Below, piece by piece: positions 1-64,000 of a stretch of DNA of 64,000 bases; positions within the stretch are counted from its first letter, which is position 1; every line of letters begins with the position of its first letter. The notes under the pieces were generated by a model. That model was not told where the DNA came from. It made no database searches and saw only the letters and a list, made by a program, of their open reading frames with translations. The stretch comes from Sorangium aterium. GTDB taxonomy: Bacteria; Myxococcota_A; Polyangia; Polyangiales; Polyangiaceae. The stretch lies in assembly GCF_028368935.1 (NCBI RefSeq), contig NZ_JAQNDK010000003.1:1426001-1490000 (forward strand), read 5' to 3'. Both the position numbers and the translations under genes were made by a program.

Positions 1-512
1 CTCCGCTGCACCCTGAAATGGCGAACCAGAGAGATGCCAGAACGAGCCGGCAACCACCGCACCTCACAAGCCCCTTTCCGCGCGCTCCGATCATCGATCA
101 GCTATGTTCGATGACGCGAATCGGTCAAGCGTGAGCGGCGCGAGAACGGAGGGAGGCGCGCGCCGCGGACCGTCATTGTCGCAGACCATGGAAGAGTGGT
201 TGTTTCGGAGCAGCCGCCCATTCGGGTGGGGCGTAACGAGGACCGCGCTGTGCGGCCCTGCCACGCGCAGCGGAGCGCGGCGGCGCGGTGTCCACGAAGC
301 CCGGAGCGCCCAGAGAAGCCCCCTCGAGAGATGTCGTTATCTCGCGATGTCGTCGCTGTCCTGCCATGCCGCGGCGTCCTAGCTCATCGCGCTCACGAGG
401 CCGCCTGGGGCTCCGGCGGCGCGTGTCCGGCCCCGGGCGTTGCCGGTCCTCGGGCGCTCGACTAGCGTGGCGCGGCTCTCCGGCGCGGGCGGCGCCGGGG
501 CTCGGATGCACG
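1..512. other. No gene recognised at left edge
   Basis: About 510 bases without a frame that resembles a protein family. Open frames on both strands here are Arg/Ser/Ala-rich and have no hydrophobic or catalytic pattern, as expected of non-coding DNA at this GC content. The stretch may carry the promoter of the methyltransferase-epimerase pair that follows, but I see no clear promoter or hairpin. Confidence 0.5.
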
Positions 513-1160
513 ATGACGGTCCTAGAGCGCGCCTTGTTCTCCTTGCACCATCGCCTGGTCCACGTGCCGCGCGTGGTCCGCGTCGCGCGGGCGCTGGCCG
601 CGCAGGTGGGCCCTGCGGCGTCGCTGCTCGACGTGGGCGCGGGTGACGGCACGGTCGCGCTGGAGGTCGCGCGCCTGGTCGGGGCGCCCCGCGTCGTCGG
701 CGTGGACGTGAAGGCGCGTCCCGGGGCGGCGCTGCCGGTCATCGGCTATGACGGCGAGCGCCTCCCCTTCCCCGACGCGGCGTTCGAGGCGGTGCTCCTC
801 TCCGACGTGCTGCACCACGCCGCGCGCCCCGGCGCGCTGCTCGCCGAGGCGCTGCGGGTCGCGTCCCGCGTCGTCGCGCTCAAGGATCACTTCCGGTTCG
901 GCCCGGTCTCGGAGCGCGTGCTGCTCTGGATGGATCTCGCCGGGAACGCCGCGCCCGGCGTCGAGGTGCGGGGCACGTATTTCACGCCGGGCGGGCTCGT
1001 CGATCTCGTGCGCGGCGCGGGCGGTCGCATCACCGGCCTCGAGTGGCCGCTCCGGATCCACGATCTGCCGTTCCGCCTCGTGACCCAGGATCGCCTCCAG
1101 TTCGCGGCGCGGATCGAGCGCCTGGCCTCGGGGATCGCGGGAGCCGCGGGAGACGCGTGA
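513..1160 (+). CDS. Class I SAM-dependent methyltransferase
   Basis: A 215-residue protein with a Rossmann methyltransferase fold. Motif I is LLDVGAGDGT (residues 38-47), the acidic end of strand 2 is VVGVDV, and LLSDVLHH is the post-motif II stretch typical of the Methyltransf_11 group. Such enzymes move a methyl group from S-adenosylmethionine to small molecules; the substrate cannot be read from the sequence. The frame is open upstream to about 288, but the ATG at 513 fits the family length and the upstream part is Arg/Ser-rich noise. Its TGA overlaps the ATG of the epimerase by one base (TGATG), so the two are translationally coupled and may act on one glycan or lipid. Confidence 0.8.
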   Translation: MTVLERALFSLHHRLVHVPRVVRVARALAAQVGPAASLLDVGAGDGTVALEVARLVGAPRVVGVDVKARPGAALPVIGYDGERLPFPDAAFEAVLLSDVLHHAARPGALLAEALRVASRVVALKDHFRFGPVSERVLLWMDLAGNAAPGVEVRGTYFTPGGLVDLVRGAGGRITGLEWPLRIHDLPFRLVTQDRLQFAARIERLASGIAGAAGDA

Positions 1161-2122
1161 TGAAGGAGCTCAGGTCGTTCGTCGTCGGCGGCGCCGGGTT
1201 CATCGGGAGCCACCTTGCCGATCGCCTGGTCGAGCGCGGCCCCGTGACGATCTACGACAACCTCTCTGTCGGGCGCCGCGCGTTCGTGGCGTCGCACCTC
1301 GCCTCCGGGCGCGCGGCGCTCGTCGAGGCCGACGTCCTCGATCTGGAGCGGCTCACCGAGGCCATGGCGGGCCACGACCTCGTCGTGCACCTCGCGGCGA
1401 ACCCCGAGGCGCGCTGGGGGCTCGCGCGGACGCGGCTCGACCTCGATCAGGGCACCATCGCGACGTACAACGTGCTCGAGGCGATGCGGCGGACGGCCGT
1501 CGGCCGGCTGATCTTCTCGTCCTCCGGGACGGTCTACGGCGACACCGCGCGTCGGTGCGCGGAGGGCGATCTCGGCGCCTTGCCCATCTCGCTCTACGGC
1601 GCGAGCAAGCTCGCGGGCGAGGCGCTCATCAGCGCCTATGTCGAGTGCTTCGGCCTCACGGCGTGGATCTACCGCTTCGGCAACGTCGTCGGGCCGCGCG
1701 GGACGCACGGCGCGGCGCTCGATTTCCTGAAGAAGCTGCGCGATCGGCGGACGGAGCTCGAGGTGCTCGGCGATGGACGCCAGTCGAAGCCGTACCTCGA
1801 TGTCCGGGACTGCGCGGAGGGGATCCTGTTCGGCTTCGATCAGGCCAGGGAGCGGCTCAACATCTACAACCTCGCGCCCGAGGACACGACGAGCGTCTCG
1901 CGCATCGCGGACCTGTGCGTGGCGGCGTCGCCCTATCCCGACGCGGTGATCCGGTATCAGGGAGGCGAGCGCGGGTGGCCTGGGGACGTGCCGCGATCGC
2001 GGATGGATCCTGGCAAGCTGGCGGCGCTGGGCTTCCGGGTGCGCCACACGAGCGACGAGGCGGTCCGGATGGCGGTGGAGGCGCTGGCGAGCGAGGTGTT
2101 CGGGGGCGAGCTGGCGCGGTGA
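1160..2122 (+). CDS. NAD-dependent nucleotide-sugar epimerase/dehydratase
   Basis: An extended short-chain dehydrogenase of 320 residues. The N-terminal NAD-binding motif is GGAGFIGS (10-17), the catalytic Ser lies in FSSSGTVYG (about 119-127) and the YxxxK pair is Tyr146/Lys150 in LYGASK. These are the marks of UDP-glucose 4-epimerase-like enzymes, which oxidise and reduce the C4 hydroxyl of a nucleotide sugar or start a dehydration. The exact sugar is not deducible. The start ATG shares a base with the stop of the preceding methyltransferase. The pair resembles a small glycan-modification operon. Confidence 0.85.
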   Translation: MKELRSFVVGGAGFIGSHLADRLVERGPVTIYDNLSVGRRAFVASHLASGRAALVEADVLDLERLTEAMAGHDLVVHLAANPEARWGLARTRLDLDQGTIATYNVLEAMRRTAVGRLIFSSSGTVYGDTARRCAEGDLGALPISLYGASKLAGEALISAYVECFGLTAWIYRFGNVVGPRGTHGAALDFLKKLRDRRTELEVLGDGRQSKPYLDVRDCAEGILFGFDQARERLNIYNLAPEDTTSVSRIADLCVAASPYPDAVIRYQGGERGWPGDVPRSRMDPGKLAALGFRVRHTSDEAVRMAVEALASEVFGGELAR

Positions 2123-2179
2123 GCGCGCCGTCGACGCGGCCGCCGCCGCGCCTGTCGACCGCGGTGGTAGACTCCGCGG

Positions 2180-2854
2180 ATGGCTGAGCTCACCCTCTAT
2201 ATCGGGAACAGGACCTATTCCTCGTGGTCGCTCCGGGCCTGGCTCGTCCTGAAGCAGGCTGGCGCCGATTTCGAAGAGGTGGTGATCCCCCTCAGGGCGC
2301 CGGGCACGCGCACGCTCGAGATCCAGCGTTACTCTCCGTCGGGCAAGGTGCCGGCCTTGCAGCACGGGGCGCTCACGATCTGGGAGTCGCTCGCGATCGC
2401 CGAGTATGCGGCGGAGATCTTCCCCGCGGCGAAGCTCTGGCCGGAGGCGCGCGACGCGCGCGCCGTCGCGCGATCGGTGAGCGCCGAGATGGCGAGCAGC
2501 TTCACGGCGCTCCGCACCGCGCTGCCGATGAACGTGCGGCGGAAGATCCAGGGCGTGGCGATCACCGACGCGGCGTCGGAGGACATCGCGCGCGTCCAGG
2601 TGATATGGAACGACTGCCGATCGCGGTTCGGCCAGGGAGGCGAGTTCCTGTTCGGGCGCTTCAGCGTGGCGGACGCCATGTACGCGCCGGTCGCGACGCG
2701 GTTCGACACGTACGGCGTCGAGCTCGACGCCGTCTCCCGGCGCTACGTGGCGTCGATCCTCGGGCTGCCCGCGATGCAGGCGTGGGTCGCCAAGGCCAGG
2801 GAGGAGCCGCACATCATCGAGGCGTACGAGGCCATCGGCGTCGTGGGCGTGTAA
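2180..2854 (+). CDS. Glutathione S-transferase family protein
   Basis: A cytosolic GST-like protein of 224 residues. The N-terminal thioredoxin-like half starts LTLYIGNRTYSSWSLRAWL, where Ser residues sit at the usual thiol-activating position, followed by the cis-Pro region SGKVPALQ and the gamma-glutamyl-binding IWESLAIAEY. The C-terminal half is helical. The family conjugates glutathione or reduces and isomerises small electrophiles; the true substrate is unknown. It lies 57 bases after the epimerase on the same strand and could be read from the same transcript, though nothing ties it functionally to those genes. Confidence 0.85.
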   Translation: MAELTLYIGNRTYSSWSLRAWLVLKQAGADFEEVVIPLRAPGTRTLEIQRYSPSGKVPALQHGALTIWESLAIAEYAAEIFPAAKLWPEARDARAVARSVSAEMASSFTALRTALPMNVRRKIQGVAITDAASEDIARVQVIWNDCRSRFGQGGEFLFGRFSVADAMYAPVATRFDTYGVELDAVSRRYVASILGLPAMQAWVAKAREEPHIIEAYEAIGVVGV

Positions 2855-2960
2855 TAAGTAAATATGTAAGCAGAAGCGAGCGGTCCAGGCCGCGCTCGCG
2901 ATCGCCGGCGGCGCCGCACCGCGATGCGGCGGCCGGCGACGGAAAGCGCTAGACCCGGAC

Positions 2961-4697
2961 ATGCCGCACGAACTCGACCTCATCCTCACGATCACGGGCG
3001 GGCTCACCGCAGCCCTGGCGCTCGGCTTCGTCACCCAGCGCCTGAGGCTCTCTCCCATCGTGGGCTACCTGCTGGCCGGCCTCCTCGTCGGCCCCTTCAC
3101 CCCGGGGTTCGTGGCGGACAAGCGGCTCGCGGACCAGCTCGCGGAGATCGGGGTCATCCTGCTGATGTTCGGGGTCGGCCTGCAGTTCCACGTCCGCGAG
3201 CTCCTCGCCGTGCGCAAGGTCGCCGTGCCCGGCGCGCTCATCCAGATCGCGGTCGCCACGGCGCTCGGCGCCATGGTCGGCCGCGCCGCGGGCTGGACGT
3301 GGGGCGCGGCGGTCGTCTTCGGCGTCGCCATCTCGGTGGCGAGCACCGTCGTGCTCACGCGGGTCCTCAGCGACAACGACGTCCTGCACACCCCCGCTGG
3401 CCACCTCGCCATCGGCTGGCTCGTGCTCGAGGACGTCTTCACCGTGCTGGTGCTCGTGCTGCTCCCCGCCGTGATGGGCGAAGCCGCGGGCGCGGGCGCG
3501 GCGGGCGTCGCCGTGTCCGTGGGGATCGCGGTCCTGAAGCTCGCCGGGCTCGTGGCGTTCATCTTCATCGTCGGACAGCGCGTCATCCCCGCGCTGCTCG
3601 GGTACGTGGCGAAGACCGGCTCGCGGGAGCTCTTCACGCTGACGGTGCTCGTCGTCGCGCTCGGCGTCGCCGTGGGCTCGGCCATTCTCTTCGGATCGTC
3701 GATGGCGCTCGGCGCCTTCCTCGGCGGCCTGGTCGTCGGCCAGTCCGACTTCAGCTCGCGCGCCGCGTCGGAGGCGCTCCCGATGCGCGACGCGTTCGCC
3801 GTGCTGTTCTTCGTCTCGGTGGGGATGCACCTCGACCCGGCGCAGCTCGCCGTGGGCTGGCAGCTGGCCGCGGGGACGCTCGCGGTGGTGCTGATCGGCA
3901 AGCCGCTCGCCGCGCTCGCGGTGACGACGCTGCTCCGCCGGCCCCTCCAGACCGGCTTCGCCGTGGCCCTCTCGCTCGCGCAGATCGGGGAGTTCTCGTT
4001 CATCCTCGCGGCGCTCGGCAAGAAGCTCGGCGTCCTCCCGGTCGAGGCCGAGCAGGCGCTCGTCGCCGCCGCCATCGTGTCGATCACGCTGAACCCGGTG
4101 CTCTTCGGCCTCCGGGATCGCCTCGCGCGATGGACGTCGGCGCTCTTCCTGCGACGCGAGGCAGCAGCCGAGGCCGCTCCGGCGGACGAGCACGCCCACC
4201 GCACCGTCGTGGTGGGATACGGCCCTGTCGGGAAGACGCTGACGCGGCTGCTCCGTGAGAACGGCATCGCGCCGACCGTCGTCGAGCTGAACCTCGACAC
4301 GGTGAAGCAGCTGCAGGACCAGGGCATCCGCGCGATCTACGGCGACGCCACGCAGCGGGAGATCCTCGAGCGGGCCGGGGTCGGGACGGCGGATAGCCTG
4401 CTGTTCACGGCGGCGGGCGCGCCCGGGGACGGCGTCATCGAGCAGGCGAAGGGCGTGAACCCGCGGCTGTTCGTCCTCGCCCGCGCCTTCTACCTGCGCG
4501 AGGTGACCGCGCTGAAGAAGGCGGGCGCGGACGTCGTGGTGACCGGCGAGGCGGAGGTCGCGTTCTCGATGACCGAGCGCCTCCTCGTGCGGCTGGGCGC
4601 GACGTCCGAGCAGCTCGAACGCGAGCGCGATCGCGTCCGGAGCGAGCTCTTCGGCGGCGGCTCACCAGGGCCTCGCCCCGCGGTGCACGACGCCTGA
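2961..4697 (+). CDS. Kef-type monovalent cation/proton antiporter with RCK domain
   Basis: A 578-residue inner-membrane protein. Residues 1-390 form about twelve hydrophobic segments of the CPA2 Na+/H+ exchanger fold, beginning LDLILTITGGLTAALALGF and including ISVASTVVLTRVL. After a charged linker, the cytosolic TrkA-N/RCK nucleotide-binding domain starts at TVVVGYGPVGKTLTRLL (about 414) and continues through IYGDATQREIL. This layout is that of YbaL/KefB-type K+ efflux systems gated by nucleotides or thiol adducts. A GST-family gene sits just upstream, and Kef channels respond to glutathione adducts, so a link is possible but only inferred. Confidence 0.9.
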   Translation: MPHELDLILTITGGLTAALALGFVTQRLRLSPIVGYLLAGLLVGPFTPGFVADKRLADQLAEIGVILLMFGVGLQFHVRELLAVRKVAVPGALIQIAVATALGAMVGRAAGWTWGAAVVFGVAISVASTVVLTRVLSDNDVLHTPAGHLAIGWLVLEDVFTVLVLVLLPAVMGEAAGAGAAGVAVSVGIAVLKLAGLVAFIFIVGQRVIPALLGYVAKTGSRELFTLTVLVVALGVAVGSAILFGSSMALGAFLGGLVVGQSDFSSRAASEALPMRDAFAVLFFVSVGMHLDPAQLAVGWQLAAGTLAVVLIGKPLAALAVTTLLRRPLQTGFAVALSLAQIGEFSFILAALGKKLGVLPVEAEQALVAAAIVSITLNPVLFGLRDRLARWTSALFLRREAAAEAAPADEHAHRTVVVGYGPVGKTLTRLLRENGIAPTVVELNLDTVKQLQDQGIRAIYGDATQREILERAGVGTADSLLFTAAGAPGDGVIEQAKGVNPRLFVLARAFYLREVTALKKAGADVVVTGEAEVAFSMTERLLVRLGATSEQLERERDRVRSELFGGGSPGPRPAVHDA

Positions 4698-4700
4698 CCT

Positions 4701-4720
4701 CGCGGCGGGCATGCGCCGCG
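4701..4720. terminator. Hairpin between convergent genes
   Basis: A perfect 7-bp stem (CGCGGCG / CGCCGCG) with a 6-base loop, four bases after the antiporter stop and before the end of the convergent exporter gene. There is no T tract, so it is only terminator-like. Confidence 0.4.
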
Positions 4721-4756
4721 CCCCGCGGCCCCGGCGCTCCCGAGCGGGGTGCAGAT

Positions 4757-5695
4757 TCACTTCGACTTGCCGAGCCAGGTCACGCCGCCCACGACGAGCG
4801 CGAGCCCGGCGACCTGCTGCCACGTGGCCGGCTCGCCCAGGATGATCCAGGAGAACGCGATCGTGAGCACCGGGCCGAGCGTCGAGAACGTCGCCGCGCG
4901 GCCCGCGCCGAGCCGCCGGATGGCGGCGGCGAGCAGCACGATGGGGAGCACCGTGCTGATCGTCGCCATCGCCGCCGCGTACCCCCACACCGACGCCGGT
5001 AGATCGCCCAGCCTGGCCGGGCTCCCCGTCACCGCGTAGTGCGCGAGCACCATCAGGCACGAGGCCGCCCCGCAGTACGCGGCGAGGCGCGTCGAGCCGA
5101 CCCTGGAGGCGAGCTTGCCGACGCCGATGTAGTAGAGCGCGTAGGTCACCGAGCTCGCGAACACCCACGCTCCGCCGACGGCGACGGCCCGCACGTCTCC
5201 GGTTTGCTCGAGATCGTGCCAGACCGCCGCCGCGAGCCCGAGATAACACACGGCGAGCGCTCCCCAGGCCTTCCCGCGCACCGGCTGCTTCAGCCACGCC
5301 GCGCCGATCAGGAGGACCAGCGTCGGATACACGAACAGGATCAGCCGCTCGAGGCCGGTGCTGATGTACGTGAGCCCGATGAAGTCGAACAGGCTGGAGA
5401 GGTAATATCCGACGAACCCGACGATCAGCACACCTCCCCAGAGGCGGGGCGTCAGGGGCCCTTCGGCGGCGCCGCGCTCCCTCCGGGCGAGCCACAGGAA
5501 GAACGGCAGCGCGATGCCCATCCGCAGCGCGAGCAGCGTCACCGCGTCGACGGGGTGCGCCGCGTAGGCGAGCTTCACGAAGATCGCCTTCAGCGCGAAC
5601 GTCGCGGCCGAGAGGACGGCGAACGTCCGGCCGTCGTCGAGGAGGCCAGCCCGGAGCTCGCCCGTCGACGCGCCCACGCCCTCATGAGGGGACAT
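4757..5695 (-). CDS. EamA/DMT-family transporter
   Basis: A 312-residue integral membrane protein with ten predicted helices in two EamA repeats, the layout of drug/metabolite exporters such as RhaT/YdcZ-type and amino-acid exporters. Recognisable segments are FAVLSAATFALKAIFVKLAY in the first repeat and PVLTIAFSWIILGEPATWQQ in the second, the latter being the typical EamA end motif. The frame stays open 45 codons further upstream, but that extension is Cys/Arg-rich; the ATG at 5695 puts the first helix about 25 residues in. The substrate is unknown. It is divergent from the Mla cluster and convergent with the antiporter. Confidence 0.85.
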   Translation of the reverse strand: MSPHEGVGASTGELRAGLLDDGRTFAVLSAATFALKAIFVKLAYAAHPVDAVTLLALRMGIALPFFLWLARRERGAAEGPLTPRLWGGVLIVGFVGYYLSSLFDFIGLTYISTGLERLILFVYPTLVLLIGAAWLKQPVRGKAWGALAVCYLGLAAAVWHDLEQTGDVRAVAVGGAWVFASSVTYALYYIGVGKLASRVGSTRLAAYCGAASCLMVLAHYAVTGSPARLGDLPASVWGYAAAMATISTVLPIVLLAAAIRRLGAGRAATFSTLGPVLTIAFSWIILGEPATWQQVAGLALVVGGVTWLGKSK

Positions 5696-5982
5696 CGCAT
5701 CTGCTTCTCTGCTCTTCACCAGACTCGCTCCACCAGGGACCGGACATCGTCGCCGACAGCCCGCCTCCGGGCCGGCGCGCTCCTCCGGCGAGGCGCGCCG
5801 GCATTGCGTGCAGGAGCGCGCGTTCGCCATCGCACGGGACGGCCTCGGGGTGAGGCGGGCACATTTCAGGTAGAGGACGATCTCCTGTTTGGGTAGCGGT
5901 CTCGACCTCTCGGGCGTCGGCCTCTCGGGGCGCCAGATCGCGCCGCGCTCCCCGGGGGCCTTGGGCTAAGCTCCGGTCTCCC

Positions 5983-6873
5983 ATGACGTCTCCTGCTGGC
6001 CCAGGCACCGCCGCGCGCGCTCACGGCGGCGGCGCGCTCGCCTCGTCCGGCGCGCCGCCCGCGCCGCCCGTGAAGCGGCCGCGCGCGCCGCTCGCGCAGG
6101 AGCCCTCCGGCGTCCACCAGCTCGGCGGCTCGTTCCTCCAGATCGCCGCCACCGTGGGCGGCATGGCCGTGCTCGCGGGCAAGATCGCGGCGCGCGTGGC
6201 CACGCTCCGCGTCGACGGCGCCGAGTTCATGCGCAACCTCTACAGGATGGGCGTCAAGTCGATGCCCATCGTCATCGTGACCGCCCTCTTCACCGGCGCG
6301 ATCATGGTCATCCAGGCGGCGCCGCTGGTCGAGCGCTTCGGCGCGCACGGCCTGCTCGGCTGGGGCGCCGGCTTCGGCACGCTCCGCGAGATCGCCCCGC
6401 TGCTCACGGCGCTCATGATCAACGGCCGCGTCGGCGCCAACAACACCGCCGAGCTCGGGACCATGGTCGTCACCGAGCAGATCGACGCCCTCCGCGTCCT
6501 CGCGATCGACCCGGTGAGCTTCCTCATCGCCCCGCGCTTCCTCGCGATGGTGCTGACGCTGCTCCTCTCGGTGATCTTCGCCGACGCGCTCGCCCTGCTC
6601 GGCGCCGCGCTGACCGGCGACCTCCTCCTCGGCGTCGCGCCGGCCGTCTTCTACAACGGCCTCACGAGCGGGCTGCTCGACATCGGCGACGTCACGAGCG
6701 GCCTCGTCAAGAGCGTCGTCTTCGGCGTCGTCCTCGCGCTCTCGAGCTGCCAGTACGGCCTCGGCGTGACCGGCGGCGCGCCCGGCGTCGGCCGCGCGGT
6801 CAACGCGACCGTCGTCGCCTCGGCCGCCGGCATCTTCATCCTCGACTACTTCGTCTCGTTCACGCTCGACTGA
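5983..6873 (+). CDS. mlaE: MlaE-family ABC permease, first copy
   Basis: A 296-residue inner-membrane protein. After about 60 Pro/Ala-rich residues comes the MlaE (DUF140) domain with five hydrophobic helices, including the conserved region LREIAPLLTALMINGRVGAN and TMVVTEQIDALRVLAIDP, the coupling helix that contacts the ATPase. MlaE subunits form the membrane core of phospholipid transporters that move lipids between the inner membrane and the periplasm or outer membrane. A second, different mlaE follows after 15 bases, so the complex may be a heterodimer rather than the usual homodimer. Confidence 0.9.
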   Translation: MTSPAGPGTAARAHGGGALASSGAPPAPPVKRPRAPLAQEPSGVHQLGGSFLQIAATVGGMAVLAGKIAARVATLRVDGAEFMRNLYRMGVKSMPIVIVTALFTGAIMVIQAAPLVERFGAHGLLGWGAGFGTLREIAPLLTALMINGRVGANNTAELGTMVVTEQIDALRVLAIDPVSFLIAPRFLAMVLTLLLSVIFADALALLGAALTGDLLLGVAPAVFYNGLTSGLLDIGDVTSGLVKSVVFGVVLALSSCQYGLGVTGGAPGVGRAVNATVVASAAGIFILDYFVSFTLD

Positions 6874-6888
6874 TCGGCGGCGCCGCGC

Positions 6889-7746
6889 ATGCCCTCCCCG
6901 GACAAGAGCTCCCCCGATCGCCCGAGCGCCGGCCCGCCCTCGAGCGAGCTCAGGGATCTCGCGCCGGAGGCGTCCGGCGTCGCCGCGCTCGGCGCCGCCG
7001 CGCTGTCCCTCTTCCGGTCGGCGCGCGAGCTCTACTCGGTATTCGTGAGCACGCTTTACTACTGCGTGAAGGGGCGCCGCGAGCCGGGCGCGGTGCTCCT
7101 CCAGATGTACGAGATCGGCAACAAGTCGCTGTTCTTCCTGACGGTCGTGATGGGCTTCATCGGGATGATCATGGTCTTCCAGGCCGGCCAGCAGGCGAAG
7201 CGGGTCATCCCGGATCTGACCATGCTCGGCGCGACGTACCTCGAGCTGCTCGTCCGCGATCTCGCCGCCTCGATCGCCGCGCTGATGCTCGCCACGCGGG
7301 TCGGCGCGGGCATCGCCGCCGAGATCGGCTCGATGGTGGTGACCGAGCAGGTCGACGCGCTCCGCATGTGCGCGGCCGATCCGATCGACTACCTCATCAA
7401 GCCGCGGTTCATCGCGAGCGTCCTCATGACCACGTGCCTCATCGTCTGGAGCGCCGCGGTCTCCTTCGCCACCGGGATGATCACCGCGTACAGCATGTTC
7501 GACGTCAGCCCCGAGACGTTCATGAACGTCAGCCTCGTCGACGCGGGTGACCTCGCGACCGGCCTCGCGAAGTGCGTCGCCTACGGCGCCGCGATCCCGG
7601 TGGTCTCCGGCCACTCCGGCCTGTCGACCTTCGGCGGCAGCGAGGGCGTGGGTTGGGCGACGACGCGCGCGGTCGTGAACTCCTCGCTCGCGGTCATCGT
7701 GCTCAACATGCTGATCTCGGCGGCCGCTTTCCTGATCTTCCGCTAG
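6889..7746 (+). CDS. mlaE: MlaE-family ABC permease, second copy
   Basis: A 285-residue second MlaE permease immediately after the first. It keeps the coupling motif GSMVVTEQVDALRMCAADP and the conserved YLELLVRDLAASIAALMLA region, and it lacks the long Pro-rich N-terminus of its neighbour. The two copies are clearly diverged, so this is not a recent duplication. It should pair with the first permease, with the MlaF ATPase encoded on the other strand just downstream, and with the MlaD-like MCE protein beyond. The stop lies 27 bases from the end of the convergent mlaF. Confidence 0.9.
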   Translation: MPSPDKSSPDRPSAGPPSSELRDLAPEASGVAALGAAALSLFRSARELYSVFVSTLYYCVKGRREPGAVLLQMYEIGNKSLFFLTVVMGFIGMIMVFQAGQQAKRVIPDLTMLGATYLELLVRDLAASIAALMLATRVGAGIAAEIGSMVVTEQVDALRMCAADPIDYLIKPRFIASVLMTTCLIVWSAAVSFATGMITAYSMFDVSPETFMNVSLVDAGDLATGLAKCVAYGAAIPVVSGHSGLSTFGGSEGVGWATTRAVVNSSLAVIVLNMLISAAAFLIFR

Positions 7747-7773
7747 GCGGCCCCGCCGCGCCGCGCCGGCGCC

Positions 7774-8514
7774 TCACTCGATCGGCCCCTCGGCGCTGCC
7801 GGTGATGAACTGCTGCACGACCGGGTCCGGCGAGCCCTGGAATGCCGCGCGATCCCCGAGCAGGCGGACGAGGCCCTGATAGAGCATGACGATGCGGTCG
7901 GCGATCGTGAAGATGCTGACGAGGTCGTGGCTCACGACGATGCTCGTCACGCCGAGGGTGTCGCTGAGCTCGCGGATCAGCTTGTCGACGCGCCGCGCGC
8001 TCACCGGGTCGAGGCTGGTGGTCGGCTCGTCGAAGAGCACGTAGCGCGGGTCGAGCGTGAGCGCGCGGGCGATGGCGACGCGCTTGCGCATCCCGTCGCC
8101 GAGCTCCGGCGGGAAGCGGTCCCCGAACTCGCGCATATGCACCTGCTCGAGCCGCCGCCGCGCCTCCGCGAGCGCCTCCTTCGGCCTGAGCCCCTTGTGC
8201 TTGCGGAGCGGGAGCGCAACGTTCTCGGCGCACGTCATCGAGTCGAACAGCGTCGAGTGCTGGAACACCATCGCGCACTTCATCCTCACCGGGTACATCC
8301 GGGCTTCGTCGAAGCGGCTCACCTCCTCTCCGTCCAGCCAGATCTCCCCGCCGTCCGGATAGAGCAACCCCACGAGGTGCTTGATGAGCACGCTCTTCCC
8401 GACCCCCGACTGCCCGATGATGAAGAACACCTCGCCGTCCTCGACGTCGAACGAGACGTCCTTGAGGACATCTTTGGGGCCAAAGGATTTCCTGACATTC
8501 CGGAACGAAATCAT
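7774..8514 (-). CDS. mlaF: MlaF-type ABC transporter ATP-binding protein
   Basis: A 246-residue ABC ATPase. Walker A is GQSGVGKS, Walker B is YVLFDEPTTSLDP, and the switch His is in VVSHD. The signature stretch reads ELGDGMRKRVAIARAL where most MlaF proteins have LSGGM, a departure also seen in some Mkl/MlaF branches. It powers lipid movement through the MlaE permeases. The gene is on the opposite strand from both mlaE genes and from mlaD, converging on mlaE and divergent from mlaD. The whole transporter therefore sits in 3.8 kb but needs at least two promoters. Confidence 0.9.
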   Translation of the reverse strand: MISFRNVRKSFGPKDVLKDVSFDVEDGEVFFIIGQSGVGKSVLIKHLVGLLYPDGGEIWLDGEEVSRFDEARMYPVRMKCAMVFQHSTLFDSMTCAENVALPLRKHKGLRPKEALAEARRRLEQVHMREFGDRFPPELGDGMRKRVAIARALTLDPRYVLFDEPTTSLDPVSARRVDKLIRELSDTLGVTSIVVSHDLVSIFTIADRIVMLYQGLVRLLGDRAAFQGSPDPVVQQFITGSAEGPIE

Positions 8515-8713
8515 CGGGGCCTGGCAATCTGGGAAGGGCGAGAAGGAGCTAGAAGGAGCGGGAAGAAGCGAGAGGAAGCGAGAAGCGCAGTTGCGTCAAA
8601 GCAATGGCTGCGCGAAGCGTCACGCCGCCCGCTGGGATATCGCGCCGCGGTAGGCGGATCTTGGCCTATTTCCCTCACCCGGCCGCCGCCAGATCGGAGA
8701 AGATAACGAACTC

Positions 8714-9736
8714 ATGGCAAGCCCGCGATCGATCGAGGTCAAGGTCGGGATCCTCATCCTGACGGCGCTCGGGCTCCTCGCCACGTTCATCCTCGTGATG
8801 GGCGGGGTCAACTTCCAGCCGAAGTACTCGATCTACGTCGAGTTCGACAACCCGGGCGGCCTTCAGACCGGGGCGCCGGTGAAGATCGCCGGCGTGGAGG
8901 TCGGCAAGCTGAGCGAGATCCACTTCAGCGGCGGCAAGCTCGGCAAGGACGGCAAGCGCGAGCCGCTCGTGCGGATCCAGCTGCGCCTCGAGGAACGCTA
9001 CCAGCAGAGCATCCACGACAACGCCACGTTCTACGTCACCACGCAGGGCGTGCTCGGCGAGCAGTTCCTGGCGATCGAGCCCGGCTCGACCGATCGGCCG
9101 GTGATCCCGCCGAACGCTGTCGTCCGGGGGCTCGATCCGCCGCGCCTCGACATGCTCCTCGCCGAGGGCTACGAGCTCCTGCACGCGACGGTCTCCGCGA
9201 TGCGCGAGCACCGCGAAGAGGTCGGGGAGGCGTTCGACGGGCTCCGGAAGACGCTGAAGGGCACCGGCGACTTCATGCACAGAAACCAGGATCGGCTCGA
9301 TCGCATCGCCGAGAACGTCGAGCAGATGAGCGTCGACGGCACCGATCTCGTGAAGGACGCCCGGCAGCGGTACGTGAACAACCCGCAGATCGACCGCATC
9401 CTCGCGAACACCGATCAGCTGACGGGGACGGCCGCGCGCGATCTGCCGCCGCTCATGGCGGACGCGCGCGAGACGCTGGCGAACGCGCGCCGGCTCTCGA
9501 CCACGGTCGGCGGGGAGACGGAGCAGGTCAAGATCCGGAAGACGCTCGACGACATCGCCGAGATCGCGGGCAGGGCGAGGGCTGCGACCGCCGACGCCCA
9601 GGAGGTCCTCGCCCACGTCAAGCGCGGCAAGGGGACGGTCGGCGCGCTCGTGATGGATGAGCAGCTGTTCGACGACCTGCAGGAGCTCGCGCGAGACCTC
9701 AAGCACAACCCCTGGAAGTTCTTCTGGCGCGAGTGA
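8714..9736 (+). CDS. mlaD: MlaD/MCE-domain substrate-binding protein
   Basis: A 340-residue protein with an N-terminal anchor helix (VGILILTALGLLATFILVMG), then one MCE domain starting YSIYVEFDNPGGLQTGAPVK at about residue 37 and ending near LGEQFLAIEPGS. A long helical C-terminal region of about 200 residues follows. MCE proteins form hexameric rings that carry lipids across the periplasm. The helical tail is longer than in E. coli MlaD and more like single-domain MCE proteins of deltaproteobacteria. The ATG at 8714 follows the 200-base divergent promoter region shared with mlaF. Confidence 0.88.
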   Translation: MASPRSIEVKVGILILTALGLLATFILVMGGVNFQPKYSIYVEFDNPGGLQTGAPVKIAGVEVGKLSEIHFSGGKLGKDGKREPLVRIQLRLEERYQQSIHDNATFYVTTQGVLGEQFLAIEPGSTDRPVIPPNAVVRGLDPPRLDMLLAEGYELLHATVSAMREHREEVGEAFDGLRKTLKGTGDFMHRNQDRLDRIAENVEQMSVDGTDLVKDARQRYVNNPQIDRILANTDQLTGTAARDLPPLMADARETLANARRLSTTVGGETEQVKIRKTLDDIAEIAGRARAATADAQEVLAHVKRGKGTVGALVMDEQLFDDLQELARDLKHNPWKFFWRE

Positions 9737-9862
9737 GCGGCGCGCGCGTCCTGAGAGGGAGCGGCGCCGCGCGACCGCGCCCCACGCGCCGAGCGGATGA
9801 CCCGGGCGTGAGCGCGATGTACGTCCGTGGACGGTCGGGCCCCCGCCGGCCCTGACAGCCGA

Positions 9863-10078
9863 TCAGGCCAGCCTGACCAGCGGGGCACCTTCCGTGACGG
9901 CAGCCCCCTCGGTGACGAGGATCTCCTCGACCGTCCCCTCTTCCTCGGCCTCGACGGGCATCTCCATCTTCATGGACTCGAGGATGACGACGACGGTCCC
10001 CTCTTCGACCTCGTCGCCCGGCTTGACCTCGATCTTCCAGACCGTACCGGTGATGTGCGCCTTGATGAGCTTCGCCAT
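9863..10078 (-). CDS. Stand-alone biotinyl/lipoyl carrier domain protein
   Basis: A 71-residue protein that is little more than one biotin-carrier domain. The modification site is ESMKMEMP with Lys at position 37, the classic biotinyl-lysine motif, flanked by the beta-hairpin halves GTVWKIEVKPGDEVEEG and GTVEEILVTEGAAV. Free-standing carriers of this size are known, for example the mycobacterial TB7.3 type; they presumably serve acyl-CoA or pyruvate carboxylases encoded elsewhere. No carboxylase or biotin ligase gene lies nearby. It is convergent with mlaD. Confidence 0.9.
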   Translation of the reverse strand: MAKLIKAHITGTVWKIEVKPGDEVEEGTVVVILESMKMEMPVEAEEEGTVEEILVTEGAAVTEGAPLVRLA

Positions 10079-10563
10079 GGGCGCGCGACGCTACCGGAGA
10101 GCCACCGAGAATCCAACGGGGCCGTTGTGAGCGACGGTGCCCTCCGTCGGGCGGCCCCTTCTTCGGTGATGCCCTGGGCGCCCTCCACGACGGACCAGTT
10201 CGTCTGGCGGCGCAGGCGCGCGGCGACGACGGGGGGAACGGAGGTGAGCCAAGGAGGACCGAGGGCGCCCGACGTGACCGACGTGACCGACGTGACCGAC
10301 GTGACCGACGTGGAGGTGAGGTGGAAGGGACGGAGCGCAGCGATTTCCGCTGGTACCTGCGGTGCACCACGGCGATACTCTGGCTGGCGGCTCCGCGGCG
10401 CCTCGACATCACGAGGGTCGTGGCGTTCGCGAATAATTGCGTCAAAGCCGCTCTGCGGGTCAGAATCGTCCTGCTCGGTGGCCCTCCGAGGGCGACCTGC
10501 AGGTCCCCGCACCGCCCCTTGGTAGCCAAACCGCACGCGCTCGATCGAAGGAGCCACGAGGTC
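10079..10563. other. Intergenic region between biotin carrier and coiled-coil protein
   Basis: About 480 bases between divergent genes. Open frames exist but look non-coding. The region contains the 9-bp tandem repeat listed separately and presumably the promoters of both neighbours. No other site stands out. Confidence 0.5.
10271..10313. repeat. Short tandem repeat, 9-bp unit GACGTGACC
   Basis: Four perfect head-to-tail copies of GACGTGACC followed by a partial fifth (GACGTGG). The unit contains GACGTGAC and could bind a regulator, but with no spacers it is neither a CRISPR array nor a recognised iteron. It lies about 250 bases upstream of the coiled-coil protein gene. Confidence 0.85.
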
Positions 10564-11328
10564 ATGTCGGAACAGAAGGAAAGCTCGGTCCTGTTCTCGC
10601 TCAAGGAGCTGATGAACCTCGAGGAGGATCGCATCAAGAGCGAAGAGGCCCAGAAGGCCGCCGCCGCCGCCGCCGCCGAGAAGGCGCGCGTCGAGGCGGA
10701 GCGCGCCGCGCGCGATGCCGAGGAGCATCGCATCCGCACCGAGGAGGAGCGCCGTCGCAACGAGGAGCGCCGGTCCCGCGAGGAGGCGGCGCGGCTCGAG
10801 GCGATCCGGCAGGCCGAGATCGAGAAGGCGCGCGTCGAGGCCGAGCAGAAGGCGCGGCTCGAGGCGATGGCCGCGCAGCAGCACCACGAGCGCTCGCTCG
10901 CTGCGCTGCAGCAGGACGAAGGGAAGAAGAAGCTGCGCAAGCTCCTCATCGGCGGCGCCATCGCGAGCGTGCTGGTGATCGGCATCGTCACGGTCGTCGC
11001 CGTCGACTCGGCGCAGAAGAACGAGGCGCGCATCCAGGCCGAGGCCGCGAGGGCCCGCGAGCTCGAGGAGGCGAACAAGCGCCTCGAGGCGCAGTTCAAG
11101 GAGTCCGAAGGCAAGATGGCCGGGCTGCGCGATCAGCTCGCGACCGCCAAGGACGAGGCGACGCGCCTCGCCCTGCAGAAGCAGCTCGAGGCCGAGCAGC
11201 AGAAGCAGGAGCAGCTGCGCCGCGGCGGCGGTGGACGCCCGGCCGCGGGCGGCGCGCCGGCGAGCGGCGGCGGCACCAAGGCGCCCTGCAACTGTGCGCC
11301 TGGCGATCCGCTCTGCAGCTGCCTCTGA
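10564..11328 (+). CDS. Coiled-coil single-pass membrane protein with Cys-rich tail
   Basis: A 254-residue protein of unknown function. Residues 20-118 are an Ala/Glu/Arg-rich coiled coil, 127-148 one transmembrane helix (LLIGGAIASVLVIGIVTVVA), and 150-220 a second charged coiled coil. A Gly/Ala/Ser-rich linker follows, and the last 13 residues hold four cysteines (242, 244, 251, 253) in a CxC...CxC arrangement. By the positive-inside rule, the basic KKKLRK before the helix suggests that the N-terminal coil is cytoplasmic and the Cys tail periplasmic. It reads toward pyrF with only 19 bases between them. I do not recognise the family. Confidence 0.75.
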   Translation: MSEQKESSVLFSLKELMNLEEDRIKSEEAQKAAAAAAAEKARVEAERAARDAEEHRIRTEEERRRNEERRSREEAARLEAIRQAEIEKARVEAEQKARLEAMAAQQHHERSLAALQQDEGKKKLRKLLIGGAIASVLVIGIVTVVAVDSAQKNEARIQAEAARARELEEANKRLEAQFKESEGKMAGLRDQLATAKDEATRLALQKQLEAEQQKQEQLRRGGGGRPAAGGAPASGGGTKAPCNCAPGDPLCSCL

Positions 11329-11347
11329 CGCGGAACGGGGTCCCCGC

Positions 11348-12127
11348 ATGGTCAACTTCAGCTCCGTCAGGCAGAGAACGAGCCTCGGCAGCGGTTCGCT
11401 CGACGAGGCGCGCCGCAGGCTCGTCTTCCCGCTCGACTACGCGAACCTCGACGACGCCAGGGCGGCGGCGACCCGCATCGCCCCCTCGATCGGCGTGCTC
11501 AAGGTCGGTCTGGAGCTGTTCGTCCGCGAGGGGCCGAGGGCGGTCGAGTTCGGCAAGTCGCTCGGGCTCGACGTCTTCCTCGATCTGAAGCTGCACGACA
11601 TCCCCGAGACGGTGGCGCGGGCGGTGGCGGGCGCCGCCGCGCTCGGGGTCCGGTACCTGACGGTGCACGCGGCCGGCGGCGCCGAGATGCTGAGGCGCGC
11701 GGCCCTCGAGGCGGCGCGCTCTCAGGACATGATCCTGCTCGCCGTCACCGTGCTCACGTCGCTCGACGACGGCGATCTCGCCGCGCAGGGCGTGCAGGGC
11801 AGCGCGTCCGAGCACGTGGTCCGGCTGGCGCAGCTCGCGCGCGGCGCCGGCGTCCACGGCTTCGTCGCCTCGCCGCACGAGGTGCCCGCGCTGCGGGAGG
11901 CGCTCGGGCGGGGCGAGCTCATCGTGACGCCGGGCATCCGCCTCGGCCCAGGCGCGGGCGGCGCGCAAGGCGATGATCAGAAGCGCATCGCCACCCCCTC
12001 GGCCGCGATCTCGGCCGGCGCAGATCTCCTCGTGGTCGGCCGCCCGATCCGCGACGCGGCCGATCCGCTCGCCACGGCGCGCTCGATCGTCCAGGAGATC
12101 GCGCACACGCTCCACCCCCCGCGCTGA
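11348..12127 (+). CDS. pyrF: Orotidine 5'-phosphate decarboxylase
   Basis: A 259-residue TIM-barrel enzyme that decarboxylates OMP to UMP, the last step of pyrimidine synthesis. The N-terminal strand is RLVFPLDYANLDDA, the catalytic Asp-Lys-Asp motif is DLKLHDIPETV (about residues 79-89), and the phosphate-binding end is VTPGIRLGPG with VVGRPI. Length and motif spacing fit the pyrF subfamily of Gram-negative bacteria. The ATG at 11348 is chosen because upstream codons are Gly/Arg-rich. It is followed after one base by the GTG of the rRNA methyltransferase, so the two genes are probably cotranscribed. Confidence 0.93.
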   Translation: MVNFSSVRQRTSLGSGSLDEARRRLVFPLDYANLDDARAAATRIAPSIGVLKVGLELFVREGPRAVEFGKSLGLDVFLDLKLHDIPETVARAVAGAAALGVRYLTVHAAGGAEMLRRAALEAARSQDMILLAVTVLTSLDDGDLAAQGVQGSASEHVVRLAQLARGAGVHGFVASPHEVPALREALGRGELIVTPGIRLGPGAGGAQGDDQKRIATPSAAISAGADLLVVGRPIRDAADPLATARSIVQEIAHTLHPPR

Positions 12128-12128
12128 C

Positions 12129-12875
12129 GTGAGCCGCCTCGTCTACGGTCTCCAGCCGGTTCGTGAGGCGATCCGCGCGCACGGCGCGCGGGTCGGGTGG
12201 GTCCTCGTCCAACGCGACGGCGGCCCGAAGCTCGACGCGCTCGCGCGCCTCGCGGAGGGCCAGGGCATCCCGACCGAGCGCGCGCCCCGCAACGAGCTCG
12301 ATCGCCGCAGCGCCGGCGGCCGCCACCAGGGGGCCGTGGCCTCGGCGCCCGAGCTCCGGATCGTCGGTGTCGACGAGATCCCGGTCGTCGAGGAGGGCCA
12401 GCCCGGCGCCGGCACGATCACGGTGGCGCTCGACGGCGTCATGGACCCGCAGAACTTCGGCGCTGTGATCCGCAGCGCCGTCGCCCTGGGCGCCCGGGCC
12501 ATCCTGTGGCCCGAGCACAGCTCGGCGCCGCTCACCCCGGCGACCTTCCGGGCGTCCGCGGGCGCGATCGAGCACGCGAGGCTGTGCCGCGTCCCCTCGT
12601 TGCCCGACGCCCTGGAGGCGCTCGCCGCCCGAGGCGTCGCCGCGATAGCGCTCGATGCCCAGGGTCCGGTGGAGCTCGGCGAGCTGCCCCTGACAGGCCC
12701 TGTCGCGATCGTCATCGGCGCCGAGGACAAGGGCACGCGCCGCTCGGTCCGCCGCGTCTGCCAGCACGTCGCCCGGCTCCCCATGACCGGCCCCATCGCC
12801 TCGCTGAACGCCTCGGTCGCAGGGGCGATAGCGCTCTACGAAGTCGTCCGGCAGCGCCGCGCATCGAGCGCGTAG
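12129..12875 (+). CDS. rlmB: SpoU/TrmH-family RNA 2'-O-methyltransferase, RlmB-like
   Basis: A 248-residue SPOUT enzyme. The N-terminal substrate-binding part begins VYGLQPVREAIRAH. The knotted catalytic domain carries motif 1 (LDGVMDPQNFGAVIRSA), motif 2 (AIVIGAEDKGTRR) and motif 3 (MTGPIASLNASVAGAIALYE). This set is typical of RlmB, which methylates the 2'-hydroxyl of a guanosine in 23S rRNA; other TrmH-type rRNA or tRNA targets cannot be excluded. The GTG start lies one base after the pyrF stop. Confidence 0.88.
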   Translation: MSRLVYGLQPVREAIRAHGARVGWVLVQRDGGPKLDALARLAEGQGIPTERAPRNELDRRSAGGRHQGAVASAPELRIVGVDEIPVVEEGQPGAGTITVALDGVMDPQNFGAVIRSAVALGARAILWPEHSSAPLTPATFRASAGAIEHARLCRVPSLPDALEALAARGVAAIALDAQGPVELGELPLTGPVAIVIGAEDKGTRRSVRRVCQHVARLPMTGPIASLNASVAGAIALYEVVRQRRASSA

Positions 12876-13349
12876 TTCGGACAGCAAGCTCGGCCTCTCG
12901 CGAGGCGCCTCCAGGTGAAGGTGACCCGGGCGCTCGCGCGCCGTGACGTCGCTTGGCAGCGCTGCACGTCGAGCGCGAGCTCACCCGAGGGCTGACCTGG
13001 ACGCCCCTCGATCGATGCATTCGGAGCCAGCGTGATCGCGCGCCGCGAGCTCGTCGGGCAGCGCCGTAGGCCGCCCCTTTACATCAACAAAATTGACAAT
13101 AAATTCGAACAGATACAAACGAAACCTGAAGCAAAATCGAGCACCTCGTCGAACGCTGAACAGGTTCACAGCAAGACGACCGATTCGATCCATTCAATGG
13201 ATCGACCTAAAGAATCCACAGCCCCCTCAAAAAGCTCAATCGCTACGAATAGATACCCCTGTGGACTCATCCTTCTCTGCGCGCTAATCCGGAATGGCTC
13301 GAGGGATGGTTCAAGAATCGACGGGTTCCCGGTAAGCGACGGGATCGGC
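12876..13349. other. Convergent intergenic region with a low-GC island
   Basis: About 470 bases between the end of the rRNA methyltransferase gene and the end of the cysteine desulfurase gene. A short hairpin GCCTC-TCGC-GAGGC lies at 12893-12906. From about 13081 to 13280 the base composition drops sharply: 13081-13140 has 19 G or C in 60 bases. No convincing protein or tRNA is encoded. A TTGACA box at 13093 has no well-spaced -10 partner. Confidence 0.55.
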
Positions 13350-14522
13350 TCAGCTTCCAGCTCGAAGCGATCGCAGGCGGGAGAGCACGCGGGCCACGCG
13401 GCGCGTGGCCTCGACGAGGTCGGCCTCGGTCGTGTCCTCGCCGATCGAGAAGCGCACGGCGGACGCCGCGCGCTCTGGTCCGAGCATCGCCGTGACGACC
13501 GGGGAAGGCTCGGCGGTCCCGGCGCTGCAGGCCGAGCCGCTGGACACGGCGACGCCCTCGAGGTCGAGCGCGGCGCAGAGCTCGTCGCCGCGCCAGCCGG
13601 GCCAGGAGAGGTTCGTGACGTGGGGGGCGCGGTCGCCGTCCCCGTTGCGGATCGGCGCGGCGCCCGCCGCGCGCCCGATCTCGACGAGCTCGGCCTCGAG
13701 GCGATCGCGGAGCGGGGCGAGCGCTGCGTAGCGGGCAGGACCGCCGATCGCGCGCCGCGCGGCAACGGCGAAGCCGGCCGCCGCGAGCGGGTCCTGCGTC
13801 CCGGGCCGCAGCCCGCGCTCCTGCGCGCCTCCGAGCAGGACGGGGCGGAGCCGGATGCCCGGCCGGACCGCGAGGGCGCCGATCCCCTTCGGCCCGCGGA
13901 GCTTGTGGGCCGCGACCGACGCGAGATCCGCCCCGGCCCACGCCTCCGGCGGGAGGCGTCCCACGGCCTGGACGGCGTCCACGTGAAGGCGCGCCCCGCG
14001 GGCGTGGACGATCGCCGCTGCCTCGGCGATCGGCTGGATGACCCCCGTCTCGTGGTTCACCGCCTGGAGGCTCACGAGCCGCACGGGCGCGACGGCCGCC
14101 GCTCGATCCACGGCGGCAGCGATCGCCTCCGGCGCGACCCGGCCGGACGGCTCGGGATCGATCCACGCGACGTGCACGCCGCGGCCGGCGAGCGCCTCGG
14201 CGGCGCGGGTCACCGACGGGTGCTCGATCCGCGAGACGACGAGCGCCCCGGATCGCTCGTCGAACGCGTGGCAGAGCGCGAGGTTGTTGGCCTCGGTGCC
14301 GCCCGAGGTGAGGACCACGTCGCGCGCGTCGAAGCCCGTCAGCCGGGCGACCGCCTCGCGCGCCTGCTCGATGAACGCGCGCGCCCGACGCCCCGGTCCG
14401 TGGACGCTCGCGGGGTTGGCCCAGGCCACCTCGGCCGCGGCCTGCATCGCCGCCAGGACCTCGGGGTGCGGCGGCGTCGTCGCGTTCCAGTCGAGGTAGA
14501 TGGCGCGAGCGGCTGGGTGCAT
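13350..14522 (-). CDS. Cysteine desulfurase, NifS/IscS family
   Basis: A 390-residue fold-type I PLP enzyme that takes sulfur from cysteine, leaving alanine and a persulfide for Fe-S clusters or thio-modification. The N-terminus is AIYLDWNATTPPHPEVLAAM, the PLP lysine lies in AAHKLRGPKGIGAL, and the catalytic cysteine is in SSGSACSAGTAEPSPV, the long flexible-loop form of class I (NifS/IscS). No iscU, iscR or other Fe-S genes are adjacent. Its ATG shares a base with the stop of the upstream receiver-histidine kinase gene (TGATG), an unusual partner. Confidence 0.92.
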   Translation of the reverse strand: MHPAARAIYLDWNATTPPHPEVLAAMQAAAEVAWANPASVHGPGRRARAFIEQAREAVARLTGFDARDVVLTSGGTEANNLALCHAFDERSGALVVSRIEHPSVTRAAEALAGRGVHVAWIDPEPSGRVAPEAIAAAVDRAAAVAPVRLVSLQAVNHETGVIQPIAEAAAIVHARGARLHVDAVQAVGRLPPEAWAGADLASVAAHKLRGPKGIGALAVRPGIRLRPVLLGGAQERGLRPGTQDPLAAAGFAVAARRAIGGPARYAALAPLRDRLEAELVEIGRAAGAAPIRNGDGDRAPHVTNLSWPGWRGDELCAALDLEGVAVSSGSACSAGTAEPSPVVTAMLGPERAASAVRFSIGEDTTEADLVEATRRVARVLSRLRSLRAGS

Positions 14523-15796
14523 CAGATGGACGACGAGGGATCGGTGGGCGGCGACGAGGGCGGGCCGAGCCGGCCGGGGGAGCTGCCATCGTCCTGGAAG
14601 GGCGCTCGCCGGGCGACCGTCAGGTAGAACGCGGCCCCGGTCAGCGTCTCCCCCTCGATGATCTCGTTGCTGGGAGACGCGACGCGCACGTCGCCGCCGA
14701 GCCCCCGGGCGGTGCGCCGCGCGATCGCGAGCCCGACGCCGACGCCGCCGTAGGCGCGCGTGGCCGAGCCGTCGACCTGGTAGAACGGCTCGAAGATGCG
14801 CGACTGGCGGTCCGCCTTGACCCCGGGCCCGGTGTCGGCGACGCAGAGCTCGTAGTGCCCCGACTGGAGCACGATGACCCGCACGCCCGCGGTGCCGCCG
14901 GCCGGCGTGAACTTCGCCGCGTTCTCGAACAGCTGGATCATCGCCCGCTGCAGGCGGCCCGCGTCGCCCCACGCGGGGAGCGGGCCGCGCGGCAGCTCCT
15001 CGACGAGCTGGACCTTCCCCTCGGCGAAGCGGTCGGCGACCTGGGCGAGGGCGCGCCGCGTGGTGTCGAGGAAGTCGTACTCGGAGTGCATGAAGCGCAT
15101 CCGGCCCGTCTCGATGCCGGTGACGTCGAGGAGGTTGTCGATGAGCGAGCGGAGCCTGCGGACGCAGTCCTCCATCGCGAGGAGCGCCTTCTTCTGCGCC
15201 TTGTTGAGCGGGCCCAGCTCCTCGTCGGCGAGCAGCTTCACGTACCCGACGATCGGGGTCATCGGGGTCGCGAGCTCGTGGGAGATGTTGCGGTAGAACT
15301 CGGTGCGCGCGGCGTCGAGCTCGCGGAGCCGGGCGTTGGCGCGCGAGAGCTCGGCCACCTTCTGCTCCAGGTGGGCGACGATGCGCTGGCTCTGCTCGCG
15401 CAGCCGGAGCGGCCCCTGGGACGCGGGGAGCTCCTCGCGCGCGCCGCTGAGGTACCGGGCGATGATCGACGGGAAGGAGCGCGCGTCGATCGGCTTCTGG
15501 AGGAAGCCGTCACAGCCGACGGCGAGGCTCGTGTCCCGGTCGCCCTCGGCGGTGATCGCCACGATGGGGACGCCGGCGAGCGACGCCTCGCCGCGCAGGC
15601 GCAGGGTGACCTCGAATCCATCGAGGCCCGGGATGTTCAGGTCGACGAGGACGAGGTCGGGGTGCTGCGTACAGGCGAGACGTACCCCTTCGAGCCCGTC
15701 GGCGGCCTCTAGGACCTCGTAGCCCGCGTTCTGGAGCAGCTTGCGGACGAGCAGGCGGTTCGCGGGGTCGTCCTCGATGTGAAGGATTTTCGACAT
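14522..15796 (-). CDS. Response regulator receiver fused to histidine kinase
   Basis: A 424-residue soluble hybrid signalling protein with a reversed domain order. The N-terminal CheY-like receiver (MSKILHIEDDPANRLLVRKL) has phospho-acceptor Asp52 and Lys101. A coiled-coil linker leads to the HisKA domain with His173 in FYRNISHELATPMTP, and then to the HATPase domain with N box FENAAKFTP and G boxes ADTGPGV and GVGVGLAI. There is no membrane or sensor segment, so input must come through phosphorylation of the receiver. The frame is open further upstream through the tandem repeat, but the ATG at 15796 fits the receiver start. Confidence 0.9.
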   Translation of the reverse strand: MSKILHIEDDPANRLLVRKLLQNAGYEVLEAADGLEGVRLACTQHPDLVLVDLNIPGLDGFEVTLRLRGEASLAGVPIVAITAEGDRDTSLAVGCDGFLQKPIDARSFPSIIARYLSGAREELPASQGPLRLREQSQRIVAHLEQKVAELSRANARLRELDAARTEFYRNISHELATPMTPIVGYVKLLADEELGPLNKAQKKALLAMEDCVRRLRSLIDNLLDVTGIETGRMRFMHSEYDFLDTTRRALAQVADRFAEGKVQLVEELPRGPLPAWGDAGRLQRAMIQLFENAAKFTPAGGTAGVRVIVLQSGHYELCVADTGPGVKADRQSRIFEPFYQVDGSATRAYGGVGVGLAIARRTARGLGGDVRVASPSNEIIEGETLTGAAFYLTVARRAPFQDDGSSPGRLGPPSSPPTDPSSSI

Positions 15797-15927
15797 GGGC
15801 TCTGCGTGCGCATAGTAGTCGCGATCGCGGGGGTTCAGGCACGTTCTGCGCGAACTTCCACCGCCTGGCCGGGACGCGCGGGCGCGCCCGGCGCCGGGAT
15901 CGTCCGCTCGTAGCGCTCGTTTGCGGT

Positions 15928-16027
15928 GCGGGTTGCCAGGCTCGCGCCGAGCGGGTTGCCAGGCTCGCGCCGAGCGGGTTGCCAGGCTCGCGCCGAGCGG
16001 GTTGCCAGGCTCGCGCCGAGCGGGTTG
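15928..16027. repeat. 23-bp direct tandem repeat (four full copies plus a partial)
   Basis: Four perfect copies of a 23-bp unit starting GCGGGTTGCCAGG begin at 15928, 15951, 15974 and 15997, and eight bases of a fifth copy begin at 16020. The copies abut without spacers. They lie in the 340-base divergent region between the receiver-kinase gene and lnt, so they could affect either promoter. Identical copies suggest recent expansion, or a variable-number repeat. Confidence 0.92.
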
Positions 16028-16137
16028 ACGGAGGGGCAGCATCCCTTCAATACGGGGGCCGCCATGCTCGGCCCTTCCAGGTTCCACCGCGCCGCCGTCA
16101 CGACGACGCGCTGCCTTCCCTTCCTCGGGCGCTCCCG

Positions 16138-17847
16138 ATGACGACCGCGCACCAGCAAGAGAGCGAGGCTGCCGTCGCAGACGCCGGGGGTGGAGAGACC
16201 GCCAGCCTCCCGCTGCCGGACGCGCCGCGCAGCGCGGGCGACCCCCCCGCGAGCGCGGGGAGCGCTGCCCGCGCGCTGCCCGCCCGCCTCGCCTATGCGC
16301 TCGCGGCGCTCAGCGGGCTCTTCTACTTCCTCGGGTTTCCTGGGGTGGATCTCTGGCCGATCTCGTTCTTCGGCCTCGTCCCGCTGATCGTCGCGCTGCG
16401 CGGACAGACGCCCGCGCGCGCGGCGCTGCTCGGCTGGATCGCCGGCTTCGTCATGACGATGACCGGCTTCTACTGGCTGCTCGAGATGCTGCGGGTGTTC
16501 AGCGGATTCCCCACGGTCCTCTGCGCGCTCTTCATGGCCATCCTCTGCGGCTACCAGGCCGGGAGGATCGCCCTGTGCGGCTGGCTCTACGGGCGGGCCG
16601 AGGCGCGCGGATGGCCTGGCTCGGTGGCCTTCGCGCTCGCGTTCGTGACGAGCGAGCTCGTCTACCCGCTGCTCTTCCCCTGGTACTACGGCGCCTCGGT
16701 CCACAACGCGCCGGTGATGGGCCAGGTCGCGGATCTCGGCGGCCCCTACCTCGTCGGCCTGGTGCTGGTCGCCGCGAACCTCGCGATCGCCGAGCTCGTG
16801 ATGCACCAGCTGGATCGCGCGCCCCCGAGCCCTGCGCCGGGCGACGCCGGCCCGGCGCGGCGCGGCCGCCCGCTGAACCGCGCGGTCCTCGCTGTGGGGA
16901 TCGCCGCCCCCGCCCTCGCCGCCGTGTATGGCGTCCTCCGGATCCGCGCCGTGGACGCGGCCGCCGCCGCGGCCGAGCCGATCAAGATCGGGATCGTCCA
17001 GCCGAACCTCGCGCTCTTCGACCGTGGGAACGCGCTCAAGATCCACGTGAGCCGGACCCGGGAGCTCGCGCAGCAGGGCGCGGAGCTCGTCGTGTGGAGC
17101 GAGGCAGGCGTGCCGCAAGCCTTCCGCGAGTCGGCCTACCAGAGAGAGGTCCAGCGGTCGCTCACGCGCCGCCTCGGCGTCCCCACGGTGGTCGGCACGG
17201 TCATCCACCGGCAGGCGGCCGACCGGAACGAGCGCGGCGTGAGCTTCAACACGGCGCTCATGGCCGGCAAGGACGGCGAGATCCTCGGTCGATACGACAA
17301 GCAGTACCTGCTCGCGTTCGGCGAGTACCTCCCGTTCGGCGAGATGGTCCCGTACCTCTACAAGCTGTCGCCGAACTCGGGCCGCTTCAGCTCCGGCACG
17401 TCGTTCGCTCCGCTCGAGTGGGAAGGCCACAGGCTCGCGACGATGATCTGCTACGAGGACATCCTGCCCCACTTCGTGAACAAGCTGGTCGCCCAGGGCG
17501 ACCCCGACCTCCTCGTCAACCTCACGAACGACGCCTGGTTCGGCGACTCGACGGAGCCGTGGATCCACCTCGCGCTCGCGAAGATGCGCTCGATCGAGCA
17601 CCGCCGCTACCTCGTGCGCGCCACGAACAGCGGCGTCTCCGCGATCGTCGACCCGGTCGGGCGGGTCGTCACGCACAGCGACACGTTCAAGGAGCAGTCG
17701 CTCCTCGGCGAAGCCCGGTTCATGCACGGGCAGACCGTCTACGGAACCGTGAAGGACATCCCGTGGTACGTCGCCGCGGCCGCGAGCGCCGCGATGGCGC
17801 TGTTCACGCGGCCGAAGCGCCGACGGCCCCGGCGCGGCGAAGCCTGA
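16138..17847 (+). CDS. lnt: Apolipoprotein N-acyltransferase
   Basis: A 569-residue inner-membrane enzyme that adds the third acyl chain to lipoproteins. The N-terminal half holds several hydrophobic helices (starting LAYALAALSGLFYFLGFPG). The periplasmic nitrilase-like domain carries the catalytic triad: Glu in VVWSEAGVP, Lys in GRYDKQYLLAFGEYLPFGE and Cys in TMICYEDILP. A final helix near the C-terminus (YVAAAASAAMALF) precedes a basic tail. The first 40 residues are a Ser/Ala/Pro-rich extension compared with E. coli Lnt. This enzyme would mature the lipoproteins found elsewhere in the window. Confidence 0.92.
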   Translation: MTTAHQQESEAAVADAGGGETASLPLPDAPRSAGDPPASAGSAARALPARLAYALAALSGLFYFLGFPGVDLWPISFFGLVPLIVALRGQTPARAALLGWIAGFVMTMTGFYWLLEMLRVFSGFPTVLCALFMAILCGYQAGRIALCGWLYGRAEARGWPGSVAFALAFVTSELVYPLLFPWYYGASVHNAPVMGQVADLGGPYLVGLVLVAANLAIAELVMHQLDRAPPSPAPGDAGPARRGRPLNRAVLAVGIAAPALAAVYGVLRIRAVDAAAAAAEPIKIGIVQPNLALFDRGNALKIHVSRTRELAQQGAELVVWSEAGVPQAFRESAYQREVQRSLTRRLGVPTVVGTVIHRQAADRNERGVSFNTALMAGKDGEILGRYDKQYLLAFGEYLPFGEMVPYLYKLSPNSGRFSSGTSFAPLEWEGHRLATMICYEDILPHFVNKLVAQGDPDLLVNLTNDAWFGDSTEPWIHLALAKMRSIEHRRYLVRATNSGVSAIVDPVGRVVTHSDTFKEQSLLGEARFMHGQTVYGTVKDIPWYVAAAASAAMALFTRPKRRRPRRGEA

Positions 17848-17935
17848 GCTGCGCGCGCGTTCGCGTCGTACTCGCCGACGCCGCGCGCGGCCCGGTTGAC
17901 GCCGGAGCGACCAGAGAGCGACGGTCACCCGCACA

Positions 17936-19482
17936 GGAGACGGGCCCAGATCGGCGTTTTCGGCGCGGAAGCGTACTCACGTCTCAGGATTGATCATATT
18001 TCCCCCACCTCCCTCGCGGCGCTCCAGCCCTGAACGAGGGTGAGGAGCTGCTCGTAGCCACGGCCCAAGGTCTGCCAGCCGGGCTCGCCGTTTCGCCGGA
18101 GGTGTCCGCCGAGCGCGGCGATCGCCAGGAAGGCATCGCGGGCCGTGGCGTTCTCGGGCAGGGGCTTGCGCGCGAAGACCCGCAGCACCGCGAGCTGGGT
18201 GGGCGTGAGCACGGCGGTCGCGGGCTGCTCCGGAGCGCGCCGAGCCTCGCTGCGCAGCAGCAATAGCTGCCAGGCGATGGGCGCGAAGAGCGCCAGCACG
18301 TTGCGCAAGCCGTGCAGGTCCTCGATCTGGCGCTTCTCGTAGGCGCACCCGGTCTTCAGGGCCTTGAAGAATTCCTCCACCATCCAGCGCGCCCGGTACC
18401 AGTCGACCAGCTGCGTCAGCTGCTCGCCGGACTCGACCGGCTCGTTGGTGAGCAGCACCCACTCGACCGGCGCTTCGCCCGGCGGCGGCTCGAGCTCCCA
18501 GACACGCACGACCTGAAGCGAGAGTGTCGCCGGCAGCTCACGCGGCTGCGATCTGGGTCGTCGCAGCGTCACGCGCGTGCTGCCAAGGGCGAGCTTCGCC
18601 AGGCGTCCGGCACGGGTGGGATGCAGGCGTTTCTGTTGAGGGCTACGGTTGCCCGCCGGCCGTGGGGAAAGCTCTACCTCGCGCACAGCGACCGCTTGAA
18701 CTTGCGCGAGCGCGTGCTCAAGTTTCGCCTCCTCTCCGAGGGCGGCGGCCTCGACGAGGCGATTGTGTGCCAGCCGGATCACGAACCGATGCCCTGCGCC
18801 CAGCAGCTGCGCGAACAGGCCGTAGTCGTCGCCCTCGCGGTCCATGACATGCACCAAGGCGTGCGGAGCACAGCCCAGGGCAGCGACCTGTTCCACCTGC
18901 TCTCCCCAGCGGTCGTGCTCGTTGCCCGTCGTGTCCTCGTCGCGCACGTGCGTGCTCAGAGCGAGCACGCCGAGCGGGCGACGCACCCCATCGCCGCTGA
19001 CGGCCAAGGTGAAGTGGGCGAAGAACGTCTGCCCCGAGGAGCGCAGCCGGCCGAGCCCCTGCCGCTGGCCGTCCGAGCGGAAGGAGAGGGTCGTGGTGTC
19101 ATGGATGGCGAGCACGACCGGCTCGGCCTCCATGCGCGCGAGGGTGGCGCGCACATGCGGAGCCAGGATCGCCGCGGGCGTGACGGCGTCGTTGCCGAAG
19201 AAACGGTACGCAGCCTCCAGCTCGCTGTCGGACAGCAGCGAGGGGAAGCTCTTGTCCGGCGCCTGCGCCAGCTTTTGCACCAGCTTGCTCTGGCGCTTCG
19301 AAAGCCGCACATCGCCGAAGGGCGCGTCGCTCATCTCCTCGGCGAGTGCGGCCGCGTTCTCTGCTGCGGGTGAACCCATCCGCAGCTTTGATCACGTCGC
19401 CCAGCACACATCAAGCGAGATGTGTAGGATCCTGAGACTCACGTACGCTGAGCACCGAAAACGTCGAGATGGGCCCGTCTCC
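17936..19482. mobile_element. IS4-type insertion sequence, complete
   Basis: A 1547-bp element with one transposase gene on the minus strand and imperfect terminal inverted repeats of roughly 50 bp. Both ends begin GGAGACGGGCCC going inward; further shared blocks are CGTTTTCGG, AGCGTAC and GTCTCAGGAT. No flanking direct repeat can be seen, so the insertion is old or its target duplication has diverged. It lies between lnt and the DUF72 gene, 20 bases from the latter's stop, and interrupts no gene. Confidence 0.85.
17994..19379 (-). CDS. IS4-family transposase (Tn5-like)
   Basis: A 461-residue DDE transposase. The N-terminal region FGDVRLSKRQSKLVQKLAQAP matches the Tn5-type DNA-binding domain. 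Catalytic residues are visible as Asp in AIHDTTTLSF, Asp in MDREGDD and Glu in the YREK block YRARWMVEEFFKALKTG. The gene fills the element between its inverted ends and has no frameshift or internal stop, so the enzyme could still be active. Confidence 0.92.
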   Translation of the reverse strand: MGSPAAENAAALAEEMSDAPFGDVRLSKRQSKLVQKLAQAPDKSFPSLLSDSELEAAYRFFGNDAVTPAAILAPHVRATLARMEAEPVVLAIHDTTTLSFRSDGQRQGLGRLRSSGQTFFAHFTLAVSGDGVRRPLGVLALSTHVRDEDTTGNEHDRWGEQVEQVAALGCAPHALVHVMDREGDDYGLFAQLLGAGHRFVIRLAHNRLVEAAALGEEAKLEHALAQVQAVAVREVELSPRPAGNRSPQQKRLHPTRAGRLAKLALGSTRVTLRRPRSQPRELPATLSLQVVRVWELEPPPGEAPVEWVLLTNEPVESGEQLTQLVDWYRARWMVEEFFKALKTGCAYEKRQIEDLHGLRNVLALFAPIAWQLLLLRSEARRAPEQPATAVLTPTQLAVLRVFARKPLPENATARDAFLAIAALGGHLRRNGEPGWQTLGRGYEQLLTLVQGWSAAREVGEI

Positions 19483-19501
19483 GAAGCGGATGACCGCCGC
19501 T

Positions 19502-20161
19502 CTAGAGCTTCATTGCCTTTTTGAAGCGCTTCGCGTCGGCGAACATGTCGACGTTCGTGAACACGTACGTCGCGTCGTCGTGCTTCGCGCCGCGCGCGAT
19601 CTCCGCGAGCCGCTCGATCGCCGGATCCTCGTAGCGCGACTTGTGCCCCGCGGGACCGTGCAGGCGGTAGTAGGCCACCTTCAGCCGCGAGAGGCCCGCG
19701 TTCAGCGGATCGCGCGCGGCGAGCGCACCGACCTCCTGGGTGAGCTCGTCGCACTCGTCCGGATCCCACCCCGGCGGAGGCTCGAAGACGACGCGCTCGA
19801 AGCGCTTCTTCACGTTGACGAGGAAGTCGCGCAGGATGGCCTTGTTCGCGCGCGTCGGCGTGAACTCCGGGGGGCCGACGAAGACGGCGAGCTTCGCCTC
19901 GAGCTCGTCCGCGACCGCCTCGATGCTCTTGAGCGCCGTCTCGATCACCTTGCCGTCCCGAAACCCCTCCTGCCCGATCTCGCGCGGACCGAGCAGGGCG
20001 AAACGAAAGCCGCCTGGAGCTTCGCGCCGCCAGCGCCGGATCGTTCCAGGTCCCGGAAGGGACACATGGGTCTCCTGCACCTCCACGAACATGAACTCGC
20101 GGAAATAGCGCGTCGCTGGGACGGGAAAACCGGCGCAGCCGACGGTAATCATCGCCCCCAC
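19502..20161 (-). CDS. DUF72 (YecE-like) TIM-barrel protein
   Basis: A 219-residue protein of the DUF72 family, a TIM-barrel group of unknown activity. It begins with the typical strand ITVGCAGFPVPATRYFREF and ends with the family-like TYVFTNVDMFADAKRFKKAMK; central motifs are LAVFVGPPEFTPT and AYYRLHGPAGHKSRY. It is shorter than most members (around 240-280 residues) but looks complete at both ends, so the insertion sequence 20 bases beyond its stop has not truncated it. The ATG at 20161 or an in-frame ATG three codons later could be the start. Confidence 0.85.
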   Translation of the reverse strand: MGAMITVGCAGFPVPATRYFREFMFVEVQETHVSLPGPGTIRRWRREAPGGFRFALLGPREIGQEGFRDGKVIETALKSIEAVADELEAKLAVFVGPPEFTPTRANKAILRDFLVNVKKRFERVVFEPPPGWDPDECDELTQEVGALAARDPLNAGLSRLKVAYYRLHGPAGHKSRYEDPAIERLAEIARGAKHDDATYVFTNVDMFADAKRFKKAMKL

Positions 20162-20291
20162 CCTAGCCCACGCGCGCGCTGGCGAGAAGCCAGAGCGATG
20201 GATTTCTCGCTCGGCTCGCCCGGATGCCCGAACGAGACGGGGCGCGCGGCCAGGTCGCGGGCGCGAGGACGCAGTCGCAGTGGGTGCCCGC

Positions 20292-21812
20292 TCACTCCTC
20301 GCCCTCGCGCCGCGGCGCCGCTGGCTCGGAGCCTGGGCGCGCCGCAGCGCCGTCGACCGCGCCCGCGCCCGCGCCGGTGGCTTGCCCGAACGGCAGCGCG
20401 AGCACGGCGGCGCTGCGATCGACCTTGCGCTGCAGGCGGGCTCGGCGGCGGGCCTGCGCGGGCTCGGGCTCCGCGGTGCCCTGGTCGGCCAGCTCGAGGG
20501 CGCGGGAGAAGGCGCGCACGTGGTGCTCGTAGAGCTTCGCGAGCTCGAGGCGCACCGAGGGGTCGTCGATCTCGGCGGCGAGCGCCTCGTAGTCCGCGAG
20601 CGCCCGCGCCTTGTCCCCGCGCGCCTTCGCGATGTCGCCGCGCGCGCGCCGCGCGACCGCGCCGCCGCCGCGCTCGACGGCCGCGTCCGCGAGCTCGGCC
20701 GCGCGCTCGAGCGCGCCCGCCCGCCGCAGCGTCGCGGCCACCCCGGCGAGATCGCCGGCGGCGAGGCTGCCGAGCGGCTCGCCGTAGAGGCCGACCAGCG
20801 CGACCATCGCGAGGACGTCGGCGGCGTTGTGCTCGACGACGCCGAGCAGCGCCTCCTCGTCGCCGGTGCGCAGGAAGTGGGCGTAGCACGCGACGATCTC
20901 GCCGCCGGGCACGTCCCCGACGCGCACCCGGCCGAGCACGTCGTGCTCGAGGGCGATGAGGGTGCGGCTCTTCAGGCGGGCCTTGTGGATGCGGCGCGCG
21001 ACGTGGACGAGATCGAGGTGCGGCAGCTCCGGCGGCGGCGGCAGGCGGTTCATCACGTAGCGCGTGCGCAGGAGCGGCATGTCGAACGCCTTGCCGTTGT
21101 ACGTGACGATCATCGAGGCGCCGGCGAGGCGCTCGGTGAGGCGGCGCAGGATGGGCTCCTCCTCGCCGAGGCGGCGCAGGAGGAGCTGCTCCATGACGAA
21201 GCCGTCGGACGAGGGCTCGCCGAGCGGCCCCGCGCTGTCCGCCCCGGGGTCGAACCAGGCGAGGCCGATCAGGAACGGCACGGTGCCCGTGCCGCCTGCG
21301 AGGCCCGTGGTCTCCGTGTCGAGGAACAGCGCCCGCCGCACATCGCAGCCGGCGAGCGCCGGGTCGAGCGACAGGAGCGCGAGCATGGCCGGATCGGCGT
21401 CGCGCGCGGCGACGAGCGGCGCGCGGCCGACGCGGGCCGCCGCGAGCGAGCGGGTGCGGCTCGCATAGAGAGGCCCCCCGGGCGTCTGCTCGACATGGAA
21501 GGGGAGCTCGCCGCGCGCGGGATCGGCCCTGGGGGTCGGCGGCGCGCCCCGGGCGACGATGCGGGAGATGCGCTCGCGCAGATCGTCGAGCGACGGTCGA
21601 GCGACGCCCGTGGACGCAACCGCCGCGGCCGGCGCCGCGTCGCTCGGAGCCGGCGCCGCGGGCGGCGGTGCGGGAGGAGCATCGGAGGGGCCGACGCCGT
21701 CCACGGCGGGACCGCGGTCGAGCGACGCCGGCGCGGGGGCGAGCGGCGCAGCGCCGCGCCGCTCCGCCGGGAGCGGCCCGAGCCGCGCGAGCTTCGACTT
21801 GAACGACGTCAT
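20292..21812 (-). CDS. YprB-like RNase H-fold exonuclease with TPR tail
   Basis: A 506-residue protein. After about 150 Pro/Ala-rich residues comes an RNase H-like exonuclease domain with acidic catalytic motifs: FLDTETTGLAGGTGTVPFLI, VTYNGKAFDMPLLRTR, and a last one in VEHNAADVLAMVALV. This pattern is that of YprB/RNase H-like proteins usually found next to a DEAD-box helicase (YprA); no helicase is present here. The C-terminal 150 residues look like TPR-type helices (AGALERAAELADAAVERGGG). It probably acts on nucleic acid; the substrate is unknown. Confidence 0.85.
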   Translation of the reverse strand: MTSFKSKLARLGPLPAERRGAAPLAPAPASLDRGPAVDGVGPSDAPPAPPPAAPAPSDAAPAAAVASTGVARPSLDDLRERISRIVARGAPPTPRADPARGELPFHVEQTPGGPLYASRTRSLAAARVGRAPLVAARDADPAMLALLSLDPALAGCDVRRALFLDTETTGLAGGTGTVPFLIGLAWFDPGADSAGPLGEPSSDGFVMEQLLLRRLGEEEPILRRLTERLAGASMIVTYNGKAFDMPLLRTRYVMNRLPPPPELPHLDLVHVARRIHKARLKSRTLIALEHDVLGRVRVGDVPGGEIVACYAHFLRTGDEEALLGVVEHNAADVLAMVALVGLYGEPLGSLAAGDLAGVAATLRRAGALERAAELADAAVERGGGAVARRARGDIAKARGDKARALADYEALAAEIDDPSVRLELAKLYEHHVRAFSRALELADQGTAEPEPAQARRRARLQRKVDRSAAVLALPFGQATGAGAGAVDGAAARPGSEPAAPRREGEE

Positions 21813-21876
21813 CGGCCAGTCGCGAGGTTTCCACGCCGGGCACTGCGCATCAAGTCAGTGGTCCAGCGGATGCCTA

Positions 21877-22527
21877 TCAGGGATCCTGGCCCGATCCCTG
21901 GCGCGCGGCGCTGGGACCGACACCGAGCTTCGCCCGGATCGAGGCGAGCACCTCGTCGGCTTGCCGCTCGGTCGCGGCGCGATCGCCGGAGTTCTCGATG
22001 ACGTAGTCGGCCACCGCGACCTTGCGGGCGAGCGGGAGCTGCGCGGCGAGCCGGGCGCGCACCTGGTGTTCGGTCGCGCCGTCCCGCGCCATCGCGCGGG
22101 CGATCTGGACCGCCTCGGGCACAGCGACCACGACGAGCGGGCGAAACGCGTCGGCGACCCCGTTCTCGACGAGGAGCGCCGCCTCGTAGCAGGCCAGCGG
22201 CTCGCCCTGCGCCTGGAGCTCGGCGGCGCGCTCCAGCGTGAGCGCGGTGATGCGCGGGTGCACGATCGCGTTCAGCTGGCGGCGCTTGTCCGGGTCGGCG
22301 AACACCACAGCGGCGACGCGCGCGCGATCGAGCGAGCCGTCCGGCGAGACCACCTCCGGGCCCAGGGTGCGCACCACCGCGTCGAGCCCCTCGGTTCCCT
22401 TCGCCACCACCTCGCGGGCGAGCGCGTCGGCGTCGAGGACCGGAAGCCCCCGCGCGCGAAAGTGAGCCGCCACCGTGCTCTTGCCGGATCCCAGGCCGCC
22501 CGTGAGCCCGAACAGGACAATCCCCAT
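21877..22527 (-). CDS. coaE: Dephospho-CoA kinase
   Basis: A 216-residue P-loop kinase that phosphorylates the ribose of dephospho-CoA in the last step of coenzyme A synthesis. It starts MGIVLFGLTGGLGSGKST with the P-loop at about residues 9-17. It continues with the family blocks VLDADALAREV, DRARVAAVVFADPDKRRQLNAIVHPRI and LLVENGVADAFRPLVVVAVP. The upstream 23 codons in frame are Arg/Glu-rich and are excluded. The gene lies 64 bases after the YprB-like gene on the same strand. Confidence 0.92.
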   Translation of the reverse strand: MGIVLFGLTGGLGSGKSTVAAHFRARGLPVLDADALAREVVAKGTEGLDAVVRTLGPEVVSPDGSLDRARVAAVVFADPDKRRQLNAIVHPRITALTLERAAELQAQGEPLACYEAALLVENGVADAFRPLVVVAVPEAVQIARAMARDGATEHQVRARLAAQLPLARKVAVADYVIENSGDRAATERQADEVLASIRAKLGVGPSAARQGSGQDP

Positions 22528-22595
22528 GGCCGCCTCACCGCCCTCCCTGGAGCGACCGGCACGCCTCTCCGCTGTCTGATCTCGACCCAGCGTCA

Positions 22596-22610
22596 TAACG
22601 CATAGCGTTA
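22596..22610. promoter_or_regulatory. Perfect palindrome TAACGC-ATA-GCGTTA, possible operator
   Basis: A 15-base inverted repeat with 6-bp arms and a 3-base centre in the divergent region between coaE and the GGDEF-EAL gene. It is AT-richer than its surroundings and has the size of a dimeric regulator site. No regulator is known for it; the role is inferred from shape and position only. Confidence 0.45.
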
Positions 22611-22709
22611 AACCTGACCCTATCGTCCCGAAGGTCGAGCGCGGCGGGCGTCAAAGGAACGTGCGACCTGCGCCGGCGCCCACGTCTGCCCGGAGCGCCT
22701 GCTCGCCTC

Positions 22710-24830
22710 GTGACCACCACGACCCCAGCCTACCTCGAAGGGGGGTCTGCGACCGTCGAGTTTCCTCGCCGTCGGCGCTTAAGAAGTCCGCTTCTCCGGG
22801 AATGCAACTACCATAACTGGGTGGTGGCAAAGATCGATGACCGGCCGGAGTCGAGCCTGCACGCCGCGTTCGATCGCTCGGACGTGCACCGCGGCTCGCC
22901 GGACAAGCAGCTCGTGGCGTGGTTGTCCGAGCTCGACGTCGGCGTGATCGAAGTCGACGCCGAGCAGCGCGTGGTGCGCGTCAACGGTGCAGCGGAGCGG
23001 CTGACCGGCTGGTCGATCGTCGAGGCGCGCGGCGCGCTGCTCGATCGCGTGCTCCGGCTGATCCCGGCGGCGGGGACGACGAGCGGAGATCCGGACATCG
23101 ACGTCGGAGAGATGACCGAGCTGTTCGACGAGGGCGCGCCGGCGAAGGCCGCTCCGCCGCTCGCGCTCACGCCGCGGCGCGAGCCGGTGGCGCCGCTCGC
23201 GCCGGTGATCATCGACGAGGGCGCGCTGCGCACGCCGGGCGCGCCGCTCGGCGCGCCGGAGGCCGCCGCGGCAGGCAGACCGACGTCCGCGCGGTACACC
23301 GCGCTGCTCGAGCGCCGCGACGGCTCTGTCATCCCCGTGCTCCACACGATCGGCACGCTCGCGGGGCGCCCCACGCGCGAGAGCCAGCGCGACTCGAGGC
23401 CGCCGCCGCCCCCGCCCGGACAGATCATCCTCTTCCGCGAGCTCGGCGCGCCGGGGCCGTTGCCGATCCACCCGGCCAAGCCCCGCTACGACGCGCTGAC
23501 GCGGCTCCTCGATCGGTACGCGATCATCGATCGCATCGAGGAGGCGCTGAACGACTGCAGGGCGAACAACACGCCGTACGCGCTCTGCTACATCGACCTG
23601 GATCGCTTCCGGCTCGTGAACGCCACGTGCGGGCACGAGGCGGGCGACGATCTGCTCCAGTGGGTCGCGACGCGCGTGCACGAGATCGTCGGCCCGAAGG
23701 ACGCGGCCGGGCGGATCGGCGGCGACGAGTTCGTCCTCTTGCTCGCGGACAAGAACGAGCGGGAAGCGGAGCGGATCGCGCGCGACCTGCAGATCTGCCT
23801 GCTCGAGTTCCGGTTCGGGTGGGCGGAGAAGACGTTCTCGATCGGCGCGAGCATCGGGCTCGTGGTGCTGACACCGCACTTCGAGCGCGCGGTCGACGTG
23901 CTCGGCGCCGCCGATCACGCGTGCCGGATCGCGAAGGAGAACGGGCGCGGGAGGCTGCAGGTCTACCTCGACGACCAGCAGATGACGACGAGCCGGCGCT
24001 CGATGCAGTGGGTCGCGAGCCTGCAGCGCCACCTCGCCGAGGGGCGGCTCCGGCTCTACGCGCAGGGCATCCACCCGCTCATCAAGCCGGGCGCGGCGCA
24101 CACCCCCCGCGGCGCGCACTTCGAGGTGCTCGTGCGGCAGCTCGGCGAGGACGGCCGGTTCTACTCGCCGGTCGGCATCATCCAGGCGGCGGAGCAGAGC
24201 GGCCTGATCCACGTGATCGATCGCTACGTCGCGCGCCAGGCGTTCCGGCTCATCGGCGCGCTGCCGCAGCACGCGCTGAGGCGCCTCGACACGTGCTCGA
24301 TCAACCTGTCGGGCGTGTCGCTGCTGCGCGAGGGCCTGCTCGACTTCCTCGTCGAGCAGCTGCACCGGGCGCAGGTGCCGCCGAGCAAGATCTGCTTCGA
24401 GATCACCGAGACGGCGGCGCTCGCCAACCTCGGCGAGGTGCTGTGGTTCATGCAGGAGCTCGGCGCCATGGGGTGCCGGTTCGCGATCGACGACTTCGGC
24501 AGCGGGCACGCGTCGTACGGCTATCTGGAGAGCCTGCCTGTCGACTACGTCAAGATCGACGGCATGTTCGTGCGCGATCTGAAGGACAACTCGCTCCACC
24601 GCGCGATCGTGGAGTCGGTGCACCGCATCGGCGACACGCTCGGCATCAAGACGGTCGCCGAGCAGGTGGAGAACCAGGAGATCGCCGAGCTGCTCACGTC
24701 GATGGGCATCCACTACGCGCAGGGGTGGCACTTCGACAAGCCGCAGCCGCTCGTGGACCTCTGCGGGTCCCTGCGCGCCCAGGGCGAGCCGAGCATCCCG
24801 GACACGAGCGGCTCGCCGGAAGGCCGCTGA
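22710..24830 (+). CDS. PAS-GGDEF-EAL cyclic di-GMP signalling protein
   Basis: Up to 706 residues. A PAS-like sensor (LSELDVGVIEVDAEQRVVRVNG) is followed by a Pro-rich linker, a GGDEF domain with an intact GGDEF at about 337-341, and an EAL domain whose signature reads EVL (about 472-474). The EAL domain keeps the metal and catalytic motifs SINLSGVSL, DDFGSG (594-599), VKIDG and AEQVEN. The product-inhibition site (RxxD before GGDEF) reads GPKD, so its Arg is missing. It should both make and break cyclic di-GMP, or have one active half. The start is uncertain: GTG at 22710, or in-frame GTGs at 22821 and 22824 just after a lower-GC, promoter-like stretch. Confidence 0.88.
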   Translation: MTTTTPAYLEGGSATVEFPRRRRLRSPLLRECNYHNWVVAKIDDRPESSLHAAFDRSDVHRGSPDKQLVAWLSELDVGVIEVDAEQRVVRVNGAAERLTGWSIVEARGALLDRVLRLIPAAGTTSGDPDIDVGEMTELFDEGAPAKAAPPLALTPRREPVAPLAPVIIDEGALRTPGAPLGAPEAAAAGRPTSARYTALLERRDGSVIPVLHTIGTLAGRPTRESQRDSRPPPPPPGQIILFRELGAPGPLPIHPAKPRYDALTRLLDRYAIIDRIEEALNDCRANNTPYALCYIDLDRFRLVNATCGHEAGDDLLQWVATRVHEIVGPKDAAGRIGGDEFVLLLADKNEREAERIARDLQICLLEFRFGWAEKTFSIGASIGLVVLTPHFERAVDVLGAADHACRIAKENGRGRLQVYLDDQQMTTSRRSMQWVASLQRHLAEGRLRLYAQGIHPLIKPGAAHTPRGAHFEVLVRQLGEDGRFYSPVGIIQAAEQSGLIHVIDRYVARQAFRLIGALPQHALRRLDTCSINLSGVSLLREGLLDFLVEQLHRAQVPPSKICFEITETAALANLGEVLWFMQELGAMGCRFAIDDFGSGHASYGYLESLPVDYVKIDGMFVRDLKDNSLHRAIVESVHRIGDTLGIKTVAEQVENQEIAELLTSMGIHYAQGWHFDKPQPLVDLCGSLRAQGEPSIPDTSGSPEGR

Positions 24831-24836
24831 CGCGAT

Positions 24837-24876
24837 CGCGGCGAGACCGGCCGCGCCACGCGCCGGTCTCGCCGCG
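24837..24876. terminator. Bidirectional hairpin between convergent genes
   Basis: A perfect 15-bp stem (CGCGGCGAGACCGGC and its complement at 24862-24876) with a 10-base loop, starting six bases after the GGDEF-EAL stop and ending 18 bases before the last codon of the convergent nicotinamidase gene. There is no T tract, but stem strength and position fit a shared transcription end. Confidence 0.65.
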
Positions 24877-24894
24877 CGATCCGCTGGATCCTAC

Positions 24895-25578
24895 CTAGAA
24901 GAGAAGCGCCGACGATGTCGTGAGCGTGACGCCGGCGGCCTGCATCTCGGCGAGCGCCGCGGCGACCCCGGCCTCGGTGATGCCGGCGACGGCGTCGGTC
25001 AGGAGCGCCGTGCGGTAGCCGCGCTGGGCGAGGCCGAGGGCGGCGGCGCGGACGCAGTAGTCGGTCGCCACGCCGTAGACGACGAGCTCCGGCGCGTCGC
25101 CGAGCGCCGCGGCGAGGTCGCGCAGGAACGCCTCGGCGAGCGGGTTCGCGAAGAGGCTGTAAACCTCCTTCTCGAAGTAGACCGCCTGGCTCTTGCCCGC
25201 CGCGAGCTCGCGCACCGCCGCGTCGATGGGCGCGCGCTCCACGTTCGGGAGGAAGCGGAAGCGCGGCGGCAGCGTCCCCTCGACCTTCAGCCAGCCCGGC
25301 GTCCCCTTCACGCAGTGGTCGGGGAAGCCCGGCTTGCCGCCCTCGGGGGCCGGCGTGTCGTTCGACGCGAACTCCCACGCGTCCCACGCGTGCGAGTCGA
25401 CCGAGCCGACGATGGGGATCCCGTGCGCGACGGCGTGCTCGGTGAGCCTCCGGAACAGCGCGTTCGGCGAGCCCTGCACGTAAAGCGCGCCGGTCTCCTC
25501 GCAGAAGTCCCGCTGGACGTCGACGTCCACGAACACCCTCGGGGGCGATGATTGCCGCGTCCATTTACCGCTCGCCAT
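24895..25578 (-). CDS. pncA: Nicotinamidase (isochorismatase-like hydrolase)
   Basis: A 227-residue cysteine hydrolase. The catalytic Asp lies in FVDVDVQRDFCEETG near the N-terminus, a metal-site region is VDSHAWDAWEF, the catalytic Lys is probably in FEKEVYSLF, and the nucleophilic Cys is in YGVATDYCVRAAALG. This triad and the C-terminal TDAVAGI are typical of nicotinamidase, which turns nicotinamide into nicotinate. It follows pncB on the same strand with 66 bases between, so both enzymes of the nicotinamide salvage route are likely made from one transcript. Confidence 0.88.
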   Translation of the reverse strand: MASGKWTRQSSPPRVFVDVDVQRDFCEETGALYVQGSPNALFRRLTEHAVAHGIPIVGSVDSHAWDAWEFASNDTPAPEGGKPGFPDHCVKGTPGWLKVEGTLPPRFRFLPNVERAPIDAAVRELAAGKSQAVYFEKEVYSLFANPLAEAFLRDLAAALGDAPELVVYGVATDYCVRAAALGLAQRGYRTALLTDAVAGITEAGVAAALAEMQAAGVTLTTSSALLF

Positions 25579-25644
25579 GTGCTCGTCTCCTGTCGTGGGG
25601 GGAGCGCGCGGCCTCGCGGCCGCGCACGCCAGGGGTCTCGCTCG

Positions 25645-27027
25645 CTACGGGTGTCCTGCGCCGGAGACGACGCGGGCGCGCACCGCCTCCACGAGCGCGC
25701 CGAGCCGCGGCGACACCTCGGCCGCGAAGGGCGCGCCCGGCTCGGGCTCGTCGTCGATGGAGAGGAGCGCCTCCGGGAGCCCGGCGAGCTCCGCGCGTGC
25801 GCGCAGCCGGACGGCGTCGAGCGCCTCGCGCGGCGCGACCCGGGCGCCGCGCGCCATCACGGGCGCGAGCAGCGGCTCTGCGTCGGGGCTCATCGGCTCG
25901 CCGTCGAGCGCGATCACGTCGCGGGCCAGCTTCCCCGATCGATCGCGGAAGCGGTGCACCTGGTGCGCGCCGGGCAGGGTCGCCTTCCCTTCCGAGAACT
26001 TCGCGATGGGCGTGCGCTCTCCGCCGGCGCCCCGCTCGACGTCGCCGATCTCCACGAGCTTGTAGACGCCGCCCAGCGCCGGAGCGTCGATCGACGTCAC
26101 GAGATCCGTCCCGACGCCGTAGAGGTCGATGGGCGCCCCGGCGCGACGGAGCTCGGCGATGCGGTGCTCGTTCAGATCACCCGAGGCGACGATCTTCGCC
26201 GACGTGCAGCCTGCGTCATCCAGGATCCTGCGCACGGCCACGCTGAGCGCGCCGAGGTCGCCGGAGTCGAGCCGGACGCCTTTCAGCTTGTCGCGCGCGA
26301 TCGCCGCGGCGCGCGCCGCGCCGACGAGCGTGTCGTAGGTGTCGATGAGCAGGATCGCCGCGCTCGGGAAGACGGCGACGTAGGCCTCGAACGCGGCCTG
26401 CTCCGTCGGGTGGGCCATGGTCCACATGTGCGCGGCCGTCCCGAGCACCGGGATGCCGAAGCGCATCCCGGCCTCGACGTTGGAGGTGCCGACGCAGCCG
26501 ACCGCGTACGCGACGCGCGCCGCGTCGATCGCCGCCTCCGGGTGGGCCCTCCGGGTGCCGAACTCGATGACCCCCGCGTCGCCGGCGGCCAGGACGATCC
26601 GCGCGGCCTTCGACGCGATCGCGGTGGCGTGGTTGATGGCGGACAGGGCGAACGTCTCGATGAGCTGCGCCTCGATGAGCGGCGCCGTGACGCGCAGCAC
26701 CGGCTCGTTCGCGAAGAACGCGGTGCCCTCGGGGATGGCCCAGACGTCACCGTGGAAGCGGAAGTCCCGCAGGTAGCTGCAGAACGCCGGCGTCATCGCG
26801 TCCGCGAGGGCGGGCAGCGCGCTCAGGTAGGCGATCTGCTCTTCGGTGAAGCGGAGCTCCTCGAGGTATCGCACGACCCGCGCGAGGCCCATCGCGACGA
26901 GGAAGCGCCGGTGCCGGGGAAGCCGCCGCACGAAGAGCTCGCACGTCGCGACGCGCGAGGCCATGCCGCGGTGGAAATAGCCCGCCGCCATGGTCAGCTG
27001 GTACAGATCGGTGTGCAGGGCGTCCAC
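25645..27027 (-). CDS. pncB: Nicotinate phosphoribosyltransferase
   Basis: A 460-residue enzyme joining nicotinate and PRPP to nicotinate mononucleotide. It begins VDALHTDLYQLTMAAGYFHRG (GTG start), the canonical N-terminus of the family. It also shows RLDSGDLGALS, ASGDLNEHRI and YGVGTDLVTSIDAPALGGVYK, which bind phosphate and PRPP. It lies upstream of the nicotinamidase gene and makes a Preiss-Handler NAD salvage pair with it. Later NAD genes (nadD, nadE) are not in the window. Confidence 0.93.
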   Translation of the reverse strand: MDALHTDLYQLTMAAGYFHRGMASRVATCELFVRRLPRHRRFLVAMGLARVVRYLEELRFTEEQIAYLSALPALADAMTPAFCSYLRDFRFHGDVWAIPEGTAFFANEPVLRVTAPLIEAQLIETFALSAINHATAIASKAARIVLAAGDAGVIEFGTRRAHPEAAIDAARVAYAVGCVGTSNVEAGMRFGIPVLGTAAHMWTMAHPTEQAAFEAYVAVFPSAAILLIDTYDTLVGAARAAAIARDKLKGVRLDSGDLGALSVAVRRILDDAGCTSAKIVASGDLNEHRIAELRRAGAPIDLYGVGTDLVTSIDAPALGGVYKLVEIGDVERGAGGERTPIAKFSEGKATLPGAHQVHRFRDRSGKLARDVIALDGEPMSPDAEPLLAPVMARGARVAPREALDAVRLRARAELAGLPEALLSIDDEPEPGAPFAAEVSPRLGALVEAVRARVVSGAGHP

Positions 27028-27173
27028 AGATCATGGCTAGAGACGCTGGACGTACGGGTCAACCGGAAGATGGCGTGACGTGAGGCGGTGAGCCGGCCGT
27101 CCTCACGCTCGCTCCGCGGGCCGCTGCGGGCACCGCCCCCGCGACGGCCGCGGGTGGACTAAGCTCCGCGGCC

Positions 27174-28037
27174 ATGGCGGCGAAGATCCTGGACGGCAAG
27201 GCGATCGCGCAGAAGGTCCGCGACGAGGTGCGGGAGGGGGTGGCGCGCTTCGCGGCCGCCCACGGTCGGCCCCCCGGCCTCGAGGTGGTGCTCGTCGGTG
27301 AGGACCCGGCCAGCGTGACCCACACGCGGAGCAAGGAGAGGATGTCGAACGAGGTCGGCATTCGAGGCCGGCTCCGCGCGCTCCCTGCCGCGACGACCGA
27401 GGCCGAGCTGCTCGCGTGCGTCGCGGAGCTCGACGCGGACGACACCGTCGACGGGATCCTCGTCCAGCTGCCGCTGCCGGCGCACATCCGCGCGCACGCC
27501 GTGCTCGACGCCATCGACCCCGCGAAGGACGTCGACGGCCTCCACCCGATGAACGCAGGTCTGCTCGCGATGGGCCGCCCGGGCGCCATCGCGCCGTGCA
27601 CGCCGGTCGGCTGCATGCGCCTGCTCGCGGAGGCGGGCGTCGAGCTCGGCGGCGCCCGCGCGGTGGTGGTCGGGCGGAGCAACCTCGTCGGCAGGCCGAT
27701 GGCGCAGCTGCTGCTCGCGCGGCACGCGACGGTCGCGATCGCCCACACGCGCACGCGCGATCTCAAGGCGCTCTGCCGCGAGGCCGACGTCCTCGTGGCC
27801 GCGGCGGGCAAGGCGAAGCTCATCGGCGGCGACTGGATCAAGGAAGGGGCCACGGTGATCGACGTCGGCATGAACCGCGACGACGCGGGCAAGCTGGTGG
27901 GCGACGTCGATTTCGACGCCGCCAGGGAGCGGGCCGCGTGGATCACGCCGGTGCCCGGCGGCGTCGGCCCCATGACGATAGCCTCGCTGCTCGCGACGAC
28001 GCTGCGCGCCGCGGAAGCGCGCGTCGCGAAGCGGTAG
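27174..28037 (+). CDS. folD: Methylenetetrahydrofolate dehydrogenase/cyclohydrolase
   Basis: A 287-residue bifunctional one-carbon enzyme. The N-terminal block [17 protein letters not shown], the middle [14 protein letters not shown], the NADP site [16 protein letters not shown] and the C-terminal [19 protein letters not shown] are all canonical. The active-site YxxxK motif reads HTRSK: Lys54 is kept, but the Tyr that stacks on folate is His50. A Tyr at that place is nearly universal, so activity or its balance may differ. It is followed after seven bases by a methyltransferase gene. Confidence 0.92.
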
Positions 28038-28044
28038 CGCCGCC

Positions 28045-28791
28045 GTGACGGGGGAGCTCGCGCCCGCGCCGCAGCTCGACGCCGACGCGGAGGCCGCCTC
28101 CGCCGCCGAGCGCGCCGCGGCGTTCGTCGCGCGCGAGACGGCCGTCGCCTGTCCGCCGTTCGTCCCCGAGGTCAGGCTCCACCTGGCGACCGAGGTCACG
28201 CCGCTCTGGCACGCGACCGAGGCGGCGCTCGCGCGCGCGGGCGTGCCGCCGCCGTACTGGGCGTTCGCGTGGGCGGGCGGGCAGGCGCTCGCGCGGTACC
28301 TCCTCGATCATCCCGCGACGGTGTCGGGCAAGCGCGTCCTCGACCTCGCCTCCGGCGGCGGCATCGTTGCGATCGCCGCGGTGCTCGCCGGTGCGGGGCG
28401 CGTGAGCGCCGCCGACATCGATCCGTTCGCCGCGGCGGCGCTCCGGCTGAACGCGGCCCTGAACGGCGTCACCGTCGACGTGATCACCGAGGATCTCACG
28501 GCGAGCGGCGCGACGGCGGCGTGGGACGTGATCGTGGCGGGCGACGTCTGCTACGAGCGCGCGATGGTCGACCGCGTGCTCCCGTGGCTGCGCCAGAAGG
28601 CCGCGGGCGCCACCGCGGTGATCGTCGGCGATCCCGGCCGCGCCTATTGCCCCTCCGAGGCGATCGAGGAGCTCGCGCGGTACCTCGTCCCCACGCCGCT
28701 CGACCTCGAAGGGCGCGAGCAGCGCGAGACGCGGGTGCTGCGGCTGCTGCCGCGCCCTTCGGACCGCGGCGAGGGGCAGCCCAGCCCGTAG
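28045..28791 (+). CDS. ETF-beta lysine methyltransferase-like (METTL20 family) protein
   Basis: A 248-residue class I methyltransferase with GTG start. The family block PPYWAFAWAGGQALARYLLD precedes SAM motif I (VLDLASGGGIVAIAA) and AADIDPFAAAALRLN. The motif VIVAGDVCYERAMVDRVLPWL is characteristic of the group that methylates lysines of the electron-transfer flavoprotein beta subunit and, in bacteria, related targets. No etf genes are nearby. The folD stop is seven bases upstream, so the two are probably cotranscribed. Confidence 0.8.
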   Translation: MTGELAPAPQLDADAEAASAAERAAAFVARETAVACPPFVPEVRLHLATEVTPLWHATEAALARAGVPPPYWAFAWAGGQALARYLLDHPATVSGKRVLDLASGGGIVAIAAVLAGAGRVSAADIDPFAAAALRLNAALNGVTVDVITEDLTASGATAAWDVIVAGDVCYERAMVDRVLPWLRQKAAGATAVIVGDPGRAYCPSEAIEELARYLVPTPLDLEGREQRETRVLRLLPRPSDRGEGQPSP

Positions 28792-28797
28792 GCGGCG

Positions 28798-28821
28798 TCC
28801 GGGGGCGCGTCGCCCCGCGGA
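28798..28821. terminator. Hairpin between convergent genes
   Basis: A stem of TCCG plus GGGGCG pairing with CGCCCC plus CGGA, with one bulged G and a 3-base loop, lying seven bases past the methyltransferase stop and ending 17 bases before the convergent ABC ATPase gene ends. It has no T tract. Confidence 0.4.
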
Positions 28822-28837
28822 CCGAGGCGCCCGCCCC

Positions 28838-29476
28838 CTACTCCTCGCTGAGCCGCCCCCCGTTCAGCCGGCGCACGTGCCCCCCGATCGCCGCCGCGAA
28901 GGCCGCGTCGTTCGTCGTGAGGAGCGTCGCCTTCCCCTCCGCGCGGCGTTGCTCGATGAGCTCCAGCACCGTGCGCGCCCCCTCGGCGTCCAGCCCGTTG
29001 GTCGGCTCGTCGATCACGAGCAGCCAAGGATCGCCCACCAGCGCAGCGAGCAGGAGCGCGCGCTTGCGCTGACCGAACGACAGCCCAGAGAGCCGCTGCC
29101 GGTAGAAGGCGGCCGCGCCGAGCCGCTCGATCCACGCGCGCCACGCGCCGTCGAGCGGCGGCGCCTGCTTGAGCGCGCGCACGAGGGCGCAGAGCTCCGC
29201 GACCTGGAGATCGGGCAGCGCCTCGGTCGCGTCGGGCGCGTAGCCGAGCCGGCGCCGCGCCGCGACCGCGGCGCCGTGGACGGCCTCCCCCGAGAGCGTC
29301 ACGGCGCCGCGATCGGGCTCCAGCAACCCGACGACGACCCGCAGCAAGGTCGATTTGCCGGCGCCGTTCTCGCCCATCACGACCGCCACCTCCGAAGGTC
29401 CGCAGCGGAGGTCGACGCCCGAGAGCACGTCCCTGCCCGAGAGCCGCTTGTGGATCCCCGTCGCCTCCAGCGTCAC
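28838..29476 (-). CDS. ABC transporter ATP-binding protein
   Basis: A 212-residue single-domain ABC ATPase. Walker A is GENGAGKST, the Q-loop region is RLGYAPDATEALPDLQV, the signature is LSFGQRKRALLLAAL and Walker B is LLVIDEPTNGLDAEG. It is of the small CcmA/bacitracin-exporter-like type. Its GTG start overlaps the TGA of the upstream permease gene by four bases (GTGA), so the two form a minimal exporter. The substrate is unknown. Confidence 0.88.
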   Translation of the reverse strand: MTLEATGIHKRLSGRDVLSGVDLRCGPSEVAVVMGENGAGKSTLLRVVVGLLEPDRGAVTLSGEAVHGAAVAARRRLGYAPDATEALPDLQVAELCALVRALKQAPPLDGAWRAWIERLGAAAFYRQRLSGLSFGQRKRALLLAALVGDPWLLVIDEPTNGLDAEGARTVLELIEQRRAEGKATLLTTNDAAFAAAIGGHVRRLNGGRLSEE

Positions 29477-30753
29477 AGCGCCCTCCCCTCTCCTGCCGCC
29501 GCACCGCGCCCGCGGCGCGGCGAGATCCAGCGCGCCCCGACGGGCCCCGCGAGCAGCGCGGCCGCCGGGGCGAAGGCCGCGAGCGCGAGCTCGCCCAGCG
29601 TCCACGCGGCCGCGATCGAGGCCGCGATCGCGGCGAGCACCGAGAGCAGCACCCGGCTGCTGTCGCGGCCGTCTTGCCGAACGGACCACCGGACGCAGCC
29701 GAGCGCGATCGCGGCGAGGAGCAGCCCCGCGAGCCCCGCGCCGCCGACCAGGCGCAGCGCCAGCGACGGCGCCGCGCCGGTGAGCGCGCCGACCACCGCG
29801 CCATGCCCAAGCGCGAGCGCCGCGAGCGGCGCGGCCACCGCCGCGGCGACGGCGCCCGCGCGGAGCCCGGCCGCCGTGCCGCACGCGTCGAGGAGCCACG
29901 CGAGCCGCCGCTCCTCGCGCAGGACCGGACCGGAGAGGCCAGCGCCCGCGCAGAGCGCGACCGGCGCGAGCGCGACGAGCGACGCCGCCGCGAGCGGCTC
30001 GCCCCCGAGCCGCCCGCTGTTCCGGGCCCAGGCCGCCGCGGCGAGCGCGCCGATCGCGGCGAGCGCGAGGCCTCGCACGAGCACCGCGCGGTGGCCGCGG
30101 AGGAGCGCCGCCAGGTAGGCGAACGAGAGCGCGACGAGCGCGGGCGCCGCCGATGGGATCATCGAGCGCTCGCGGCCGGCAGCGACCTCCGGCGCGCGGA
30201 CGACGGCCGCGCGCAGCCCGACGGCGAGCGCGGGCGCGGCGCAGGCAAGCAGGACCGACGCCGGGGCCCCGAGCGCGATGGCGCCCGCGAGCAGCGCGAG
30301 CGCCGAGAGCTCGCGCGCCCCGCGCGGCCGGGCCAGGAGCATGCAGCGCGCCGCCAGCGCCGCGGCGCAAGCGGCGCAGCCGGCGAGCGCGCCGGCGCCG
30401 ACCGCCCAGAGCGCCGCCCACGGGAGCTCGGCGACGGCGAGGAGCAGCGCATGAGCCGAGAGCAGCTCGCGGCGCGGGACCGGCAGCGCGCGGAGAAAGA
30501 ACGTCGCCGGCGCCCGGAGCAGCGCGCGCGCCGCCGGCGTCCCGACGAGCAACCACGCTCCCCACAGCGCGACCCGGAACAGGGGCGACTCGCCCGCGAG
30601 GCCCGTGAGCTGCGAGGGGTGCATCCCGTTGCCGCCGAACACGACCGCCGCGACGAGGCCCATGCCCATGTACAGCGGCATGGCGCGCGCGAAGGCGTCC
30701 TTCCCGGCCGTCGAGACCAGGACGCGCAGGACGAGGGCGAAGCGGCGCAGCAC
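29473..30753 (-). CDS. Polytopic membrane protein, ABC permease partner
   Basis: A 426-residue, very Ala/Leu-rich protein with about ten hydrophobic helices, starting GTG (30753) with VLRRFALVLRVLVSTAGKDAF. No conserved permease motif is recognisable, but the 4-base overlap with the ATPase gene marks it as the membrane part of the same ABC system. A basic C-terminus (ISPRRGRGAAAGEGRAL) would be cytoplasmic. The frame stays open far upstream, across the divergent gene, without resembling protein. Confidence 0.7.
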   Translation of the reverse strand: MLRRFALVLRVLVSTAGKDAFARAMPLYMGMGLVAAVVFGGNGMHPSQLTGLAGESPLFRVALWGAWLLVGTPAARALLRAPATFFLRALPVPRRELLSAHALLLAVAELPWAALWAVGAGALAGCAACAAALAARCMLLARPRGARELSALALLAGAIALGAPASVLLACAAPALAVGLRAAVVRAPEVAAGRERSMIPSAAPALVALSFAYLAALLRGHRAVLVRGLALAAIGALAAAAWARNSGRLGGEPLAAASLVALAPVALCAGAGLSGPVLREERRLAWLLDACGTAAGLRAGAVAAAVAAPLAALALGHGAVVGALTGAAPSLALRLVGGAGLAGLLLAAIALGCVRWSVRQDGRDSSRVLLSVLAAIAASIAAAWTLGELALAAFAPAAALLAGPVGARWISPRRGRGAAAGEGRAL

Positions 30754-30942
30754 GCCACGTGCTTGTACCCCACGCCGCCCGGATGCTCCCCTTGGAAGCG
30801 CGTGCGCCACCGGCGCAGGCCGGCGCTGCCGCTCGGCGCCCGGCGCGCCGCCCGCCCCCCTGCCGCGCTGGCCAGCGCAGCGGCCCTCCCCGCCCGCGTG
30901 GCCGATGTCGCGGAGCGCGCCGGAAGCAGTAAACTCGACCGG

Positions 30943-32037
30943 GTGAGCCGCTCCCCTGGGCGCCGAGGCGCCGACCCGTCGCAGCTCTCGCTGTTCGGTC
31001 CAGCGCCGGAGCCCGCCGCTGTCGAGGCGGCGCGCGAGCGCGACGCGATGGCGGCGGTCTACGACGACGCCGCCCGCCTGGCGGCGCAGCTGCCGCCGGG
31101 GCTCCACCTCGGCACGAGCTCGTGGAGCTTCCCCGGCTGGCAGGGCCTCGTCTACGCCGCGCGGCAGAGCACGGAGGAGCTCGCGCGCGACGGCCTCGCC
31201 GAGTACGCCCGGCACCCGCTGCTCACGACGGTCGGGATCGACCGCAGCTTCTACGCCCCCGTCCCCGACAGCGACTTCCGCCGTTACGGAGCGCAGCTGC
31301 CGGACGGCTTCCGCTGCGTGTCGAAGGCGCTGCACGCGGTCGTGTCCCAGACGCTGGAGCGATCGCAGACCCCGCCGGGCGAGGACGACGGGCGCAGCGC
31401 GGGCCCCGCTCGCCTCGAGCCGAACCCGGATTTCCTCTCGGTGCCGCTCTTCCTCTCGCGCGTCGCCGCGCCGCTGCTCACGGTCTTCCGGGCGCACGCG
31501 GGGCCGGTGCTGCTCGAGCTGCCCCCGGTCGGCCCGCCCCACCGGCTCCCGCCTCGCGCGTTCTTCGAGCGGCTCGACGCGTTCCTCGGCGCGCTGCCGC
31601 GCGAGCTCTCCTGCGCGGTCGAGCTCAGGGAGCGCGCGTATTTCACCGGCGAGTACCGGGAGATCCTCGGCGCCCGCGGCGTCGCCCACGCCTACAGCTA
31701 CTGGCGCAACATGCCGTCTCCCGGGGCCCAGGCGGAGGTTGTGCCCGTCTCGAACGCCCCGTTCGCGGTCGTCCGGCTCTCGCTGAAGCCCGGCCGCCGC
31801 TACGAGGCGGAGAAGCGCCGGTTCCACCCGTTCAACCGGGTGGTCGAGCCGGATCCCGAGATGCGCGCGGAGGTCGCGCGGATCCTGTGCGAGGCCGCGG
31901 CGCTGCGCATCGAGAGCTTCACGCTCGTGAACAACAAGGCCGAGGGCTCGGCGCCCCTGACCGTGCGCGCCGTCGCCGAGGAGGTCGCCGGCGCGTGGCG
32001 CGCGCCCACGGCGCCCACGACGATCGCCGGCGGGTGA
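30943..32037 (+). CDS. DUF72 (YecE-like) protein with N-terminal extension
   Basis: A 364-residue DUF72 member, larger than the one at 19.5-20.2 kb. The barrel starts LHLGTSSWSFPGWQGLVY, with family blocks GIDRSFYAPVP, AVELRERAYFTGEYREIL and SFTLVNNKAEGSAPLTV near the end. The first 50 residues hold QLSLFG, a motif often seen in front of DUF72 domains. The GTG at 30943 is chosen because upstream codons look random. The function is unknown. It is divergent from the ABC permease gene. Confidence 0.82.
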   Translation: MSRSPGRRGADPSQLSLFGPAPEPAAVEAARERDAMAAVYDDAARLAAQLPPGLHLGTSSWSFPGWQGLVYAARQSTEELARDGLAEYARHPLLTTVGIDRSFYAPVPDSDFRRYGAQLPDGFRCVSKALHAVVSQTLERSQTPPGEDDGRSAGPARLEPNPDFLSVPLFLSRVAAPLLTVFRAHAGPVLLELPPVGPPHRLPPRAFFERLDAFLGALPRELSCAVELRERAYFTGEYREILGARGVAHAYSYWRNMPSPGAQAEVVPVSNAPFAVVRLSLKPGRRYEAEKRRFHPFNRVVEPDPEMRAEVARILCEAAALRIESFTLVNNKAEGSAPLTVRAVAEEVAGAWRAPTAPTTIAGG

Positions 32038-32276
32038 GCCCGACCAGCGCAGGACGGCGCCGGCCGACCCGACGCGCGCCAGCGCCGTGGAGAGGACAGG
32101 CTGGAAAGGGTCGCCGTGCGGGCGGCCTCGGGGCCGGCGCTGCGCATCCCCCCCGGCTACCGCGCGCGAAAAGGGCTCTCCTCGCCGCACCATCCGTGCA
32201 ACACCTCGTGCGCCACGGCCCGAGCGCCGGCGCGCCGGCCGCGGCAGAGGACGCGCACAGCGCTTGGAGGTGCCCA

Positions 32277-33842
32277 GTGAAACGCAGTGAAGCTCCGGCC
32301 CGCGCCGATGTGGTCATCGTCGGCGCCGGCCACAACGGTCTCGTCGCCGCGGTCCTCCTCGCCCGCCGCGGGCTCGACGTGGTGGTGCTCGAGGAGAAGG
32401 ACGCGGTCGGCGGCGCGGTGAAGACCGAGCACCCCTTCCGGAACGCGCCGGGCCTCGGCGTCTCGAGCGGCGCCTACCTGCTCGGGCTCGCCCCCCCCGA
32501 GCTGCTCCGCGAGGTCGGCGTCACCCTCCCCCTGCGGCGGCGCGATCCGCACTATTTCCTCCCGACCACGGACCGGCGCTACCTGCTGTTCGGCTCGGAT
32601 CAGGCCGCGATGAAGCGGCAGTTCCTGGAGTTCTTCTCCCAGGCGGACTGGGACGCGAACAGCGCGCTCCAGGCCGAGCTCGCCGCGCTCCGGGACGACA
32701 TCGCCCCGACGTGGCTAGAGGAGCCGCTCTCCATCGAGGAGACGGCGGAGCGCTACGTGCGGCCCGCCCTCCGGCAGACGTTCGTGGCGCTCTGCCGGGG
32801 CACGATCTCCGACTACCTCGCGCGGTTCGGCTGGAAGAGCGACCTCCTCCAGGCGATGTACGCCGTGACCGACGCCTTCTCGGGGCTCGCGGGCGGCTTC
32901 GAATCGCCCGGCACCGGCATGAACTTCCTCATCCACAACATGTGCCGCCTCCCCGGCGCCGACGGGACCTGGATGATCGTCGAGGGCGGGATGGGCACGA
33001 TCTCCCGCCTCTTCGCCGAGAAGGCGAGGGCCGAGGGCGCGACGATCGTCACCGGCGCCCGCGTCGCGCGGATCGAGTCGTCCGGGGGCGCCGTCTCCGG
33101 CGTGCTCCTCGAGGACGGCGCGCGCATCGCCGCGAAGGTGGTCGTCTCGAACGCCGATCCGTACCGCACCCGCGCGCTCGCCGGCGAGGCGGCGATCGGG
33201 GCCTCGCTCTCGGCGCGGCTCGACGCGCTCGCGAAGGACGGCTCGACGCTCAAGGTCAACATGGCGCTGACCGGACTGCCCACGTTCACGTGCCTCCCGG
33301 AGGACCGCGGGCAGTTCGGGCCGACCATCCACCTCCTGCCGGACGAGGACGTCGTGATGGACACGCTGCGGCAGGCCCACCGCGACGCGATGAGCGGGCG
33401 CCTCCCGGAGTTCCCCGCGATCGAGTGGTACTTCCACACGCCGATCGACCCGAGCCTGCGCGACGCGGAGGGCCACCACAACGCGGCGCTCTTCGTGCAG
33501 TGGGTGCCCTACGCGCTCGCGGGCGGCGAGACGTGGGACCAGGCCGCGCCGCGCTACGTGAAGCACCTCCTCTCGATCTGCGATCGCTTCGCGCCCGGGA
33601 TGAGCGACCTCGTGCTGGAGACGTTCACGCTGGCGCCGCCGGACATCGAGCGGCACTTCGGGATCACGAAGGGGCACATCCACCACATCGACAACAGCTT
33701 CGGCTTCGCCGATCGCGTGCCCTACCGGTTCGGGCTGGCCGGGCTCTACTCGTGCAGCGCGGGGACGCACCCGGCCGGGTCGGTCATCGGCGCGGCGGGG
33801 CACAACGCCGCGAAGGCCGCGCTCGCCGACCTCGGGAAGTGA
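32277..33842 (+). CDS. FAD-dependent oxidoreductase, phytoene desaturase/PYROXD2-like
   Basis: A 521-residue flavoprotein. The FAD-binding Rossmann motif is VVIVGAGHNGLVAAVLLARRG at residues 12-32, followed by VLEEKDAVGGAVKTE. The C-terminal FAD block is GLYSCSAGTHPAGSVIGAAGHNAA. The GxGxxG plus GG-T arrangement and the C-terminal sequence match the PYROXD2-like branch of the phytoene-desaturase superfamily rather than known carotenoid enzymes, and no other carotenoid genes are near. A GGAGG ribosome site ends six bases before the GTG start. Confidence 0.85.
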   Translation: MKRSEAPARADVVIVGAGHNGLVAAVLLARRGLDVVVLEEKDAVGGAVKTEHPFRNAPGLGVSSGAYLLGLAPPELLREVGVTLPLRRRDPHYFLPTTDRRYLLFGSDQAAMKRQFLEFFSQADWDANSALQAELAALRDDIAPTWLEEPLSIEETAERYVRPALRQTFVALCRGTISDYLARFGWKSDLLQAMYAVTDAFSGLAGGFESPGTGMNFLIHNMCRLPGADGTWMIVEGGMGTISRLFAEKARAEGATIVTGARVARIESSGGAVSGVLLEDGARIAAKVVVSNADPYRTRALAGEAAIGASLSARLDALAKDGSTLKVNMALTGLPTFTCLPEDRGQFGPTIHLLPDEDVVMDTLRQAHRDAMSGRLPEFPAIEWYFHTPIDPSLRDAEGHHNAALFVQWVPYALAGGETWDQAAPRYVKHLLSICDRFAPGMSDLVLETFTLAPPDIERHFGITKGHIHHIDNSFGFADRVPYRFGLAGLYSCSAGTHPAGSVIGAAGHNAAKAALADLGK

Positions 33843-33844
33843 GC

Positions 33845-33873
33845 CGCGCGCGGCGGTCACGCCGCCGCGCGCG
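33845..33873. terminator. Strong hairpin at a convergent gene junction
   Basis: A 12-bp perfect GC stem (33845-33856 with 33862-33873) with a 5-base loop. It starts three bases after the oxidoreductase stop and includes the stop and last codons of the convergent nucleotidyltransferase gene. It probably ends both transcripts, though there is no T tract. Confidence 0.5.
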
Positions 33874-34768
33874 CGACCGTCCCCTTCGCCGTGACCACCG
33901 CGCGCTCGAGCGGGGCGCCGGCGCCGAGGACCACCTGCGCGCCCGGCCAGACCACGCACCCGCGCAGCGCGCCGGCCCCCTCGACCCGCGCCCCCGCGCC
34001 GACCACGCTGCCCGCCACGTCCACGCCCTCGGCGACGGACGCCCCCGGGCCGACGTAGCTCCCCAGGCCGCGCTGCGAGAGCCAGTGCGCGCTCGCCGCC
34101 AGGTACGCGGCCAGCGTTCCGATGTCGTGCCACACGGCGGGCGCCGCGAACGTCGCGAGCGAGCGCCCCTCGCGCAGCCACGGCAGGTACACGTCCCCCA
34201 CCATGCACCCGCGCGGCGGCAGCCTTCGCCGGAGCGCCCCGCCGACCACGTGCACGCCCACGAAATCGCCGCCCGCGACCTCGTCGCCGAAGCGCTCGCC
34301 GCGGAGCCGCACCACCTCGCCCCGCGCGCCGACGCCGATCGTCCCCTCCCCGACCGGCCGCGGCGCGACCGCGAGCGTCGCCCCCGCGCCGTGCCGGCCG
34401 TGCGCCGCGTGCGCCGCCGAGAGCGCCGCCACGTCGAGATCGATCAGGATGTCGCCGTTCCAGAGGACCAGGTCACCCTCGCCGAGCGCGCCCGCCGCGT
34501 TCGCGAGGCCCCCGGCGGTGCCGAGGGGCTCCGGCTCGTGCAGGACCTCGACGGGCACCGGGAACGCCGCGAGCAGATCGCGCGAGAATCGCTCCGCGAG
34601 GTGGGACTTGTTCACCGCGACGCGAACGACGCCGCCCGCGACGAGCCGCTCGGCGATGTGCGCGATGAGCGGCCGATCGCCGAGCCACAGGAGCGGCTTC
34701 GGCATCTCGTCCGTGAGCGGGCGGAGCCGGGTCCCGAGCCCCGCCGCGAGGATCATGGCAGACGCCAT
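33857..34768 (-). CDS. Sugar-1-phosphate nucleotidyltransferase
   Basis: A 303-residue NTP transferase. The signature AMILAAGLGTRLRPLTDEMPKP opens the protein, followed by LLWLGDRPLIAHIAERL, VLWNGDILIDLD and, after the catalytic domain, a left-handed beta-helix-like end (GASVAEGVDVAGSVVGAGARV). It joins a sugar-1-phosphate (mannose or glucose type) to a nucleotide for glycan synthesis. Upstream in-frame codons are possible, but ATGGCGTCTGCC at 34768 fits the family. It lies 122 bases after the kinase/GGDEF gene on the same strand. Confidence 0.85.
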   Translation of the reverse strand: MASAMILAAGLGTRLRPLTDEMPKPLLWLGDRPLIAHIAERLVAGGVVRVAVNKSHLAERFSRDLLAAFPVPVEVLHEPEPLGTAGGLANAAGALGEGDLVLWNGDILIDLDVAALSAAHAAHGRHGAGATLAVAPRPVGEGTIGVGARGEVVRLRGERFGDEVAGGDFVGVHVVGGALRRRLPPRGCMVGDVYLPWLREGRSLATFAAPAVWHDIGTLAAYLAASAHWLSQRGLGSYVGPGASVAEGVDVAGSVVGAGARVEGAGALRGCVVWPGAQVVLGAGAPLERAVVTAKGTVARAAA

Positions 34769-34890
34769 GGCCGCGAGGATCGCCCCTTCACGGGGAACGT
34801 TCAAGAAATCGAGGTCGCTACGGCGCGACCGCGCAGCCGTGCGACGACGCCAGCGGAGATCGCGGCCATCGGCCCCATCCCTCGTTCAGC

Positions 34891-36425
34891 TCACTCCCCC
34901 CGCTCGGGCAGCCCCCGCGCCGCGCGCTCGAGCAGCTCGTGCCCCGTCGCGTCCCCCTCCTCGAGGTGCGCGACGCCGATGCGGAGGGTCATCCGGAAGG
35001 GCGTCGTGGCTGCGCGCCGGAAGCGGTGCTGGCGCACCTTCTCGCCGAGCACCTTCGCGAACGCGGACGACCGGGTCCGACCGATCCCTGGGCAAACGAT
35101 CGCGAGGGTGTCGCGGCGGTAGCGCCCCAGCAGCCCGCCTTCCGGCACATAGATCCTGACGATGCGCGCGAGGTCGCCGAGGATGCGATCGACCCCCGCG
35201 CGGCCCTGCGTCTCCTCGACGCCCTGGAGCCCCTCCACGCTGAGCAGCAGCAGCGAGAGCCTCCTCGTCCGCTGCTCCTTGGCGCGCTGCACCTCTTTCT
35301 TCAGGAAAGCCCGGAGCCGCTCCTCGTGGACGACCGCGGCGAGGTCCTCGTCGCGGTGGCGTGACTCGCCGGCCTTGGGCCCAGGCTCCGGAGGCTTGGG
35401 CCCCGGGTCCGACGGCGAGCTGGCGCGCCGGTCGTCCGTCTCGCCCCCGCGGCTCTCGACCCCGCGGCGGGACGACGGCGGCGGGTTCGTGGGGCGATCG
35501 GGCGCGGGGGGCGGGGTCGACGGGGCGGGCGCGCCGAGCGCCTCCGCCATCAGCGTGACGGCCGCCGTCGCGCGCTCGAAGCGGTCCTTCGGGTCGATCG
35601 CGGTCGCCTGCTGGAACCACGCGTCGAAGGCGGGCGGCAGCCGGATGCTGCTGCGGCGCCGCGCGGCGCGGACGCTCGGCGGCTCGGGCAGCCCGGCCAC
35701 CATCCGCTGGAGGAGCGCGTAGACCGACGGCAGGACGTTGGCCTCGGTCAGCCAGTACGGGCTGCCCACGAGCAGGGCGAAGGCGACGTGCGCGAGCGCA
35801 TGGATGTCGGTCTTCGGCCCGACGGCGACGTCGCCGCGGATCTGCTCGGGCGCCATGTAGAGGGGCGTCCCGACCATCGCCGTGCGGTCCGCCACGCTGC
35901 GGTGCGCCACGACCTTCGCCAGCCCGAAATCCAGGACCTTCACGCAAGGGGAGCCGTCGTCCCGCCTCGTCAGGAAGAGGTTCGCCGGCTTGAGATCCCG
36001 GTGGATGATGGCGGCCGCGTGCATCTTGTCGAGCGCGCGCGCGACCTGGCCCAGGTAGAGGACCACCTCGGCCGGCGGCAGCGGGCCGCGGCGCGCGGAC
36101 AGGCTCGCGAGCTCCTCGCCCTGGAGCAGGTCCATGACGAGGAAGGGCATCCCCGAGTCGGCGTCGATGCCGGCATCGGAGATGTGGACGATGTGATCGC
36201 TCTCGATCGCGCCGTGATCTTGGCTTCCTGGGCGAACCGGGCGCGCTGGGCCGGGTCCTGAATGGAGCCGGGGAGCATCACCTTGAGCGCTCGGCGGCGG
36301 TCCGTGACCTCGTCCACGACCTCGTACACCGCCCCCATCCCGCCCGTCTTGATGGGGCGCACGACGCGGTACCGCCCATGGAAAGGCGTGTCGGGTCGGA
36401 GCTGCGCGAGGCTCGGCGGATCCAT
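34891..36425 (-). pseudogene. Ser/Thr protein kinase fused to a degenerate GGDEF domain, one frameshift
   Basis: The reading frame from the ATG at 36425 encodes the start of a Hanks kinase (FHGRYRVVRPIKTGGMGAVYE, Lys48 in ALKVML) up to about 36210. The rest continues in another frame: HIVHISDAG, IIHRDLKPANLFLTRRDDG, VLDFGLAKV, GTPLYMAPEQI. One added base near 36207-36212, in a CGCG run, would give the smooth reading ITARIESDHIV. Restored, the protein has about 511 residues: kinase 18-280, Pro-rich linker, then a GGDEF-like domain (LSLLLLSVEGLQGVEE to MTLRIGVAHLEEGD) whose signature is RRDTL, so it cannot make cyclic di-GMP. Whether this is a true mutation or a sequence error cannot be settled here. 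Confidence 0.8.
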
Positions 36426-36559
36426 GGGGTGATCGCGGCCCTTGGAGCATAGATCGGACCGGGCCCTGTCCGGTCGCCGTTCGCGCCCCCGAGGTGGGGT
36501 GGGCAGCTGGTGTGCCTGAAAACTCGACGCCTCCGGCGGCCGCGTGGTAGCTCCGCCGG

Positions 36560-37240
36560 GTGGGTTCGTCTGCGCTCGCCGTCCTCTCCGCCGCGAGGCG
36601 GAGCTCCGCGCCTTGGGCCGCGGCCGCGTTGCTCGGCCTCGGCGCCGTGACCGTCATCACAGCGCCGAGCTGCGGCAACGACGCTGTGGGCGTCGACGCC
36701 TGCCGGCGCATCGAGCGTGCCCGGTGCGAGGCGGCCGCCGTGTGCCCGGAGTGGATCGGCTCTGGGGACGCCGAAGAGCGGGTGAACACCTGCGTCGAGT
36801 TCTACTGGGACCAGTGCCTGCACGGCATCGAGAGCGGCGCCGGCGGCGGCCAGGCCGCGGCAGAGCCGACGACCACCCAGGTCGATGCCTGCGTCGCCGC
36901 CGTCGGCGAGGCGCGCGCCTGCGCCAGCGCCAAGGTCGCGTCCATGGCGGGGTGCTCCGCGGCGCCGCTCGCCGAGGGGATCGACCCCGCGATCAGCCCC
37001 TGCGTGGTGATCACCGCCCAGGCGGAGGCGCTCGAGGCCTGCGCGTTCGTCGCCGCCCCGAACGGCGGCGGCGCCGACATCGGCAGCGGCGGCTCTGGCA
37101 GTGCGGGCAGCGGCGGCTCTGGCAGTGCGGGCAGCGGCGGCTCCGGCGGCGACAGCGCCGGCAACGGTGGCTCTGACGGCGCAGGCAGCGGCGGCTCCGG
37201 CGGCGGCAGCGCGGGCAGCGGCGGCTCCGGCGGGCCCTAA
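36560..37240 (+). CDS. Secreted Cys-rich protein with Gly/Ser repeat tail
   Basis: A 226-residue exported protein. An N-terminal hydrophobic segment (AAAALLGLGAVTVITAPSC) could be a signal peptide; the Cys at its end fits a lipoprotein site only loosely. The middle part (about 45-165) carries many cysteines in a pattern repeated in myxobacterial surface proteins (DACRRIERARCEAAAVC, VNTCVEFYWDQC, DACVAAVGEARACASA). The last 60 residues are nearly pure Gly/Ser repeats (GSGGSGSAGSGGSG). A GTG start at 36560 is used. It is divergent from the kinase/GGDEF gene. No function is known. Confidence 0.72.
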   Translation: MGSSALAVLSAARRSSAPWAAAALLGLGAVTVITAPSCGNDAVGVDACRRIERARCEAAAVCPEWIGSGDAEERVNTCVEFYWDQCLHGIESGAGGGQAAAEPTTTQVDACVAAVGEARACASAKVASMAGCSAAPLAEGIDPAISPCVVITAQAEALEACAFVAAPNGGGADIGSGGSGSAGSGGSGSAGSGGSGGDSAGNGGSDGAGSGGSGGGSAGSGGSGGP

Positions 37241-37326
37241 TACCGCTGCGGAAAGCTCCCTCGGACCGCTCTCAGGCTGATCGCCCACCTCGCACCAACC
37301 TGCTAGGTTCAGGGAGGAGTTCGACC

Positions 37327-37560
37327 ATGGCTACGCCGGCAACAGTCCACGTTGATGTGGAGCTCCCTTCCGATCTCGCACAGCTCCGCCTCCCGGCGGG
37401 GGTCGATCGCAGGCTGCAGGCGCTCCTGGACAAGCAGGACCGCGGGGAGAAGCTGTCGGCGGATGAGGCCATCGAAGCCGAGGGGCTCGTCGATCTCGCC
37501 GAGCTGCTCAGCTTGCTGCGCCTCCGCGCATCGCGGAAGGAGCCTGCGCTGACGCGATGA
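37327..37560 (+). CDS. Small protein paired with HNH nuclease
   Basis: A 77-residue acidic-helical protein, MATPATVHVDVELPSDLAQL at its start and ending LAELLSLLRLRASRKEPALTR. The pattern (short strand, then 'LLDKQDRGEKLSADEAIEAEGL' type helices) is like small proteins often encoded directly ahead of HNH nucleases in cyanobacteria and planctomycetes. Its stop overlaps the HNH start in ATGA, and GGAGG at 37315-37319 is its ribosome site. It may be an antidote, partner or regulator of the nuclease; that is inference. Confidence 0.75.
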   Translation: MATPATVHVDVELPSDLAQLRLPAGVDRRLQALLDKQDRGEKLSADEAIEAEGLVDLAELLSLLRLRASRKEPALTR

Positions 37561-37973
37561 GCCGCGACAGCGTGCCCGCGGCGCTCCAGCGTCGCGTCCG
37601 CAAGCGTGCCGCCGATCGATGCGAGTATTGCCGGCTCTCCCAGGTCAGCCAGGAGGCCGCGTTCCATGTCGATCACATCCAGCCGCGGCACGCAGATGGC
37701 CTGACCACCCCGGAGAACCTGGCGCTCGCCTGTGTGTCGTGCTCCCTGCGCAAGGGAGCGCGGACCCATGGAGAGGATCCGAGCACGGGCGACCACGCGA
37801 GCCTTTTCCACCCTCGCTGGGGTCGCTGGGAAGACCACCTCGACGTCACGAGTGATCTGCTGATCGCCGGAAAAACACCGACAGGCCGCGCCACGGTCGC
37901 GCGGCTCCGGATGAATCGGCCTCTCGTCATCGAGATTCGACGTGAAGAGGCGCTGCGGGGTCGATTCCCGTAG
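37557..37973 (+). CDS. HNH endonuclease
   Basis: A 138-residue HNH-family protein. The core reads RCEYCRLSQVSQEAAFHVDHIQPR then ENLALACVSCSLRKG, giving the two CxxC zinc pairs and the His-Asp-His active site. The C-terminal half (SLFHPRWGRWEDHLDV) is typical of stand-alone HNH proteins with an unknown DNA target. The ATG overlaps the stop of the small upstream gene (ATGA), so both are made together. Such pairs behave like mobile or defence-linked cassettes in other bacteria, but no system is proven. Confidence 0.88.
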   Translation: MSRDSVPAALQRRVRKRAADRCEYCRLSQVSQEAAFHVDHIQPRHADGLTTPENLALACVSCSLRKGARTHGEDPSTGDHASLFHPRWGRWEDHLDVTSDLLIAGKTPTGRATVARLRMNRPLVIEIRREEALRGRFP

Positions 37974-38221
37974 AGGGCGCCCGCTGCTTCCGCGAGCTCA
38001 TTTCAAGCCTTGCAGCGGCCAGGCCCCCGGCGTCCAGGCGCAGCCGCGGCGCCGCCCCGCGCGGGCGGCGCATCCGCCAGCTCGCCCGCGAGCGCCGTCG
38101 TCCCCGGCGCCTCCTCCCGCGGGCCTCGCTCGGCCGCGCGCCGCGCCGGGCGCGGCGCCCGCGCAGCGGGGCCGCGTTTCATGTGGCGCCGTTCCCCGGC
38201 TTGGACTAGTGCCCCCTGCCG

Positions 38222-38824
38222 ATGGGCCGAGCTCGAGCTGGTTTCGGAACCTTGTTCGCAGCGGATCGCGCGCGCGGGCGCTCCCCGCGACCCCGGGCTG
38301 GCCGGTGCGCCCTGGCGCTCGCCGTGCTCGCGCTCACGGCCTGCGCCGACGGGTCCAACAGCGACGACGACCTGCAGCTCGGGACGTCGGTGACCATCGA
38401 CCCGCTCGCCTTCCTTGGCGACGTCCAGTGCTCCGGCTCGGACGAGCCGGAGGCCATCCGCAGCTACGTCGCCACGCTCACCGACAACAGCGCGGAGGGC
38501 GGGCCGTCCCCCCTCGCCTCGTCGCCGCCAGTCTCCTGTGCGTGGAGCGTGTCGTTCACCTCCGTCGTCGAGGGGCACAAGTACACGGTCAGGATCGACG
38601 GCTACGGGGGGGAGCTCGCCGACGAGCTCACGCCCGAAGGTGGCGAGACCTCCGGGAACCCCGAAATGCTGCTCCCCAACGGTGACAAGGCCGACCCGAT
38701 CTGGACGTGGGAGTGCCCCGGCCCCGACCCCGACGCCCCGGACAGCGCCGGATCGATCGTGGCGGAGAAGGACGTAGAAATCGTCGTCCGGACGTGCGCC
38801 CCGCCCACCCGCTTCGAGCCCTGA
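38222..38824 (+). CDS. Putative lipoprotein of unknown function
   Basis: A 200-residue protein. An Arg-rich start (residues 1-28) leads to the hydrophobic stretch CALALAVLALTAC, where LTAC is a good lipobox and Cys41 the likely acylated residue. The mature part begins ADGSNSDDDLQL, a typical flexible linker, then a beta-rich domain with EGHKYTVRIDGYGGELAD and two or three cysteines (VQCSG, VSCAW, WECPG, RTCAP). No family is recognised. Lipid attachment would be finished by the lnt-encoded enzyme. Confidence 0.72.
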   Translation: MGRARAGFGTLFAADRARGRSPRPRAGRCALALAVLALTACADGSNSDDDLQLGTSVTIDPLAFLGDVQCSGSDEPEAIRSYVATLTDNSAEGGPSPLASSPPVSCAWSVSFTSVVEGHKYTVRIDGYGGELADELTPEGGETSGNPEMLLPNGDKADPIWTWECPGPDPDAPDSAGSIVAEKDVEIVVRTCAPPTRFEP

Positions 38825-39255
38825 CCCTTCCGGCGCCCCCGTTGCGCCGCCTCAAGCTCCCGCCGCGCTGTCCAGCGCCCCCGCCCAGGACGCTCCAGCC
38901 GCGCTGTCCGGCACCCCTGATGCGCCCTCGACGGCGCCTCGCAGCGTCCGCCGAGGAGCCGGCGGCAGGCCGCGATCCACGCCCGCCGCGCGCGGGGAGG
39001 AACGCCCTCTGAGGCCGGCAAACCCTTTGCGCCAGCCTGCCCCTTGGAGTACCTGAACGCATCCGTCGCATCCCCTGAACAGCGTGGGTCATAGGGCGCG
39101 CGGCGAAGGCCGGGCTCCACCTCGTCGCTCGTCGATCGAGGCCAGGGCCGCTTCCGCCGCTCCGCTCGACGCTCGATCCGCGCTGGGATGGGCCTCTACG
39201 ACGGGGGCCGAGCGCGCGCCGCGCCCGCCCCCCGCGCCTCGGGTGCAGGTCCCCC
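38825..39255. other. Region upstream of gyrA
   Basis: About 430 bases between the lipoprotein gene and gyrA. Frames here are Arg/Pro/Ala-rich and I see no gene. It should contain the gyrA promoter, but no clear -35/-10 pair, hairpin or operator was recognised. Confidence 0.5.
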
Positions 39256-41875
<2,620 letters not shown>

Positions 41876-41883
<8 letters not shown>

Positions 41884-42532
41884 AGGTCGACCGGGCGCCG
41901 AGCTCGGTCGACGGCCCGTCCGCAGCCCCCGCGGCGCGACCACCACACGAGGGACCGACGGTGGTCCTCGGGTCGACCGGACGGGGAGCTCGGTGGCCGA
42001 CGAGGGCCGCTAGCTCGGTCACGTGCTCGTCGTGCGCGCCCATCGCCATGAGCGCGTCGGCGAGCCGCAGGACGTACTCGACGTTCGAGCCGCTCGGGCC
42101 GTGCGACGCGAGCACCTGCGCGGCGATCTCGGGGAGCGGCGCAGCGCCCAGGTAATCGGGGTTATCCGGCGTGGCCAGGTACACGATGGCCGACCGGGCC
42201 GTGATCTCCGCGCGCACCGCCGCCCCATCCGCAAGGTGGAGCGGCACGTCGTGGCGCGCATATCCGCCCTTCTCGCGGTGGTCCAGCGCGCGGAGCACCT
42301 CGTCGAGCTCGGCCTCGCCAACGCGATAGGCCATCCCCCAGCAGAGGGCGCCAGGCGACGGGATGAGCGTGACCACCCGCCCGGGCGCCCCGGGGACGCC
42401 CCGATGGTCTGTGGACCCCTGCCAGAAGCGGCGGGCCCACCCCGTGATGTACCCTGGCACCATCCGCTCGAAGCGGAAGGCAGGCCGCCAGATCAACGAA
42501 CCGTAACCGAAGATCCACGCCTCGCGGTCCAC
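41876..42532 (-). CDS. Gamma-glutamylcyclotransferase, ChaC-like
   Basis: A 218-residue protein. The substrate-binding motif [10 protein letters not shown] opens it, [12 protein letters not shown] follows, and the catalytic Glu lies in LDHREKGGY. ChaC-type enzymes cleave glutathione to 5-oxoproline and Cys-Gly. The last 40 residues are a low-complexity tail that overlaps the end of gyrA by eight bases on the opposite strand. The gene ends a probable minus-strand operon: amidase, enoyl reductase-like, ChaC. Confidence 0.87.
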
Positions 42533-42575
42533 GGGGCGATTGTACCAAACCGCGCCGGCCGTCAGCCGCTGCAGC

Positions 42576-43772
<1,197 letters not shown>

Positions 43773-43811
43773 GGGGGGCAGCCTTGATACCACGACCGCG
43801 GGCGGGAACGG

Positions 43812-45314
43812 TCAGCGCCGGCACCACGAGAGCGACGGCGGCACCCAGCCGCCGAACGAGCGCTCCAGGTGCTCCGCCACGGCGATCGTCACGTGATCGT
43901 TGCCGTGGATCGCCGCCACCTGGACGCCGAGCGGCAGCCCCTCGCCGTTGAGGCCCAGCGGCACCTGCGTCGCCGGCATCTCCATGACGTTGAGCACCGC
44001 GGTGTATGTCCACTGGAAGGGCGGCAGCAGCGGCGCGTAGTGCCGCGGCGCGGGGCTCGGATAGGACGGGTAGAGCATCACGCCCTGCTCGCCGATGCGC
44101 GACACGAGCTCGGCGCGCAGCGCCTTGCCGAGCTCCAGGGCGCGCTCGACGCGCGCCGGCAGCAGCCCGCCGACGTCCTCCAGCAGCGCGAGCCCCAGCG
44201 CGGGCAGCGTGTGCGTCGAGCGGCGGACCGACCAGCGGGCGAGCTCACGCGGCAGGCTGACCGGGCGGCCACCACCGAGCAACGCCCGGAACGTGACGCC
44301 CCCGGACGTGCCCACCATTGCCGTCCAGATGTCGAGCGCCCGCGCGAGGAGGTCGATCCTCGCCTCGACCACCGTCGCCCCGCAGGCGGCGAGCGCCTCC
44401 GCCGCCTTCCGCTGCGCGGCCACGAGATCGGCGCTCACCCGGCGCACGCCGTCGTGCTCGACGGAGAGCACCGTCAGCGCGCCGAGATCGACCGAGGCCG
44501 GATCGCCGAGCGGCAGCGGCGCACAGCCCGGATCGCGCGCGTCGGGGCCGGCGAGGATGCGGAGCACCGGCATGAGATCCTCGGCGCGCCGCGCGATCGG
44601 GCCCGTCGTCATGAAGCGGAGCCCCCGCTCGCCCGGCAGCGGGAACTGGCCCGTGGTCGGCACGAGCCCGCCGGTCGGTTTGTGGCCGAAGACGCCGTTG
44701 AAGAACGCCGGCATGCGGATGGATCCGCCGATGTCCGAGCCGAGGCCGACCGGCGCGCCGCCCGCGCCGATCACCGCGGCCTCGCCGCCCGAGCTGCCGC
44801 CCGCGGTGCGCGCCGGGTCGTAGGGGTTGTTCGTCCGGCCGTAGAGCCGGTTGTTCGTCTCCATCCACATGCAGAGCTCCGACACATTGGTGACGCCGAG
44901 CGGGATGAAGCCTGCGGCGCGCAGGCGCGTGACCGTCACGGCGTCCTCCTCCGCGCGCACGTCGGCGCGGGCGACGAGCCCCGCGGAGTTCGGCATACCG
45001 GCGACGGCGAAGCTCTCCTTGATGGAGCACGGGACGCCGAGGAACGGCGGCGCGCCCGCGGCCCCGCCCTCATCGAGGAGCGCGTCGACCGCGCGCGCCT
45101 CGGCGCGGGCGGCCTCGAACCGGTCCGCCACCATCGCGTTGAGCGTCGGGTTCACGCGCTCGATGTGCCGGATATGGGCCTCCACGACCTCGGCCGACTT
45201 CACGGCTCGTTCGCGGATCAGCGCAGCGAGCCGGGTCGCGGAGAGCAGGAGCAGCGGATCTCGTGACAGCATGCGTGCGGCGAGGATCAGGCTCGGGACG
45301 ACGACCCAGGTCAA
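43812..45314 (-). CDS. Amidase signature family hydrolase
   Basis: A 500-residue amidase with the Ser-cisSer-Lys triad: Lys in GVPCSIKESFAVAG, cis-Ser in ARTAGGSSGGEAAV, nucleophile Ser in GSDIGGSIRMPAFFNG. The N-terminal hydrophobic stretch MTWVVVPSLILAARML resembles the membrane-binding segment of fatty-acid amide hydrolases, suggesting a lipid amide substrate, but a shorter start at the Met 15 residues on would remove it. It heads a minus-strand set with the enoyl reductase-like and ChaC-like genes. Confidence 0.88.
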   Translation of the reverse strand: MTWVVVPSLILAARMLSRDPLLLLSATRLAALIRERAVKSAEVVEAHIRHIERVNPTLNAMVADRFEAARAEARAVDALLDEGGAAGAPPFLGVPCSIKESFAVAGMPNSAGLVARADVRAEEDAVTVTRLRAAGFIPLGVTNVSELCMWMETNNRLYGRTNNPYDPARTAGGSSGGEAAVIGAGGAPVGLGSDIGGSIRMPAFFNGVFGHKPTGGLVPTTGQFPLPGERGLRFMTTGPIARRAEDLMPVLRILAGPDARDPGCAPLPLGDPASVDLGALTVLSVEHDGVRRVSADLVAAQRKAAEALAACGATVVEARIDLLARALDIWTAMVGTSGGVTFRALLGGGRPVSLPRELARWSVRRSTHTLPALGLALLEDVGGLLPARVERALELGKALRAELVSRIGEQGVMLYPSYPSPAPRHYAPLLPPFQWTYTAVLNVMEMPATQVPLGLNGEGLPLGVQVAAIHGNDHVTIAVAEHLERSFGGWVPPSLSWCRR

Positions 45315-45418
45315 GGGCCCGCCACCCCGGGTCCGTCGATCGCCCCCGCCCCATCCCGGGCGCGAGACGCGCGCGGCCCTCGCCGAGCGTCCTCCTGGGC
45401 GCCGGGGGCGCTGGCCGC

Positions 45419-46489
45419 CTACTCTTCCGCGGCCTGCGCCGCGCCCGCAGCCTGCCCCGCGCCCGCAGCCTGCCCCGCGCCCGCGGCCTGCCCCGCGCCC
45501 GCGCCCGCGCGCTGCACCGGCGCGGCGGCGACCGCGCGCTCCCGCGCTCGCTGCGGGAAGGCCCAGCGCACCGCCCCGGTCACCAGCCAGTCGACCGCCC
45601 CCCGGTCGTCGACCTGGATGCCGGGATCGAGGTATACCTGCACCCGTTCGCTGAGCTCTGCTCCGACCTCCAGCACGCTCGTCGACACGACGCGGTGCGC
45701 GCCGCGGTGGTCGATCGAGAACGCCTGGTCCGGGCTCACCCAGAACCCGCGCGGCAGCTCGATGATGGCGAATTCCCTTATCGTCGACTTCTGGATGGCG
45801 TTCCGCCCCGGGTCACCGCCGAACGACACAGAGTGCTGCAGCTGGGCCCCGAGCCGCGCGGGCCGCGCCACGCGGACGTACGCCTGGACGAGGGGCGCCA
45901 CCTGGTTCTTTCCCGAGCCGAGCGCGCGCTTCGTCGCCGAGTCGAGGACGAGATCCGTGCCGAGGACCAGCGCGAACCGCGGCGTGCCGACCACGCGGAC
46001 GAGCGGCCGGATCAGGACGTCGCCGAGCCCCACGTCGCGCTGGCCCTCGATGTCGCCCGCATACGCGAGCGGCAGGTCTGCGCGCAGCGAGAACGTCCTG
46101 GTGAAGGCGTAGTCCCCCCGGAGCACCGCCGCGTTGAAGAAGCTGGTCTTGCTTTGCGAGTAATCGTTCCGGAGCTCGAGGAACGTGCTGAAGTTGGCGG
46201 CCGCCCTCGGTTGCGTCCGGGGCGCCGCTGCGGCGGGCCGCTCCGGCGCAGCAGGTGGCTGCGCAGGCGGCGCGGGTGGCAGCGACGGCCGCGCGGGCTG
46301 TGCGCCCGCGAGCGCCATGGGATCCGCTGGATGCGCAGGATCGGCGCGGGCCGCGGCGGCGCCGGTAGAGGCGCCGCTCAACACGAGGAGCCCGACCGTG
46401 CCGAGAGAGGCCACGCGGCGGCGCTGCAGACCCCAGGGCGAGACCGGTCGATCGGCAGGGCGCGCCTGCGCGACGCGATGCGCTTGCAT
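45419..46489 (-). CDS. Exported beta-barrel-like protein with AGAGQAA repeat tail
   Basis: A 356-residue protein. After a basic N-terminus comes a likely signal segment (VASLGTVGLLVLSGASTGAAAARA), then a Pro/Ala-rich linker to about residue 95. A beta-rich domain follows, with alternating strands such as FSTFLELRNDYSQ, YAFTRTFSLRADLPLAY and FALVLGTDLVLD, typical of outer-membrane transporter-like barrels. The C-terminus repeats AGAGQAA three to four times. No precise family is recognised; outer-membrane location is inferred. Confidence 0.7.
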   Translation of the reverse strand: MQAHRVAQARPADRPVSPWGLQRRRVASLGTVGLLVLSGASTGAAAARADPAHPADPMALAGAQPARPSLPPAPPAQPPAAPERPAAAAPRTQPRAAANFSTFLELRNDYSQSKTSFFNAAVLRGDYAFTRTFSLRADLPLAYAGDIEGQRDVGLGDVLIRPLVRVVGTPRFALVLGTDLVLDSATKRALGSGKNQVAPLVQAYVRVARPARLGAQLQHSVSFGGDPGRNAIQKSTIREFAIIELPRGFWVSPDQAFSIDHRGAHRVVSTSVLEVGAELSERVQVYLDPGIQVDDRGAVDWLVTGAVRWAFPQRARERAVAAAPVQRAGAGAGQAAGAGQAAGAGQAAGAAQAAEE

Positions 46490-46869
46490 GCCAGGTTCAT
46501 GGGTGTGTCGCGCGATCTGGCGGCAGTCGGTTCAAGACAGCACTCTGCACCTCGGGCGCGCATGATCCGACGTCCGGTGTTTGCGCACCTCTCCCCCGGC
46601 GCTCCAGCATCCTGGCCGCGCCCTCGCCTCCGCGCGCTCCACGCGACGCGCTCGGCGCGCCTCGCTCGACTCGCCCGGCGTCACGCTCGAGTCGCGCTCG
46701 AGCGACACATCCGTGCACATCGAGCGCGATGCATCGCCGTTCGAGACACCGCTGGCCGAGCTCCCGGACAGCGCCGGTCCGTGCCGAACATCACGCGGTT
46801 CACGTGCGTGTGCTCGAACAAAAAACTGCACGAAATGCCGCAGAAACAAGCGTTCTGTAAAGAAACAAC
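46490..46869. other. Region upstream of the ilv leader
   Basis: About 380 bases between divergent genes. GC content falls toward its right end (from about 46810), where AT-rich strings such as AACAAAAAACTG occur, as is common near strong promoters in GC-rich genomes. No gene is seen. Confidence 0.5.
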
Positions 46870-46897
46870 TTGACGCGACGCAGCAGCTCTGTAGGGT
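46870..46897 (+). promoter_or_regulatory. Candidate sigma-70-type promoter of the ilv operon
   Basis: TTGACG at 46870-46875 and TAGGGT at 46892-46897 with a 16-base spacer, just before the leader peptide ATG at 46913. A 5-bp inverted repeat GTAGA/TCTAC (46896-46909) overlaps the start region. If correct, the 5' untranslated part is only a few bases long. The role is inferred from sequence and position. Confidence 0.5.
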
Positions 46898-46912
46898 AGA
46901 AGCATCTACGCC

Positions 46913-47143
46913 ATGCAGAAGCCGATGTGCACCACCAGCGCCCACGCCTCCGGCGACGGGACCCCCGCTGAGAAGGTTGTGCACCACGCTTCGTTGGCGT
47001 CCTCGACGACGCGTTCGTTCGTCGTCGTCGAAGGCGGCGTGTCCGTCGGGCTCCTAGCGGGCCTAGCCATTCCTGCGCTCTTCAGCCTAGTTGACGTCGT
47101 CGGGCTGATTCGCGTCGGGAACGGTTGCGGGCCGCCGCTCTGA
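46913..47143 (+). CDS. Branched-chain amino acid leader peptide
   Basis: Up to 76 residues. The first 40 are unremarkable, but the stretch FVVVEGGVSVGLLAGLAIPA and on to LVDVVGLIRVG holds 17 Val, Leu or Ile among 35 residues. Three Leu codons are CTA (47054, 47063, 47087) and both Ile codons are ATT, forms rare in the surrounding genes. The stop is 21 bases before the terminator stem. This is what a ribosome-mediated attenuator needs: shortage of charged tRNA for Val/Leu/Ile would stall the ribosome here. The ATG at 46913 or an in-frame ATG at 46925 may be used. Confidence 0.78.
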   Translation: MQKPMCTTSAHASGDGTPAEKVVHHASLASSTTRSFVVVEGGVSVGLLAGLAIPALFSLVDVVGLIRVGNGCGPPL

Positions 47144-47203
47144 GCTGAAACAGCATGGAGATAGGCCCCCGCACCGAGATGGTCCGGGGGCTTTCGTTTT
47201 TTT
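47126..47203 (+). promoter_or_regulatory. Transcription attenuator of the ilv-leu operon
   Basis: A stem GCCCCC (47165-47170) with GGGGGC (47186-47191), extended inward by G-C and ACC/GGT pairs around a GAGAT loop, is followed by TTTCG and seven T: a factor-independent terminator. Upstream, TGCGGG at 47126-47131, inside the last leader codons, can pair with CCCGCA at 47168-47173 and would break the terminator. Stalling at the Val/Leu/Ile codons leaves 47126-47131 free; a ribosome reaching the stop at 47143 covers it. The mechanism is inferred; the parts are visible. Confidence 0.78.
47165..47203 (+). terminator. Factor-independent terminator with T tract
   Basis: GC-rich stem-loop followed by CTTTCG and a run of seven T, one of very few T-tract terminators in the window. 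It ends the leader transcript when branched-chain amino acids are plentiful. Confidence 0.85.
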
Positions 47204-47249
47204 CGGCCTGAGGGTTCACGGAGAGCAGCCGTCGTCGAAGGAGGATCAG

Positions 47250-47693
47250 GTGAGCAAGGAACATTCGAGGAAGAATCGGGAGGACGCCTCGATCGAGGCC
47301 GTCGACCAGCGCATCGCGGAGCTCGCAGAGCTCGTCGCCGCGGGATGTGGGGGGCCCGTCGCGTCGAGCGCCGTGCGAGAGGAGTTCGAGGCGCTCGTCG
47401 ACGAGATCCGCGCCCGAGCCAGCGGGGGCGCCGTCCGCGCGCCCCAGCGCTCCTCGACGCACCTCAAGGGCGCGCGCCCGCACGGCGACGCCGCGGAGGC
47501 CTCGTTCGAGTTCCATGCTGACCCGCCCTCCGCTCGCTCCAACGTGGACCAGCGCGCCAAGCCGGCGAGCGCACCGAGCAGCTCGCGCGTCGTGTCGCTC
47601 GACGACGCGCGCAGGGTGCTCGACGCGATCCGCCGCGAGGAGAGCAGCGGCGGCGGCCCTCGGGAGGATCTGCAGCGCGCGCGCGTCGCCTAA
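47250..47693 (+). CDS. Unknown small protein, first gene after the ilv attenuator
   Basis: A 147-residue polar protein with a good ribosome site (AAGGAGG at 47238-47244) ahead of a GTG start. The N-terminal half is helical (ASIEAVDQRIAELAELVAAG, VREEFEALVDEIRARA), the middle is Ser/Ala/Pro-rich and probably disordered, and the C-terminal RVVSLDDARRVLDAIRREES is again helical. I do not recognise it. Its position between attenuator and ilvB means it is controlled with branched-chain amino acid synthesis; it could be an accessory or regulatory protein of that pathway. Confidence 0.75.
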   Translation: MSKEHSRKNREDASIEAVDQRIAELAELVAAGCGGPVASSAVREEFEALVDEIRARASGGAVRAPQRSSTHLKGARPHGDAAEASFEFHADPPSARSNVDQRAKPASAPSSSRVVSLDDARRVLDAIRREESSGGGPREDLQRARVA

Positions 47694-47786
47694 GTAGCTG
47701 AGCCTCTGAGAAACGGCAGAACCCCGCGGCCAAGGCGCGCCCATGGGCCCCACCTTCACCCGCGTGACTCGATGGAGTCGGGAATT

Positions 47787-49496
47787 ATGAAACGAACCGG
47801 TGCACAGATTATCTGGGAAGTCCTCGTCCGCGAAGGCGTGGACGTGGTCTTTGGCTATCCGGGCGGCGCGATCATGCCCGCCTATGACACGATCCTCGGC
47901 TACCCGATCCGCCATGTGCTCGTCCGGCACGAGCAGGGCGCGTCGCACATGGCGGACGGGTACGCCCGCGCCTCGGGCAAGGTCGGCGTTTGCGTCGCCA
48001 CCTCGGGGCCGGGCGCGACGAACCTCGTCACCGGGATCGCGACTGCGATGCTCGACTCCTCGCCCATCGTCTGTATCACCGGGCAGGTCTCGTCCAAGCT
48101 GCTCGGGACCGACGCCTTCCAGGAGACGGACATCACGGGCGTCACCCTGCCCATCACCAAGCACAACTACCTGGTGACCGATGTCCAGGACATCGCTCCC
48201 ACCCTCCGCGAGGCGTTCTACATCGCGCGCTCGGGCCGCCCGGGCCCCGTGCTCGTGGACATCACCAAGGACGCCCAGCAGGCGTCGATCGATTTCGAGC
48301 CGCCGAAGGGCGAGGTCCGGCTGCCCGGCTACCGCCCCTCGCAGCACGCCGTCCAGACGGACATCGAGAAGGCGATCGACCTCATCGACGAGGCCGAGCG
48401 GCCGCTCATCCTGGCCGGTCAGGGCATCGTCAGGGCGGAGGCGACGCGCGAGCTCCTCTCCTTCGTGGAGAAGACGGGGATCCCCGTCGCCTCCACGCTG
48501 CTCGGCCTCGGGGGCTTCCCGGCGACGCACCCGCTCAGCCTCGGCATGATGGGCATGCACGGCGAGGCGTGGGTGAACAACGCCATCCAGGAGGCCGACC
48601 TCCTCATCGCGCTCGGGATGCGCTTCGACGACCGCGTGACCGGCAACCTCAAGACCTACGCCGTGAAGGCGAAGAAGATCCACGTCGAGATCGACCGGTC
48701 CGAGATCAACAAGAATGTCAAGGTCGACGTGGGCCTCATCGGCGACGTCCGGGACACGCTCCTGTCGCTCATCCCCGGGTGCAAGCAGCGCAACCGGGGC
48801 CCGTGGGTCGAGCGCATCAACCTGCTGAAGGGCGACTCGGCGGTCCGTGACATTCAACAATTGCCGTACAACGATAAATTGTACGCCGCGCACGTGATGC
48901 ACGACCTCTGGCGGCTCACCGACGGCAAGGCGCTTGTGGTAACCGACGTCGGCCAGCACCAGATGTGGGAAGCGCAGTACTACAAGCACGATCACCCGCG
49001 GAAGCTCGTCACCTCCGGCGGGCTCGGCACGATGGGCTTCGCCCTGCCGGCGGCGATCGGCGCGCGCTTCGCGAAGCCGGAGGACGAGATCTGGGTGGTC
49101 GTGGGCGACGGCGGCTTCCAGATGACCGCGTGCGAGCTCTCGACCTGCGCGCAGGAGGGGCTCAAGGTCCACGTGGCCGTCATCAACAACGGCTACCTCG
49201 GCATGGTGCGGCAGTGGCAGGAGTTCTTCTACAACCGGCGCTACTCGGCCACCCCGATGCGCAGCCCGGATTTCGTGAAGCTCGCCGAGGCCCACGGGCT
49301 GACGGGCATCCGCGTCACGAAGCGTGAGGAGATCGCCGGCGCCGTGGAGCGCGCCCGCGCCACGCCGGGCACCGTGGTGGTCGACTTCCGCGTCGAGCAG
49401 GAGGATAGCGTCTATCCGATGGTCCCCGCCGGCGCCGACCTGAACGACATGATCCGGCGCCCGAGCCCCATCGTGGAGACCGGGGAGGATCCGTGA
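47787..49496 (+). CDS. ilvB: Acetolactate synthase large subunit
   Basis: A 569-residue thiamine-diphosphate enzyme that condenses pyruvate with itself or with 2-oxobutyrate, the first common step to valine, leucine and isoleucine. The N-terminus MKRTGAQIIWEVLVREGV leads to VFGYPGGAIMPAYD, the catalytic Glu is in VRHEQGASHMADGYA, and the cofactor motif runs from GDGGFQMTACELST to VINNGYLGMVRQWQ. An ATG five codons upstream (47772) is possible, but 47787 has GGAG ten bases ahead. It works with the ilvN-encoded regulatory subunit that follows. Confidence 0.96.
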   Translation: MKRTGAQIIWEVLVREGVDVVFGYPGGAIMPAYDTILGYPIRHVLVRHEQGASHMADGYARASGKVGVCVATSGPGATNLVTGIATAMLDSSPIVCITGQVSSKLLGTDAFQETDITGVTLPITKHNYLVTDVQDIAPTLREAFYIARSGRPGPVLVDITKDAQQASIDFEPPKGEVRLPGYRPSQHAVQTDIEKAIDLIDEAERPLILAGQGIVRAEATRELLSFVEKTGIPVASTLLGLGGFPATHPLSLGMMGMHGEAWVNNAIQEADLLIALGMRFDDRVTGNLKTYAVKAKKIHVEIDRSEINKNVKVDVGLIGDVRDTLLSLIPGCKQRNRGPWVERINLLKGDSAVRDIQQLPYNDKLYAAHVMHDLWRLTDGKALVVTDVGQHQMWEAQYYKHDHPRKLVTSGGLGTMGFALPAAIGARFAKPEDEIWVVVGDGGFQMTACELSTCAQEGLKVHVAVINNGYLGMVRQWQEFFYNRRYSATPMRSPDFVKLAEAHGLTGIRVTKREEIAGAVERARATPGTVVVDFRVEQEDSVYPMVPAGADLNDMIRRPSPIVETGEDP

Positions 49497-49633
49497 ACGC
49501 GCCCGTAGACCCACGCGCCCAGGGCGCGCGCTCCAGCGTGAGCGTGCGCCCGTCGGACGGGCGGGGCGCGCCCGAGCGCGCCGCGGCTGGAGCCGCGCGC
49601 ACCACAGACAAGAGGGACTTTCAAGAGGCATCC

Positions 49634-50182
49634 ATGGATCGACCCATCCTGCGCACGTTCATCGCCTACGTCGAAGACCGCCCCGGCGTGCTCAACCGCG
49701 TCGCGTCCCTCTTCCGGCGGCGCGCCTACAACATCGAGTCGCTGAGCGTCGGGCGCACCCACATCGCCGGGATCTCGCGCCTGACCCTGGTCCTCGAGGC
49801 GGACGAGGACGGGGCGAGGCGCCTGGAGGCGAACCTCTACAAGCTGGTCAACACCCTCTGGGTCCGGGACGTCACCCACACCGCCTCCGTCGCGCGCGAC
49901 CTCGCGCTCATCAAGGTGAAGGCGGACGCGACGAGCCGGGCGCAGGTGCTCCAGCTCTGCGAGGTGTTCCGCGCGCGCACCGTCGACGTCGCCCCCGAGG
50001 CGCTGACCATCGAGATCACCGGGACCGGCGACAAGATCGAGGGCCTGCTCGAGGTGCTCCGCCCATTCGGGATCATCGAGATGGTGCGGACAGGGATGAT
50101 CGTGATGACCCGCGGCGCCGAGGAGGCCGAGGCCAGGTTCGACTCCATCCCCGTGCGCACGGCCGAGAACGGCGCCTCCTGA
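49634..50182 (+). CDS. ilvN: Acetolactate synthase small (regulatory) subunit
   Basis: A 182-residue ACT-domain protein that binds valine and controls IlvB. It starts MDRPILRTFIAYVEDRPGVL with the ACT fold of NRVASLFRRRAYNIESLSVG, and the second domain includes ALIKVKADATSRAQVLQL and FGIIEMVRTGMIVMTRG. The frame is open back to a GTG at 49493 that overlaps the ilvB stop (GTGA), which would add 47 low-complexity residues. The ATG at 49634, preceded by AGAGG, gives the usual length. Confidence 0.93.
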   Translation: MDRPILRTFIAYVEDRPGVLNRVASLFRRRAYNIESLSVGRTHIAGISRLTLVLEADEDGARRLEANLYKLVNTLWVRDVTHTASVARDLALIKVKADATSRAQVLQLCEVFRARTVDVAPEALTIEITGTGDKIEGLLEVLRPFGIIEMVRTGMIVMTRGAEEAEARFDSIPVRTAENGAS

Positions 50183-50224
50183 CGGCGCAAGACGGTGTAA
50201 ATAGCGCGCGCCAGACGTGAATGA

Positions 50225-51288
<1,064 letters not shown>

Positions 51289-51322
51289 GCCTCTCCACTC
51301 GTGGGAGGCGGCGGAGAACACC

Positions 51323-53017
<1,695 letters not shown>

Positions 53018-53100
53018 GGCCGTGCGCCGAGCGCAGGAGGCCCCCCACGAGGGCGATGAGCTCGGCGACCCGATCTCGCTGCACAAGGAAGTCGAACCTT

Positions 53101-54747
53101 ATGAATCCGCCTCATAACGGCGCGGAGCAGGGCGCCCGCCCCTCGGACCGCGTCGACGTCTACGACACAACGCTACGGGACGGTACCCAGCGCGAGGGCA
53201 TCTCGCTCGCGTGCGAGGACAAGCTGCATATCGCGCGCCACCTCGACGCGTTCGGCCTGGCCTTCATCGAGGGCGGGTGGCCTGGCTCGAACCCGAAGGA
53301 CGCGCAGTTCTTCGAGCGGGCGAAGGACATCGAGTGGAAGCACGCGAAGATCGCCGCGTTCGGCTCGACGCGCCGGGCCTCGCTGGCCCCCGAGGACGAC
53401 CCCGGGCTGCGCGCGCTCCTCGCCGCCGGGACGAGCGTCTGCACGATCTTCGGCAAGAGCTCGGTCCAGCACGTGACGGCGGTGCTGCGCACGACGCTCG
53501 ACGAGAACCTCCGGATGATCGAGGAGACCATCGCCTTCCTGCGCGCGCACGGCCGCCGCGTGATCTACGACGCCGAGCACTTCTTCGACGGGTTCGCGCT
53601 CGACAGGTCGTACGCGACCGAGACGCTCCGCGCCGCCGTGCGCGGCGGGGCGGAGGTGGTCACGCTCTGCGACACGAACGGCGGCTCGATGCCCTGGCAG
53701 ATCGAGGCGGTGGTGGCCGAGATGAAGGCGGCGCTGGGCCACCCGCTCGGGATCCACGCCCACAACGACGGCGAGTGCGCGGTCGCCAACTCGATCGCCG
53801 CCGTGCGCGGGGGCGCCCGCCACGTCCAGGGGACGATCAACGGCTACGGCGAGCGCTGCGGGAACGCGAACCTCTGCGCGATCATCCCGAACCTGGAGCT
53901 GAAGCTCGGCCTCCGGGCGCTCCCGGACGGCGCGCTCCGCGGCATCACCGAGCTCTCGCACTACGTCGCCGAGGTGGCGAACCTCTCCCCCGACGATCAC
54001 ATGGCCTACGTCGGGCGGAGCGCCTTCGCGCACAAGGGCGGCGTGCACGTCGCGGCGATGCGGCGCGAGCCTGCGTCCTACCAGCACATCGATCCCGCGC
54101 TCGTGGGCAACGCGATGCGGACCGTGGTCAGCGAGCTGTCGGGCCGCGGCAACCTCCTCAGCAAGGCCGAGGAGTTCGGGCTCGATGTGCCGACGGGCGC
54201 CGAGGTCGAGGTGCTGGAGCAGATCAAGGAGCGCGAGGCGCGCGGCTCGTCGTTCGAGGCGGCCGAGGCGTCCGTCGCGCTCCTGCTCCGCCGGAGCTCG
54301 CCGGGCTACAAGCCGCCGTTCCGGCTGCTCGACTTCAAGGTCATCGCGGGCCAGCGCGAGGGCGTCGGCACCTTCGCCGAGGCGATGATCAAGATCGCGG
54401 TCGACGACGAGGTGGTGATCACGGCGGCCGAGGGATCCGGCCCCGTGAACGCGCTCGACGGCGCGCTCCGCAAGGCGCTCGCGCCCGTGTTCCCGGCCGT
54501 GCGTGACATCCAGCTCGTCGACTACAAGGTGCGCATCCTCGACGGGCGCGACGGCACCTCGGCGACGACGCGCGTGCTCATCAACAGCCGCGACGCCCAC
54601 CGCGAGTGGAGCACCGTCGGTGCGTCGACCAACATCATCGATGCGTCCTGGCATGCGCTCGCGGACGGGATCGAGTATGGGCTCACGCTCGCAGCGAGAG
54701 AGCCGCAGCAGTTCACATCCACGTTGCCTGCCAGCGAGGTCGCATGA
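53101..54747 (+). CDS. cimA: (R)-citramalate synthase
   Basis: A 548-residue relative of LeuA that joins pyruvate and acetyl-CoA to citramalate, giving 2-oxobutyrate for isoleucine without threonine. It begins [28 protein letters not shown] is the CimA-type variant of the GEQSPG loop in Leu[26 protein letters not shown] and [10 protein letters not shown] follow, and the C-terminal regulatory domain is present. The ATG at 53101 after AAGGAAG is used in place of an open frame reaching back to 53056. Its stop overlaps the leuB ATG (ATGA). Confidence 0.93.
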
Positions 54748-55808
54748 AGGCCAATATCGTTCTTTTGCCCGGCGACGGCATCGGCGTCGAAGTGGTCGCC
54801 GAAACCCGCGCCACACTCGACGCTGTCGCCGCCCAGTTCGGCCACAGTTTCAGCTACTCGGAGCACCTCATCGGCGGGTGCGCGATCGACGCGACCGGCA
54901 CGGCGCTGACGCAGGAGACGCTCGACGCGTGCCGCGCGGCGGATGCCGTCCTGCTCGGCGCCGTCGGCGGCCCCAAGTGGGACAACCCGAGCGCGAGCGT
55001 CCGCCCCGAGCAGGGGCTGCTCGCCCTGCGCCAGGGGCTCGGCCTGTACGCCAACCTGCGGCCGATCCGCCTGTTCCCGGAGCTCATCCAGGCCTCTCCC
55101 CTCAAGGCGGAGCGGCTCGCGGACGTCGACATCCTGGTCGTCCGTGAGCTGACGGGCGGGCTCTACTTCGGCAAGCCGCGCATCCGCGAGGAGGTGAACG
55201 GGCGCCGGCGCGCTGTCGACACGCTCGAGTACACGGACGAGGAGATCCAGCGCGTCGTCGAGCTCGCGTTCCGCCTCGCCTCGTCGCGCAGGCGCCTCGT
55301 CACGTCCGTCGACAAGGCGAACGTCCTCGAGTCGTCGCGGCTCTGGCGCACGGTGGCGACCGAGGTCGCCGCCCGCCACCCGGAGATCCGCATCGAGCAT
55401 CAGCTCGTCGACTCGTGCGCGATGCGGCTCATCACCTCGGCCGCGGCGTTCGACGTCATCGTCACCGAGAACATGTTCGGCGACATCCTGACCGACGAGG
55501 CCGCCGTGCTCGCCGGCTCGCTTGGGCTCTGTCCGAGCGCGTCGCTGGGCGACGGGACGCGCGGGGTCTACGAGCCGATCCACGGCTCTGCGCCCGACAT
55601 CGCCGGCAAGGGCATCGCCAACCCGATCGGGACGATCCTGAGCGCCGCGATGCTGCTCCGGCACTCGCTTCGGCTCGACAAGGAGGCGGCCGTGCTCGAG
55701 CGCGCGGTGGCGCAGGCCATCGCCGGCGGCGCACGGACGGCGGACCTCGGCGGCAAGCTGTCGACCCAGGGGATGGGCGCCGCGGTCCGCGCGAAGCTCG
55801 CGGGCTGA
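54744..55808 (+). CDS. leuB: 3-isopropylmalate dehydrogenase
   Basis: A 354-residue NAD-dependent dehydrogenase of the leucine route that can also serve the citramalate route. Motifs: [16 protein letters not shown] at the N-terminus, [54 protein letters not shown] and [20 protein letters not shown]. The ATG overlaps the cimA stop by four bases, so the two are translationally coupled. The partner leuC/leuD isomerase genes are not in this window. Confidence 0.95.
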
Positions 55809-56712
55809 GCGCTCCCTCCAGGCGGCCTCGGGCGATCCCCTCCCCGGGGCTCGCCGCGCGCATCGACGGCGCGCTCGCGCTCTTCGCGCCCCTTCCCTTC
55901 GCAGCCATCGACGCGTGGACACAAGGCCCCTTCGCGGGCCGCTCCTGCGCGTTGCTTCCACGTCGTCCAGTCCACCGCGTTTTTTTCGCTCGAATCCATC
56001 GGTCTTCGCGCCCGACTATCGACCAGGACGGGACGTGACGCGCCGTCGGCTGGTTCGACGATGGGCCTGACGCTCTCCGGTGCGAACCGCGAGCGCATGT
56101 GCTCCGAAGGCGCAGTTGCGGGAATCTCCTCATCACCCTTCCGCTGGAGATCCGGGCGGACGACACGATCGCGCGAGCCTTCATGAAGCCTCGTTCGCCG
56201 CGCGCCGCGCCTGCCGCGCCGCGATCGCTCGCGGCAGGCGCCTGGGTGCTCCGCGCCATCCGATCCATCTCCGTTGATCGAGCTGTTCGCGTTCCAGGAA
56301 CCGCCACCGCAGCCTCATGAGGACAGGGCCTCCCGCGGCCGGTCCTCGCCAGCATCGCAGTCCGGCGCGCTTGCGCTGCTCCGCGCTCGCCAGCGAGAGC
56401 GATGACGCTGCGCCCGGCGCGCGGGATCAGCGAAGAGCGCGCGGCCCCACCGGAGGGCGCGGGGGCCGGTGAGCGAGCGCCTCGCGCCCTCGCGGAAGGA
56501 GCGCGCGATGCTGCCCTCTCCGCGCGCCGACGGCCTCGCAGAAAGCGTCCATGGTGTCTCAGGTGTCCTTTATGGGGTAATCGACATCACCTCCCGAACA
56601 CCACACATGATCGTGCGGCGGGGGATTTCAGGTCCCCGCGCGTCAACGCTCGTCGTCATGACGGGCGATGACTCCATTCGACATGGATTGATGTGCACAG
56701 GAGAACGGGAAC
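55809..56712. other. Intergenic region after the ilv-leu operon
   Basis: About 900 bases. Short open frames on both strands look non-coding. A hairpin (GGCCC-CTTCG-CGGGCC type, about 55926-55942) occurs, and a run of seven T follows at about 55980, but they are 38 bases apart, so a terminator is doubtful. The lower-GC stretch near 56560-56610 may hold the promoter of the next gene. Confidence 0.45.
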
Positions 56713-57234
56713 ATGAGCCAATTGACGAAGTTCGCATCGCTCATCGCCCTCTCGACGGCCCTCTCTGCGGCAGGTTGCATGGCCGAGGCGACGACGTCGG
56801 ACGCGCCCACCGACGACGTGATGAGTGAGACCGACGAGGCGAAGCAGGCGTTCCAGGCCGAGACGGATTCCGCTGATCAGGAGTCGAGCGCGAATCCGGC
56901 GATGGACGAGAGAGCGACGGACCCCAGCGCAGCAGGCGCCAGCGCGCCGGCCCCCGGCGCGCCCGACGTCGGCGCCGTGGACCCCGGCTCGACGAGCGAG
57001 AAGCCCGATGCGGCGCGCTGGTGGGGCGGCGGCTGGGGCTTCCGGCCCGGCTGGGGCTGGGGCGGCGGCTGGGGCTTCCGGCCCGGCTGGGGCTTCCGGC
57101 CCGGCTGGGGCTGGGGCGGCGGCTGGGGCTTCCGGCCCGGCTGGGGCTGGGGCGGCGGCTGGGGCTTCCGGCCCGGCTGGGGCTGGGGCGGCTGGGGCGG
57201 CGGCTGCGGCGGCTGGAGCGGCTGCGGCTGGTAG
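56713..57234 (+). CDS. Putative lipoprotein with Gly/Trp-rich FRPGWG repeats
   Basis: A 173-residue protein. A signal segment ends in the lipobox SAAGC (Cys22). An acidic, Ser/Asp/Glu-rich linker (23-100) follows, then about 70 residues made almost only of Gly, Trp, Phe, Arg and Pro, with five copies of FRPGWG joined by WGGG-type links and ending GGCGGWSGCGW with two cysteines. It should sit on the outer membrane by its lipid. The aromatic Gly-rich tail is like sticky or phase-separating repeats. No known family; the function is unknown. Confidence 0.8.
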   Translation: MSQLTKFASLIALSTALSAAGCMAEATTSDAPTDDVMSETDEAKQAFQAETDSADQESSANPAMDERATDPSAAGASAPAPGAPDVGAVDPGSTSEKPDAARWWGGGWGFRPGWGWGGGWGFRPGWGFRPGWGWGGGWGFRPGWGWGGGWGFRPGWGWGGWGGGCGGWSGCGW

Positions 57235-57957
57235 CGTGCCGCGCTCGCCATCACGGCTACCCGCATGACGGGGAGCCCTGCTGACGCTCGCTCCGCGCCC
57301 CCTGCGGCGCCGCCGCGGCTCGGTCCTCGCCATGGCAAGGCGCCGGCAAGGGGGTCATGAGCGGACGATGAAGCGACGGGCGCCCTGACGGGTCGAGGCT
57401 CCCTCACGCGGCCGCGGAGAGAGCCTCGACCGCCACCACGGTGCCCCCGGATCGCCCGCACGGGTCTGCGAGCGGTCCGGGGTACTCCGGGATCAGGCGT
57501 CGGCCTCGGCGAGGCTCGGGACGCGGCGTATGAGGAAGCGGGGCCTCATGCAGCACCACCACATGACCCCCATGGAGGTGAGATAGAAAGCGAAGAGGCA
57601 CATGAGCGACGTCGTCGCCCCGCCCGTCGCCTTGATCGAGGCGCCGACGGGCGATTCGCTTCCCTGTCTTCTCTCAAAACGCATCATCGTCCGGATTCCA
57701 CTCGGTAATCAAAGTGGGCATCGGTCCTCCCCACCGAGATCGGGGCGCTGCCGCCATGAACCATGGCGAATCGGAGCGGCCGAGGCCCGTTCAACCCACG
57801 CTCGACATCGGTCCTCATCTCCTGCATTGAATGATCCAAAATCGCAGCTCCTCGTGCGTTTCCGCGCCGTTTCGATGCGCTACTACCGTGCAGCGTCGAT
57901 ACCGCGCGGTCGCCGGCGCGGCGGAGGCCGCGCGCGCGGCGCGACGGCGCGCTGCCT
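57235..57957. other. Convergent intergenic region, mostly without genes
   Basis: About 720 bases between the Gly/Trp-rich lipoprotein gene and the end of the kinase gene. It contains one possible small gene (see 57493-57687) and a somewhat lower-GC part at 57670-57860. No terminator with a T tract was seen. Confidence 0.45.
57493..57687 (-). CDS. Possible small membrane protein
   Basis: A 64-residue open frame with a central hydrophobic segment (SLMCLFAFYLTSMGVMWWCC) followed by basic residues. It starts at an ATG in a lower-GC patch. Hydrophobic Trp/Cys content is unusual for a random GC-rich frame, but there is no clear ribosome site and no recognised family. A shorter start at an internal Met is possible. 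Speculative. Confidence 0.25.
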   Translation of the reverse strand: MMRFERRQGSESPVGASIKATGGATTSLMCLFAFYLTSMGVMWWCCMRPRFLIRRVPSLAEADA

Positions 57958-59613
57958 CTATCGGGCGGAGGCGGTCCGCGTCGAGCCCCCGCGCGCCGTC
58001 GTGGGGCGCTCGAGCGGCGCTTCAGGGCGGCCGAGCTTCTCCGCGCGCTCGGTCACCCAGAAGCGCTCCGCGTCGGCCGCCGTCCAGGCAGACTCGTCGA
58101 GCAGCGGGAGCAGCGCATCGAACAGCGCGCGCGCGCTCTGGAAACGGTGGCGCGGGTCCTTGGCGAGGCAGCGCAGGACGAGGCGATCGACCGCGCGAGG
58201 GACGGCCGGGCCGCGCCGCACCGACGGCGCGTGGGGGGCCTTCGTCATGTGCGCGACGAAGAGCTGCCCCGACGACGAGCCCTCGAACGGCAGCTCCCCG
58301 GTGAGCAGGAAGTAGAGCGTGCCCCCGAGCGAGTAGATGTCGCTGCGCGCATCCGCCCGATCACCGCGGCACACCTCCGGCGCCATATAGGCCGGCGTCC
58401 CGCAGAGCATACCGCTGTTCGTGAGCTCGGCGTCCCGGCCGCCCTCGACCATCCGCGCGACCCCGAAGTCGAGCAGCTTGAGGAAGTCGTGATCGTCGCC
58501 CACGCGGGTGACGAAGAGGTTCTGCGGCTTGATGTCCCGGTGGATGATCCCTGCCTCGTGCGCCTCGATGAGCGAGCGGCAGGCCTGCAGGGCGAAGCGC
58601 ACGGCGCGCGCCACGGGCATGGGGCCGTAGCTGCGCACGATCGCGGCGAGATCGGCCCCGCGCAGGTGCTCCATGGCGATGTAGTAGATGCCGTCGTCGC
58701 TCGCTCCGAAGTCGAAGATCCGGATGGTGTGCGGATCGCTGAGCTTGCTCGCCGCGTGCGCCTCCTGCTCGAAGCGCTTCGGCACCGCCGGGTCCGGCGC
58801 GTCCCGCGTCCTCAGGAGCTTGAGGGCGACGTCGCGGTGGAGCGTCTCGTCCCACGCGAGCCAGACCTCGCTCATCCCCCCTTTGCCGATCGGCGCCTCG
58901 AGCCGGTACCTCCCCAGCTTGCGCGCCTGATAGACCTGCTGCTGCGCGGCCCACACGACGTGGCTCGACAGCGCCCCGATCACCCCCGAGGCGGGGACGA
59001 AGATGTAATGGCTCGCGGCCGTGAGCAGCGTCGTCGGATCGAGCCACGCCGCATGGATCGACGGGGAGAAGATCGCGGCGATGCCCATCGTCGCCGGGAA
59101 GGCGAGGAACATCGGCGCGGAGGCGAGGAGCGCCTTGCTGAACGGCGCGGGAACGAGCGCCGTGCGGAGCAGCACGACGATGGAGAGCCCGTGCATGTAC
59201 GCGCTCGTCAGGCCGCCGAAATCGAGCGCCATCAGCGAGATGAAGATCGCGGCGGTGAGGAACGCGGCCTCGTACCCGAGGAGCACGACGCGCCCCGAGA
59301 GCGTCGGGCGCCCCGACAGCCGGTACACGGCCAGGGAGAGCGCCTGCTCGACGACGCGCAGGGCGATGCAGCGCCACACCGGCGCCGCGGGGTACAGCAC
59401 GGTCGCCATGAACATGTCGACAAGCGTGAACGCGGGCCATATCCAGAGCGCGACCCGGAAAGCGCGGCGGACCGCGCGGCGGACGCTCTCGGTGTCGTGG
59501 GCGCCCGTTGCGCTGCGCCGCGTGCCGAGCGGGCGAGTCTCGCGCTCTCTGAGCATGCGCGCCGCGGCCGATCGCTCAGCGCGGAGAGCCTCTCGGAGCA
59601 GCGCACGCTTCAT
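57958..59613 (-). CDS. Membrane-anchored Ser/Thr protein kinase
   Basis: A 551-residue protein with about six hydrophobic helices between residues 53 and 222 and a Hanks-type kinase at the C-terminus, the opposite of the common kinase-then-membrane order. Kinase motifs: GRYRLEAPIGKGGMSEVWLA, Lys265, HRDIKPQNL (358-366), DFG at 382-384, GTPAYMAPEVC. All catalytic residues are present. The frame is open 60 residues upstream, but the ATG at 59613 is preferred. The membrane part resembles no known sensor; it may detect an envelope signal. Confidence 0.88.
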   Translation of the reverse strand: MKRALLREALRAERSAAARMLRERETRPLGTRRSATGAHDTESVRRAVRRAFRVALWIWPAFTLVDMFMATVLYPAAPVWRCIALRVVEQALSLAVYRLSGRPTLSGRVVLLGYEAAFLTAAIFISLMALDFGGLTSAYMHGLSIVVLLRTALVPAPFSKALLASAPMFLAFPATMGIAAIFSPSIHAAWLDPTTLLTAASHYIFVPASGVIGALSSHVVWAAQQQVYQARKLGRYRLEAPIGKGGMSEVWLAWDETLHRDVALKLLRTRDAPDPAVPKRFEQEAHAASKLSDPHTIRIFDFGASDDGIYYIAMEHLRGADLAAIVRSYGPMPVARAVRFALQACRSLIEAHEAGIIHRDIKPQNLFVTRVGDDHDFLKLLDFGVARMVEGGRDAELTNSGMLCGTPAYMAPEVCRGDRADARSDIYSLGGTLYFLLTGELPFEGSSSGQLFVAHMTKAPHAPSVRRGPAVPRAVDRLVLRCLAKDPRHRFQSARALFDALLPLLDESAWTAADAERFWVTERAEKLGRPEAPLERPTTARGGSTRTASAR

Positions 59614-60039
59614 GGCAATCTCGAGGGTCGCCAGAGCCACGACGAACGTCAAGCGAGCGTTGTTGGCTTCTCGCGCGGCAGGTTTCCTCGGCCACGACGC
59701 CGGGCTGCGATGCCCGCCGTCTCCCACCCCGGATGTCGTACCAACATGACCGTTCGCTGCCCCACATACCGTGTTCGTCCACCCTGCGCACACAAGCCCG
59801 CGAGGTCATGAATCCCGTCAGCGCCTCGGGGGAGCGGCGTGACGGGACGCCGAAGCGCGGAGAGGTGACCGGGGCGCCTGGGGTCTCGCTCTCGCCTCGG
59901 CCGCCGGCCCGCGGCCCTGGCAGCCGCGGCGCCGCTCGCGCCCCGACGCCGCGGGCTCGAGCTCAGCGGGCCCTTGCGCCTCGTGCCGAGGCGGTCGCCC
60001 TGGTCAACCGGCCGGATCCATGCTTGAAAGCTCGCCACC

Positions 60040-61026
60040 GTGCCGCTGTCGCCCGAAAGCTTTCGCCGGCTGTTCGCAAGCCGCCCCGTCGTCCTCGCGC
60101 CCATGGAGGACGTGACGGACGCCGTGTTCCGCCGCGTCGGCCGGGAGCTCGGCGCCGAGCTGTGCGTGACGGAGTTCGTCAACGTCGAGGGGCTGCTGCG
60201 CGGGTGCAAGACCGCGCGGCGCAAGCTCGCCCTGGCCGACGGCGATCAGCCGACGGCGATCCAGATCTACGGCGCCAACCCGGAGCGCCTCGCCGAGGCC
60301 GCGCGCGTCGCCGAGCAGGCCGGGCCGGCGTTCCTCGATATCAACTGCGGCTGCTGGGTGCCGAAGATCGCCGGTCGAGGCGCGGGCGCGGGCTGGCTCC
60401 GCGATCCGGAGGCGATGGTGGCGATGGCCCGCCTCGTGACGCGCTCTGTCGCGCTCCCGGTCACCGTGAAGACGCGCATCGGCTGGGGACCGGAGTCCCA
60501 TATGCCGATCGTCGACCTCGCGCGCCGCCTCGAGGACGCCGGCGTCGCCGCGCTCACGATCCACTGCCGCACGGCCCAGATGGGGCACAGCGGCGCGGCC
60601 GACTGGGGCTGGGCCGCCCGGGCGCGCGAGGTCGTGTCCATCCCCGTCGTGGTGAACGGCGACATCAAGACCGCCGACGACGCGGCCCGCGCCCTCCGCG
60701 AGACGGGCTGCGCCGGCGTGATGGTCGGCCGCGCCGCCATCGACCACCCCTGGATCTTCCGCGAGGCCCGGGCCCTCCTCGACGATGGCGTGCACCTCCC
60801 GCCGCCGACGGCCGAGGAGCGGCTCGCCCTGTGCCGCGCGCACCTCATCGCGAACACCGAGGCGCGCGGCGAGCCGCACGGCGTGCGCGTGACGCGACGC
60901 CACCTGACCGGCTACCTCCGCGGCCTCCCCGGCGCGTCGGCCCTCCGGCGCGAGCTGCTCTTCTGCGACAGCCTGTCGGGGTGCCTCGACATCCTCGACA
61001 GCGCCGCGCAGCGGCTCGCGGCCTGA
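60040..61026 (+). CDS. tRNA-dihydrouridine synthase
   Basis: A 328-residue FMN enzyme that reduces uridines in tRNA. It starts PVVLAPMEDVTDAVFRRVGR and contains FLDINCGCWVPKIAGRGAG (active Cys kept, but the usual GCP reads GCW), VTVKTRIGW, LTIHCRTAQMGHSG, VVVNGDIKT and GVMVGRAAIDHPWIF. Which subgroup it belongs to (DusA, B or C) is not clear. The GTG start at 60040 follows 230 bases of apparently empty upstream DNA beyond the kinase promoter. Confidence 0.9.
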   Translation: MPLSPESFRRLFASRPVVLAPMEDVTDAVFRRVGRELGAELCVTEFVNVEGLLRGCKTARRKLALADGDQPTAIQIYGANPERLAEAARVAEQAGPAFLDINCGCWVPKIAGRGAGAGWLRDPEAMVAMARLVTRSVALPVTVKTRIGWGPESHMPIVDLARRLEDAGVAALTIHCRTAQMGHSGAADWGWAARAREVVSIPVVVNGDIKTADDAARALRETGCAGVMVGRAAIDHPWIFREARALLDDGVHLPPPTAEERLALCRAHLIANTEARGEPHGVRVTRRHLTGYLRGLPGASALRRELLFCDSLSGCLDILDSAAQRLAA

Positions 61027-61027
61027 G

Positions 61028-61057
61028 GCCGCCGCCGCGCGGCAGGCCGGCGGCGGC
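61028..61057. terminator. Hairpin between convergent genes
   Basis: GCCGCCGCC (61028-61036) pairs with GGCGGCGGC (61049-61057) around a 12-base loop, directly after the dus stop and six bases before the convergent nucleotidase gene ends. No T tract. Confidence 0.45.
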
Positions 61058-61062
61058 GCCGC

Positions 61063-62568
61063 CTACATGCCCACGGGCGTCGCGTCGTCGACCGGGGCGG
61101 GCTCGCCGTTCTGCCGCTCGGCGCCCGGCGGTGCGCCCATGGGATCGTGCGGCAGGCTCCCGCGGTGCGAGCGGAGCAGCACGTGAGGCGTCGCCAGGAG
61201 AAAGTTGGAGACGCGGGACGTGTAGATGTCCGCCGAACGCTCGATCTGCCGGGCCAGGTGGCTCTTGTCGTTGCCCGTGCGGAGGAGCAGCCCCCACCTC
61301 GGGTTCAACGTCTCGGCCGACGCCTTCGCGAGCGGCGCGATCCGCGCGTCGAGCGCCGCGAGGCTCGCCTTGAGCTCGTTCATCTTCACCTGGATCTCGC
61401 CCTCCGTCGCCCCGGAGACCGGCCCGTAGCCGGCGCGCATCCGCTGGAGCTCCAGGCGCAGCCTGGCATAGACGCGCTCGGCGTCCTCCTTCTCCCGCAT
61501 CCAGAGATCGAGGCGCGCCTCGGCCCCGCGCGCCTCCTCGATCGCGACGATCTCGTCCTCGAGCTCCCGGATGATGAGCGCCGTGCGCCACCGCAAGGCG
61601 CTCTTCGACACGTGCACATCTCCATAGATGTGATCGCCGATGTAGAGGATCTCGTCGCCGGACAGCCCCAGGTGGTGCTCGACGAGCCCCGCGTTGCCGC
61701 CCAGGTAGTGCCCGCCCACGCGCAGCCGGCCGGCCGGGCGCAGGAGGCCGTCCTCCGTGACCACCTCGAAGAGCGGGCTGCGGCTCGAGAAGAACTCCGG
61801 CTTTCGCGCGGAGACGATGACCACGTCGAACAGGTCGCGCCACGTCATGCCGCCCGGCAGGAAGCGGTCGAACGCGTAGCTCATCATCGCGCGCGTGTAG
61901 ACCCACTCCGAGTTCGTGATCAGGACGAGCTTCTTGCCCGCCTCCCTCTGGTCGAGCAGCGTGAGCGGGATCTCCGGATCGAGCAGCACGAACCGGTCCG
62001 GATCGCCGATGATCTCGGCCTTCAGCTGCCCCTCCATGTGCGTCGCGTCGAGGCGATCCTTCACACGGCGATAGAGATCGCTGTAGCCGAGCACCTCGGG
62101 CAGCCGGCGCTGATCGAGCAGATCGACCAGCTTCGCGTACATGCACCCCTCCGAGAGCGAGAAGAGCGTGTTCAGGAAGACGTAGCGCCCGTCCGCGAGG
62201 TCGACGATCGTCCGCGCGTAGGTCGCGCGCTGTGTCTCGAAGTCGATCGGCTTCGTGCCGTGGTAGGCCCGCTTCACGTAGCCGAACCGATTCACCTTGA
62301 GCAGATTGCCGAGCTCGGTGTCCAGGATGAGCCCTCGGATCACGAGGTCCGGCTCGAACGTCAGGTCGCCGACCGGCCAGCCCTCGCTCTCCAGAAGGTG
62401 CCGGAGGTGCTCATAGGCCCGACGCTCCCACGCCTCCACCCGGTAGTGGATCAGCGTGTAATCCATGTCGTATCCGATCGCCTTGATCGAACGGAGATTC
62501 AGCGTCCGGTTGCAGAAGATCCCCCGCTGCTTGGGCGGCGGGGCGGCGAGGCAATCCAGCTTGTCCAT
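61063..62568 (-). CDS. HAD-family 5'-nucleotidase (IMP/GMP-specific type)
   Basis: A 501-residue protein of the HAD-IG purine 5'-nucleotidase group (cN-II-like). The nucleophile motif is IGYDMDYTLIHY with both Asp residues near the N-terminus; motif II is VLITNSEWVY, and the last motif is LYIGDHIYGDVHVSK. The family removes phosphate from IMP/GMP. A helical middle section (MREKEDAERVYARLRLELQR) and a Pro-rich C-terminal end follow. The ATG at 62568 is used; an ATG 24 codons earlier is possible. Confidence 0.87.
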   Translation of the reverse strand: MDKLDCLAAPPPKQRGIFCNRTLNLRSIKAIGYDMDYTLIHYRVEAWERRAYEHLRHLLESEGWPVGDLTFEPDLVIRGLILDTELGNLLKVNRFGYVKRAYHGTKPIDFETQRATYARTIVDLADGRYVFLNTLFSLSEGCMYAKLVDLLDQRRLPEVLGYSDLYRRVKDRLDATHMEGQLKAEIIGDPDRFVLLDPEIPLTLLDQREAGKKLVLITNSEWVYTRAMMSYAFDRFLPGGMTWRDLFDVVIVSARKPEFFSSRSPLFEVVTEDGLLRPAGRLRVGGHYLGGNAGLVEHHLGLSGDEILYIGDHIYGDVHVSKSALRWRTALIIRELEDEIVAIEEARGAEARLDLWMREKEDAERVYARLRLELQRMRAGYGPVSGATEGEIQVKMNELKASLAALDARIAPLAKASAETLNPRWGLLLRTGNDKSHLARQIERSADIYTSRVSNFLLATPHVLLRSHRGSLPHDPMGAPPGAERQNGEPAPVDDATPVGM

Positions 62569-62706
62569 GGTGATCGCCCGGAGAGCGGTCGTGAGGCATA
62601 CCAGGGACCCACGGCGTTGCCCACCCGGAATCACCGTCACCCCGCCGTCAGGCGGCCGCGTTCGGCGTGTCGATGTCGTCGTAGACGTAGACGCGCACGC
62701 TCGGCC

Positions 62707-63276
62707 TCAGCGGCGCCTGAGCCGGCTCTTCCCGCTCTGCCGCCGATCGAGGCTCGTCGTGGGCCGAGGTGATCGCCCGTTCGTCGGCGATCGGCGGGCG
62801 TCGCCGCGGTCGTCCGCCTCCCACCCGTCGTCGTCCTCGTCGTCCTCGTCCTCGTCGTCGAACAGGTCGTCGTCGTCCTCGTCGTCGTCCTCGTCGCGCG
62901 CCTCGGCCCTGCGCACCTCGAGCCCGAGCATCGTGAGCGCCTGCTCGAGCGTCAGCGCCGTCTTCACGGCCTCGAGCTCGACCCCCATGGCCTGGAGCGT
63001 CATCGCTATCTCGGGGCTCAGCCCGGACAGGATGGTCGGTGTGCCCATGAGCCGCGCGGCGGAGGCAAGGTTCGAGAGCACCGCGCACAGGTGGCTATCC
63101 ATGATCCAGACGGCCGTGAGATCGATGACCAGCCCCTTCGCGCCGCTCTCGTGGATGGCCCGCAGCACCTCGGTGTTCAGCTGCTCCGCGAGGTCATCGG
63201 TCACGTCCCCCTGGATGGGCACCAGGATCCGGTCCCACAGGTTGATGATCGGAAGGCGCTTGAGCTCCATGGTCAT
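62707..63276 (-). CDS. rsbS: RsbS-like STAS-domain protein with acidic tail
   Basis: A 189-residue protein. Residues 1-118 form a STAS domain of the RsbS type: LPIINLWDRILVPIQGDVTD, GLVIDLTAVWIMDSHLC with Ser61 at the phosphorylation site, and GLSPEIAMTLQAMGVEL. Residues about 128-157 are almost all Asp and Glu, and the C-terminus turns strongly basic (SGKSRLRRR). In stressosomes RsbS is phosphorylated by RsbT. The tail is not part of normal RsbS. Its ATG follows the rsbX stop by one base, so it belongs to the rsbT-rsbX-rsbS set. Confidence 0.85.
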   Translation of the reverse strand: MTMELKRLPIINLWDRILVPIQGDVTDDLAEQLNTEVLRAIHESGAKGLVIDLTAVWIMDSHLCAVLSNLASAARLMGTPTILSGLSPEIAMTLQAMGVELEAVKTALTLEQALTMLGLEVRRAEARDEDDDEDDDDLFDDEDEDDEDDDGWEADDRGDARRSPTNGRSPRPTTSLDRRQSGKSRLRRR

Positions 63277-63277
63277 C

Positions 63278-63844
63278 CTAAGGTTCGATGTCGGCGATCA
63301 AGACCGTTGAGTCATCGTGCGAGCGCCGGTGTCGGCTCATGAGGGCGCGGCAGGCATCCGCGGCCTTCATTCCACGAAACAGCGATAGATCGAAGCGAGG
63401 GGAGACCCCGTCGGTGAACACGACGAGACGGTCGCCCCGCGCGAGCTGCGCATCGAAGATCCGGACCTTGCTGAGCGATGCGCCGAGGATGCCCGGGCTC
63501 TGGAGCCACTGGACGCGCGTGCCGTGCGACATCAGCTCGACGTTGCCGATGCCGCAGCCCTGGAGCCGCCCCTCCCGGAAGCGACAGATCATGCCGGCGG
63601 CGCCGCGGGTGCCGCGGAGCCGCACGTGGAGGCGATCGATGAGGGCGCGGACGTCCTCGCCGCTCGGCGCGTCCGCGAGCGCCTTGAGCGCGACGTTCGC
63701 CGCGGCCGCTGCGTGCTCGCCGTGGCCGAGGGCGTCGATGACCGCGAAGAGGACGCCGTCCTCCCCGGCCCGCACGAACGCGGCGTCGCCGCTCACGAGC
63801 TCTCCGTCCTTGGGGAGGATCGCGTACTCCACGGAGAGCTTCAC
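63278..63844 (-). CDS. rsbX: RsbX/SpoIIE-like PP2C Ser phosphatase
   Basis: A 188-residue PP2C-type phosphatase. Metal-binding motifs are FAVIDALGHGEHAAAAANVA and LVVFTDGVSPRFDLSLFRG, with the end DDSTVLIADI. RsbX removes phosphate from RsbS/RsbR and resets the stress-signalling switch. The GTG start overlaps the rsbT stop (GTGA), and its own stop lies one base before the STAS gene, so all three are made together. Confidence 0.88.
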   Translation of the reverse strand: MKLSVEYAILPKDGELVSGDAAFVRAGEDGVLFAVIDALGHGEHAAAAANVALKALADAPSGEDVRALIDRLHVRLRGTRGAAGMICRFREGRLQGCGIGNVELMSHGTRVQWLQSPGILGASLSKVRIFDAQLARGDRLVVFTDGVSPRFDLSLFRGMKAADACRALMSRHRRSHDDSTVLIADIEP

Positions 63845-64000
63845 AGGTGGACCTCGATCTCCACCCGCGTGCCCTTCGGCCCCGAGTCGATATGAAAGCG
63901 ATCGGCCAGCCGCTTGACCCCGATGATGCCGCGCCCCATACCGGTCTTGCTCTTGTAGCGCCCGGCGAGGATCTCCTGCAGGTTCTGGATGCCTGCGCCC
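63841..64000 (-). CDS. rsbT: Anti-sigma factor-type Ser kinase RsbT, C-terminal part, cut by window edge
   Basis: Only the last 52 residues are present. They read GAGIQNLQEILAGRYKSKTG then MGRGIIGVKRLADRFHIDSG and end GTRVEIEVHL, the G1/G2 boxes of GHKL ATPases and the RsbT-type end. RsbT phosphorylates RsbS and RsbR in stressosomes. The stop overlaps the rsbX GTG. The N-terminal half lies beyond the right edge. Confidence 0.85.
   Translation of the reverse strand, partial: GAGIQNLQEILAGRYKSKTGMGRGIIGVKRLADRFHIDSGPKGTRVEIEVHL

Follow-up and report, generated by a model that had tools for sequence, protein, structure and literature searches.

A repeat-tailed lipoprotein of Sorangium, possibly a new type of sticky envelope protein

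The window analysed here, a stretch of 64,000 nucleotides from the soil myxobacterium Sorangium aterium, contains a gene for a small, probably membrane-anchored lipoprotein that ends in a repetitive, aromatic tail (Table 1). The lipobox, the acidic linker and the five FRPGWG units that an earlier note had described at 56713-57234 agree in coordinates and unit count with the sequence and the list of open reading frames (ORFs); to these we add the C-terminal cysteine cap CGGWSGCGW and conserved DNA upstream of the gene. Other frames of the same interval hold overlapping ORFs, and the choice of frame is supported by synteny, by the ribosome-binding site and by the resemblance, at the protein level, of signal, junction and cap to those of four other strains.

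Table 1. Positions of the gene, its parts and its upstream DNA within the window
Feature	Position	Strand	Details and basis
Conserved upstream element (probable promoter and leader)	56535..56712	+	five-strain alignment, mean column identity 88%
Ribosome-binding site AGGAG	56699..56703	+	sequence; conserved in five-strain alignment
Repeat-tailed lipoprotein gene	56713..57234	+	173 aa, ATG start; sequence, ORF list and orthologs
Signal peptide and lipobox SAAGC	56713..56778	+	acceptor Cys22 at 56776-56778; sequence; Cys in 4/5 strains
Acidic linker	56779..57009	+	77 residues, 18 acidic and 3 basic; junction PDA at end
Gly/Trp/Phe/Arg/Pro tail	57010..57231	+	74 residues
Five FRPGWG units	57040..57183	+	DNA spelling of each: TTCCGGCCCGGCTGGGGC
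C-terminal cysteine cap CGGWSGCGW	57205..57231	+	cap identical or similar in ce26, So0008-312 and ceGT47; one cysteine in So0157-2

The protein begins with an n-h-c signal peptide of the signal-peptidase-II type, assigned by eye together with its lipobox cysteine; the lipobox reads S-A-A-G-C22 and thus carries alanine at position -3, which is usually leucine. The five units lie within residues 110-157, where Tandem Repeats Finder gives arrays with scores of up to 238 (57030-57148) and 199 (57030-57184). The tail, 47% Gly and 24% Trp with 6 Arg, was defined as starting after the last acidic residue, so that its freedom from acid holds by definition; the order of acidic before aromatic and cationic residues is independent of this cut, and shuffling the mature sequence 2000 times never reached it. 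Both cysteines fall in the last nine residues, and their joint presence in the last 12 has a chance probability of about 0.006. Structure prediction from seven aligned sequences returned only the signal helix (mean pLDDT 46.3, pTM 0.14). Pfam and NCBIfam gave nothing above their cutoffs, and the only PDB sequence matches, four p53 entries at E 0.24-0.31, were rejected. A search of the open-access literature, with subscription papers mostly outside its scope, found nothing on the protein or its design.

Homologues with signal and repeat, whose lack was to speak against the earlier note, do exist. Four of the five other Sorangium genomes carry an ortholog, namely S. cellulosum So ce26 (G002), So0008-312 (G004), So ceGT47 (G003) and So0157-2 (G001), and further proteins share the design; none was found in the fifth genome, G005, which is 89% complete and in 890 contigs. 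A scan of genome contigs with the gene heads only gave the names of these four strains, an earlier contig scan having returned none. All four orthologs lie downstream of leuB, between it and a kinase-dus pair whose interval in ce26 also includes further genes, with their orientation relative to leuB unchanged; leuB, kinase and dus are 87-95% identical between strains. Judged by this comparison the reading frame is a genuine gene, since four S. cellulosum strains hold its ortholog in the same interval behind a conserved element of about 180 bp. Its own genome holds no second match at E 0.05 (profile A5), and plasmid records hold none at E 1e-3. The lipid anchor proposed earlier is predicted for the four strains with a lipobox cysteine and not for the So0157-2 ortholog, where AAGVAVAA replaces the lipobox, one cap cysteine is present and the form of the protein resembles a type-I secreted protein. 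With the lipobox cysteine and one cap cysteine gone, either anchor and cysteine pair would be dispensable or this allele is decaying. A transporter gene follows 3' of the ortholog in all four strains. Its counterpart in the window (57496-57757, minus strand) is a remnant of a major facilitator superfamily (MFS) transporter that keeps only the parts matching residues 1-40 and 421-470 in ce26; in the four other strains the gene is complete or almost complete, and the window genome has an internal deletion.

The upstream element is 77-86% identical between the window and the four other strains, about equal to the gene head (73-80% of compared codon positions), and no alignment between strains could be seen by eye in the DNA further 5'. 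It occurs at full length once per genome in five of the six Sorangium genomes searched and is absent from G005; the remaining matches in the six genomes are short, at E 0.002 or worse. A structured RNA is not supported (no Rfam match, covariation term 0.08), and because the element folds no better than its shuffles (z -1.07; 35 of 200 fold equally well) promoter DNA is the likelier reading. A scan for sigma-70 promoters and terminators found none, such a scan being uninformative in this phylum.

The repeat itself evolves quickly. The change in copy number that the earlier note had expected is borne out, with 5 RP units per tail in the window, 4 in ce26, 16 in So0008-312, 2 in So0157-2 and 4 in ceGT47, and the unit changes as well, taking the forms FRPGWG, YRPWGFGGWG, FGFRPWGWGGG and HRPWGGWGGWGGW. 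Within a strain the units are identical in DNA in the window (5/5) and in So0008-312 (15/15) and nearly so in the other three, so that each array looks homogenised by recent duplication. The head appears weakly constrained, with dN/dS point estimates of 0.55-1.12 over ten strain pairs. In G059a, a protein from another genus, all seven RP occurrences of the tail read RPGWG in seven different DNA spellings; since one unit is spelled in seven ways, RPGWG is, to judge from its codons, under protein-level selection at least there. Overall, selection seems to keep composition and cap more than the sequence of the unit. A comparison of strains is thereby a natural experiment: the repeat is rewritten and homogenised from strain to strain in a setting of retained anchor, acidic block and cap, and composition rather than sequence may be what is selected. 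A repeat array noticed in passing in So0157-2 (L014 and L016, G001:C1:11727950-11728540) is open on both strands, as DPGWAT on one and VGRPTW on the other.

A search of myxobacteria for lipoproteins with such GW-type tails, as had been proposed, yielded 25 proteins that share the design, from 13 of the 108 Polyangiaceae genomes, found by iterated profiles and reading of frames; the list was assembled by profile and eye, and the counts that follow describe this list rather than all lipoproteins. A cysteine at the lipobox position is present in 24 of the 25, tryptophan is the last residue in 18, and 14 end in the pattern C-x(1-6)-C-x(0-5)-end, which the other 11 lack. In each of 18 proteins, 0 or 1 of 2000 shuffles reach the observed segregation of charge and aromatics, and 10 of the 18 contain just two cysteines in the mature part, both of them among the final 12 residues. 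Tails vary by genus, with RPGWG, GGGWG or GYG in g37, WGGFG and extra cysteines in g39, GYGG in g32, GGYGGFH and GPG in g6 and GPGRF in g44. Pfam gave weak matches for 15 proteins of similar design (best E 0.0024; GRP at 0.0081 in one). G059 and G064 carry a second, tandem lipoprotein beside the RPGWG one, with two C...C motifs at its end; these tandem proteins (L052 7745-8638 and G064:C183 about 7400-8200) have Gly/Tyr/Pro repeats and share the conserved end CDA[FY]GNCFSRR...C[GN][PA]FGC[TV]YW.

Candidates dropped before the count of 25 comprise lipoproteins with other tails (L026/L095, Pro/Tyr; L129, Ala/Pro/Val; L122) or with globular or other mature parts (L004, L031, L097, L098/L123, L099, L115, L116, L120, L121, L131, L132, L135, L136 and L137), the repeat proteins L015 and L023, the exported TTPIQDL proteins L021 and L063, and matches in other frames. 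A lipoprotein of G062 proved enzyme-like on reading and was rejected; L134 and many weaker matches of one search fall outside the matches read. Outside Polyangiaceae the design was not recognised in a shallow phylum sample of 377 genomes, a weak absence because only nine candidates per genome were scored; eight places in seven of these genomes that matched at E 0.001 lacked the design on reading, and three further weak places from the first phylum search were rejected likewise. Under a profile built from the five Sorangium heads, 11 of the 17 heads that come from other genera outscore every one of their own five shuffles, and a profile built without G072 (A2) matches the G072a head at E 3e-4. 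Since only five of the 17, each of them a G072 head, score above the strongest of eight heads taken from unrelated lipoproteins (21.6 bits), the grouping across genera is best read as a shared design, common descent being for the most part not shown.

Among known systems, the low-complexity domains of RGG or FG type, built of aromatic residues, arginine and glycine, resemble the tail in being Gly-rich, with regularly spaced arginines and aromatics and no predicted fold; the protein described here differs from them in being, to judge from its sequence, exported, usually lipid-anchored and rich in Trp, and in having an acidic block as well as a cysteine cap. The glycine-rich structural coats of eukaryotes, for example chorion or cuticle proteins, likewise combine Gly/aromatic tails, cysteines and quickly changing repeats; Pfam showed no homology beyond the weak matches given above, and a search of the open-access literature found nothing relevant. 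The precursors of the ribosomally made peptides (RiPPs) GrrA/OscA1 (NCBIfam TIGR04260) share with the design an export-like N-terminal leader followed by a Gly/aromatic repeat tail, but the window protein does not match this family; among the collected proteins only G051a clears the family cutoff, and narrowly so, with 32.1 bits where 31 are required. In surface lipoproteins of Bacteroidetes, S(D/E)3, K(D/E)2 or QA(D/E)2 adjoins the lipid cysteine (PMC6222051). Acidic residues follow the lipid cysteine in both cases, but the adjoining export motif is absent from the window protein, which has CMAEATTSDAPTDD there and continues after Cys22 as MAEATTSDAPTDD.

We read the window protein as a probable low-complexity Gly/aromatic envelope lipoprotein with an acidic block and a cysteine cap. 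Because sister strains keep the design and not the exact repeat, it may belong to a type of sticky envelope protein that has escaped study. Our preferred reading, held tentatively at a probability of about 0.4, is that of an exported and usually lipid-anchored envelope protein, intrinsically disordered and with segregated charges, in which the tail would self-associate and disulfides would fix it. The parts observed are the signal peptide, the lipobox, an acidic followed by an aromatic/cationic Gly-rich block, the strain-homogenised repeat and the cap. The lipid would anchor the N-terminal end to the outer membrane; the linker would space the tail and, being acidic, may pair with cationic tails on adjacent molecules; Arg, Trp and Phe would act as stickers in a Gly/Pro spacer, allowing tails to self-associate or to bind envelope polysaccharide; and oxidation of the terminal cysteines could form loops or cross-links that fix the assembly. 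The losses in So0157-2, the head dN/dS values and the 11 collected proteins without the terminal cysteine pattern count against such a lipoprotein.

The same parts could serve other ends. Anchored by its lipid in the outer membrane, the protein might turn its cationic aromatic tail towards peptidoglycan or another periplasmic polymer and act as a structural spacer rather than a surface adhesin. A lipobox cysteine without an adjoining export motif such as S(D/E)3 is consistent with this periplasmic location, as is the long linker, which is predicted to be disordered; the Pfam and NCBIfam searches matched no known wall-binding domain, and we consider a tether of this kind unlikely. Alternatively, the gene might encode a precursor whose acidic propiece is cut near the conserved PDA junction to release a cationic Trp/Arg/Pro/Gly peptide, possibly modified as in RiPPs, that acts on other cells. 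A junction [PAN][DE]A precedes the tail in all five strains and recurs as PDA or SDA in G059a, G059b and G064, and both the secreted-like form in So0157-2 and the marginal GrrA/OscA1 score of G051a point the same way. Against it, the radical-SAM motif C-x3-C-x2-C, the modifying-enzyme signature scanned for in 12 stretches that do not include the flanks L049-L051, is absent from ORFs of more than 220 codons in ten of them, including the 64-kb window and 14.5 kb around G051a; one match is radical-SAM-like (L071), but other genes separate it from the G072a gene, at a distance of about 5 kb. DAQWRG, tried as a wider junction motif, is not enriched either, with 17 matches in 108 genomes and 27 for the reversed pattern, and design members among its matches occur only in G059 (two) and G064. 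Release of such a peptide ranks behind a periplasmic tether and is quite improbable.

Least probable of the readings considered is that DNA slippage lengthens a GC-rich array in which a dispensable lipoprotein happens to end, the tail having no function of its own. Identical units within strains, differing in kind and number between them, and a weakly constrained head are what such slippage would leave; the persistence of tail composition, frame and cap across strains, the seven synonymous RPGWG spellings of G059a and the conserved upstream element all argue against it. The preferred reading of a self-associating envelope lipoprotein has a wider version, which we judge improbable too, ahead of neutral slippage and behind the precursor: a lineage-restricted, often multi-copy class of coat proteins, lipid-anchored and charge-segregated chains with cysteine-capped Gly/aromatic tails, in which a repeat dialect homogenised per strain and diverging across strains and genera would let like tails assemble into a disulfide-locked matrix or mediate strain-specific cell-cell adhesion. 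Myxobacteria build multicellular structures and, to our knowledge, the proteins responsible for the cohesion of cells and matrix have been little described for Sorangium and its relatives. Should the tail prove to self-assemble, bacteria would have here an equivalent of condensate or coat proteins.

Some further sequences came to light in these searches. The exported Sorangium proteins L063 (G001, minus strand) and L021 (G004) lack a lipobox and combine a TTPIQDL leader with a repeat tail, FGYRP x7 in G001 and HGYHG/HGH in G004. Many Polyangiaceae lipoproteins, among them L026/L095, L031, L004 (minus strand), L120 and L122, carry an acidic stretch after the lipobox (e.g. DEALGQTDEAL) before unlike mature parts, possibly a sorting or spacer element. 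Elsewhere in the window, at 15928-16027, lies a perfect tandem array of 4.3 copies of a 23-bp unit with 100% matches.
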